DNA of 41,835 nt from Flavobacteriales bacterium (GTDB taxonomy: Bacteria; Bacteroidota; Bacteroidia; Flavobacteriales; TMED113), in assembly GCA_002718895.1 (NCBI GenBank), contig PBGD01000003.1, positions 51,174 to 93,008 of the forward strand. The letters are read 5' to 3'. The position numbers were made by a program, and so were the translations under genes. Of this stretch, positions 1 to 41,835 are shown piece by piece (positions within the stretch are counted from its first letter, which is position 1; every line of letters starts with the position of its first letter). The notes below the pieces were generated by a model. That model ran no database searches. It had not been told where the DNA came from and worked only from the letters and a program-made list of their open reading frames with translations.

Positions 1-254
1 TAAACTACATATCTTCCACCCCCAAATTTCTTAATACCAATAATTTGTAAAAAATAATCAGAAAAAAAAATAATTAATGTAAGAACTAAATATAATATTA
101 GTGAACTAAATGAAACATCTATATCAGTGAAAAAATATAATAACACAATACCAAAATATGTAAGTATTGGCCCAGGCAAAATCGGCAAAATAGATCCAAT
201 AATACCAAATAGAAAAAAAAGAATAGCAATTGAAACAGCAATAATTTCAAACAT
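1..254 (-). CDS. DUF456 family membrane protein, N-terminal part
   Basis: This gene runs off the left edge, so only the first 84 codons are present, starting at the ATG at 254. The visible protein opens with a hydrophobic helix and then the segment GIIGSILPILPGPILTYFG (residues 17-35). A second and third membrane stretch follow, and then IGIKKFGGGRY close to the window edge. The glycine/proline-rich loop after the first helix and the KKFGG motif after the third are typical of DUF456 small membrane proteins, which have no firmly assigned function. The reading frame is intact over the whole visible length. It is divergent from purB with 77 bases between the two starts, and I see no strong promoter there. 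Family assignment is from recalled motif pattern. Confidence 0.75.
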   Translation of the reverse strand, partial: MFEIIAVSIAILFFLFGIIGSILPILPGPILTYFGIVLLYFFTDIDVSFSSLILYLVLTLIIFFSDYFLQIIGIKKFGGGRYVV

Positions 255-331
255 TATATAAATATAATATAATATCAATTATTTATGATAGGTTACTTTT
301 TATTAAATTTACAAATACCGATTTATCAATT

Positions 332-1672
332 ATGAAAACTAGCATCAATAATATTTCTCCAATTGATGGGAGATATGCAAAATTAACAAAGGAATTAAAT
401 TGTTTTTTTTCTGAATCTTCACTTATAAGTTATCGAGTTTTTGTTGAAATAAAGTATTTTCAATATTTAATCAAATTTAACTTACCCGAACTCAGTAAAA
501 TTTCAAAGAAACAATTAAATGCTATTGAAAATATTGCATTGAAAATAAGTTCTAAAAATATATATAGAATAAAAAAAATTGAGGAAAAAACTAATCATGA
601 TGTAAAAGCCGTAGAGTATTTTATTAAAGAAGAATTTGAAAAAATTAAATTAGGTTCATTTAAAGAATTTGTCCATTTTGGACTAACTTCTCAAGATATC
701 AATAACACTGCAACGCCACTACTAATAAAAGATGCTTTAGAAAAATGTGTTTATTTAGAGATCAATAAATTAGTTGATTTATTATCAGAATTAAATAAAA
801 AATGGAAAAATATACCTATGCTAGCAAAGACCCATGGTCAACCCGCATCTCCAACAAAAGTCGGAAAAGAAATTAATGTGTTTAAAGTACGAGTTAAGGA
901 ACAATTATCACAACTTAAAAAAATACCACATGCAGCAAAGTTTGGAGGAGCTACTGGCAATATGAACGCCCATTACATAGCATATCCAAAATATAATTGG
1001 CATATGTTTGCTAAAGAATTTTTATCAAGTATTGGTCTTCAAAGGTCATATCCAACTACACAAATTGAACACTATGACAATCTAGGCTCACAATTAGACG
1101 CACTAAAACGAATTAATGTAATTTTTATTGACCTTTGCAGAGATATGTGGATGTATATTTCAATGGGATACTTTAATCAAAAAATAAAGAAAAATGAAGT
1201 TGGTTCATCTGCAATGCCCCATAAAGTAAATCCAATTGATTTTGAAAATGCAGAAGGAAATCTTGGTATAGCAAACGCGCTCTTTAGTCATATTTCTGAA
1301 AAACTTCCAATTTCTAGACTGCAAAGAGATTTATCAGACTCAACAGTGCTTAGAAATATTGGTGTACCAATTGCTCATAGTATTATTGCATATAAAGCAA
1401 TAATGAAAGGCTTAAATAAGTTATCTGTCAACAATTCTAAATTGGAGTATGAGTTAAATGATAATTGGGTTATAATTTCTGAAGCTATTCAAACAATTCT
1501 TAGGAGAGAAGGATTTAAAGAACCATATGAAAAACTAAAAGAACTCACACGAAACAATAGTAATGTGAAACAAAATGACATTCACGATTTTATTGATTCA
1601 CTAGAAACAACTGATAAAGTTAAAAAGGAACTAAAAAATATCACCCCTACTAATTATACTGGTAAATCTTGA
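332..1672 (+). CDS. purB: adenylosuccinate lyase
   Basis: PurB is a cytoplasmic homotetramer that acts twice in purine synthesis. It splits SAICAR to AICAR and adenylosuccinate to AMP, releasing fumarate each time. The 446-residue length fits the E. coli-type subfamily (about 456). Visible motifs are KTNHDVKAVEYF (86-97), TSQDINNTA (119-127), THGQPASPTKVGKE (167-180, whose His is the expected catalytic residue) and the fumarase/lyase signature GSSAMPHKVNPIDFENAEGN (291-310, on the mobile loop with the second catalytic residue, a serine). The gene stands alone on its strand. Its stop codon directly abuts the stop of the convergent lhgO, with no base between them. Nothing looks damaged. Confidence 0.96.
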   Translation: MKTSINNISPIDGRYAKLTKELNCFFSESSLISYRVFVEIKYFQYLIKFNLPELSKISKKQLNAIENIALKISSKNIYRIKKIEEKTNHDVKAVEYFIKEEFEKIKLGSFKEFVHFGLTSQDINNTATPLLIKDALEKCVYLEINKLVDLLSELNKKWKNIPMLAKTHGQPASPTKVGKEINVFKVRVKEQLSQLKKIPHAAKFGGATGNMNAHYIAYPKYNWHMFAKEFLSSIGLQRSYPTTQIEHYDNLGSQLDALKRINVIFIDLCRDMWMYISMGYFNQKIKKNEVGSSAMPHKVNPIDFENAEGNLGIANALFSHISEKLPISRLQRDLSDSTVLRNIGVPIAHSIIAYKAIMKGLNKLSVNNSKLEYELNDNWVIISEAIQTILRREGFKEPYEKLKELTRNNSNVKQNDIHDFIDSLETTDKVKKELKNITPTNYTGKS

Positions 1673-1683
1673 TTACAAGATTT
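1664..1683. terminator. hairpin spanning both stop codons of purB and lhgO
   Basis: The bases AAATCTTG (1664-1671) and CAAGATTT (1676-1683) form a perfect 8-bp stem with the loop ATTA (1672-1675). The run of T continues to 1685 on the plus strand. The stem is made of the last coding bases and stop codons of two convergent genes. It could end purB transcription, because a short T tract follows on the plus strand. No T tract follows on the minus side, so termination of lhgO there is doubtful. The stem is AT-rich and the function is inferred from structure only. Confidence 0.45.
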
Positions 1684-2884
1684 TTAAAAGTTTTTCAGAA
1701 ATTGTTTCTCCTATTGAAAGACATGCAGTAGCGGCTGGAGATGGTGCATTTAATACATGTATGTTTCTTTTATGTATAATAATTTTAAAATCGTCTATAA
1801 CTTCCCCATCTGAACCTAAAGCCATAGCTCTAACACCTGATCTACCTTGTCTTATATCTTTTAGTTTAAGTGATGGGATTAATTTTTGCAAATGACGTAA
1901 GAAAATTGTTTTTGAAGATGCTTTAATCATTTCATTTAAACCGAATTTCCAATGATTTTTAAATAATTTCCAAGTACCACAATAACTTAAAGCATCTATT
2001 GTATCTTTAAAATTAAAATCAGTTTTTCTGTAACCTTCTCTTTTAAAAGTAAAGACAGCATTAGGGCCACATTCAATTTCCCCATTTGTCATTCTTGTAA
2101 AATGAACACCTAAAAACGGAAATTCAGGATTCGGAACAGGATAAATTAAATTATTTACTTTATGAGAAGCTGAATCAGTCAAAGTATAATAATCTCCTCT
2201 AAATCCTACAATTTTTAAGTCAAATTTTGCTCCATCAAGCTTAGCTAAACTATCAGAAAATAGACCTGCACACGCAATCAAATGATCACATTCGAAATTT
2301 ATTGTATTGGTAATAATTAAAGATTTTCCGTTCTTTTGTTTTATATCTCTTACCAATGTGCTAGTAAGAATTTTACTATCTGAATTAATTTCAATAATCA
2401 AATTAGCTATTTTTTTTGCTAATTGTATATAATTAATAATTCCTGTTTCAGGAATAAATAGCGCACCTAAACCACTAACATAAGGCTCAATATCTTGAAT
2501 TTGTTGCGGGGATAACTGTTCTATATTTTTTAAACCATTTTTATGCCCTCTTTTTTGAAGATTTGGAAGTGCTAATAATTCATTTTGATTAGTTGCAACA
2601 ACTAATTTTCCACAAATATCATGTTGAATATTATGTTGTTTAGCAAATTTAACCAGTTCATGTCTACCAGAAACACAATTTTTAGCTTTTAGTGATCCTT
2701 CTTTATAATACAAACCCGAATGAATAACACCAGAATTTCGTCCGCTTTGATGGGTAGCTATATCATCTTCTTTCTCAATCAATAAAATATTTTTGTTAGG
2801 TAACTTTTTCTGAATTTTATATGCAGTAGATAATCCAACTAATCCACCTCCAATAACAATTATATCAAATTTATTTTTTATCAA
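1673..2884 (-). CDS. lhgO: L-2-hydroxyglutarate oxidase (FAD-dependent)
   Basis: This is a DAO-fold flavoprotein expected to oxidise L-2-hydroxyglutarate to 2-oxoglutarate and pass the electrons to oxygen or the membrane quinone pool. The dinucleotide-binding motif is IIVIGGGLVGLSTAYKI (8-24). It is followed by the LhgO-type FAD-covering segment HQSGRNSGVIHSGLYYKEGS (45-64). The C-terminal GRSGVRAMALGSDGEVIDDF block is also typical of the family. The length of 403 residues matches LhgO (about 400-420). The start overlaps the end of the upstream MFS gene by 14 bases, so the two are probably co-transcribed. A related glycerol-3-phosphate dehydrogenase-like oxidase cannot be fully excluded, but the sequence pattern favours LhgO. 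Confidence 0.9.
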   Translation of the reverse strand: MIKNKFDIIVIGGGLVGLSTAYKIQKKLPNKNILLIEKEDDIATHQSGRNSGVIHSGLYYKEGSLKAKNCVSGRHELVKFAKQHNIQHDICGKLVVATNQNELLALPNLQKRGHKNGLKNIEQLSPQQIQDIEPYVSGLGALFIPETGIINYIQLAKKIANLIIEINSDSKILTSTLVRDIKQKNGKSLIITNTINFECDHLIACAGLFSDSLAKLDGAKFDLKIVGFRGDYYTLTDSASHKVNNLIYPVPNPEFPFLGVHFTRMTNGEIECGPNAVFTFKREGYRKTDFNFKDTIDALSYCGTWKLFKNHWKFGLNEMIKASSKTIFLRHLQKLIPSLKLKDIRQGRSGVRAMALGSDGEVIDDFKIIIHKRNIHVLNAPSPAATACLSIGETISEKLLKIL

Positions 2885-4211
2885 AACTACTATTTGTTAA
2901 ATTAAGTGGACGAAAAATTAATATACCAAACAAAAATAAAAAAACAACCACAATCAGACCTGCTTGTTGTCCACCAATAATAAAATCTTGACTAATCATA
3001 CACCCATCCTGACATTTTTGAGTCACTAAACCAAATAATAGTGGTCCTAAAAATGCAGTAGCTTTTCCTGAAAATGCATAAAATCCAAAAAATTCATTTT
3101 TCTTTTCTTCCGGTGTTAATCTAGCCATCAGTGAACGACTACCAGCTTGATTAGGTCCTTGCATTAGACCAATTATTATGCCTGCAATCCAAAATAAAGT
3201 TTTTGGGGTAATTAAATGGTCATAATTTGTTAAGAATGGAGCTAAAAACGCTAAAAAAGTGGATAGCAAAAGTCCCCATAATGTCATGTTCAACATTTGT
3301 TTTACACCTATTTTATCTTCTACAAAACCGAACCAAAAAGATCCAATGCAAGCAGATATATTTAAAACAACTCCAAGAATTAAAATTTCATTAAAACTGA
3401 AATTTAAAGTTCCTGCAGCATATATTCCACCAAATGCAAAAATTGTAATTAAAGCATCATTATAAAAAAGCCTAGCGACTAAAAATCTAACTATTGATTT
3501 ATGCTTGGAAATATTTTGAAAAGAATATACTATAGATTTTAATGATTGTTGAAAATGTTGACGCATACCCTTTTTTGGTTTTTGATCTCTTACTAAAAGA
3601 AAAGTTGGAAAACTAAAAACAATAAACCAAAATGCAACTAAAAGATTAATCAATCTTATATTCTCTGTGACATTTAAATCCAAAAATAAAAATGAAACAG
3701 CTAAAGAAATTAAACCTCCCACAAATCCTAAGCCCCAAGCGAATCCAGAAATTCTTCCAATATTTTTATTTGTTGACAAATCTGACAGGTAAGAATTGCA
3801 AAAAACTGTTCCAAATTCAAATCCAATGTTAGCTATAATAAATACAAAAAGTGCACAAATAGAAACATCAATATCAGCACCAAAAATAACATAAGACTTA
3901 TTCGGCTCGAAAAAATATAAAATAATTGTTGAGATTATGCATAAATATGTAAAAAAAACTAAAAAAGCTTTTCGATATCCACCTGAATCAGCTATAGCAC
4001 CTAATAGTGGAGAAAAAAATGCAACTAAAATTGCTGTTATTGAAATGCCCAATGACCATAAATAAGTTCCTTGTTGATTATCCTGAGCTAAAGACTCCGT
4101 AAAAAAAGCACTAAAAATAAAAGTTACAATAAGTGTTGTGAAAGGCTGATTAGCAAAGTCATACATAGACCATGCAATGATTTGTTTATTTTTTTTTATT
4201 TTATTAATCAT
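2871..4211 (-). CDS. MFS transporter of the UMF1/Atg22-like family
   Basis: This is an integral membrane protein of 446 residues with about twelve hydrophobic segments. The opening IIAWSMYDFANQPFTTLIVT (residues 11-30) is the hallmark of the UMF1 family, which is related to yeast Atg22, an amino-acid exporter. Bacterial members lack an established substrate. A further family feature is GLMQGPNQAGSRSLMARLTP in the second half, resembling the conserved loop before helix 10. It lies between a glucosaminidase gene (8-base overlap) and lhgO (14-base overlap), giving a tight three-gene unit. The neighbours do not identify its substrate. Confidence 0.85.
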   Translation of the reverse strand: MINKIKKNKQIIAWSMYDFANQPFTTLIVTFIFSAFFTESLAQDNQQGTYLWSLGISITAILVAFFSPLLGAIADSGGYRKAFLVFFTYLCIISTIILYFFEPNKSYVIFGADIDVSICALFVFIIANIGFEFGTVFCNSYLSDLSTNKNIGRISGFAWGLGFVGGLISLAVSFLFLDLNVTENIRLINLLVAFWFIVFSFPTFLLVRDQKPKKGMRQHFQQSLKSIVYSFQNISKHKSIVRFLVARLFYNDALITIFAFGGIYAAGTLNFSFNEILILGVVLNISACIGSFWFGFVEDKIGVKQMLNMTLWGLLLSTFLAFLAPFLTNYDHLITPKTLFWIAGIIIGLMQGPNQAGSRSLMARLTPEEKKNEFFGFYAFSGKATAFLGPLLFGLVTQKCQDGCMISQDFIIGGQQAGLIVVVFLFLFGILIFRPLNLTNSSFDKK

Positions 4212-4974
4212 AGATCAATTCTAAGTTGTCATACATAAGTAGGTTATTATATATAATAATACTATTTAAATCTTCTATATAACTCTCTCTCCTGATGGAA
4301 TACATAGATAAATAATTAATCAAGTCAATTGAGTTAATATTATTAAATCTATTTATCCTATATTGTTCATAAAAATAACCGCTAGCTAAAGTACGTAAGT
4401 AATGTGAGATAGATTCTGAAATGCTATTATATTTCTTAACATATACAGGTGAAGAATTTTTTGCTTTTATTTTATTTGGATCATTTGATTGAGTATGGAC
4501 TCCAAACAAATTATTTCCTTCGATAAAAAATCGTGAAGTTCCCCAACCTGATTCTATTGCAGCTTGTGCAATAATTATAGAATTTGGTTGAGCTTTTAAG
4601 CATAGCAATAAACAATTTTTTGTGTCACAATTACAATACTCAAAAAGTTCATTGATTGTGTCATTATTATGTTTTATTTCATAATTATTTAAAATATAAT
4701 CATATGCTTTTTTTATCTTATTTTTTTCTAATAAAATAGATGGTAAAATAAAATTAATGAATTTTATTTTTTTTTCACTAACACTTAATTCAGCAAAATT
4801 AGGGGTATTTAAATACTTTAATGGTCTAACATAAACATTGTTGTGATTTTGAATATCCTTGATTGACTTATTATCAATGTAGATTGGGTTAAAAGATTCT
4901 AAAAAAATAGACTGAGCTATCACAGTTAATGAGAACAAAACAAAAACTACTTTAAAGATAATGAACTTGTACAT
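4204..4974 (-). CDS. Bax-like glucosaminidase-domain protein
   Basis: This is a secreted or periplasmic peptidoglycan hydrolase candidate. A hydrophobic N-terminus (about residues 5-20, ending in IAQS) looks like a signal peptide. The core IIAQAAIESGWGTSRFFIEG (134-153) followed by NNLFGVH matches the glucosaminidase fold of E. coli Bax, with Glu141 as the likely catalytic acid. The preceding FINFILPSILLEKNKI block also resembles Bax. The length is 256 residues, close to E. coli Bax. An unusual cysteine cluster, CNCDTKNCLLLC (114-125), lies just before the catalytic motif. It is the first gene of the glucosaminidase-MFS-lhgO unit. Family assignment is secure; the bond cleaved is inferred from the family. 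Confidence 0.85.
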   Translation of the reverse strand: MYKFIIFKVVFVLFSLTVIAQSIFLESFNPIYIDNKSIKDIQNHNNVYVRPLKYLNTPNFAELSVSEKKIKFINFILPSILLEKNKIKKAYDYILNNYEIKHNNDTINELFEYCNCDTKNCLLLCLKAQPNSIIIAQAAIESGWGTSRFFIEGNNLFGVHTQSNDPNKIKAKNSSPVYVKKYNSISESISHYLRTLASGYFYEQYRINRFNNINSIDLINYLSMYSIRRESYIEDLNSIIIYNNLLMYDNLELIYD

Positions 4975-5030
4975 TCTATTGATCTAATTTTAATTATATA
5001 TTTTTTAATTCAAAAATTTAAAATATTAAA

Positions 5031-7829
5031 TCAATAAGATAAAAGATGCCCAGGTTTAGTCGTCATTTTTTTTATTGGAGGGGCAAATCTAGTTAATTGT
5101 ATTCCTCTAATAGCTGTTTTATACTCCTCAATTGTTGGAGTTCTTCCAAGAATTGCAGATAAAACAACTACAGGTGTTGATGCAAGTAATGATTCTCCTT
5201 TTTTTCTTTCCGAATCTTTTACTACCCGACCTTGAAAAAGACGAGTAGATGTAGACATAACACTGTCCCCCTTTTCAGCTTTTTCTTGATTACCCATACA
5301 CAAATTACAACCAGGGCGTTCTAAATATAATATATTATCATATTCAGTACGCGCAGAAGATTTGGGAGCCAAATCATTGAATTCAAATCCTGAATATTTT
5401 TGGAGGATTTCCCAATCACCTTCAATCTTTAATTCATCAATAATATTATATGTGGGCGCTGTTACTACTAAAGGAGCCTTAAATGACACTTTACCTAAAT
5501 CCTCCTCTAAATTTTTCAACATTCTGGCAACTATCTTAATATCTCCCTTGTGAACCATACAGGAACCAACAAAACCTAAATCAATATTCTTTTTTCCATT
5601 ATAAAACGAAAGATTACGAATAGTGTCATGAGTATATCTTTTAGAGACATCCTCATTATGTACATCAGGATCTGCAATCATTGGCTCGTCAATAATATCT
5701 AAATCAACAACAAATTCTGCGTAATATTTTGCATTTTCATCAGGTTTAAGAGGTGGTTTATCTCCTGACTTAATCTGTTCAATTCTTTTATTAGCTTTAT
5801 CGATAAGACTTTGTAACACATGATGATCATTATCCATTCCTTTTTCAATCAAAACTTTTATACGATCAATGGAAATATTCAATGATTCAATAAGTGTGTT
5901 ATCTTCTGATATACATATTGAAGCTTTAGCCTTCATTTCAGCAGTCCAATCTGTAAATGTAAAAGCTTGATCTGCAAGCAAAGTTCCAATATGGACTTCA
6001 ATGATTCTACCTTGAAAAACATTTTCACCTTTAAATTTCTTCAACATTTGAATTTGAGTAGCATGAACTACATCTCGAAAATCCATATGATCCTTCATAG
6101 TCCCTTTGAAAGTAACTTTTACAGATTCTGGTATTGGCATAGACACTTCTCCTGTAGCTAAAGCTAAAGCTACTGTACCCGAATCTGCACCAAAAGCAAC
6201 TCCCTTAGACATTCTAGTATGAGAGTCTCCGCCTATAATAATAGACCAGTCATCAATAGTAATGTCATTAAGTACTTTGTGAATAACATCCGTCAAAGGT
6301 GGATATTTGTTTTCAGGATGTCTTGCAGTAATCAATCCAAAGTTGTGCATAAACTGCATAAGTTTAGGTATATTTTCTTTAGATTTTGCATCCCAGACTG
6401 AAGCAGTGTGACAACCAGATTGATAACCAGCCTGAACGCTTGGTGAAATAATTTTGGCTGCCATCATTTCTAGCTCTTGTGTAGTCATTAATCCAGTTGT
6501 GTCTTGAGAACCAATAATATCAGTTTTAACACGAACATAGGAACCTGCATGCAGAATCGCACTGCTTGTGCCTACTGCATTTTTATTGAAAATTTTCTCA
6601 ACAGCAGTCAGGCCCTGATTATCATGATAAATTTCCTTTGATTTTGCATATACATTTTGTAAGTCGTTTCCAAGAATTTGATTTGCAAATGATTGCAACT
6701 TTTTACCAAAAACAACTGCATATGAACCACCCGCTCTCATAAATTCTATTTTTTGAGGAGTGAAAGATGCAGACACGTCAATCAATTCTTTATTATCTTT
6801 ATAAAGTTTTTTTGTTTTTGTGTTGATTGTTAATACTGTGCCTGTATCTACAGAATAAACCTGTTCTAGTACAGGTTCATCATTTTCATCAAGAACAAGA
6901 TTTCCATTAGCATCATACTTCTTTTGCCAATTTTTTAAATCTAAGCCGATACCACCTGTTACTCCAACAGTAGTGAGGAAAATTGGAGAGATTCCATTAG
7001 TTCCAGCTACTATAGGAGCAATATTTATAAATGGGATATATTTACTAGCTTTTTGACCAATCCATAAAGCAACATTATTAACTCCGGACATTCTAGAAGA
7101 TCCCACACCCATTGTACCCTTTTCAGCAACAAGCATAATTCTTTTATCGGGGTGCTTCTTCTGTAACTCTAAAAGTGATTTTTGTTTCTTTTTATCATGC
7201 TCAAACATACATTGACCATGCAATTGCCTATCTGATCGTGAGTGAGCATCGCTTCCAGGTGATAATAAATCTGTTGAAATATCACCAACTCCTGCCACAA
7301 AAGTTACTATCTTAATTTCATCTGGAAGTTGAGGCAGTTTAGTAAAAAACTCAGCTCTTGAATAACTCTCTATAATTTCTTTAGCTATTACATTACCTTC
7401 TTTGTAAGCAATTTCTAAACGTTTTGTGTCGGCTTCATATAAAAAAACTTGACTTTTTAAAACCTTTGCAGCACAATTAGAAATATAGCTATCATCACCT
7501 AATGCAAGATCTAATAAAACATTAATAGATGGCCCGCCTTTCATATGAGAAAGTAAATCAAAAGCAAAATCGGGAACAATTTCTTTAACGGAAATCAAAC
7601 CAAGAATAATATCTTTTAAAAAATTTGCTTTTACTAATGCTGCGCTAGTTGTGCCTGGCAAAACATTATATATAAAAAAATGTAGTGAATCTTCTCTGTG
7701 CTTATGGTTTATATCTTTAATTTGTGCAATTATTTCATTTAATAACTCTGCACTATCAATAGGTTTTGGATCAAGGTTTTGAATTTTCCTTTCTTTAATC
7801 TCTTCTAGATATTCATAATATAAATTCAT
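5031..7829 (-). CDS. acnB: bifunctional aconitate hydratase 2 / 2-methylisocitrate dehydratase
   Basis: AcnB is a cytoplasmic [4Fe-4S] enzyme that interconverts citrate and isocitrate in the TCA cycle and can act on 2-methylisocitrate. The order of parts fits AcnB: an N-terminal HEAT-like helical domain (about 1-160), a swivel domain, then the catalytic domains. The cluster ligands are Cys757 in GSCMVHKGD and Cys841/Cys844 in PGCNLCMGNQ. The motifs GCHTASVWD (472-480) and GGDSHTRMSKGVAFGADSG (533-551) line the active site. At 932 residues it is longer than the E. coli enzyme (865). The extra length includes a charged region around 640-700 and a segment near 303-350, as I recall for other Bacteroidota AcnB. 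It lies 49 bases after rplI, with icd also in the window. Confidence 0.95.
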   Translation of the reverse strand: MNLYYEYLEEIKERKIQNLDPKPIDSAELLNEIIAQIKDINHKHREDSLHFFIYNVLPGTTSAALVKANFLKDIILGLISVKEIVPDFAFDLLSHMKGGPSINVLLDLALGDDSYISNCAAKVLKSQVFLYEADTKRLEIAYKEGNVIAKEIIESYSRAEFFTKLPQLPDEIKIVTFVAGVGDISTDLLSPGSDAHSRSDRQLHGQCMFEHDKKKQKSLLELQKKHPDKRIMLVAEKGTMGVGSSRMSGVNNVALWIGQKASKYIPFINIAPIVAGTNGISPIFLTTVGVTGGIGLDLKNWQKKYDANGNLVLDENDEPVLEQVYSVDTGTVLTINTKTKKLYKDNKELIDVSASFTPQKIEFMRAGGSYAVVFGKKLQSFANQILGNDLQNVYAKSKEIYHDNQGLTAVEKIFNKNAVGTSSAILHAGSYVRVKTDIIGSQDTTGLMTTQELEMMAAKIISPSVQAGYQSGCHTASVWDAKSKENIPKLMQFMHNFGLITARHPENKYPPLTDVIHKVLNDITIDDWSIIIGGDSHTRMSKGVAFGADSGTVALALATGEVSMPIPESVKVTFKGTMKDHMDFRDVVHATQIQMLKKFKGENVFQGRIIEVHIGTLLADQAFTFTDWTAEMKAKASICISEDNTLIESLNISIDRIKVLIEKGMDNDHHVLQSLIDKANKRIEQIKSGDKPPLKPDENAKYYAEFVVDLDIIDEPMIADPDVHNEDVSKRYTHDTIRNLSFYNGKKNIDLGFVGSCMVHKGDIKIVARMLKNLEEDLGKVSFKAPLVVTAPTYNIIDELKIEGDWEILQKYSGFEFNDLAPKSSARTEYDNILYLERPGCNLCMGNQEKAEKGDSVMSTSTRLFQGRVVKDSERKKGESLLASTPVVVLSAILGRTPTIEEYKTAIRGIQLTRFAPPIKKMTTKPGHLLSY

Positions 7830-7878
7830 AAATTTTTAAATCTATGTAAATTTGTTTTGAAAGATTATTTAAACTATA

Positions 7879-8331
7879 CTATTCTGCTACTACTTCAAAT
7901 GAGAGAGTAGCATTTAAGCCTCTATGGAGTCTAATTGTAGCAGTAAATGAACCTGTATTTTTTATAACATTGGATCCATTAATTACAATATACTTTTTGT
8001 CTATTGTAATGTTATTTTTCTTTAATAATTCGGATGCAATAGTAGCGGTATTAACTGATCCAAATAATTTTTTATCTTCTCCAACTTTCGAAGCAATTTT
8101 CATCTCTAAAGACTCAATTTCCTTTTTAGTGGACTCTAAGTCACTTATAATTTTCTGGTCTTTTTGTGTTTTTTGTTTTAAATTCTCAGCAAGAATTTTC
8201 TTTTCAGTTTCAGTTGCGTGAACAGCTAATTTTTTTGGTATTAAAAAATTTCTACCATATCCAGGCTTGACCTTGACTATATCATCAATAAAACCTAAGT
8301 TTTCAACATCTTGTTTTAAAATTACTTCCAT
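7879..8331 (-). CDS. rplI: 50S ribosomal protein L9
   Basis: L9 binds 23S rRNA at the base of the L1 stalk. Its 150 residues match the family length. The N-terminal rRNA-binding domain shows VKPGYGRNFLIPKKLAV (residues 21-37), the L9 signature. A long lysine/glutamate-rich helix follows (about 45-80) and then the C-terminal domain ending in LHRGLNATLSFEVVAE. It is the last gene of the rpsF-rpsR-rplI operon, starting 7 bases after rpsR on the minus strand. Confidence 0.97.
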   Translation of the reverse strand: MEVILKQDVENLGFIDDIVKVKPGYGRNFLIPKKLAVHATETEKKILAENLKQKTQKDQKIISDLESTKKEIESLEMKIASKVGEDKKLFGSVNTATIASELLKKNNITIDKKYIVINGSNVIKNTGSFTATIRLHRGLNATLSFEVVAE

Positions 8332-8338
8332 GATAAAA

Positions 8339-8626
8339 TTATTTTAATAAATCAGAAACGTACGGCAATAATGCTAATTGTCTAGCGCGCTTTACCGCTT
8401 GAGCTACTTTTCTTTGAAATTTTAGTGAATTACCAGTAATTCTTCTAGGTAGTAATTTACCCTGTTCATTTAAAAATCTCATTAAGAAATCAGGATCTTT
8501 ATAGTCCACATATTTGATTTTCATTTTTTTAAATCGACAATACTTTTTTTTAGTTGAAGTTTCAACTTTGGGTGGACTCAAAAATCTTAATTCGTCACTA
8601 GATTTAGTTGTATTTATCTCAATCAT
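8339..8626 (-). CDS. rpsR: 30S ribosomal protein S18
   Basis: S18 forms a heterodimer with S6 on the platform of the small subunit. The 95-residue protein contains the S18 core: [20 protein letters not shown], then LLPRRITGN, then a basic helix ending in QLALLPY. A 20-residue N-terminal extension precedes the core. Its start overlaps the rpsF stop by 4 bases (ATGA type), which is consistent with translational coupling of the two partner proteins. Confidence 0.97.
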
Positions 8627-8970
8627 TTTACTTTTTCTTTTGATTTCAAATTACTTCTTCTTCTTTCAGCATATGCCATTGCATGCTTATCAAGTTTAAT
8701 AGTTAAAAAACGCATAATTCTTTCATCACGCTTAAGTTCGATTTCTAAATCGGAAATGGATTCAGGGGATGATTTGAATTGAAACAACATATAAAAACCT
8801 GTTTTTCTGTTTTGAATAGAGTATTTCATTTTCTTTAAGCCCCAAAGTTCATCAAATAAACACTCTGCTTTAACGGACTTTAAAAGCTTTTTAAATTTAT
8901 CCATTGATTCCTTCACTTGCTCATCAGATAGAACAGGGTTGAGAATTAAGATCGTTTCATAATTATTCAT
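8623..8970 (-). CDS. rpsF: 30S ribosomal protein S6
   Basis: S6 is the partner of S18 in the small-subunit platform. The 115-residue protein begins [20 protein letters not shown] and has the ferredoxin-like S6 pattern. [20 protein letters not shown] lies in the middle and [17 protein letters not shown] near the end, followed by a short basic tail. It is the first gene of the rpsF-rpsR-rplI operon. It has a candidate promoter and a short 5' leader hairpin just upstream (see 9010-9060). Confidence 0.97.
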
Positions 8971-9009
8971 AATCTAAATTTTAATGCAAATAGACTTTTA
9001 TTTTAAATT

Positions 9010-9026
9010 ACCCTTATTTTAAGGGT
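9010..9026 (-). promoter_or_regulatory. hairpin in the rpsF operon 5' leader
   Basis: The complementary arms 9010-9016 and 9020-9026 (seven pairs, ACCCTTA with TAAGGGT, loop of three) form a short stem. It lies roughly 40-55 bases before the rpsF start codon. If the promoter at 9030-9060 is real, the transcript would begin at or just before this stem. A regulatory role, such as autogenous control by S6:S18, is only a guess, since the conserved S6:S18-binding motif is not evident. Confidence 0.35.
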
Positions 9027-9029
9027 TCG

Positions 9030-9060
9030 CAAATTTAATGATTACTATTTAAATAAACAA
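9030..9060 (-). promoter_or_regulatory. candidate Bacteroidota promoter for rpsF-rpsR-rplI
   Basis: On the minus strand, TAAATTTG (9037-9030) matches the Bacteroidota -7 element TAnnTTTG. TTG (9060-9058, within TTTG) lies 20 bases upstream, matching the -33 element. Transcription would start near 9024-9026, giving a leader of about 55 bases before rpsF. The 182-base gap also separates the operon from divergent dnaX, for which I could find no equally good plus-strand promoter. Confidence 0.55.
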
Positions 9061-9152
9061 AGTTAATTTGTAAATGATAAATAAATATATTTTTTTTTCA
9101 CTATTTTGTGGTGATTTTAAAATATTAAAAAAACAAACAATAAAAAAAATCC

Positions 9153-10928
9153 ATGAGTGATTATTTAGTTTCAGCACGTAAATATAGACCTCAGAACTTT
9201 AATGAAGTAGTTGGTCAATCTCATGTAACTATTCCACTGCAAAACACAATTAATAATAAAAAAATAGGTCATGCATATCTATTTTGTGGACCTAGGGGAG
9301 TGGGTAAAACAACATGTGCAAGAATTTTTGCTAAAGCTGTAAATAATAATTTAACAAATAATTACAATCTTTTTGAATTAGATGGTGCATCTAACAACGG
9401 AGTTGATCAAATTAGAACTTTAATTGAGCAAGTAAAAATACCGCCACAATCTGGAAAGTATAAAGTATATATTATTGATGAAGTACATATGCTCTCTCAA
9501 CAAGCATTTAATGCTTTTTTAAAAACATTAGAAGAACCGCCAAAACATAGTATTTTTATTTTGGCAACTACTGAAAAGAACAAACTCATACCAACAATTT
9601 TATCAAGGTGTCAAATATTTGATTTTAAAAAAATTACTGACACTGACATTTCAGATTACTTAGAAGAGCTTGCTAAAAATGAAAATATTGAAGCGGATAA
9701 AAAAACTTTTGATCTTATAGCTACAAAATCTAATGGTTCATTGAGAGATTCATTATCAACTTTTGATAAAATATATTCATATTATAATAACAAATGGCTA
9801 CATCAAGACATACTTCAATTATTATCATCCTTAGACATTTCCTTTTCAATAGGTGTCACAAACCACATAGTCAATAAAGACATTTCTAGCTGTTTGCTAG
9901 ACTTGAATTCCGTAATTACAATAGGCTTTGAAGCAAAAGATATAATCGATAATTTAATTTCTCATTTCAGAAACTTAATTGTCGCTTATGATCCTAAAAC
10001 TGCAGTATTAATTAATGAAAACACAGAGGATATAGAAATATTAAAAAATCAAGCTAACAGTTTCTCAAAAGACGAACTGATCACAGCTTTAGAATGTCTG
10101 CATTCTGCAGAATCAAATTGTAAAAAATCTTCAAACCCTCGGTTCTTATTAGAACTATGTTTAATGCAACTATGTAATCTTGGTCAAAAAAAAAAAAGAA
10201 TAACACCAATTGATCCATCAAGCATACTCAATACTCAATCAAATACACAAAGCGAGATAGCAAAAGAGAATATAAGCGATCCAAATTCAAACGAAGTTCA
10301 TAAACTAAAAATTGATAATCCAATTGCATTAAATAACTCCCAACAAACAAAAGAAGATAATAATATACATCAACAATTAGATCACAATTCTAATTTAGAA
10401 AATAATACTCCGTCTAAAAACAAAGAAATAATAAACAATAGTGATCTTCAAATTAATGATCCTAAGAAAAATAAAATTGATTCTAGATCTAGTTTGATTA
10501 GTATTACTCAAGAGCTTCATCAAAATAAAACTGACACAGAATCTGTTGAAACAATAGAACAAACAAAAGAATGGTCCGAAAAAGATATGATACAATGTTG
10601 GAAAGAATTTTCTGAAGAATTGAAAGGGGAAAAAAAAATTAATGTATATAATATCTTTGAAAGATATATACCAGACAAAAAGGGTAATAATATGCACCTA
10701 GAAGTAGTAAGCTTATCTGAAAAAGCAGCTATTGAAGAAGTGAAAGGAGAATTGTTAATTTTGATGAAGAAAAAATTATCAAATGATTTAATTAAATTCA
10801 TAATTTCTGTAACAGAAAAAGAAGAAAAAAATATGTTATATACAAACAAAGAAAAATATATGCATATGGTTAAAAAAAACAAATCAATTGAATTGTTAAA
10901 AGAAAAATTAGACTTAAGTATTTTATAA
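9153..10928 (+). CDS. dnaX: DNA polymerase III subunit gamma/tau
   Basis: This is the clamp-loader ATPase of the replisome. The AAA+ core has Walker [10 protein letters not shown] (46-54), Walker [10 protein letters not shown] (106-114), the conserved LKTLEEPP (123-130) and the SRC sensor (151-153). The core and collar extend to about residue 345. A polar Asn/Gln/Lys-rich linker follows (about 350-470) and then a C-terminal domain starting at [14 protein letters not shown], of the kind that binds the polymerase in tau. Two oddities stand out. The cysteine zinc module that normally follows Walker A is absent, since [17 protein letters not shown] runs straight through. A run of twelve A also sits at the core/linker junction (10186-10197). 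The start ATG is the only sensible one before the conserved ARKYRPQNF. Confidence 0.96.
10186..10197 (+). other. A12 homopolymer at the gamma/tau boundary of dnaX
   Basis: Twelve consecutive A bases encode part of GQKKKR (residues 344-349), where the clamp-loader core meets the disordered linker. Losing one A puts TAA in frame directly after one new codon, giving a product of 349 residues. Gaining one A gives a TGA a few codons later, for a product of 353 residues. Either slip would yield a gamma-like short form. Slippage on an A run making gamma is known for Thermus dnaX; here it is inferred. Confidence 0.5.
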
Positions 10929-10939
10929 AACCGAAAAAA

Positions 10940-12166
10940 ATGAACAAAATTATTGTCAAAAACCCTATAGTAGAATTAGATGGTGATGAAATGACCCGAA
11001 TTATTTGGGAATTCATTAAAAATAAATTAATATTTCCTTATCTAGAACTAGATATTAAATATTATGATCTTGGTATTGAAAGCAGAGATGCAACTGATGA
11101 TCAAATTACAATTGATGCAGCTGAAGCTATAAAAAAATACCAGGTAGGAATAAAATGTGCTACCATAACTCCTGATGAAGATAGGGTAAAAGAATTTGGT
11201 CTAAAGAAAATGTGGCGATCACCCAACGGAACAATTCGAAATATAGTTGGGGGAACTGTATTTAGAGAGCCTATTATATGTAAGAATGTACCTAGATTAG
11301 TACCTAACTGGACAAGTCCAATTTGCATCGGAAGACATGCTTTTGGTGACCAATATAAAGCCACTGATACTGTAATCAGAGGAAAAGGTAAGCTTACTAT
11401 GTCATTTGAATCAGAAGATGGAGAAACAACAACATGGGATGTATATAATTTTAATGGAGAAGGAGGTGTTGCAATGAGTATGTATAATACTGATGAGTCA
11501 ATATATGGATTTGCAAGATCATGCTTTAATAAAGCACTAGATAAAAAATGGCCTCTATACTTATCTACTAAAAACACTATTCTCAAAGCATATGATGGTC
11601 GATTTAAAGACATATTTGAAGAAGTGTATCAAACAGAATTTAAAACAAAGTTTGCGGATCACAACTTAACATATGAACATAGACTTATTGATGATATGGT
11701 TGCGGCTGCATTAAAATGGAATGGGGAATTTGTATGGGCATGTAAAAATTATGATGGTGATGTTCAATCGGATACAGTAGCACAAGGTTTTGGATCATTA
11801 GGACTGATGACATCTGTGCTTTTAACACCTGATGGCAATGTAATGGAAGCAGAAGCAGCTCATGGAACAGTAACACGACACTACAGAATGCACCAACAAG
11901 GCAAGCCAACATCAACTAATCCAATTGCATCTATTTTTGCTTGGACAAGAGGATTAATTTTTAGGGGAAAAAAAGACAATAACATGGAATTAATCAAATT
12001 CTGTGAAACTTTAGAAGATGTATGTATAAAAACAATTGAAAGTGGGGTGATGACAAAAGATTTAGCACTTTGTATTCATGGCAAAAGTTTAAATGAATCT
12101 CACTATGTAAACACACAAGAGTTCCTAGATGCCTTAGATACTAACTTACAAGAAAGAATGAATTAA
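10940..12166 (+). CDS. icd: NADP-dependent isocitrate dehydrogenase, eukaryote-like homodimeric type
   Basis: This enzyme oxidises isocitrate to 2-oxoglutarate in the TCA cycle with NADP. The 408-residue protein follows the pattern of eukaryotic IDH1 and its bacterial relatives rather than E. coli Icd. Examples are [13 protein letters not shown] (11-23), [11 protein letters not shown] (92-102) and [15 protein letters not shown] (129-143, with Arg132 in the substrate site). [17 protein letters not shown] and [11 protein letters not shown] are further matches. The coenzyme is inferred from the subfamily. It starts 11 bases after dnaX and is followed by the thioredoxin gene after 3 bases. It therefore seems to share a transcript with both, and it acts directly after AcnB metabolically. 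Confidence 0.96.
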
Positions 12167-12169
12167 TTT

Positions 12170-12697
12170 ATGTATAAATTATCTGTTCTTTTTATAGCAA
12201 TATGTAGTAGTCTGTGTGCACAAGTAGATAGAGGTTATATTGTTGAAGTCGGTGATAAAGCCCCGCTGTTTACAGCAAAAACAATCGATGGTCAGATTAT
12301 AGATATTGAAAAGAGTATTGGCAAAGTGATTATGCTCAAATTTACTGCTAGCTGGTGTAGTGTTTGTATGCATGAGATGCCCGTAATTGAAGAAGAAGTG
12401 TGGCAAAAACATAAAGACAATGATAACTTTATCATGATCGCCTTAACTAAAGACACCGAAAAAAGACCTCAACGTAAAAAGGAAATCAAAACTATAATTG
12501 AAAAAACTAGAGTCACATATCCTATTGGAATTGATTACAACTCTAGAATTTTCAACATGTTTGCAGAAGAAAAAGCAGGTGTTACGAGGAGCATTATAAT
12601 TGATCAAAATGGTGACATTGCATTCTTAACAAGATTATTCGAAGTAAATGAATTTAATGAAATGAAAAAGACTATTAATAAATTATTAGCAAAATGA
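12170..12697 (+). CDS. TlpA-like periplasmic thioredoxin-fold protein
   Basis: This is probably an exported thiol:disulfide oxidoreductase or peroxiredoxin-like protein. A short signal peptide (residues 1-18, ending SLCAQ) is followed by an AhpC/TlpA-type fold starting [15 protein letters not shown]. The active site is [11 protein letters not shown], with Cys63 and Cys66. The C-terminal half has the [16 protein letters not shown] strand with the characteristic cis-proline replaced: Thr/Arg occupies the place where thioredoxins usually have TP. The gene begins 3 bases after icd and overlaps the BspA-like gene by 4 bases (ATGA), suggesting a coupled pair. Substrates are unknown. The repeat protein downstream has few cysteines, so it is not an obvious client. 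Confidence 0.8.
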
Positions 12698-14400
12698 AAA
12701 AACTATTACTCCTTCTTATTATTCCTTTTTTAAGCTATGGTCAAACACAAATTACACAAAAGAATATTCATCAAGCTGTAGATGAATGGTTAAACGATCC
12801 TGTTTTGGCAGAAGCAACATATGGAAATATAAGTGCTTGGGATGTCAGTAATGTGACTAATATGAATAGTTTGTTTGAATTAGCCAATGCTTTTAATGAG
12901 GATATTAGCAACTGGGATGTAAGTAACGTATCTGATATGGAGAGTATGTTTCTTGGTGCTTCAGAATTTGATCAAGATATTGGTGACTGGGATGTAAGTA
13001 ACGTATCTGATATGGGTAACATGTTTTATTCAGCAAGCTCCTTTAATCAAAATATTGGAAACTGGAACACACAAAATGTTGAAAGCATGAGCTATATGTT
13101 TGCCAACACTATGCTTTTTAATCAAGATATTGGAAGTTGGAACACAAGCAATGTAGAAGAATTCGATGGTATGTTTTGGAGTGCATTAGCTTTTAATCAA
13201 GATATTGGTAACTGGGATACTGGGAATGTAATATATATGCAAGATATGTTTAGTAATGCTGACTCCTTTAATCAGGATATTGGAGACTGGGATATAAGTG
13301 ACGTCCAATTTATGGCAAGTATGTTTAATGATGCTGATTCCTTTAATCAGGACATTGGAAACTGGAATACAGGTAATGTCTCTACCATGAGCTCTATGTT
13401 TCATGATGCTGGAGAATTTGACCAAAATATTGGAAATTGGGACACAGGGAATGTAATTGATATGAGTAGTATGTTTGGTAACGCTGCTTCATTCAATCAG
13501 GACATTGGAAACTGGAACGTAAGTAATGTAACTGATATGGGTGGTTTGTTTCGCATGGCTTTATTATTCAATCAGGATATTGGTAACTGGGATACAGAAA
13601 ATGTAATGTCTATGGCTTCGATGTTTTCTGAAGCCGAGTCTTTTAACCAGGATATTGGAAACTGGAACGTAAGTAATGTAACTAGTATGAGTGATATGTT
13701 TGATAATGCTTCTTCGTTCAATCAGGATATTGGAGACTGGAACGTAAGTAATGTAACTGATATGGCACATATGTTTGCTGGGGCTTCTTTTTTTAATCAG
13801 GATATTGGAGACTGGGATGTTAGTAGTGTAACTCGGATGAGTTATATGTTTTTAAATACTCCCTTTAATCAGGATATTGGAGACTGGGATGCGAGTAATG
13901 TAACTAATATGAAGGGGATGTTTCTTGGTGCTGGAGAATTTGACCAGGATATTGGAGACTGGGATGTGAGTAGTACAACTAATATGTTCGAAATGTTTCG
14001 TGGTGCAATAGAGTTTAATCAGGATATTGGAGGATGGGATGTGAGTATTGTAACTAGTATGGGTGAGATGTTTTATAATTCTGGATTATCAATAAACAAC
14101 TATGACGCAATCCTAATAGGATGGTCTGAATTAGAATTAGAAAATAATGTTTTATTTGGTGGATTTTCACAATATTGTAATGGTGCTGATGCAAGACAAT
14201 ATATTATTGATAATTTCAATTGGGTAATAAACGATGGTGGTCTATCTGATGATTGTGACAACACCTACATAAAAGAACAAACTGAATATAAAAATTTAAT
14301 TACAAAAAAAGATATCCTAGGAAGAGAAACCACTAACAAAGGCTTCCAATTAAATATCTATGATGATGGTTCTATAGAGAAAAAATATCTTGTCGAATAA
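12694..14400 (+). CDS. BspA-type (DUF285) repeat surface protein
   Basis: This is a secreted protein of 568 residues. A signal peptide (1-16, ending LSYGQ) and a short lead-in precede about 17 tandem copies of a 25-residue unit, roughly [20 protein letters not shown] plus five variable residues (residues 46-465). This is the DUF285/BspA leucine-rich-repeat type known from bacterial surface proteins that bind host or matrix molecules. After the repeats comes a cap region with two cysteines and a basic C-terminal tail, [20 protein letters not shown], ending in EKKYLVE. The DxLGRE core resembles the end of T9SS type A sorting domains but lacks the usual PNP segment. Outer-membrane or extracellular location is therefore likely. 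It overlaps the thioredoxin gene by 4 bases. Confidence 0.88.
12829..14088 (+). repeat. tandem 75-bp coding repeats (DUF285 units)
   Basis: About 17 consecutive units of 75 bases lie in frame inside the BspA-like gene. The first is partial and one (around 13793-13864) is 72 bases, missing a codon. The segment coding for FNQDIG(N/D)W is nearly identical at DNA level in the later units, while the last five residues of each unit vary. The period and codon phase make this a protein repeat and not a CRISPR array. Confidence 0.9.
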
Positions 14401-14401
14401 G

Positions 14402-14418
14402 AAAATAAGCTTTATTTT
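14402..14418. terminator. AT-only hairpin between BspA-like gene and lpxB
   Basis: AAAATAA (14402-14408) pairs with TTATTTT (14412-14418) around the loop GCT, and two more T follow on the plus strand. It lies at the convergent ends of the two genes and overlaps the lpxB stop codon. The stem has no GC pairs, so it is a weak candidate for a bidirectional terminator. Confidence 0.35.
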
Positions 14419-15503
14419 TTCAGCAAATCCCCATGAATCGTTTTTGATATATTATTAAAACAATCAGGTTTGTATAATTCGCTCATCACTTGATTGTATT
14501 TAGTAATTATATTATTTCTATTATTACTATCTAGAATTTGATTTAATTCTCTTTCAATATTATCCGCATTAAATTCACCTTGAATTAACTCTTTTACAAG
14601 CATCTCATTAGCTAGTAAATTGACTAAAGCAATATATTTAACCTTAGCAAAAGCTCGAGCAATAAAATAAGAAATCTGATTCAGCTTGTAGCATACCACT
14701 TGCGGAATTTTATAAGCTGCTATTTCTAATGTTACTGTACCAGAAGTGGTAACAGCAGCATGAACAGAGTTTAGAACTTCTTTATTAAAATTTAATTCCA
14801 CACTATATGAATCGATAAATTTTTCATAAAAAGAACGCTTAATGCTATTTGCGCCTACAACTATAAAGCGATAATTCAAAAACCTGTCCACTATTTGCAA
14901 CATAATAGGTAACATCGTCTCAATCTCCTGCTTCCTACTACCAGGTAATAATGCAATGACAGGCTTTCCTAATGCTTTTGGTGGTTCTTGATTAATATGA
15001 TCTTTGATGACATTCATTAAGGGATGTCCATAGTAAAAAGTTTGAATACCCGCATTTTGAAAATAATTTAATTCAAACGGCAATGCAACAAATAATTTGT
15101 CAACATACTTTCTAAGTGTATTATTCCTATTATCTTTCCAAGCCCAAGTTTGAGGAGCAATAAACCAATAAACCGGTATATTGAGCTTTTTAGCATATTT
15201 AGCGATACGCAAATTAAAGCCCGGATAATCAATTAAAATAATTGCATCTGGCCGCAAATCTTTAATATTTTTTTTAGCAAAAAAATAATTTTTAAAAATT
15301 GTTTTAAAGTTTTTCAAAACTTCCAAAAAGCCCATAAATGCAAGAGAATTTAAATCTCTTACTAATTTGGCACCCTTATGTTTCATGTGTTCACCTCCCC
15401 AACATGTAAATTCAGCATTTTCATCGTTTTGTTTTATATATTCAATCAAGTGAGATCCATATATATCACCTGACAATTCACCTGAAATAATATAATAATG
15501 CAT
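14412..15503 (-). CDS. lpxB: lipid-A-disaccharide synthase
   Basis: LpxB is a GT19 glycosyltransferase at the inner membrane that joins UDP-diacylglucosamine and lipid X to make the lipid A disaccharide. Diagnostic segments are ISGELSGDIYGSHLI (6-20), FMGFLEVLKNF, VYWFIAPQTWAWK, ALLPGSRKQEIETMLP and TTSGTVTLEIA. At 363 residues it is close to the usual 370-385. The start ATG at 15503 sits 1 base after the stop of the upstream small membrane protein. The gene is the last of the hydroxylase-surE-small protein-lpxB run. The surE-lpxB adjacency is common in Bacteroidota. Confidence 0.95.
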   Translation of the reverse strand: MHYYIISGELSGDIYGSHLIEYIKQNDENAEFTCWGGEHMKHKGAKLVRDLNSLAFMGFLEVLKNFKTIFKNYFFAKKNIKDLRPDAIILIDYPGFNLRIAKYAKKLNIPVYWFIAPQTWAWKDNRNNTLRKYVDKLFVALPFELNYFQNAGIQTFYYGHPLMNVIKDHINQEPPKALGKPVIALLPGSRKQEIETMLPIMLQIVDRFLNYRFIVVGANSIKRSFYEKFIDSYSVELNFNKEVLNSVHAAVTTSGTVTLEIAAYKIPQVVCYKLNQISYFIARAFAKVKYIALVNLLANEMLVKELIQGEFNADNIERELNQILDSNNRNNIITKYNQVMSELYKPDCFNNISKTIHGDLLKK

Positions 15504-15504
15504 T

Positions 15505-15777
15505 TTAAAGAATCTCTTGATTTACATATACCCAAATTAAACCATACACAAAAGTGGCAAATAAAATTCCTTTTGCTGTTCTTTCATATTTAAGAGACAT
15601 TAAATAATATCTAAAAATTGGCAGATTCATAACTAATGCAAATAATTCCATACTGGAAGAACGGAAAGCAACACCAAATATCACAGGAATAATATTCTCC
15701 TCCAAAAAATAAAAGCATATAGGAATCATAATCCCTAATGTTAAACCAAAAATTGCCGAATCTTTCTTAAATAACAT
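15505..15777 (-). CDS. small membrane protein between surE and lpxB
   Basis: This 90-residue protein has two clear hydrophobic segments (about 9-36 and 70-86) and a weaker one in the middle (about 43-60). It has a short RSSSMELFALVMN stretch and a positively charged loop (LKYERTAKG). I recognise no functional domain. It overlaps surE by 11 bases and is followed by lpxB after 1 base, so it is almost certainly translated as part of this operon. As I recall, similar small proteins occupy this position in other Bacteroidota, which suggests a link with lipid A synthesis or the inner membrane. That link is inference from position only. Confidence 0.7.
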   Translation of the reverse strand: MLFKKDSAIFGLTLGIMIPICFYFLEENIIPVIFGVAFRSSSMELFALVMNLPIFRYYLMSLKYERTAKGILFATFVYGLIWVYVNQEIL

Positions 15778-16534
15778 TTTCTAAATATTTAAATGATTGC
15801 AAATGACTAGTATGGTCTGGATATATTGAAACCGGAACAATCGAAATATAATTATTATCTAAAGCCCACGAGTCACTTTCTTTGTCGTGAGTTTGAGAAA
15901 TAAATTTGCCTGATATTCTATAAGAAGGCATATTATCTTTCTTGTTTGTTGCCACAAACTCTTCATTCCATTGCCCTCTCCCCTGTCTGCAAATTTTCGC
16001 TCCTTTTATTAAACTAAATGGAACGTCAGGTATATTGATGTTTAATGTAATGTCCTTTAATAATTTGTTGTCAATATTTTCTTTACACATATTTTTTATA
16101 AAAGAACTGTATTCATTAAAATTAATTTTAGTCTCGTAGCTTAAGTGAGAAAATGAAATTGCAGATACACCTTTAATTGTAGCTTCCATAGCACCGTGAA
16201 GAGTACCTGAGTATAACGAATTAATTGAATGATTAGAACCATGATTGATGCCTGAGACACACAAATCAGGTTTCCTAGGTAATATTTTATTCAATGCCAA
16301 CTTAACACAATCGACTGGATTGCCTGAGCAGGTAAAAATATTATCTGATGACGAAACTGTATTTACATAAATATCTTCATGTAAAGTCATAGCATGTGAT
16401 GTTCCAGATCTGTTAGAAGAGGGAGCAACTACAAACACCTCTCCTATTTCACGCATCAAAACTGCTAAAAAATTAATTCCTTGAGCATTAATCCCATCAT
16501 CATTCACAACTAAAATTAAAGGCTTATTTATCAT
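15767..16534 (-). CDS. surE: 5'/3'-nucleotidase SurE
   Basis: SurE is a metal-dependent phosphatase that acts on nucleoside monophosphates. The 255-residue protein has the metal-binding start ILVVNDDGINAQGI (7-20, Asp12/Asp13), the SNRSGTSHAMTL segment (40-51, Ser ligand) and CVSGINHGSNHSINSLYSGT (92-111, with Asn97 as ligand). A glycine-rich GTLHGAMEA follows. All expected active-site residues are present. It overlaps the downstream 90-residue gene by 11 bases and the upstream hydroxylase gene by 11 bases, giving a tight operon that ends in lpxB. Confidence 0.95.
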   Translation of the reverse strand: MINKPLILVVNDDGINAQGINFLAVLMREIGEVFVVAPSSNRSGTSHAMTLHEDIYVNTVSSSDNIFTCSGNPVDCVKLALNKILPRKPDLCVSGINHGSNHSINSLYSGTLHGAMEATIKGVSAISFSHLSYETKINFNEYSSFIKNMCKENIDNKLLKDITLNINIPDVPFSLIKGAKICRQGRGQWNEEFVATNKKDNMPSYRISGKFISQTHDKESDSWALDNNYISIVPVSIYPDHTSHLQSFKYLENVI

Positions 16535-17228
16535 GATTTATTTTTGTGTTAAAAATATGATCCCAAAAGGTAAATGTGGTTGCATAATTACCATTTAATT
16601 TTTCATGATGTAAATCATGATGTTCAGTTTCTCCCCAAAATGGGATATGTTTATTAAGAATCGACTTAAAGCCTGAGTGGACATCTAGTTCGTGTATATT
16701 CCTAATAAATTGATATAACCAAAATGCAATCATACTTACTGGGTTAAAAAAACTAATTAAAAAGATTGCAATAAATGGACCTATATATCCCATAAGCCAC
16801 TCAAAAGGATGCACATAAATATATTCTAAAGCAAACGGAGTCACTGCTTTATGATGGATGCGATGAATTTTATTTAATAAATACTGATTCTTATGCATAC
16901 AAAAATGGAATACGTAAAAATATAAATCATCAATAACTAAAATAATAAACAATTGCATGATAATAGTAACTAGATGAAATTCTAAATTGGGATTAAATAG
17001 TGGGTATAAAAAATATAATCCAAATGCAGAAACTACAATTAATAAGAGTATATTAAATAATATTAGTGGCAATCTACGGTAAAATGTAATTGGTTTAATT
17101 AGTCTTTTTTGTATTCTATATTTTTTTAAAAAACTAATATGAATAGTTGCCAGTGACAGACCAAAACCAAAAAGATTACACAAAACTATAATTAATATAG
17201 TGTAAAAAATAAATGAGGAAACATCCAT
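16524..17228 (-). CDS. fatty acid hydroxylase/sterol desaturase superfamily membrane protein
   Basis: This membrane-bound di-iron hydroxylase candidate has several hydrophobic helices and the superfamily histidine boxes. These are HFCMH, then HRIHH about a dozen residues later, and finally HHDLHH near the C-terminus (WGETEHHDLHHEKLNGNYA). The family modifies lipids such as fatty acids, sterols or carotenoids; the substrate here is unknown. I chose the ATG at 17228. The in-frame ATGs at 17255 and 17234 are possible, but the outermost would overlap the divergent FkbM gene start at 17242. The gene overlaps surE by 11 bases, so a role in envelope lipid modification beside lpxB is plausible. Confidence 0.82.
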   Translation of the reverse strand: MDVSSFIFYTILIIVLCNLFGFGLSLATIHISFLKKYRIQKRLIKPITFYRRLPLILFNILLLIVVSAFGLYFLYPLFNPNLEFHLVTIIMQLFIILVIDDLYFYVFHFCMHKNQYLLNKIHRIHHKAVTPFALEYIYVHPFEWLMGYIGPFIAIFLISFFNPVSMIAFWLYQFIRNIHELDVHSGFKSILNKHIPFWGETEHHDLHHEKLNGNYATTFTFWDHIFNTKINHDK

Positions 17229-17241
17229 ATACATTAAAAAT

Positions 17242-18042
17242 ATGAAAAAAATCAATTTAAATGATGGGCTGTCAATATACTGTTTAAAAGAAACAGAAGC
17301 AATTGTTTTAGATGATCATATTAAAGGATACTTAAAACACGGTATAAAATTGAAAAATAATGACACCGTGATTGATATAGGGGCTAATATTGGTGTTTTG
17401 GGATTGCGTTTATCTAAAGAATTTCCCAAAATTAAAATACATGCTTTTGAACCAATACCAGAAATATTCTCAGTGCTTAAAAAAAATACAATTTTAAGCA
17501 ACAATGACAATTTTTGTTCATACATGAAAGGTATATCAAATAAAAAAGATTATTTAAGTTTCACTTATTACCCAAATAGTCCTGCTCTTTCAACATCAAA
17601 ACCCGAAATTTGGAATGAAAAAAAAGTAAGTCTTTCGGATGCAGTGAGAGGAAATATTAGTAGTGCGGCTAAAAATTTTTGGTGGGCAAAATATATCCCT
17701 AAATGGCTAAGCCCATTAATTGCAAAATACTTAAAGGCTAATAGTAAAATCATTAAAAGCAAAGTCATTTGCCTAAGTGATTTTATAGATGAAAAAAATA
17801 TTAATCAAATTAATTTATTAAAAATTGATTGCGAAGGTGAAGAATTAAACGTTCTTCAAGGAATTAAAAAGAAACATTGGGACTTAATCAATAATATAGT
17901 AATGGAAATTTTTGATGTAGATGACAATTTGTTAAATGCAAAAAATATACTTTCAAAACATGGATTTAAGAAAATTATTCTAGAAAAAGAAAAGGGTTTT
18001 GAAAAAACTAAAATGGTAAACATTTTTGCTTTAAAAGAATAA
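17242..18042 (+). CDS. FkbM family methyltransferase
   Basis: This is an S-adenosylmethionine-dependent methyltransferase of 266 residues. The cofactor-binding motif is DTVIDIGANIGVLGLRLS (41-58), followed by the acidic IHAFEPIPEIFSVLKKN (66-82). The FkbM-typical LLKIDCEGEELNVLQGI lies around residue 190-206. Between these is a longer middle segment rich in Trp and Lys (about 125-175). FkbM proteins usually O-methylate sugars or secondary metabolites. A glycan or lipid substrate would fit the neighbouring envelope genes but is not shown. It is a single gene, divergent from the hydroxylase-surE-lpxB operon with about 13 bases between starts, and it ends 3 bases before the convergent FAD oxidase. 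Confidence 0.88.
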   Translation: MKKINLNDGLSIYCLKETEAIVLDDHIKGYLKHGIKLKNNDTVIDIGANIGVLGLRLSKEFPKIKIHAFEPIPEIFSVLKKNTILSNNDNFCSYMKGISNKKDYLSFTYYPNSPALSTSKPEIWNEKKVSLSDAVRGNISSAAKNFWWAKYIPKWLSPLIAKYLKANSKIIKSKVICLSDFIDEKNINQINLLKIDCEGEELNVLQGIKKKHWDLINNIVMEIFDVDDNLLNAKNILSKHGFKKIILEKEKGFEKTKMVNIFALKE

Positions 18043-18045
18043 CAC

Positions 18046-19461
18046 TTACTCAAATATTTTACCTGGATTTAATATTCGGTTTGGATCAAAAATAGTTTTA
18101 ATTTCTTTTTGCACTTTTAGGTTGTTTTCACAAAAAGGGATGTCCATATATTTTTTTTGCACAAAACCAATTCCATGTTCTCCAGAAATGGTCCCACCTA
18201 AATCAACACATAATTGGAAAATTTCTCTAATAGCTTCATCAAGTATATGATTCCACTTATGATCATCTAAACCTTCTTTTAAAATATTAACATGCAAATT
18301 ACCATCACCAGCATGACCATAGCATATTGATTTAAAACTATACTTATTTCCAATAGCTTTAACTCCTGACAATAATTTAGAAAGATTAGCTCTTGGCACT
18401 ACAGTATCTTCTTCTTTATATATTGAATGAGCTTTCACAGCAAGTCCAATTGATCTTCTGACTTTCCAAAGTTTTTCTTGCTCTTCAATAGTGTCAGCAA
18501 ATAATACTTCTCCACAATCATAGTCTTGTGTTATTTGATTTATTTTGATTGCCTCTTGAAATAATTCATCTTTATTAGCTCCATCAAGTTCTATTAAAAG
18601 ATATGATTTGTCATCATTGTCTATATTAAAAGGAATATTCGCGTATTCTTTTTCTTTAACAAAAAGAATTGCATCTTTTTCCATAAACTCTATTGAAGAT
18701 GGAATAATACCATCATGCATAATTTTAGCAACAGCATCACAAGCATGAACGTTATTAAAAAATGGTATCAACATAAGTGTCTTATGCACAGGAATTGGCA
18801 ATAGTCTTACAACTGCTTGAGTAATAACAGCTAATGTCCCTTCACTACCTATAATTAACTGTGTTAAATTATAACCAGTAGCATTCTTCAAAGTATTAGC
18901 ACCAGTCCAGAACACATTTCCAGAGGGTAAAACAATTTCTAGGTTAATTACATAATTTGATGTAACACCATATTTTATAGCTTTTGGCCCACCTGCATTT
19001 AAAGCAAAATTTCCACCCAATGTACATGAACCTTTACTAGCGGGATCTGGCGGGTAAAATAAATTTAGCTCTTTTAATTTATTTTGAAAATCTTCATTAA
19101 TTAAACCTGGTTCAATGGTGGCTTGAAAATTTTTATTATCAATAGAAATAATTTTATTCATTTTTTTCATTGACAAACTTATTCCGCCATGAACAGGGAT
19201 TGCTCCTCCACTTAAACCAGTTAGTGCAGCAGATGGAGTAACAGGAATTAGATTTGCATTACAATAACTAAGAATTTTAGAAACATCATTAGTTGATTGA
19301 GGAAACACAACTAATTCAGGGGGGTAATTTAAATTTTCAGTATGATCGCTACCAAAATTTTTGCAATTTAAGCCAGTCAAAAGATTTTCAATGCCTACTA
19401 ATTCAGTAAAGAAATCTATGTCTCTTTTAGTAATCTGATTATATTTTATTGATTTATCCAT
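18046..19461 (-). CDS. GlcD-like FAD-linked 2-hydroxyacid dehydrogenase/oxidase
   Basis: This flavoprotein is of the vanillyl-alcohol oxidase fold. The PCMH FAD-binding domain (about 45-220) has VFPQSTNDVSKIL, PSAALTGLSGGAIPVHGGIS, GSCTLGGNFALNAGGP and IIGSEGTLAVIT. The FAD-oxidase C domain has CYGHAGDGNLHVNIL and GTISGEHGIGFVQKKYM. The 471 residues fit GlcD, D-lactate dehydrogenase and D-2-hydroxyglutarate dehydrogenase, which I cannot separate by eye. The expected reaction is oxidation of a D-2-hydroxyacid such as glycolate or D-lactate, with electrons passed to the respiratory chain. No GlcE or GlcF partner is adjacent. The start is divergent from the DPP IV-type peptidase, with 44 bases between them that include TAnnTTTG-like boxes. 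Confidence 0.9.
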   Translation of the reverse strand: MDKSIKYNQITKRDIDFFTELVGIENLLTGLNCKNFGSDHTENLNYPPELVVFPQSTNDVSKILSYCNANLIPVTPSAALTGLSGGAIPVHGGISLSMKKMNKIISIDNKNFQATIEPGLINEDFQNKLKELNLFYPPDPASKGSCTLGGNFALNAGGPKAIKYGVTSNYVINLEIVLPSGNVFWTGANTLKNATGYNLTQLIIGSEGTLAVITQAVVRLLPIPVHKTLMLIPFFNNVHACDAVAKIMHDGIIPSSIEFMEKDAILFVKEKEYANIPFNIDNDDKSYLLIELDGANKDELFQEAIKINQITQDYDCGEVLFADTIEEQEKLWKVRRSIGLAVKAHSIYKEEDTVVPRANLSKLLSGVKAIGNKYSFKSICYGHAGDGNLHVNILKEGLDDHKWNHILDEAIREIFQLCVDLGGTISGEHGIGFVQKKYMDIPFCENNLKVQKEIKTIFDPNRILNPGKIFE

Positions 19462-19505
19462 TTATTCAAATTTAACTAAATTAGCAAACTTAAATCTATC
19501 ATGAT

Positions 19506-21662
19506 ATGACACGAAATATATTTATTTTATTGCTTTTAACATTATCAATAAATACAATTGCTCAAAAAGAAATTTTAAAAGAAGATATTTTTCTTAACCG
19601 CACATTTTCACAGGATTGGGTATATGGATTAAAATCAATGAGTGATGGATTACATTACTCAACGTTGGAAAGAGGCGATACAACTTCAATTGATAAATAT
19701 GAATATATTACCGGAGAAAAAATTAAATCTATTGTAAAATCAAATGAAATCAATAATTTAAAAATTGATAATTACAAATTTAATCATGATGAAACACTGA
19801 TATTAATAGGTTCAGAGACTGAATCTATATATAGATACTCAAAAAAAAGTATTTTTTACGTATACAACACTGAAAGTAAACAACTCAATAAAGTCTTTGA
19901 TAAAAAAATTCAACTAGCACACTTCTCACCCGACTCAAAATATGTTTCTTATGTTTTTCGAAACAATATTTACATTTACGAAATAAATAGTGGTAAGATT
20001 CAAAAAATTACTCATAAAGGAGTTCCCAATAAAATAATTTGTGGAGGTACTGATTGGGTATATGAAGAAGAATTTGGTCTGGTTAAAGGTTATGAATGGT
20101 CCCATAATAGTCAATATATTGCATATTATACATTCAATGAGTCTAAAGTAAATGAGTTTTCCATGGATATTTTTGAAGGAAATCTCTATCCTCAACAAGA
20201 AAAATTCAAATATCCTAAAGCTGGAGAAAGAAATTCAAAAGTTAAGATTAACATCTTTGATCTGAAAAATCTAACTGATGTTGTTGCTAAGGTCAATAAA
20301 AAAACAGAATCATATTTACCAAGGATACAGTGGACTAACAAAACAAATAAATTGTTTGTACAAAGACTAAATAGACATCAAAATCACTTGGAAATTCTTA
20401 GTATTAATCCTAGTTCAGGTGAAAGCAAACTAATATATGAAGAGAAAGATAAGTATTATATTGATATTCATGATAATTTAACTTTTTATAAAGATGATAG
20501 TGGGTTTTTATGGACTAGTGAAAAGGATGGTTATAATCACATTTATCTATTTCAAATAAGCGGGAAAGAAAGACGTCAAATTACTAAAGGAAAATGGGAT
20601 GTTACAAATTTTTATGGATTTGATGAGGATAATAAAGTTCTTTATTATCAATCTAATGAAGTCTCGCCGCTTGCAAAAGATGTATACAGAATAAATATTT
20701 GGGGAAAGAGTAAAAAAAAGCTATCTGATTTAAAAGGAACTAATAATGCTTCTTTTAGTAAAAATTATTCTTACTTTATCAATACTAATTCAAATGCAAA
20801 TACTCCCAACACAATCAACTTACACAATGTGCAAGGTCAAAAGATTAGAACAATTAAAAATTCGCAACAGCTTAGGGAAACATTGAAAAATTATGATTTG
20901 GGAGAAAAAGAGTTTTTCAATTTTAAAACAGAGCAAGGCACTAAACTTAATGGCTGGATGATGAAACCAGCAAACTTTGATTCAAAAAAGAAATATCCTG
21001 TTTTAATGTATGTATATGGTGGACCTGGATCTCAAACTGTTACTGATTCTTGGGGGGGTAACTATATGTGGTGTCAACTACTACTTCAAAAAGGATATAT
21101 AGTAGTTTCAATAGATAATAGAGGCACTGGTGGTAGAGGAGCAAAATTTAAAAAATGTACATATAAAGAACTAGGTAAACTAGAAACAATTGATCAAATT
21201 GAAGGTGCAAAATATCTAGCTAATTTAAAATATATAGATCCAACTAGAATTGGAATATGGGGTTGGAGCTATGGTGGATATATGTCATCTCTTTGCATTT
21301 TGAAGGGTTCAACTTTTTTTAAAACTGCTATTGCTGTTGCTCCTGTCACAAATTGGAGATTCTATGATACAATTTACACAGAAAGATATATGCAAACACC
21401 CGATGAAAATCCTAATGGGTATGATTTAAATTCACCCATTAATCATGTAGATTCACTATCAGGAAATTATTTTTTGATCCACGGATCAGCAGATGATAAT
21501 GTGCATGTACAAAACACTTACGAAATGGTTAATGCGTTGGTAAAAGCAAACAAGCAATTTGATTTGTTTATTTACCCTGACAAAAATCACAGCATATATG
21601 GTGGGAATACTAGATTACATTTATTCACTCAGATTACTGATTATATTATTAAAAATCTGTAA
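19506..21662 (+). CDS. dipeptidyl peptidase IV-type serine peptidase (S9B)
   Basis: This is a secreted or periplasmic prolyl oligopeptidase-family enzyme that removes dipeptides from peptide N-termini. A signal peptide (1-19, ending NTIAQ) is followed by the eight-bladed propeller (about 90-470). The propeller contains the Glu pair motif DWVYEEEFG that reads the substrate N-terminus. The alpha/beta hydrolase domain follows. The catalytic triad is Ser588 in GWSYGGYMS, Asp664 in HGSADDNV and His695 in DKNHSI. The 718 residues match bacterial DPP IV. The POT peptide transporter starts 34 bases downstream, which suggests the released dipeptides are taken up by the next gene product. Confidence 0.94.
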   Translation: MTRNIFILLLLTLSINTIAQKEILKEDIFLNRTFSQDWVYGLKSMSDGLHYSTLERGDTTSIDKYEYITGEKIKSIVKSNEINNLKIDNYKFNHDETLILIGSETESIYRYSKKSIFYVYNTESKQLNKVFDKKIQLAHFSPDSKYVSYVFRNNIYIYEINSGKIQKITHKGVPNKIICGGTDWVYEEEFGLVKGYEWSHNSQYIAYYTFNESKVNEFSMDIFEGNLYPQQEKFKYPKAGERNSKVKINIFDLKNLTDVVAKVNKKTESYLPRIQWTNKTNKLFVQRLNRHQNHLEILSINPSSGESKLIYEEKDKYYIDIHDNLTFYKDDSGFLWTSEKDGYNHIYLFQISGKERRQITKGKWDVTNFYGFDEDNKVLYYQSNEVSPLAKDVYRINIWGKSKKKLSDLKGTNNASFSKNYSYFINTNSNANTPNTINLHNVQGQKIRTIKNSQQLRETLKNYDLGEKEFFNFKTEQGTKLNGWMMKPANFDSKKKYPVLMYVYGGPGSQTVTDSWGGNYMWCQLLLQKGYIVVSIDNRGTGGRGAKFKKCTYKELGKLETIDQIEGAKYLANLKYIDPTRIGIWGWSYGGYMSSLCILKGSTFFKTAIAVAPVTNWRFYDTIYTERYMQTPDENPNGYDLNSPINHVDSLSGNYFLIHGSADDNVHVQNTYEMVNALVKANKQFDLFIYPDKNHSIYGGNTRLHLFTQITDYIIKNL

Positions 21663-21696
21663 TTTTGGAAATCAAAACATTTAAATACTTTATACA

Positions 21697-23301
21697 ATGG
21701 GACAAATAATTGGATATGTTCTTTTTACAGTGGTTGCTGTACTTGGAGCAAAATGGTTTATAGAAAAAGATGGTCATCCTAAAGGGCTATTTTATTTATT
21801 TTTTGCAGAAATGTGGGAGAGATTTAGTTTTTATGGTATGAGAGCTTTATTAGTTCTATACATTATAAAAGACTACATGTCAAGCTTAGAAAACAATGAA
21901 GAAATTGCATATGGTATTTATGCTGCTTACGGAGCTCTTGTATATGCTACCCCTTTACTTGGTGGGTTCATTGCCGATAAGTTTATTGGATATAGAAAAG
22001 CTATTATGCTTGGAGGAGTATTAATGGCACTTGGTCATTTCTTTATGGCTTTCCCAACTGATTTATTCTTTTATGGAGCTCTTGGATTACTGATTGCGGG
22101 AAATGGATTTTTTAAACCTAATATTTCTTCACTAGTTGGCTCACTGTATAAAGAAGGTGACATAAAAAGAGATTCTGGTTTTACAATATTCTATATGGGT
22201 ATTAATCTAGGTGCAGCAGTAGCACCATTATTATGTGGATATATTGGTGCCGAATGGGGATGGCACTACGGATTTGGACTTGCTGGCATTGGTATGCTAG
22301 CCGGCGTGGTAGTATTTTGGGATGGTATTAGAAAAGGTGTTTTTGGAGATAAAGGTCTGCAACCTGAAGAATATAAAAACAAAACTTACTTTAATTTAAG
22401 TGTAGAAAAACTTGTTTGGATACTTGGTTGTCTTATTGTTCCTATTTCAGCTTATTTGATACTCTTAGAAGCAGGGGGAACTAATTTTCTTGGCTCTATA
22501 ATTAATATTTTACTTTTAATATCAGTGGGTTATGCCGGATTTTTAATGTATGAAAATTATAAAAAAGGCGAGCCTGCAGTTGCCAACAAAATTGGCTCTA
22601 TCTTAATCTTAGCTGTACTTTGTGCTGTTTTTTGGGCATGCTTTGAACAAGCTGGAAGCTCTATAGTGGTATGGGCTGACAAATGCATGAATCTAGGTTT
22701 TATGGTTGATGCATCTCAAACAAATGCAATTAATCCAGCATACATTATATTTTTAGCATTTCCTTTTGCATTATTATGGCAAAAACTTGACCTCTGGAAA
22801 AAGAACCCAAATACACCAAAGAAATTTGCTTTAGGTGTTGGTTTTTTAGGTTTAGGTTTCTTAGTTTTTGCATATAGTGTTAATTTTATTAATGAAGCAG
22901 GCAAATTACCTTTTTCAACACTTTGGATTGGATGGTTATTAATTACAACAGGTGAATTATGCTTGTCTCCAATTGGACTATCAAAGGTAACACAATTAAG
23001 CCCAAAAAAATCTATTGCTTTTTTCATGGGACTATGGTTTTTGTCTTCAACTGTTGCCCACTATATAGCTGGTGCACTAGCAAAACTCACAACAACTGGA
23101 GAAAAAACATCATCCTCAGGTATTCTTGGTAAATTAAACAATATGCTTTTCAATGGAGTAGACATGAATGCAAATGGTGTAGCTGAAGCTATGATTTACA
23201 ATGATTTATTTGGTAAAATTGGATTTATTACAATAGGAATTGCAATTTTGACTCTAATTGTTTCACCAATTATTAAAAAATTAATGGGTGATGTACATTA
23301 A
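21697..23301 (+). CDS. POT/PTR2 family proton-coupled oligopeptide transporter
   Basis: This inner-membrane proton-driven symporter imports di- and tripeptides. The 534-residue protein has about 14 hydrophobic helices. The POT signature EMWERFSFYG (Glu38, Glu41, Arg42) lies on the first family helix, and FTIFYMGINLGAAVAPLL is the second PTR2 signature. An extra N-terminal helix (about 3-19) precedes the core. It lies between a DPP IV-type peptidase and a thioredoxin-like gene on the same strand, overlapping the latter by 14 bases. The arrangement fits extracellular peptide breakdown followed by uptake. Confidence 0.95.
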   Translation: MGQIIGYVLFTVVAVLGAKWFIEKDGHPKGLFYLFFAEMWERFSFYGMRALLVLYIIKDYMSSLENNEEIAYGIYAAYGALVYATPLLGGFIADKFIGYRKAIMLGGVLMALGHFFMAFPTDLFFYGALGLLIAGNGFFKPNISSLVGSLYKEGDIKRDSGFTIFYMGINLGAAVAPLLCGYIGAEWGWHYGFGLAGIGMLAGVVVFWDGIRKGVFGDKGLQPEEYKNKTYFNLSVEKLVWILGCLIVPISAYLILLEAGGTNFLGSIINILLLISVGYAGFLMYENYKKGEPAVANKIGSILILAVLCAVFWACFEQAGSSIVVWADKCMNLGFMVDASQTNAINPAYIIFLAFPFALLWQKLDLWKKNPNTPKKFALGVGFLGLGFLVFAYSVNFINEAGKLPFSTLWIGWLLITTGELCLSPIGLSKVTQLSPKKSIAFFMGLWFLSSTVAHYIAGALAKLTTTGEKTSSSGILGKLNNMLFNGVDMNANGVAEAMIYNDLFGKIGFITIGIAILTLIVSPIIKKLMGDVH

Positions 23302-23791
23302 AAAAATACTAATTTATTGTTTATTCTCATTTTGCTTTTTCGTTTCTCACGGACAGAATAATAACGATTGGCTTATTCAATATGAAGAGGTATATCAAAA
23401 GTCTATTAGTGAGAACAAGCCTATATTAGCAAATTTTACAGGAAGTGATTGGTGTGGTTGGTGCAAAAAATTAAAAAAAGCTGTTTTTGATACAGAAATA
23501 TTTAAAAAATGGGCAAAAGAAAATGTTATATTGTTCGAGTTAGATTACCCAAGACGTAGTGCTCAAGATCCTGAAATAAAAATACAAAATGAACAATTGC
23601 GTCAAACATTTCAACAGTATGTAAGAGGTTATCCAACTGTTCTAATTTTTAAAGTAGAAAGAACTTTTGGGGAAGACGGAAAAAGAGATAAAGATAATAT
23701 TGAATTGTATGCTGGCAAATTAGGCTATATGCCTACTCCTTCAAGCTTTATTGAAAAAGCAAGTAATATAATTGAAGCTAATAAAAAATAA
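23288..23791 (+). CDS. exported thioredoxin family protein
   Basis: This is a periplasmic thioredoxin-fold protein of 167 residues. A signal peptide (about 1-22, ending VSHGQ) is followed by WLIQYEEVYQKSISENKPIL, typical of the thioredoxin_7/DUF255-like subgroup. The active site is SDWCGWCKKL with Cys56 and Cys59. The cis-proline strand is RGYPTVLIFK. It starts inside the end of the POT gene (14-base overlap) and so belongs to the peptide-use operon. A thiol-redox or chaperone role for exported peptidases is possible but unproven. tRNA-His follows on the other strand. Confidence 0.88.
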   Translation: MMYIKKILIYCLFSFCFFVSHGQNNNDWLIQYEEVYQKSISENKPILANFTGSDWCGWCKKLKKAVFDTEIFKKWAKENVILFELDYPRRSAQDPEIKIQNEQLRQTFQQYVRGYPTVLIFKVERTFGEDGKRDKDNIELYAGKLGYMPTPSSFIEKASNIIEANKK

Positions 23792-23805
23792 AGGTTAGGT
23801 ATTTG

Positions 23806-23880
23806 GGTGGCTAATGGGACTCGAACCCACGACCCTCGGTACCACAAACCGATGCTCTAACCAACTGAGCTATAGCCACC
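23806..23880 (-). tRNA. tRNA-His (GTG anticodon)
   Basis: The 75-base gene folds as a complete cloverleaf on the minus strand. The anticodon stem TCGGT/ACCGA encloses the loop TTGTGGT, so the anticodon is GTG. The acceptor has eight pairs (GGTGGCTA with TAGCCACC), including the extra G at -1 paired with C73 that identifies histidine tRNA. The T loop is TTCGAGT. The 3' CCA is not encoded. It sits alone between the peptide operon and the flippase gene. Confidence 0.97.
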
Positions 23881-23892
23881 ATAATTATGCTG

Positions 23893-23900
23893 CAAATATA
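23893..23900 (-). promoter_or_regulatory. candidate -7 promoter element of tRNA-His
   Basis: TATATTTG on the minus strand matches the Bacteroidota TAnnTTTG element. It ends 12 bases before the mature tRNA 5' end, a sensible distance for a short tRNA leader. No exact TTG is found at the -33 position; the region there reads TTAGTTTA, so the match is only partial. Confidence 0.45.
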
Positions 23901-23927
23901 GATAAAGTGATTAAACTAAAATAAAAA

Positions 23928-25457
23928 ATGTGGCAAATAATTAATTATCTTAAACACACATTGAAACACAAATTGCTTTTTTGGAATACCAAAAATATAA
24001 AAGCAAAGCTTGTAGAATATGGACCCACTTTTCTTATAATTCTTATTATTGTAGAATTAATTGAACACTTAGGCTTACCAACCTTATTCTATTATTTAGG
24101 CAATAATGTTCATGATTTATTTTACTTACTTATTCCTGCTCCATTATTAATTTGCTTACATTTTCTTACAACTCCAATTATATTCTTTATTTATATATAT
24201 TTTTCTAAAAAGAAAAAGCCATTTTCCGAATTTTTCAAAAACACATTAAAATTAATCACTAGTATTTCTATTGCTCAATTTATTCCAATATTAATTACTC
24301 CATTACTAACTCAATTCTTTACTCCTGAAAATTTTGGTGCTTATGGAGCCTATATCAGTATTTGTACAATATTTGGGATCGTAGCTAGTGGTAAGTTTGA
24401 TACTGCTATTATGCTGCCAAAACAAAAATTAGATGCTATCAATCTTTTGTTTTTATCTTTATTCATGGCAAGTATTTTCTCTGTAATATTCTTTTCATTA
24501 CTAAATATTTTTAAGGGTTCAATAATAGAAATTACAAAATCAAAATTTCTTTATCAGCACTATTACATTATTCCAATTAGTATTTTTTTAATTTCAGCCA
24601 ACATTTCTATTACAACATGGCTTAACAGAGTTAAAAACTATAACACCATTGCACAACAAAATATCTTAAAGTCTTCATCTAATGCCTTTACATCATTATT
24701 TCTAGGAGTAAAAAATATTAGTTCAGGACTTATTTTGGGCCACCTGACATCAATCATACTTATAAGTATCTGGAATATTAGTTACTTAATCAAAAAGTTA
24801 AATATAGGTGATTTAAACATGATTTTAATTAGGAGAAATTTTAAAAATTATATAGACTTTTTCAAATTTTCTACATTATCAAGTTTGTTTAACTCATTCT
24901 CGAACTTAGGAATGACTACATTAATAATTATTTTTTTTGGACCTAAAACAGCTGGATTATATTTCTTGGCTGAAAAACTAGTTGCTATTCCCATATCATT
25001 TATCACAAATTCTGTCTCACAAGTTTATTTTCAAAAAGCAAGTAAATTATTCTATACTAATAAAGTTGAATTACTAAACCTGACTAACAAAATTCAAAAA
25101 AATATTTTCTTTCTTATCTTTCCATTTTTAATAGTTGCATCCATTTGGGGCGATGATATTTTTTCCATATTTGGAAATGAATGGAAACAAGCTGGTATAA
25201 TTCTAAAATATTTTACAGCTTTTATTTTGTTAAAAAACTTATACTCACCAATTAGTCATATTGGAGATATCTTAAGTAAACAAAAGCTTTTACTTATTTT
25301 CAATGTCAGTTTGTTTTTATGCCAATTAATTACATTTTACTTTTTCAAAGATTGTAATAACATAAAACCTGCGCTATTAACTGCATCATTTTTAGGTGCA
25401 ATACATTATTTGATTTTAAATATTTACATGAAAAAAGAATTAATTAAAAAATTATGA
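23928..25457 (+). CDS. Wzx-like oligosaccharide flippase with N-terminal extension
   Basis: This polytopic membrane protein of 509 residues belongs to the polysaccharide transporter/MVF superfamily. It is expected to flip lipid-linked O-antigen or capsule units across the inner membrane. The family start is recognisable at LITSISIAQFIPILITPLLT followed by FTPENFGAYGAYIS, but it begins only near residue 108. The central FGPKTAGLYFLAEKLVAIPISF is also typical. The first 100 residues add an amphipathic basic stretch and two or three extra hydrophobic segments not expected in Wzx. No ATG occurs near the family start, so the extension seems genuine. The acyltransferase gene overlaps its end by 4 bases. 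Confidence 0.82.
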   Translation: MWQIINYLKHTLKHKLLFWNTKNIKAKLVEYGPTFLIILIIVELIEHLGLPTLFYYLGNNVHDLFYLLIPAPLLICLHFLTTPIIFFIYIYFSKKKKPFSEFFKNTLKLITSISIAQFIPILITPLLTQFFTPENFGAYGAYISICTIFGIVASGKFDTAIMLPKQKLDAINLLFLSLFMASIFSVIFFSLLNIFKGSIIEITKSKFLYQHYYIIPISIFLISANISITTWLNRVKNYNTIAQQNILKSSSNAFTSLFLGVKNISSGLILGHLTSIILISIWNISYLIKKLNIGDLNMILIRRNFKNYIDFFKFSTLSSLFNSFSNLGMTTLIIIFFGPKTAGLYFLAEKLVAIPISFITNSVSQVYFQKASKLFYTNKVELLNLTNKIQKNIFFLIFPFLIVASIWGDDIFSIFGNEWKQAGIILKYFTAFILLKNLYSPISHIGDILSKQKLLLIFNVSLFLCQLITFYFFKDCNNIKPALLTASFLGAIHYLILNIYMKKELIKKL

Positions 25458-26041
25458 ATTATATACTTAAATCAGTAGCAGTATTTTTTGACAACTCGTT
25501 ATTTAAATGGCTAGTAAAATGGTTTTATCCTGAATATAAAAGACCTATAGGCTATCTCTATAATTTCCAAGTTTTAAAAAGATATTTTTTTATGCAAAAA
25601 GTCATGGGGTTTAATAGAAACATTCGATGGCCCGTAGATTTTAGAAGTAAAATTCTTGGTGCAGAACATATTAAAAAAGGAATTATATGTGACCCCGGTG
25701 ATAATATTGGTGTATATATTAATGCATACGGTGGTTTGAAAATTGGAAATAATGTTGCAATAGGTGCTAATACAATTATCAGCACAACTAATCATAGTAT
25801 ATATGATCACAGAAAAATAACAAAAAAACAGGGTGTTGTAATAGGAAATAATGTATGGATTGCTGCTAATTGCTCAATACTAGCTGGTGTAAATATCGGA
25901 GATAATGTTACAATAGGTGCAGGTTGTACAATAAGAAATGATATACCATCAAACAGCTTAGTAATTCAACAAGAAAACAGTAATAAAATAATAGAAAAAA
26001 AACCATATGAATGGGATTGGAAAAAAGAAAAATTAATCTAA
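25454..26041 (+). CDS. hexapeptide-repeat acyltransferase (LbetaH)
   Basis: This is a cytoplasmic acyltransferase of 195 residues, probably an O-acetyltransferase acting on a surface sugar. The left-handed beta-helix is shown by hexapeptide repeats in YGGLKIGNNVAIGANTIIST and again in GVVIGNNVWIAANCSILAGV. VNIGDNVTIGAGCTI follows. The likely catalytic His lies in the loop STTNHSIYDH. About 60 N-terminal residues form a basic, aromatic-rich helix region. The ATGA overlap with the flippase gene argues that both serve the same glycan. No other glycan genes, such as glycosyltransferases or a polymerase, are next to the pair. Confidence 0.87.
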   Translation: MNYILKSVAVFFDNSLFKWLVKWFYPEYKRPIGYLYNFQVLKRYFFMQKVMGFNRNIRWPVDFRSKILGAEHIKKGIICDPGDNIGVYINAYGGLKIGNNVAIGANTIISTTNHSIYDHRKITKKQGVVIGNNVWIAANCSILAGVNIGDNVTIGAGCTIRNDIPSNSLVIQQENSNKIIEKKPYEWDWKKEKLI

Positions 26042-26120
26042 TTCTCATCTTTTTTTACTAAATTGTAATACTATATAAATAGTTTACTCAACTAACCCCT
26101 AACAAATAAGAATATTAAAC

Positions 26121-28094
26121 ATGAAAAAAAATTTATTTATTTTAATGATACTAATCAGCTCTATATCTCTTTCACAAATTAACATGAAAGATGTTACAGC
26201 TGTTCCAATGGCGAGTCCATTAAACATTAGTGAAACAAATACAACACCAGCATCAGCCGTAAACGATGCATTATGGTATGAAGATTTTTCAAACTCAAGC
26301 ATACCCAATGTAATAACAGAAGATTTAGGTGGTTTTGGTGATTGGAGATGGAGTGATATAGCTCCTGCAGGCATGTGGAGCATGAATACTGGCATAATTA
26401 ATTCAGCCACTCCTGATGGATTTATGATGATGGAGGCGGATTACTTTAATTCATGTCCCCAAAACAATATTGAATGTGTAGATGCAGATAATAATGGTAT
26501 TAATGATATCATAGGAGAAAATGCCATTAATGCACATTTTACAATTGGTCCAATTGATTTATCAAATGCAGAGTCCAATAATTTAGCTCTTCAATTTTAT
26601 TCTGATTACCGAATTTGTTGTTATGCTGCAGGTTCTGGAAATAATGACATGAATGTTTACATCAGTACTGATGGTGGTGAAACATTTAATGACATTAATT
26701 TTATTGGAGGTGACTCTTATGAAACTAATGTTCAAAGCGAAGATTTTGTTCAAATTCCACTATCTGATTTTAATGCAAATGTTAATAATGTATATTTTCG
26801 GTTTGAATGGTTAGGTACGCATTACTATTGGATGATTGATGATATGCAAGTTACACAACGACCTGCTTACGATTTAGAAATTCAATCATCATGGTTGTGC
26901 GAATCAAATGTGGAGAATGCCTCTACTTATGATCCATCTGATCTAATTGAATATTACTCAATTCCAAAATCACAAGCTCCTGATCAAGTTGTTATAGGGG
27001 CTGGTGTATATAATTATGGTTATTTAGATGACAATAATATAGGATTAACAGGAGAAATCTATAATGAAGGAGTTGGTTCAGTAAATAGTACTAATGTTAC
27101 AATTCAAGCTGACTCAACAGGCTTCATAGAAACAGACTACTTTGATATTTCCATGTTAAATGAAGGTTCTTATCTTTTTACTAGCACTTTAACTTCATCT
27201 GGAAATGAATTAGATTTTGACGACAATGCATTATGGAGAGAATTTAGGATTTCAGAAAAAGAGTATGCAATTGATGGTTTATATGAAAGTCGTGATTATC
27301 TTGGAACAGGTTGGCCATGGGGCGAAGATACAAATGATGGTATGATGATTGGAAATTATTTTGATATTAAAAAGCCTGCCACATTAAGCAGTATTACATT
27401 AAAGTTAGACACTGCATATCACCCTACAGGTGCAGGAGAATTTCAAACTCAAGCAGGTGGTGAAGTAATTGCGTACCTATTAGATACTGCTGGAATATAT
27501 AATTATTTAAATGGTACAAATGAGACTTTAGATGCATTTATAGGTGGTGTTATCTGGGAAAGTGACTTTTTAGTTCTTGAACAATCACATGTAGATAATG
27601 CTCTTATGACAATTGATGTTCCTGAAGTATCATTAAACCCAAATGGATACTATGTTGCTTTAGAAATCTATAGCAATGGCTTAGAATCACCTATCTTATT
27701 CTTTGACGACACATCTGTTCTTCAACCTGCTACAGCATCAATGTTTTATGATCCTGTTGATGCAACATGGTATACAAACCCTAATGCTGCTAGTCTAAGA
27801 ATTGGACTTGATGGGTTTGAAGATGCAGTTAGCACAATTGAGAATCAACCTTTTGAAATTTCATGTTTTCCAAACCCATCTAAAAATTATTTAGAAATTA
27901 ATAGTAACAAAGACTTAGATAAAAATATTAATATTAAAATATTTAATATTTTAGGAGAAGTGGTATTAAATAATAGATTTAAAAATTTTGGAAGCCGTCA
28001 AATAATTGATATTTCAAACATATCTAATGGCTCATATATCTTGGAAATTCAGAGTATAGATTACTCAATTCAAAAGAAAATTATTATACAATAA
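26121..28094 (+). CDS. T9SS-secreted protein with jelly-roll (MAM-like) domain
   Basis: This extracellular protein of 657 residues has an unknown role. A signal peptide (1-19, ending SISLSQ) is followed by a domain starting DALWYEDFSNSSIPN and closing with YFRFEWLGTHYYWMIDDMQV. That is the layout of MAM/choice-of-anchor J-like beta-sandwich domains. A second, all-beta region (about 250-575) has no recognised domain. The C-terminal 75 residues (from 583, FPNPSKNYLEI, then FNILGEVVLNN, ending KKIIIQ) form a classical T9SS type A sorting domain. The gene is rich in Asp/Asn, has its own upstream gap of 79 bases and is followed by a strong terminator. Confidence 0.86.
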   Translation: MKKNLFILMILISSISLSQINMKDVTAVPMASPLNISETNTTPASAVNDALWYEDFSNSSIPNVITEDLGGFGDWRWSDIAPAGMWSMNTGIINSATPDGFMMMEADYFNSCPQNNIECVDADNNGINDIIGENAINAHFTIGPIDLSNAESNNLALQFYSDYRICCYAAGSGNNDMNVYISTDGGETFNDINFIGGDSYETNVQSEDFVQIPLSDFNANVNNVYFRFEWLGTHYYWMIDDMQVTQRPAYDLEIQSSWLCESNVENASTYDPSDLIEYYSIPKSQAPDQVVIGAGVYNYGYLDDNNIGLTGEIYNEGVGSVNSTNVTIQADSTGFIETDYFDISMLNEGSYLFTSTLTSSGNELDFDDNALWREFRISEKEYAIDGLYESRDYLGTGWPWGEDTNDGMMIGNYFDIKKPATLSSITLKLDTAYHPTGAGEFQTQAGGEVIAYLLDTAGIYNYLNGTNETLDAFIGGVIWESDFLVLEQSHVDNALMTIDVPEVSLNPNGYYVALEIYSNGLESPILFFDDTSVLQPATASMFYDPVDATWYTNPNAASLRIGLDGFEDAVSTIENQPFEISCFPNPSKNYLEINSNKDLDKNINIKIFNILGEVVLNNRFKNFGSRQIIDISNISNGSYILEIQSIDYSIQKKIIIQ

Positions 28095-28113
28095 AACAAG
28101 TCTAGCTGTGGAT

Positions 28114-28148
28114 AAAAAAAGGGGTGCATATGCACCCCTTTTTTTTTT
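28114..28148. terminator. strong intrinsic terminator, bidirectional
   Basis: GGGGTGCAT (28121-28129) and ATGCACCCC (28130-28138) form a perfect palindrome. It is flanked by seven A on the left and ten T on the right. On the plus strand it ends the T9SS protein gene 20 bases after its stop. On the minus strand the A tract serves as the T tract for the small gene at 28164. It is the clearest terminator in the window. Confidence 0.9.
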
Positions 28149-28163
28149 ACAAATTAATTTAAT

Positions 28164-28379
28164 TTAAAAAAGCTCAAAATAGTCTTCAGGATGTCTAACA
28201 AGGTAATCAATTTCCTCATCGATTACTCTTGAGATAAATTGACGAATCTTTTCTATTTTTTCTTCATCAATATTCTCAATTGAAGACATGTAATCAAGGG
28301 ATTTATTTATGATTTTTTCGGACTCTATTAAGTTGTCCTTTTCTCTTGAAACTAAAATATCATTTAAAATCTTGTCCAT
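28164..28379 (-). CDS. small acidic helical protein of unknown function
   Basis: This 71-residue protein is rich in Glu, Asp, Ile and Lys, with predicted helices over most of its length (MDKILNDILVSREKDNLIES at the start, IRQFISRVIDEEIDYLVRHP near the end). It has no signal peptide, membrane segment, cysteine or recognised motif. It reads towards a good terminator and follows the DUF4442 gene after 60 bases on the same strand. Codon use looks like the neighbours, so I consider it a real gene. I do not recognise its family. Confidence 0.6.
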   Translation of the reverse strand: MDKILNDILVSREKDNLIESEKIINKSLDYMSSIENIDEEKIEKIRQFISRVIDEEIDYLVRHPEDYFELF

Positions 28380-28439
28380 TACTAGAAAGTAAGCAATTAT
28401 TAATACAATATAGTAAAATAAAATAGCAATTAATTAAGA

Positions 28440-28910
28440 TTAACTACGTTTTTTTAATGACCAAGTTATATTAAATTCTGCAACACAATTATTACTTAAA
28501 TCAAATCCTTTTGAATTTAAAATACAAGTAGTACCAAGACCTGTTTTCAGGGTTTCATTTATCGCTTTTTCAACCTTTGAGCCGTCTTGACAAATAAACT
28601 TGATTTTAGTAGTAGCTTTTTTGTAATAACTTGCATCTAATTTTAAAACAAGAGTAGAAATATTTTGACCTTCTGATTGTAACAGAACAAGAGCTCCAGT
28701 AGACAATTCTGCTGCCATAGCTTCAACAGCAAAATACATTGAATTAAAGGGATTTTTATTAATATATTTATATGGAACAGTTACCTCAGATTGTTTTTTA
28801 GATAATTTTTTAACGCGTATGCCAGAAATAAATGCCATTGGCAACTTCCAAATAGAGAAGAAAAAAAACCTCCAAGTAGTTAGTATTTTATGGATGTTTA
28901 AATAATTCAT
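28440..28910 (-). CDS. DUF4442 hotdog-fold protein (thioesterase-like)
   Basis: This 156-residue protein matches the DUF4442 pattern. The N-terminal helix region WRFFFFSIWKLPMAFISGIR is followed by VPYKYINKNPFNSMYFAVEA and the helix AAELSTGALVLLQ. Beta strands of the hotdog sandwich come next (KATTKIKFICQDG). The family resembles acyl-CoA thioesterases such as YiiD and PaaI and may act on acyl-CoA, but no substrate is established. It is divergent from the fused E1 dehydrogenase, which makes branched-chain acyl-CoA with its E2 partner. A functional link is possible but speculative. Confidence 0.78.
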   Translation of the reverse strand: MNYLNIHKILTTWRFFFFSIWKLPMAFISGIRVKKLSKKQSEVTVPYKYINKNPFNSMYFAVEAMAAELSTGALVLLQSEGQNISTLVLKLDASYYKKATTKIKFICQDGSKVEKAINETLKTGLGTTCILNSKGFDLSNNCVAEFNITWSLKKRS

Positions 28911-28987
28911 ATGTTAAATTTATAAGACAATATAATAATATGTTATATAGCAAGTAATAATTTTGATTATTTTTATTAGAAAAAAAA

Positions 28988-31390
28988 TTGGACAATAAAA
29001 AACTTACATTAGAAGAATTTCAATTAGAAATACTAAAAGACTATCGAATTGCTTGTGAAAGTAGAGAAGCCAGCTTAATTGGTAGAAAGGAAGTATTAAC
29101 TGGTAAGGCGAAGTTTGGAATATTTGGAGATGGTAAAGAAATAGCACAAATTGCAATGGCTCGTTGCTTCAAAAAAGGAGACTTTAGATCTGGCTATTAT
29201 AGAGACCAAACATTTATGATGGCAATAGGTGAATTAACTATCGAGGAATTATTTGCTCAGTTGTATGCGAACACAGATTTAGCAAAAGAGCCAGCTTCTG
29301 GAGGTAGACAGATGAATAATCATTTTGCCACGAGAAGCTTAGACCAAAACGGTAATTGGAAAAATCTTACTTCTCAATATAATTCAGCATCTGATATTTC
29401 CCCTACTGGATCACAAATGCCTAGATTACTTGGATTAAGTTTTGCTTCTAAAATTTACAGAAATAATAAACAAGCAAAAAACAATAATTTTAGCAATAAT
29501 GGTGATGAAATTTGTTTTGGCACCATTGGAAATGCTAGTACATCTGAAGGGCTTTTTTTTGAAACAATAAATGCAGCTGGGGTTTTACAAGTTCCAATGC
29601 TTTTATCAATATGGGACGATGGATGGGGCATCTCCGTACCTTCAAAATATCAGACAACAAAAGGAAGCATTTCCGAAGTTTTAAAAGGCTTTCAAAGAAC
29701 ACAAAAAAAAGATGGTATTGAAATTTATAAAGTTAGGGGATGGGACTATCACGAATTATGTGAAGTATATACTAAAGCTAGCAAACAATGTAGAAATCAC
29801 CACATTCCAGTAATTATACATGTCACAGAAATGACTCAACCACAAGGTCACTCCACTTCTGGATCACATGAAAGATATAAAACTGAAAAAGAGCTGAATT
29901 GGGAGAAAAATTTTGACTGTATTAAGAAAATGAAAGAATGGATAATAGATCAAAATATTGCTTCGCTTACAGAATTACAAAAAATAGAAATAGAATCAAA
30001 GGATAAAGTGAAAAATGCGCAAAAAAAAGCATGGAGTGAGTTCTTACAAACATTAAATGAAGAAAAAGCAGATCTGCAAGAGATAATAAAAAAAAATTGT
30101 GAATTAAGCGACAATTATATTAATGAATTATATCAATCATTAGAAAATGAAACATTACCAACAAGAAAACTATTAATATCAACTTCAAAGAAAATATTAA
30201 GATATTCTAATATTAATAATCAGAATAATCATGAGATTAAAAAGTGGATTGAAAATAGCATGAAAAAATACACAAAAATATATTCAAGCCATTTATATAG
30301 CGAATCTTCAAAGAGTATTCATAATATCAATCTGGAAAATACTACAAATAAAAAGATAATGTTCTCTAATGATTCGCAAATAGTTGATGGGAGAATTATT
30401 TTAAGAGATAATTTTGATCGTCTTTTAGATAAATACCCTGATTTACTAATCTTTGGTGAAGATTCTGGAAAAATTGGAGATGTGAATCAGGGTTTAGAAG
30501 GATTACAAAAAAAATATGGTGAGATTAGAGTATCAGACACAGGAATCAGAGAGGCAACTATTATTGGACAAGGTATTGGACTGGCAATGAGAGGACTAAG
30601 ACCAATCGCTGAAATACAGTATTTAGATTATTTGTTATATGCGATTCAAATCTTAAGTGATGACCTTGCTACTCTTCATTACAGAACTTTAGGTGGGCAA
30701 AAATGTCCGCTAATTATTCGAACGAGAGGACACAGGCTAGAAGGCATTTGGCATTCAGGATCCCCAATGGGGGGTGTTATTAATCTTTTAAGGGGTATTA
30801 ATATTCTTGTACCAAGAAATATGACAATAGCAGCAGCATTTTACAATACTATGTTACAAAGTGATGAACCTGCATTAATTATTGAATGTTTAAATGGATA
30901 CAGACTAAAAGAAAAAATGCCTGCAAATCTTGGTGAATTTCATCATCCAATTGGTGAAATAGAAATCTTAAAAGAAGGAAATGATATTACTTTGGTAACA
31001 TATGGATCCTGCTGTAGAATTGCAATGAGCGCTGCTAGTGAATTAGAGAAAATAAATATTTCTCTTGAAATAATTGATATACAATCATTAATTCCTTTTG
31101 ACTTAAATAATGACATCATTCAAAGCTTGAAAAAAACAAATAAAATAATTTTTATGGACGAGGATGTACCCGGTGGAGCAACAGCTTATATGATGCAGAA
31201 AGTTATTGAAAATCAAAATGGTTATAATTATTTAGATAGCAAACCACTTACTATCACTGCAAAAGATCATAGACCTGCATATGGTGATGATGGAGATTAC
31301 TTTTCAAAACCTAATATTGATGATGTTATTGACACTTGTTATTATTTAATGCATGAAGTAAATCCTGAAAAATACCCTGAAATTAATTAA
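28988..31390 (+). CDS. fused alpha-beta E1 component of a branched-chain 2-oxoacid dehydrogenase
   Basis: This thiamine-diphosphate enzyme decarboxylates 2-oxo acids and loads the acyl group on the lipoyl E2 of the complex. Residues about 1-400 are the alpha part, with ACESREASLIGRKEVLTGKA, then FGDGKE and FGTIGNASTSEG. Residues about 457-800 are the beta part, with FGEDSGKIGDVNQGLEGL, VSDTGIREATIIGQGIGLAM and IIRTRGHRLEGIWHSGSP. A linker joins what are separate subunits in many bacteria; fused forms are common in Bacteroidota. Branched-chain substrates are inferred from the subgroup. The start is TTG at 28988: the frame is open to a stop at 28964 without any ATG or GTG. murQ overlaps the stop by one base (TAATG). 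Confidence 0.9.
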   Translation: MDNKKLTLEEFQLEILKDYRIACESREASLIGRKEVLTGKAKFGIFGDGKEIAQIAMARCFKKGDFRSGYYRDQTFMMAIGELTIEELFAQLYANTDLAKEPASGGRQMNNHFATRSLDQNGNWKNLTSQYNSASDISPTGSQMPRLLGLSFASKIYRNNKQAKNNNFSNNGDEICFGTIGNASTSEGLFFETINAAGVLQVPMLLSIWDDGWGISVPSKYQTTKGSISEVLKGFQRTQKKDGIEIYKVRGWDYHELCEVYTKASKQCRNHHIPVIIHVTEMTQPQGHSTSGSHERYKTEKELNWEKNFDCIKKMKEWIIDQNIASLTELQKIEIESKDKVKNAQKKAWSEFLQTLNEEKADLQEIIKKNCELSDNYINELYQSLENETLPTRKLLISTSKKILRYSNINNQNNHEIKKWIENSMKKYTKIYSSHLYSESSKSIHNINLENTTNKKIMFSNDSQIVDGRIILRDNFDRLLDKYPDLLIFGEDSGKIGDVNQGLEGLQKKYGEIRVSDTGIREATIIGQGIGLAMRGLRPIAEIQYLDYLLYAIQILSDDLATLHYRTLGGQKCPLIIRTRGHRLEGIWHSGSPMGGVINLLRGINILVPRNMTIAAAFYNTMLQSDEPALIIECLNGYRLKEKMPANLGEFHHPIGEIEILKEGNDITLVTYGSCCRIAMSAASELEKINISLEIIDIQSLIPFDLNNDIIQSLKKTNKIIFMDEDVPGGATAYMMQKVIENQNGYNYLDSKPLTITAKDHRPAYGDDGDYFSKPNIDDVIDTCYYLMHEVNPEKYPEIN

Positions 31391-32196
31391 TGAAGAAAAC
31401 TACTGAATTAAATAGTTTATATAATAACTTGAATAAAATAGGTACCCTAGATATATTAACATTGATTAATAAAGAGGATCAAAAGGTAGCGCATGTAGTT
31501 CATAATTCTATACAAATTATTTCTAAGTTAGTAGAAGTAATAGTAAATAAATTATCTCAAAATGGCAGGTTGTTTTATGTAGGATCTGGAACTAGTGGTA
31601 GATTAGGCATTTTGGATGCATCTGAATGCCCTCCTACTTTTGGAGTATCTCAAGATAAAGTTATTGGAATCATCGCTGGTGGTGACAAAGCAATTAAAAA
31701 AGCAGTAGAATCAGCAGAAGATAACACAAAACAATGTTGGAACGATTTACAATCTTACAGAATAACAAATAAAGATGTTGTAATTGGCATTAGTGCATCA
31801 GGAACAACACCTTATGTTTTGGGAGGTTTAAGGAATTGTCAAGAAAATCATATTTTTACAGCAAGTATTACATGTAATAAAAATTCACCTATTTCAAAAT
31901 ATAGTGATATACCAATTGAAATATTAGTGGGTCCCGAATTTATTACTGGTAGCACAAGAATGAAATCTGGTACAGCTCAAAAATTAACACTAAATATGAT
32001 ATCAACTGCAGTTATGATTAAACTGGGACATGTTTTAGATAATAAAATGGTTGACATGCAAATTAAAAATGAAAAATTAAAGCAAAGAGCAATTAATATG
32101 ATTATGGAAATGTGCCATGTTAGTAATAAAAAAGCAAAAGCATTATTAGAAAAATTTGGCAATGTTAGAAACGCAATAAATAACTATGATACTTGA
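31390..32196 (+). CDS. murQ: N-acetylmuramic acid 6-phosphate etherase
   Basis: MurQ is a cytoplasmic enzyme of peptidoglycan recycling that removes the lactyl ether from MurNAc-6-phosphate to give GlcNAc-6-phosphate. The SIS-domain segment GSGTSGRLGILDASECPPTF (65-84) is the family signature, with Glu79 as a catalytic residue. The second Glu lies in AVESAED (Glu110). GSTRMKSGTAQKLTLNMIST is the other conserved block. At 268 residues it is shorter than E. coli MurQ (298), as I recall for flavobacterial members. It starts on the last base of the E1 stop codon and overlaps the DUF6095 gene by 11 bases. Confidence 0.95.
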   Translation: MKKTTELNSLYNNLNKIGTLDILTLINKEDQKVAHVVHNSIQIISKLVEVIVNKLSQNGRLFYVGSGTSGRLGILDASECPPTFGVSQDKVIGIIAGGDKAIKKAVESAEDNTKQCWNDLQSYRITNKDVVIGISASGTTPYVLGGLRNCQENHIFTASITCNKNSPISKYSDIPIEILVGPEFITGSTRMKSGTAQKLTLNMISTAVMIKLGHVLDNKMVDMQIKNEKLKQRAINMIMEMCHVSNKKAKALLEKFGNVRNAINNYDT

Positions 32197-32419
32197 CAAA
32201 AAGAAATTTAGAAAAGGAATTAAAAAAATAGGTGTCGCAATTGCATTGTTACCTGGACCCATTTTATTTGTAGCAGGTAGTCACAATGACAATCTATCTG
32301 CTATAATTAAATTTTCTCTACCTATTATTGGAGTTATATGTATGGCTATTAGCTTAATCATGGGGATTATAGGATTGAAAATAATACTATCAAGTTTTTT
32401 TGAAAAACCTAACGAGTAA
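32186..32419 (+). CDS. DUF6095-like small membrane protein
   Basis: This 77-residue protein has a basic N-terminus (LDKKKFRKGIKKI) and two hydrophobic helices (about 15-31 and 43-70) joined by a short polar loop (AGSHNDNLSA). The pattern and its position directly behind murQ match flavobacterial DUF6095 proteins, whose function is unknown. It overlaps murQ by 11 bases at the start. At the end it overlaps the convergent yaaA by 11 bases. Confidence 0.72.
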   Translation: MILDKKKFRKGIKKIGVAIALLPGPILFVAGSHNDNLSAIIKFSLPIIGVICMAISLIMGIIGLKIILSSFFEKPNE

Positions 32420-33173
32420 AAACTAAACTATTTGGTTGTGATTTTTCCACATCAAATCTGTAACCCAAGCGATTAAATTTTTTTAAATCCTCTATATTTT
32501 GAATTTGATTTTGTATCACAAATGATGCCATCGCGCCTCTTGCCTTCTTAGCAAAGAAACTGATAGTCTTATAAACGTTATTTTTTAAATCTAAAAACTT
32601 TACATCAATAATACTAGCCTTAAGTTTATTTTGCACAATTGAGGAAAAATACTCATTAGATGCTAAGTTTAAAATTTGTTTAGAATTGTTTTTTAGCAAG
32701 CAATCATTTAAAGAGCGGGTTATTTTTTCACCCCAAAAATCATATAAATTTTTACCTTTTTTTGTTTTTAATTTAGTTCCCATTTCCAATCTATATGGTT
32801 TAATTAAATCAAGGGGTCTTAAAACTCCATGGAGACCTGATAAAACTCTAAGATAATTTTGAGAATAATTTAAATCATCTATTGAAAACTTTTCTACATC
32901 CAACCCAATATAGACACCCCCCTTAAAACAAAAAATTGATTGCTTAGAATTAGATAAATTAAATTCACTGGTCCAATTATGAAATCTTTCGTAATTAATT
33001 TCACTTAAGTTGTGACTTATTTTCATAGTAGTGGAAATATCTTTTATACTAAGTTTTTTTAATACCTTAATTAAACTATCGCTTTCTGACAAGAATTGAG
33101 GTATCGTAAATTGTGAAGAACTATTTAATGTTTCAAAATCTAAAGTTTTAGCTGGCGAAAGAATAGTAATCAT
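32409..33173 (-). CDS. yaaA: peroxide stress protein YaaA
   Basis: YaaA lowers intracellular free iron and limits damage during hydrogen peroxide stress; it binds DNA in E. coli. The 254-residue protein matches the family from end to end. It begins MITILSPAKTLDFE, with YLRVLSGLHGVLRPLDLIKP, YRLEMGTKLKTKKGKNLYDF and the late KKARGAMASFVIQNQI block. The gene starts 3 bases after the stop of the MbnH-like peroxidase gene, so it may be co-transcribed with the MbnP/MbnH-like pair. Pairing a peroxide-stress protein with a diheme peroxidase-family enzyme is suggestive. Its 3' end overlaps the DUF6095 gene. Confidence 0.94.
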   Translation of the reverse strand: MITILSPAKTLDFETLNSSSQFTIPQFLSESDSLIKVLKKLSIKDISTTMKISHNLSEINYERFHNWTSEFNLSNSKQSIFCFKGGVYIGLDVEKFSIDDLNYSQNYLRVLSGLHGVLRPLDLIKPYRLEMGTKLKTKKGKNLYDFWGEKITRSLNDCLLKNNSKQILNLASNEYFSSIVQNKLKASIIDVKFLDLKNNVYKTISFFAKKARGAMASFVIQNQIQNIEDLKKFNRLGYRFDVEKSQPNSLVFTR

Positions 33174-33176
33174 ATA

Positions 33177-34349
33177 TTATTGGTTAAAAGGATTAGATAA
33201 ATTAGGATTAGTAATAAAAGACTCATCAGATAAAGTTAAAAGAAATGCTTTTAAATCAGATTTTTCTTGATCTGTTAAATATAATCCTCTTTCGTTGGGA
33301 ATATTATAAGGGTTAGTATAAATATATTTCATTAAAGGATCAACTGTAGGAGAGTCAAAGCCACCAGAGTTATAATGTTCAATAACTTCGTCAATTGTAT
33401 TAAATCGGCCATCATGCATATATGGAGCAGAATACTCAATGTTTCGTAAAGTAGGTGTTTTAAATAGTCCTCTATCATTAATATTATTTGTAATATTAAA
33501 ACGACCTAAATCTGTAAAAACTGAATCTATACCATTATTTCTAAATTGATTATCAGTTGTTAAATATAAAGGGTGGCAATGAAAACAATCCCCCTTTTCA
33601 CTATTGTAAATTGATAAACCATTGCTCTCACTCATTGAAAGTGTGTATTGTCCTCTTAAAAATTGATCAAACTTTGAATTTGTTGAGTTTATGGTTCTTT
33701 CAAACTGAGCTAATGCATTTAAGACATGTGAAGAATCTATTTTTTCAACACCAAAAGCAGCACAAAACAAATCTTGATAAAAAGGGGAATTACTCAATCT
33801 GCTTATTACTTCACACCAATCACTGTTATTTAATTCGTGTTGATTGAAAATTGGGCGACTTGCTTGACTTTCAAGGGAAATAGATTTACCATCCCAATCA
33901 AATGACTGTTCATGAAAAATAAGATTTAACATTGCTGGCGTATTTCGATTAGACAATACACCTCCGACTCCAGGACTAAACTGTGTTTTATCTCCAAAAG
34001 CATATTCTTGTTTGTGACACGATGCACATGAGACAGTATTATCTGAGCTTAAAATCGGATCATAAAACAAGTGTCTACCTAGATTAATACCAGCCTCAGT
34101 TAGTGGATTTTCAAAAGAATTATTAGGTAATGGGAACCCTAAAACAGGCTCAACAATTACATTTGAAGTTGGTTGATAATTACAAGGCCATTCATCACTA
34201 TATACACAAGATCCATCATCTTCCTGAGCATTTATATTAAAATTACATGCAAGAGGATCTGTACACCCCGGCATGCATTTAGGTTCATATTTATCACATG
34301 AGTGAATTAAAATAAATATAGTTGTAAAAAAATAGATTTTTTTTTTCAT
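33177..34349 (-). CDS. diheme cytochrome c peroxidase/MbnH-like lipoprotein
   Basis: This exported protein of 390 residues carries two c-type hemes. The sites are CASCH (108-112) and CFHCH (255-259). Family segments include AGINLGRHLFYDPILSSDNT, ALAQFERTINSTNSKFDQFL and LFKTPTLRNIEYSAPYMHDG. The layout matches the bacterial cytochrome c peroxidase/MauG/MbnH superfamily. The N-terminus has a lipoprotein-like signal ending at Cys18. After it comes a cysteine motif GCTDPLACNFNINAQEDDGS (29-48) that recurs in the neighbouring MbnP-like protein. Adjacency to an MbnP-like gene (3-base gap) favours an MbnH role, meaning tryptophan oxidation of the partner, over simple peroxide removal. That is inference from context. 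Confidence 0.85.
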   Translation of the reverse strand: MKKKIYFFTTIFILIHSCDKYEPKCMPGCTDPLACNFNINAQEDDGSCVYSDEWPCNYQPTSNVIVEPVLGFPLPNNSFENPLTEAGINLGRHLFYDPILSSDNTVSCASCHKQEYAFGDKTQFSPGVGGVLSNRNTPAMLNLIFHEQSFDWDGKSISLESQASRPIFNQHELNNSDWCEVISRLSNSPFYQDLFCAAFGVEKIDSSHVLNALAQFERTINSTNSKFDQFLRGQYTLSMSESNGLSIYNSEKGDCFHCHPLYLTTDNQFRNNGIDSVFTDLGRFNITNNINDRGLFKTPTLRNIEYSAPYMHDGRFNTIDEVIEHYNSGGFDSPTVDPLMKYIYTNPYNIPNERGLYLTDQEKSDLKAFLLTLSDESFITNPNLSNPFNQ

Positions 34350-34352
34350 GAA

Positions 34353-35183
34353 TTAATACTGAGTGATTATTGAAAAAACATTATTTGCATTTTCAAATAA
34401 ATTTGTTTGTGTTTGAATATCATCCATTATTGAAGGTTTAATATCATGAATGGGATTATCATACCAGTTATTAATATTCATTACCAATGTAATTTCAGCA
34501 GATGGAGGAAAATCAAATTTTGGATACAAAATTGAAAAATCCTGACCATTTGTAGGACCAGTATGGAGACTATATCCTTTTTGTTGACCTTGATCATCAA
34601 TATACCTACCATCTACTTGCATATAATGATAGCCGCCCAGCTGATTAACTGATGATGTACTTTGACCAAATGAATTAGGCCAATCCATTAAATCATGGAA
34701 ATTATAGTCTTCATTAATATATAGCAAATCTATGTTGTTTTCAGCTGATAAACCAAATCTAAATTCCATACCAATACATAAACCTGGTAAATTGTTAAAT
34801 ATATAAGACGATGTTTCATTATTGTCGGAGTTAAAAAATATTATTTCATCAAATTGTACTATTTCATCATTTTGAAAATATAATTTCAAATCACTAATAA
34901 CATATTTTATTTTGGATACACTATAATTAGTTCCATTTACATTATGAAATAAAAAATTATTGTTCCCATAAATTATGGCAGAACCGTCAACAAGATTATC
35001 AAAATTAAGAGTCAGATTAGTGTAAATACAACTTTTATCATTTATTGTGGCATCAGAATCATAATTGTCAGCATTTAAATCAATACATCCATATATATCT
35101 TTTTTACATGAAGAAAAAAATAAACATATAGAAAAAATTAAAAATAATGCTCTTAAATTACTATATTTTGTATTACAAATCAT
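34353..35183 (-). CDS. MbnP-like lipoprotein
   Basis: This 276-residue exported protein has a lipobox LFFSSC with Cys26. Behind it lies the motif GCIDLNADNYDSDATINDKS (32-51), also found in the adjacent diheme protein. The main domain follows the MbnP pattern. LTLNFDNLVDGS comes first, then VSKIKYVISDLKLYF, DLMDWPNSF (Trp168), GGYHYMQVDGRY and GYSLHTGP with His207. MbnP is a periplasmic protein that binds copper after MbnH converts a Trp to kynurenine. Whether the key Trp and copper ligands are retained needs alignment. It heads the MbnP-MbnH-yaaA run and is divergent from the subtilase with only 10 bases between start codons. Confidence 0.78.
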   Translation of the reverse strand: MICNTKYSNLRALFLIFSICLFFSSCKKDIYGCIDLNADNYDSDATINDKSCIYTNLTLNFDNLVDGSAIIYGNNNFLFHNVNGTNYSVSKIKYVISDLKLYFQNDEIVQFDEIIFFNSDNNETSSYIFNNLPGLCIGMEFRFGLSAENNIDLLYINEDYNFHDLMDWPNSFGQSTSSVNQLGGYHYMQVDGRYIDDQGQQKGYSLHTGPTNGQDFSILYPKFDFPPSAEITLVMNINNWYDNPIHDIKPSIMDDIQTQTNLFENANNVFSIITQY

Positions 35184-35193
35184 AAACTAAAAC

Positions 35194-37785
35194 ATGAAGC
35201 ATGTACTATTAATAACTAATTTAATATTATTTCAGTATATAACCTGTGCACAAGGAGTATTAAATAAATCATTGATTGATGAAATGAACAATACAAGATT
35301 GGATGAGTATATTCCAATAGTTATTGAAATTAAAGATGATTTCGATGTCTTAAAAATTAAGGAAGAATTTAATAATTCTAAAACACCTGTAAAACAAAGG
35401 GCATCTATTATTTGTCAAAGAATGCAAAGCATCGCCAATGAGACTCAAAAAGACATTTTAAATTTTATTAAAAATAGTGAAGATTATCAAAACCTAACTT
35501 CATCATGGATTATTAATTGCATTTTTCTCGAAGCAAGAAAAAATCTAATTGATTCAATTTCAAATCATTCAGATATTCAAATAATTAATTTACAAAATAC
35601 TCAAGCTGATATAATTGAATACTTTAATAATGACTCACATAATAACATAGAAATTGAAAATGGCACTGAACCAGGAATTGAAGCCATCAATGTGCGTCCT
35701 TTATGGGACATGGGCTATACCGGGAGAGGTGGATTAGTTTTTAATTATGATACTGGGGTTTGGCCTGAACACCCTGCATATAAAAAAGGGTTTTTTGCAA
35801 ATTTTTACCCTATGAATCAATGTTGGGATGGATATTTTAGTGACTATCCAAATGGACATATTAGTGATCATGGAACACACACATTAGGTACAATAGCAGG
35901 CTTAGTAGCACCATCGAATGACACTATTGGAATTGCTTTTAATGCATATTGGATTGCAAATGACTTTGTTACTTCAACAGTTGAAACACTACCTCCAATA
36001 CAGGATATGATCACATCATTTGAATGGGCTCTAAATCCTGATAATGACCTATCAACTTACCATGATGTTCCTGATGTTATAAATAACTCTTGGAGATGGT
36101 ATAATGAAATAGACACATTTCAATGTGATGGATATGCTGTGGAATTAATGAACGTAATTGAAGCTGCAGGTATAGCCAATATTTTTTCTGCTGGAAATAA
36201 TGGACCTAATAATACAGGCGTAAGATCTCCTCAAAGAATTAATTCAAATTTAGTCAACACTTTTTGTGTTGGAAGTATAAATGCTAACAATCAAGACTTA
36301 TTAATTAGTACATTTTCTTGCAGAGGTCCTACTCAGTGTCCTGGTGAAGGGTCATTATCAATATACCCCGAAGTTGTTGCTCCAGGTCAAAATATTCGAT
36401 CTGCATGGGGAAATGACGGGTTTAATACAATTTCAGGCACTTCAATGGCTTCGCCTCACGTTTCTGGAGCAGTATTATTATTAAAAGAAGCTTTTCCATT
36501 TCTGTCAGGGGAAGAAATACTCCTGGCACTTTATAATACAGCAAATGATTTAGGAGAATTAGGAGAAGACAATATATACGGTATGGGAATTATTGACGCA
36601 TATGCAGCATTTAATTATCTTTCAAATAATTACATCCCTGAAGCACCAAAAATAAATAATGGAATAGAATTAATTAATGTAAGTAATCAACCTCAAAGAA
36701 TTAATTGTCAACAATATTTAAACCCTGTACTAAATATTTTTAACCATACAGATTCTATTATACCGCAACTAAAAGTTAGTTTTAAAGAATATGCATATAA
36801 TATGGATGTTGATTCCTTAATATTTAACACTGATTTAGGACCTTACGAATTCACTTCTATTCAAATCCCAAATATAGAAATTGAAAATTATGGTGATAAT
36901 GAGTATATGTTTAAAGTCAATACTATCAATTCATTAGTAGAAAATGACTATCACAATAATCAAAAAATGATTAGATTTAAACATAAACCCTTATTTGAAA
37001 CACCATATCATGAAGATTTTGAAAACGGAATTAAAGAGAATGACTGGCACATAGAAAATAATGATTATTATAGAACTTGGGATACAATTTCTACACAATC
37101 TAACATGCAAAATAATATAGCTGCTTATGTGAATTTATCAGGATATAATCCAAGAGCTCAACAAAAAGATGCACTCATTAGTCCCAACATTGTTTTAAAC
37201 ATGGACACTACTTTTATCCGTTTTAAATATGCTTATCAAAAAGCAAATAATTCATCTAAACAAGATACTTTAACAGTCTATGTGTCTACAAATTGTGGTG
37301 CAAGTTTTAATGACACAATATTTCAAAGCGGTGGAGATGATTTAAGCTCATTTAATATAGTAACACCTAATTTCATCCCACAAAACAATGATCAATGGCG
37401 TGATACAATAATTAATCTAAGCAATTATTTATCCCAAGAAATAATGTTAAAATTTGAGACTACTAATTTAAGAGGGAACAATATATTTATTGATGACATA
37501 GAGATATATAACAATGACAATAACAATGTAACTATTACAGAAAAAAAATTAGAAATTTCAATTAGACCAAATCCATCAAAAGGAATATTTGAAATTAATT
37601 CATATCAAAATTTTATTAATGATATTTTAGTTTATAGTAGCACTGGGCAATTAATAAAAAAAATAAATACTAATAATACTTTAGAAAATTTTAAACTAGA
37701 TTTAGGTAAAAACAGAGATGGTTTATATTTTTTAGAAGTTAAAACAAATAATACTCAATCAATCTATAGAATAATTAAACAATAG
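35194..37785 (+). CDS. T9SS-secreted subtilisin-like serine peptidase (S8)
   Basis: This secreted protease has 863 residues. A signal peptide (1-19, ending ITCAQ) and a propeptide-like region (20-150) precede the S8 domain. The triad is Asp186 in YDTGVWPEH, His226 in HGTHTLGT and Ser417 in GTSMASPHVSG; the oxyanion Asn lies in SAGNNGPNN. Downstream are a beta-rich region and a MAM/choice-of-anchor J-like sandwich (about 605-775, closing NNIFIDDIEIYN). A T9SS type A tail (from RPNPSKGIFEI to the end) completes it. It lies between the MbnP/MbnH-like pair and the YceI/DUF5777 operon, facing away from the first and towards the second. A role in that redox locus is not shown. Confidence 0.93.
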   Translation: MKHVLLITNLILFQYITCAQGVLNKSLIDEMNNTRLDEYIPIVIEIKDDFDVLKIKEEFNNSKTPVKQRASIICQRMQSIANETQKDILNFIKNSEDYQNLTSSWIINCIFLEARKNLIDSISNHSDIQIINLQNTQADIIEYFNNDSHNNIEIENGTEPGIEAINVRPLWDMGYTGRGGLVFNYDTGVWPEHPAYKKGFFANFYPMNQCWDGYFSDYPNGHISDHGTHTLGTIAGLVAPSNDTIGIAFNAYWIANDFVTSTVETLPPIQDMITSFEWALNPDNDLSTYHDVPDVINNSWRWYNEIDTFQCDGYAVELMNVIEAAGIANIFSAGNNGPNNTGVRSPQRINSNLVNTFCVGSINANNQDLLISTFSCRGPTQCPGEGSLSIYPEVVAPGQNIRSAWGNDGFNTISGTSMASPHVSGAVLLLKEAFPFLSGEEILLALYNTANDLGELGEDNIYGMGIIDAYAAFNYLSNNYIPEAPKINNGIELINVSNQPQRINCQQYLNPVLNIFNHTDSIIPQLKVSFKEYAYNMDVDSLIFNTDLGPYEFTSIQIPNIEIENYGDNEYMFKVNTINSLVENDYHNNQKMIRFKHKPLFETPYHEDFENGIKENDWHIENNDYYRTWDTISTQSNMQNNIAAYVNLSGYNPRAQQKDALISPNIVLNMDTTFIRFKYAYQKANNSSKQDTLTVYVSTNCGASFNDTIFQSGGDDLSSFNIVTPNFIPQNNDQWRDTIINLSNYLSQEIMLKFETTNLRGNNIFIDDIEIYNNDNNNVTITEKKLEISIRPNPSKGIFEINSYQNFINDILVYSSTGQLIKKINTNNTLENFKLDLGKNRDGLYFLEVKTNNTQSIYRIIKQ

Positions 37786-37787
37786 AT

Positions 37788-38315
37788 TTATTTTTTTATT
37801 AAACTTCCAGAAACATTAACTGCAATTGTATCAGCAATATTCATTCTAACAATTTTTGGAACTTTAATTTTATAATCTTTTAAGAAAACATTAAAGTTAG
37901 ATGAAAAATTGACTAAACTATCTTGAGTAACTAATTCTGTCTTGATGCTTACATTTTTTTCTTGACCATGAATACTTAATATGCCATTTGATAAAATGAA
38001 TTGAGTGGTGTCATCAGATAAAAATATATTTTCAGAAAACTTTCCTTTAAATGTTGAAAATTCATATACATCTGACTCCATATACTTTTCATTAAAATGT
38101 TTCTGCATTAAAGATGAAGGAAAAATAAATGTATTAATTGGTATCCTGAAAAAAAAATCTCCAGTTTCAAAATTCACAACTCCTTCCAACTTGTCAGAGA
38201 CAGCAGAAATATTTTCTAATGGGGCCCATGAAAAAAATGAAATTTTTGAATCATCAACAAAAAAGTTTTGGGCGAATGAAATAAAAGGAATAAGGGTTAA
38301 AATTAAAAAACGCAT
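37788..38315 (-). CDS. YceI-like periplasmic protein
   Basis: This exported protein of 175 residues has a signal peptide (1-15, ending ISFAQ). The body shows the YceI lipocalin-like pattern: DSKISFFSWAPLENISAVSD, GVVNFETGDFFFRIPINTFI and HFNEKYMESDVYEFSTFKG. Members with known structures bind polyprenoid lipids in a beta-barrel. The order cytochrome - DUF5777 - YceI is one I recall from other Bacteroidota, though its function is unknown. It starts 2 bases after the DUF5777 gene stop and ends 2 bases from the convergent subtilase stop. It is the last gene of the four-gene operon. Confidence 0.83.
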   Translation of the reverse strand: MRFLILTLIPFISFAQNFFVDDSKISFFSWAPLENISAVSDKLEGVVNFETGDFFFRIPINTFIFPSSLMQKHFNEKYMESDVYEFSTFKGKFSENIFLSDDTTQFILSNGILSIHGQEKNVSIKTELVTQDSLVNFSSNFNVFLKDYKIKVPKIVRMNIADTIAVNVSGSLIKK

Positions 38316-38317
38316 AA

Positions 38318-39211
38318 TTATAATTTAAATTCTCTACTAATGTTAAATCCAAAATGAACTCCACCTTCCGACCAAGAACCGTATGTTCTTGTTAAAAATC
38401 CAGACTCATGCATGGGCATCGAATTTGTTAAATGAAGCTGAAAAACATGGCCACCTGTTTCAATATCAACACCAAAAGAAAATGAATTATTATAATTGCT
38501 TTTATCATAATCAGATGGATTAAGTCGAAAAAAATATTCTGAATTAATTGAAATACTTTTACTTATTAAATATCTGAAACCTCCGCCAATCAGAAATGAT
38601 TGATTATGTTGATTCATAAATTCAACCATATTAAAATGAACTAATGATGGCATCAATTGAATGGATAATTTTCTATTAATTTTTGAAGCAATCAAAAGTT
38701 GATGTGAAAAGGATAGTCTAGATTGAAATGGATACTTAATAGCATGGGAGTGACCATTTGAATTAGTATGTAAATCTTTTTTTAAAGAATTAACAGCAAC
38801 ATTTGAAAAAAACACAACTGAAAAAGGCAAAAAATTAGAATCTTTTTTTTGTTGAATTAATAGTACTTTTAAAAATCCATCATAAGTTTTATCATATGTA
38901 CTTCTACCAAAACCAATCATCAAGTTGTTGATTAAACCATATTCAAAACCTACTCTAACTTTTGCTTGATCTAGTCCATAAAGCTCGTACAAGCCTCCGT
39001 TTAATTGTCCAAACCTATGAGAAATTCGCAGATCCAATTGGTTGGGTTCAAATAATTCAACAGAGTGACTATTGATAATTCTAGTAGATTTAAAAGTATT
39101 TATTACAATTTGACTATTATTGTTTATAGGTAATAAAGATTCTAGATCCATCTGCGCAAATGAAACAAATGGTATAATTACCGTCAATATCATGAAATAC
39201 ATTCTATTCAT
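38318..39211 (-). CDS. DUF5777-like outer-membrane beta-barrel protein
   Basis: This exported protein of 297 residues has a signal peptide (about 1-20, ending VSFAQ). Its alternating hydrophobic/polar strands fit a small outer-membrane beta-barrel. Features matching DUF5777 are FKSTRIINSHSVELFEPNQL, LDLRISHRFGQLNGG, VRVGFEYGLINNLMIGFGRS and the C-terminal HFGFNISREFKL. No enzymatic motif is present. It overlaps the cytochrome lipoprotein gene by 8 bases and is followed by YceI after 2 bases. Its constant company with heme and YceI proteins suggests a shared envelope function. Confidence 0.78.
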   Translation of the reverse strand: MNRMYFMILTVIIPFVSFAQMDLESLLPINNNSQIVINTFKSTRIINSHSVELFEPNQLDLRISHRFGQLNGGLYELYGLDQAKVRVGFEYGLINNLMIGFGRSTYDKTYDGFLKVLLIQQKKDSNFLPFSVVFFSNVAVNSLKKDLHTNSNGHSHAIKYPFQSRLSFSHQLLIASKINRKLSIQLMPSLVHFNMVEFMNQHNQSFLIGGGFRYLISKSISINSEYFFRLNPSDYDKSNYNNSFSFGVDIETGGHVFQLHLTNSMPMHESGFLTRTYGSWSEGGVHFGFNISREFKL

Positions 39212-39560
39212 TTTCAGGCATATTATTATTTACCCATATTGCAATTTTTTCTTTTTCACAATCAGTTAATTGGGGATGTCCCATGGGCGGCATTTGGGAT
39301 ATATTAGGATCAATTCCATATACGATATCACTTAGATTATAATATGAAATCATATTATAATCTAAAGGAATAGAGGAATTAGGTCCATGACAACCTGCAC
39401 ATTTATTAGATATAATAGTGGAAATAGATCTTTCAGCTTCTATTGCATTGTAATATATATTTTCAGTATTACATTCTAAAAAATCAAAATATTCTTCTTC
39501 ATTTTCTTTAGAGCAAGAAAATAAAAAAATAATAATTAAGAGGGAAGATAATCTAAACAT
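39204..39560 (-). CDS. mono-heme cytochrome c-like lipoprotein
   Basis: This 118-residue exported protein has a lipobox LFSC with Cys16 and a single heme site CAGCH (54-58, in SNKCAGCHGPNS). A possible axial Met lies in SQMPPMGHPQL (Met90 or Met93). Cys30 and Cys101 may form a disulfide. The terminal helix CEKEKIAIWVNNNMPENE is typical of small planctomycete/Bacteroidota-type cytochromes attached to larger systems. It sits 3 bases after the DPP IV-type gene and overlaps the DUF5777 gene by 8 bases. I expect it to carry electrons at the outer or inner membrane surface, partner unknown. Confidence 0.85.
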   Translation of the reverse strand: MFRLSSLLIIIFLFSCSKENEEEYFDFLECNTENIYYNAIEAERSISTIISNKCAGCHGPNSSIPLDYNMISYYNLSDIVYGIDPNISQMPPMGHPQLTDCEKEKIAIWVNNNMPENE

Positions 39561-39563
39561 ATT

Positions 39564-41690
39564 TTATTTATTATGTAATCTAATATAATCAATTATTTTT
39601 TGAATTAAGTGCAAACGATCTTTTCCCCTAACATTATGAGGGTGATCTGGATAAATAAAGTAATCAATTTTAATATTGTTATCAATAGCTTTTGTTACAA
39701 AATCTAATGAATGTTGAGGAACAACTATATCATCAATTAAACCATGAATCATTAATAATGGATTTTTTAATTGGGATACCTTATTAATTAAATTTGTTGA
39801 ATCATATCCATGAGAATTTTTATTTGGATGGCTCATATATCTTTCAGTGTACATTATTTCATAATAATTCCAGTTAGTTACTGGTCCCCCTGCCACACCA
39901 CATGTGAAAAAATCTGGATAATTCAATAGTAAATTTGTAGCCATAAAACCGCCGTAACTCCATCCATGAACCGCTATTCGTTTATGATCTACGTAACTTT
40001 GTTTAGTTAAATAATTATAACCTTTCATTTGATCAATCATTTCTATATTTCCAAGTTCTCCATATATAGCTTGTTCAAAATCTCTTCCTCTATTTTCTGA
40101 TCCTCTTCCGTCAAGAGTAAAAACAATATAGCCTTGATTAGCTAAATAATACATCCAAAGAGGTGCGCCACCTAACCATCTATTATTAATAAGTTGTACA
40201 CCAGGACCATTATAGACATAAAATAAAACTGGATATTTGATTTTTTTATCAAAATTATAAGGTTTTATAATTCTTGCATTAAGTTTGATATTGGCTTCTG
40301 TTTTGATTTTAAATAATTCTAATTCTCCTATTTTGTAATCAGAAAGCGGGTTGTTAGACTTTAAAAGCTCTGTAACAATGTTGCCTTTATTATTAATAAT
40401 TCTAGTTACTAATGGAATGGAAGTACTTGAGTACTTATCAATAAAAAAATTTTTTGAAGGACTTAATGCAAAATGATGATAATTACCATCAGCAACTATT
40501 TTTTTTTGATATTTTTTATTCAAATTAACATGCCACAAATCAACCCCTAAGCCATCAGAAGTAAAAGATGAAAAATAAATAATTCCGTCCTTACAACCGT
40601 AATAATCTTTTATTAAATATTTTTTATCTAAAATATTTTTAATGAATTCTCCATCAATATTATATAAAAATAAATTATCAGCACCATTTCGTTCAGAACG
40701 CCATAAAAATTGATTGTTTGATATGAACTCTATAGGATGAAGTGGTTGAACATATTTATCACTTTTTTCTTCAAGAAGAGTTGCAATAAGTCTACCATCT
40801 TTTACACTATATTTATTAAGTTTTAAATGATTTTGATCTCTATTCAAAAGAACTACATATATAAAATTATCATTTGGACCCCAACTAATATTGGTTAGAT
40901 ACTGCTCTTTAGGTTCTCCTGTTTTAAGATATATAGTTTTATTTTTTTTTATATCAAAAATTCCAATTGATACATGATGACTCTCGGTCCCTGCCATTGG
41001 ATATTTAATTATATTTGAATTAGTACCATTATTAGCAATATCTAAGAGGGGATAATCCATTACCATAGACTCGTCTTTTTTATAAAAAGCGATTTTATCT
41101 CCTGAATTAGACCAAAATGTACCTTTGTAAATTCCAAACTCGTATCTATGCACTGGGGCGCCAACAACTATATCTGGATTGGATTCATTTGTTATTGAAA
41201 GATGATTATTAGCTAAATCAACAATATATAGATTATTATCTTTAGTATATGCACACCAATTACGTTGAGAGTTAAAATCAATATTTAATGCACTTTCATC
41301 AAGCTCAAATAAAAAATTTGATTTACGAGGCCTTTTTGTATTGAAGCTATAATACTTTTTTTCATTCATAAAATGAATAGTGTGTGAATTAATCCACTTA
41401 ATTGATGGGAAATGACTTAGGTTTTCTTCACCAGAAAGAGAAAATGAAAGATCTTTGAGTAAAAGGGAATCCTTAATAGTATTAGTGTGGTCACAAATAT
41501 ATAGGACAGAATCAGATTTTAAATATGAAAAATTATCAATTTCACTATTCCAACTTAAAGATTTTAGTTTTTTAGGAGATAATAAATTCCATCTTTTTAA
41601 AACTGCATCTTCAAGAGTTAAATCTTTTTGACTAGTTACAGAAGATGTACATATGAGAAATAAAAATAGAGTAATGTATATTTGTTTCAT
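39564..41690 (-). CDS. second dipeptidyl peptidase IV-type serine peptidase (S9B)
   Basis: This is a secreted DPP IV-like enzyme of 708 residues, only partly similar to the one at 19506. A signal peptide (1-20, ending SSVTSQ) is followed by a propeller domain and the hydrolase domain. The triad is Ser578 in GWSYGGFMA, Asp654 in HGLIDDIVV and His685 in DHPHNVRG. The propeller lacks the strict DWVYEEE motif; VGAPVHRYEFGIYKGTFWS sits at that place, so the N-terminal reading pair may be reduced to one Glu and the specificity may differ. It is the first gene of the operon with the cytochrome, DUF5777 and YceI genes. Its start codon lies only 12 bases after a terminator that ends the tRNA genes. 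Confidence 0.92.
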   Translation of the reverse strand: MKQIYITLFLFLICTSSVTSQKDLTLEDAVLKRWNLLSPKKLKSLSWNSEIDNFSYLKSDSVLYICDHTNTIKDSLLLKDLSFSLSGEENLSHFPSIKWINSHTIHFMNEKKYYSFNTKRPRKSNFLFELDESALNIDFNSQRNWCAYTKDNNLYIVDLANNHLSITNESNPDIVVGAPVHRYEFGIYKGTFWSNSGDKIAFYKKDESMVMDYPLLDIANNGTNSNIIKYPMAGTESHHVSIGIFDIKKNKTIYLKTGEPKEQYLTNISWGPNDNFIYVVLLNRDQNHLKLNKYSVKDGRLIATLLEEKSDKYVQPLHPIEFISNNQFLWRSERNGADNLFLYNIDGEFIKNILDKKYLIKDYYGCKDGIIYFSSFTSDGLGVDLWHVNLNKKYQKKIVADGNYHHFALSPSKNFFIDKYSSTSIPLVTRIINNKGNIVTELLKSNNPLSDYKIGELELFKIKTEANIKLNARIIKPYNFDKKIKYPVLFYVYNGPGVQLINNRWLGGAPLWMYYLANQGYIVFTLDGRGSENRGRDFEQAIYGELGNIEMIDQMKGYNYLTKQSYVDHKRIAVHGWSYGGFMATNLLLNYPDFFTCGVAGGPVTNWNYYEIMYTERYMSHPNKNSHGYDSTNLINKVSQLKNPLLMIHGLIDDIVVPQHSLDFVTKAIDNNIKIDYFIYPDHPHNVRGKDRLHLIQKIIDYIRLHNK

Positions 41691-41702
41691 AAATGTTTTT
41701 TT

Positions 41703-41733
41703 AAAAAAAAAGCAGGTACAAGACCTGCTTTTT
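41703..41733. terminator. terminator behind the tRNA-Ala gene
   Basis: The arms AGCAGGT (41711-41717) and ACCTGCT (41723-41729) form a 7-bp stem around ACAAG. On the minus strand the stem is followed by eight T, so it ends transcription of the tRNA genes. On the plus strand five T follow, so weak action in that direction is possible. It lies directly upstream of the DPP IV-type gene start. Confidence 0.85.
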
Positions 41734-41734
41734 G

Positions 41735-41808
41735 TGGAGAATGTCGGAGTCGAACCGACGACCTCCTGCGTGCAAGGCAGGCGCTCTAGCCAGCTGAGCT
41801 AATCCCCC
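41735..41808 (-). tRNA. tRNA-Ala (TGC anticodon)
   Basis: The 74-base gene folds as a complete cloverleaf on the minus strand. The anticodon stem CCTGC/GCAGG encloses the loop CTTGCAC, giving the anticodon TGC. The acceptor GGGGGAT pairs with ATTCTCC through two G-U pairs, one of them at position 3 (G3) and no G3:U70 elsewhere, which is the alanine identity element. The T loop is TTCGACT. CCA is not encoded. The next tRNA lies 5 bases upstream. Confidence 0.97.
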
Positions 41809-41813
41809 ATTAG

Positions 41814-41835
41814 TAGTCTCGGGCAGACTTGAACT
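41814..41835 (-). tRNA. partial tRNA, probably tRNA-Ile
   Basis: Only the 3' part is inside the window: the T loop TTCAAGT, the T-stem half CTGCC, the acceptor half CGAGACT and a discriminator A. The wording resembles flavobacterial tRNA-Ile (GAT), and Ile-Ala pairs are usual in rRNA spacers, but the anticodon is outside the window. The identity is therefore an inference. No CCA is encoded. Confidence 0.6.

Follow-up and report, generated by a model that had tools for sequence, protein, structure and literature searches.

Manesis et al. (PNAS, 2021) are reported to have shown that MbnP takes up one Cu(I) once MbnH has oxidised the first Trp in its WxW motif. To our knowledge, the chemistry of MbnP and MbnH rests on one methanotroph pair. 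A 2013 paper reported that MbnP/MbnH pairs commonly lie outside methanobactin loci and described the MbnP sequence as not markedly similar to MopE or CorA (PMC3621798). The Cu(I) site of CorA comprises kynurenine and two histidines (Kyn/2 His; PMC3912023). In the diheme enzyme MauG, Tyr294 occupies the axial position that is occupied by Met or His in peroxidases (PMC7567364).

Here we analyse a 41,835-nucleotide stretch of DNA from a Flavobacteriales bacterium (the window) that contains an adjoining pair of lipoprotein genes of this kind.

Results

The window encodes a diverged relative of the MbnP/MbnH pair

The window contains two adjoining genes on the minus strand, one for MbnP (ending at 34353) and one for MbnH (starting at 34349), with a 3-base gap between them and with a lipobox Cys in each product (C26 of MbnP, in the sequence FSSC, and C18 of MbnH, in the sequence HSC; Table 1). 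A sequence-only reading of the window had given the coordinates and spacing of this lipoprotein pair exactly, and the resemblance to MbnP and MbnH that it had proposed is borne out by profiles, sequence and fold matches in the PDB (7L6G, 6E1C), the tree, and synteny. We conclude that the pair is a real, diverged relative of the known MbnP/MbnH pair.

Table 1. Features of the MbnP–MbnH locus, in window coordinates
Feature	Position	Strand	Remarks
YaaA peroxide-stress protein	32409..33173	-	PF03883, 279 bits; 3 bases downstream of MbnH
MbnH-type diheme c oxidase lipoprotein	33177..34349	-	390 aa; CxxCH at 108-112 and 255-259
Codon of MbnH Tyr326	33372..33374	-	MauG/MbnH-type axial ligand position (Met in peroxidases)
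Cys module of MbnH	34206..34268	-	residues 28-48; generic module
MbnP-family lipoprotein	34353..35183	-	276 aa; WP-type, M166-x-W168-P169; PF20243 and AlphaFold2 fold
Codon of MbnP His207 (HTG)	34563..34565	-	candidate copper ligand; invariant in 39 MbnPs and in 47 WP-type MbnPs
Codon of MbnP His186 (GGYH)	34626..34628	-	candidate copper ligand of the WP-type subfamily; in 46 of 47 WP-type MbnPs, one unreadable
Codon of MbnP Trp168	34680..34682	-	candidate kynurenine precursor; invariant in 39 MbnPs; aligns with first Trp of WxW
Cys module of MbnP	35028..35090	-	residues 32-52; generic module

The upstream lipoprotein scores 63.3 bits with the PF20243 MbnP profile (cut-off 27), and has no match at E 0.01 to TIGR04052, the NCBIfam model of the four-Cys MbnP type. 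A search of solved structures with an MbnP profile retrieved 7L6G, the MbnP of strain OB3b (E 0.0018), and 7L6G is also the sole significant PDB fold match of the AlphaFold2 model of the protein (pLDDT 83.9; E 1.3e-6 to 7.5e-6; TM ~0.5). In the model, residues 169-184 form a low-confidence loop, with Trp168 positioned at its border. CorA and MopE are absent among the 50 fold matches listed for the window MbnP, in which W168 is followed by P-N, not by x-H. No plasmid copies of the window MbnP were found.

The downstream lipoprotein contains two heme motifs (C108/C111/H112 and C255/C258/H259) and scores 178.2 bits with the CCP_MauG profile (cut-off 25.6). Its best NCBIfam model is TIGR04039, the MbnH-family model, at 265.1 bits, which is below the curated cut-off of 362.85; the MauG model follows at 184 bits. 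The top PDB sequence match is 6E1C, the MbnH of Methylosinus trichosporium (1.8e-49; 1.2e-86 by profile), and the AlphaFold2 model (pLDDT 85.6) has 6E1C as its best PDB fold match (E 1.8e-25; TM 0.73).

The CCP_MauG fold, the retention of the catalytic Glu172 region, and the presence of the YaaA peroxide-stress gene directly 3′ of MbnH in the window's family are also consistent with a conventional lipoprotein cytochrome c peroxidase working alongside YaaA to remove H2O2, next to an MbnP that is a mere copper-binding or structural neighbour. We regard this assignment as unlikely, and it is disfavoured in particular by Tyr326 and by the tree. Specifically, the axial position is Tyr, not Met, in the window MbnH and its paired relatives (VIEHY in the window), as it is in MauG (LFY) and 6E1C (VIDIY), whereas that of peroxidases is Met (as in VNTM of 3O5C). 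The phylogeny, to which the sequence-only reading had pointed as a check, sets the diheme protein apart from ordinary Met-ligated peroxidases: in a quick-search tree of 51 rows, with MauG on a long branch, the Met-type peroxidases fall on one side (SH-aLRT 99), and the window protein, 6E1C, and the MbnP-paired enzymes fall on the other. The consistent pairing with MbnP also argues against a peroxidase, and the YaaA synteny belongs to a larger conserved block.

This block, conserved in the window's family, comprises genes for an S9 peptidase, a cytochrome c, a DUF5777 protein, YceI, a divergent S8 peptidase, MbnP, MbnH, and YaaA, with YaaA located downstream of MbnH wherever the contig extends that far. 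Because the whole block is kept across the family, the proximity of YaaA, YceI, DUF5777, cytochrome c, and S8 peptidase carries little weight, and we rejected all five as functional partners; none of them accompanies the MbnPs inspected in other families. The MbnP and S8 peptidase genes start divergently on opposite strands, 10 bases apart (window 35183-35194), a tight arrangement that recurs in sister genomes (e.g. L049, L050, L051). Elsewhere in the window, a 568-aa protein (12694-14400) consists largely of DUF285 repeats (570 bits, five stretches).

MbnP and MbnH are regularly paired outside methanobactin loci

Of the 395 Bacteroidota genomes sampled, 97 (about a quarter) contain PF20243, as do 11 of the 12 genomes in the family to which the window belongs. 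An MbnH-like gene adjoins MbnP in 30 of 30 phylum-wide loci, these being the best-scoring ones, and the two genes are likewise adjacent in ten loci of the window's family; one genome of this family (G403) lacks both. The sequence-only reading had set the pair outside a methanobactin context. That placement agrees with the finding of no MbnB-family gene (PF05114) in the window's genome, which is 84.6% complete, but the situation is not unusual: since MbnP is this widespread in the phylum, with MbnH beside it at every one of those 30 loci, it is the normal state of the pair.

Three further observations concern individual loci. The MbnP frame of genome G398 is broken by one TGA and one TAG (L053 1072-1431), reflecting either a pseudogene or a MAG error. 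Two MbnH/CCP-type genes stand in tandem beside a single MbnP in L060, L131, L136, and L141. A gene of Ideonella dechloratans (L144 4746-6017) that is named 'methanobactin export MATE transporter MbnM' in PLSDB/RefSeq matches the MbnH profile (282 bits) and adjoins an annotated MbnP, and is likely misannotated.

A subfamily with W-P in place of W-x-W includes the window MbnP

The WxW motif is incomplete in the window MbnP: in the sequence MDWPN, the first Trp is kept, the second is replaced, and a loop is inserted. The protein belongs to a Flavobacteriales subfamily (the WP-type subfamily) that has W-P for W-x-W and an invariant 'GGYH' histidine. Across 296 genomes of the order, a WP-type profile gives a clean separation: members score 114-347 bits, and canonical MbnPs stay at or below about 85 bits, apart from a few second fragments of split matches. 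P169, Y185, His207, P244, and Met253 are invariant in 47 aligned WP-type MbnPs, and His186 is present in 46, with one unreadable.

Beyond the subfamily, Trp168 and His207 are invariant, and Met166 is nearly so, across 39 aligned MbnPs. In canonical MbnPs and the OB3b MbnP (MAWNW), the residue that aligns with Trp168 is the first Trp of MxWxW. The alignment has a soft spot at a relative with the sequence SWNWP (L182), where a gap-free alignment places Trp168 on the second Trp; we prefer the first-Trp alignment because GMYW is common to WP-type (L184) and canonical (L013) proteins. On this alignment, Trp168 is the likely candidate substrate of MbnH oxidation.

The pair might instead work through Trp240, or through either of two alternative tryptophans, such that Trp168 would not be the sole substrate. 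Within the subfamily, the W168 equivalent and the W240 equivalent are each present in 42 of 47 members and no member lacks both, five members of family f1 being without W240 and five different members being without W168. However, W168 is invariant in the 39 diverse MbnPs and is aligned with the known oxidised Trp, whereas five members of the window's family (half of it) have Phe or Ile at the Trp240 position, and Trp240 is not conserved outside the subfamily. We therefore consider the use of Trp240 or of alternative tryptophans improbable. The sequence-only reading had offered Trp168 or Trp240 as the equivalent of the oxidised residue; the first holds up, and the second is the weaker candidate in the window's lineage.

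The five WP-type members without W168 have Val at that position (L168, L178-L181), two of them with a Trp two residues upstream. The other three, the MbnPs of genus g4 (L178, L179, L180), have no Trp near the WxW/WP site (NFNVP or SFNVP) and keep the W240 equivalent, and the MbnH beside them looks intact, with two CxxCH motifs and the axial Tyr. Because these three MbnH-paired members have no Trp at the site, Trp chemistry is not universal in the WP-type subfamily. A tentative interpretation, which we hold to be possible rather than probable, is that this is a distinct subfamily in which the copper site would comprise one oxidisable Trp, the GGYH histidine, His207, and perhaps Met253, with the oxidised residue moved or dispensable in some members. 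If so, the chemistry of MbnH on MbnP would be more varied than the single known example.

The Cys module present on both lipoproteins is a generic module

Behind the lipidated Cys, both proteins carry the module GC-D-xx-A-x-N-(Y/F)...SC, which starts at residue 32 of MbnP (GCIDLNADNYDSDATINDKSC) and at residue 28 of MbnH (GCTDPLACNFNINAQEDDGSC), just as the sequence-only reading had described. The motif is real, because the full motif was seen in 0 of 200,000 shuffles of the MbnH N-terminus, which rules out a chance origin.

The same reading had proposed that, through the shared module, the two lipoproteins are held together or bind a common ion. The occurrence of the module on both proteins is not chance, and its acidic DDGSC pattern could conceivably bind Ca2+; nevertheless, such a role is highly improbable, in view of the number and distribution of the copies. 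A single 29-residue query retrieves 83 matches from the 1.34-Mb genome of the window (G000), in which the module occurs 73-83 times. These matches lie in 28 reading frames (26 beyond the pair), the longest of 1,216 codons, and by score the MbnP copy is 82nd of the 83. In 10 of 10 sister genomes the MbnH lacks the module, and so do half of the MbnPs. In family f64, where both partners often carry it, its occurrences on the two are independent (8/10 versus 13/16; Fisher p = 1.0). Because genomes of families f1 and f64 contain 27-83 copies each and nine other members of the order that have the pair contain none, the presence of the module tracks with the genome rather than with the pair; pairs that bear it come exclusively from genomes with dozens of copies. 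These results refute the module as a conserved feature of the pair.

An unrelated 180-aa lipoprotein of a Crocinitomicaceae MAG (L032) begins with the same CKKDIYGC...DDGSC. The consensus of the module is GCTDPxACNYxxxAxxDDGSC (G000; L084-L113), for which there is no Pfam model and for which a text search recognised no describing literature. Several copies sit at contig ends (C1, C8, C10, C17, C26), and the repeats may therefore break the assembly. We regard the Cys module as a generic surface-protein module that is specific to the lineage and has no role particular to the pair. It also serves as a warning: sharing a Cys module does not indicate that Flavobacteriales proteins are functionally linked.

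Discussion

Our analysis suggests, with reasonable though not high confidence, that MbnH of this lipoprotein pair oxidises a Trp of MbnP, most likely Trp168, creating a Cu(I) site for copper handling in the envelope. What the data establish is family membership, fold, the heme and axial-ligand motifs, the conserved pairing, and the conserved Trp. Counting against the proposal are the lost second Trp of WxW, the TIGR04039 score under its cut-off, the missing TIGR04052 match, the place of Trp168 at the edge of a low-confidence loop, and the three MbnH-paired relatives with no Trp at the site. In the mechanism that we infer, MbnH, as a MauG-like diheme enzyme, would react with peroxide, or with O2 when its hemes are reduced, to give a high-valent diheme state; MbnH would oxidise one MbnP tryptophan, most likely Trp168, to kynurenine; the kynurenine would complete a copper(I) site, in which His207 and the subfamily-specific His186 are probably also ligands; and MbnP would keep the copper at the cell envelope, serving uptake or homeostasis in a way that does not involve methanobactin. 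Cu(I) might be bound by the window MbnP through His186, His207, and Met253 or Met188.

What is new here is modest, namely, a definable WP-type variant of MbnP; otherwise, the window pair is for the most part a typical representative of a known kind, in its normal context. The subfamily, in which MbnH is kept, WxW is altered, and the presumed substrate Trp is lost in a few members, provides natural variants for probing the oxidised residue and the copper ligands.

Among known systems, bacterial cytochrome c peroxidases (1IQC, 3O5C, YhjA) have the CCP_MauG fold in common with the window MbnH, but have an axial Met and form a separate branch. MauG is likewise a diheme enzyme that has an axial Tyr (Tyr294) and oxidises a Trp of a partner protein, but is distant (26% identity in the fold match to the window MbnH), and no methylamine dehydrogenase is present here. 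CorA/CorB and MopE/SACCP of methanotrophs similarly combine a copper protein with a diheme partner and have kynurenine at the Cu(I) site (PMC3912023). Canonical Bacteroidota pairs (e.g. L002, L013, L021) have the same gene order, the same MbnH type, and the same Trp168 and His207 positions, but their MbnPs contain MxWxW..GYIF and often a C-terminal DHVHN, both of which are missing from the window protein. The MbnP/MbnH pair of Methylosinus trichosporium OB3b (7L6G, 6E1C; PF20243, TIGR04039/TIGR04052, GenProp0940) is one of the closest known systems. The window MbnP differs from its OB3b counterpart in having W-P for W-x-W, an inserted loop, the GGYH histidine, and no TIGR04052 match, and the window differs in having an MbnH below the TIGR04039 cut-off and no Mbn operon. 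The two systems agree in the adjoining genes, the fold, the two CxxCH motifs, the axial Tyr position, the MxW motif, and the downstream MbnP histidine.
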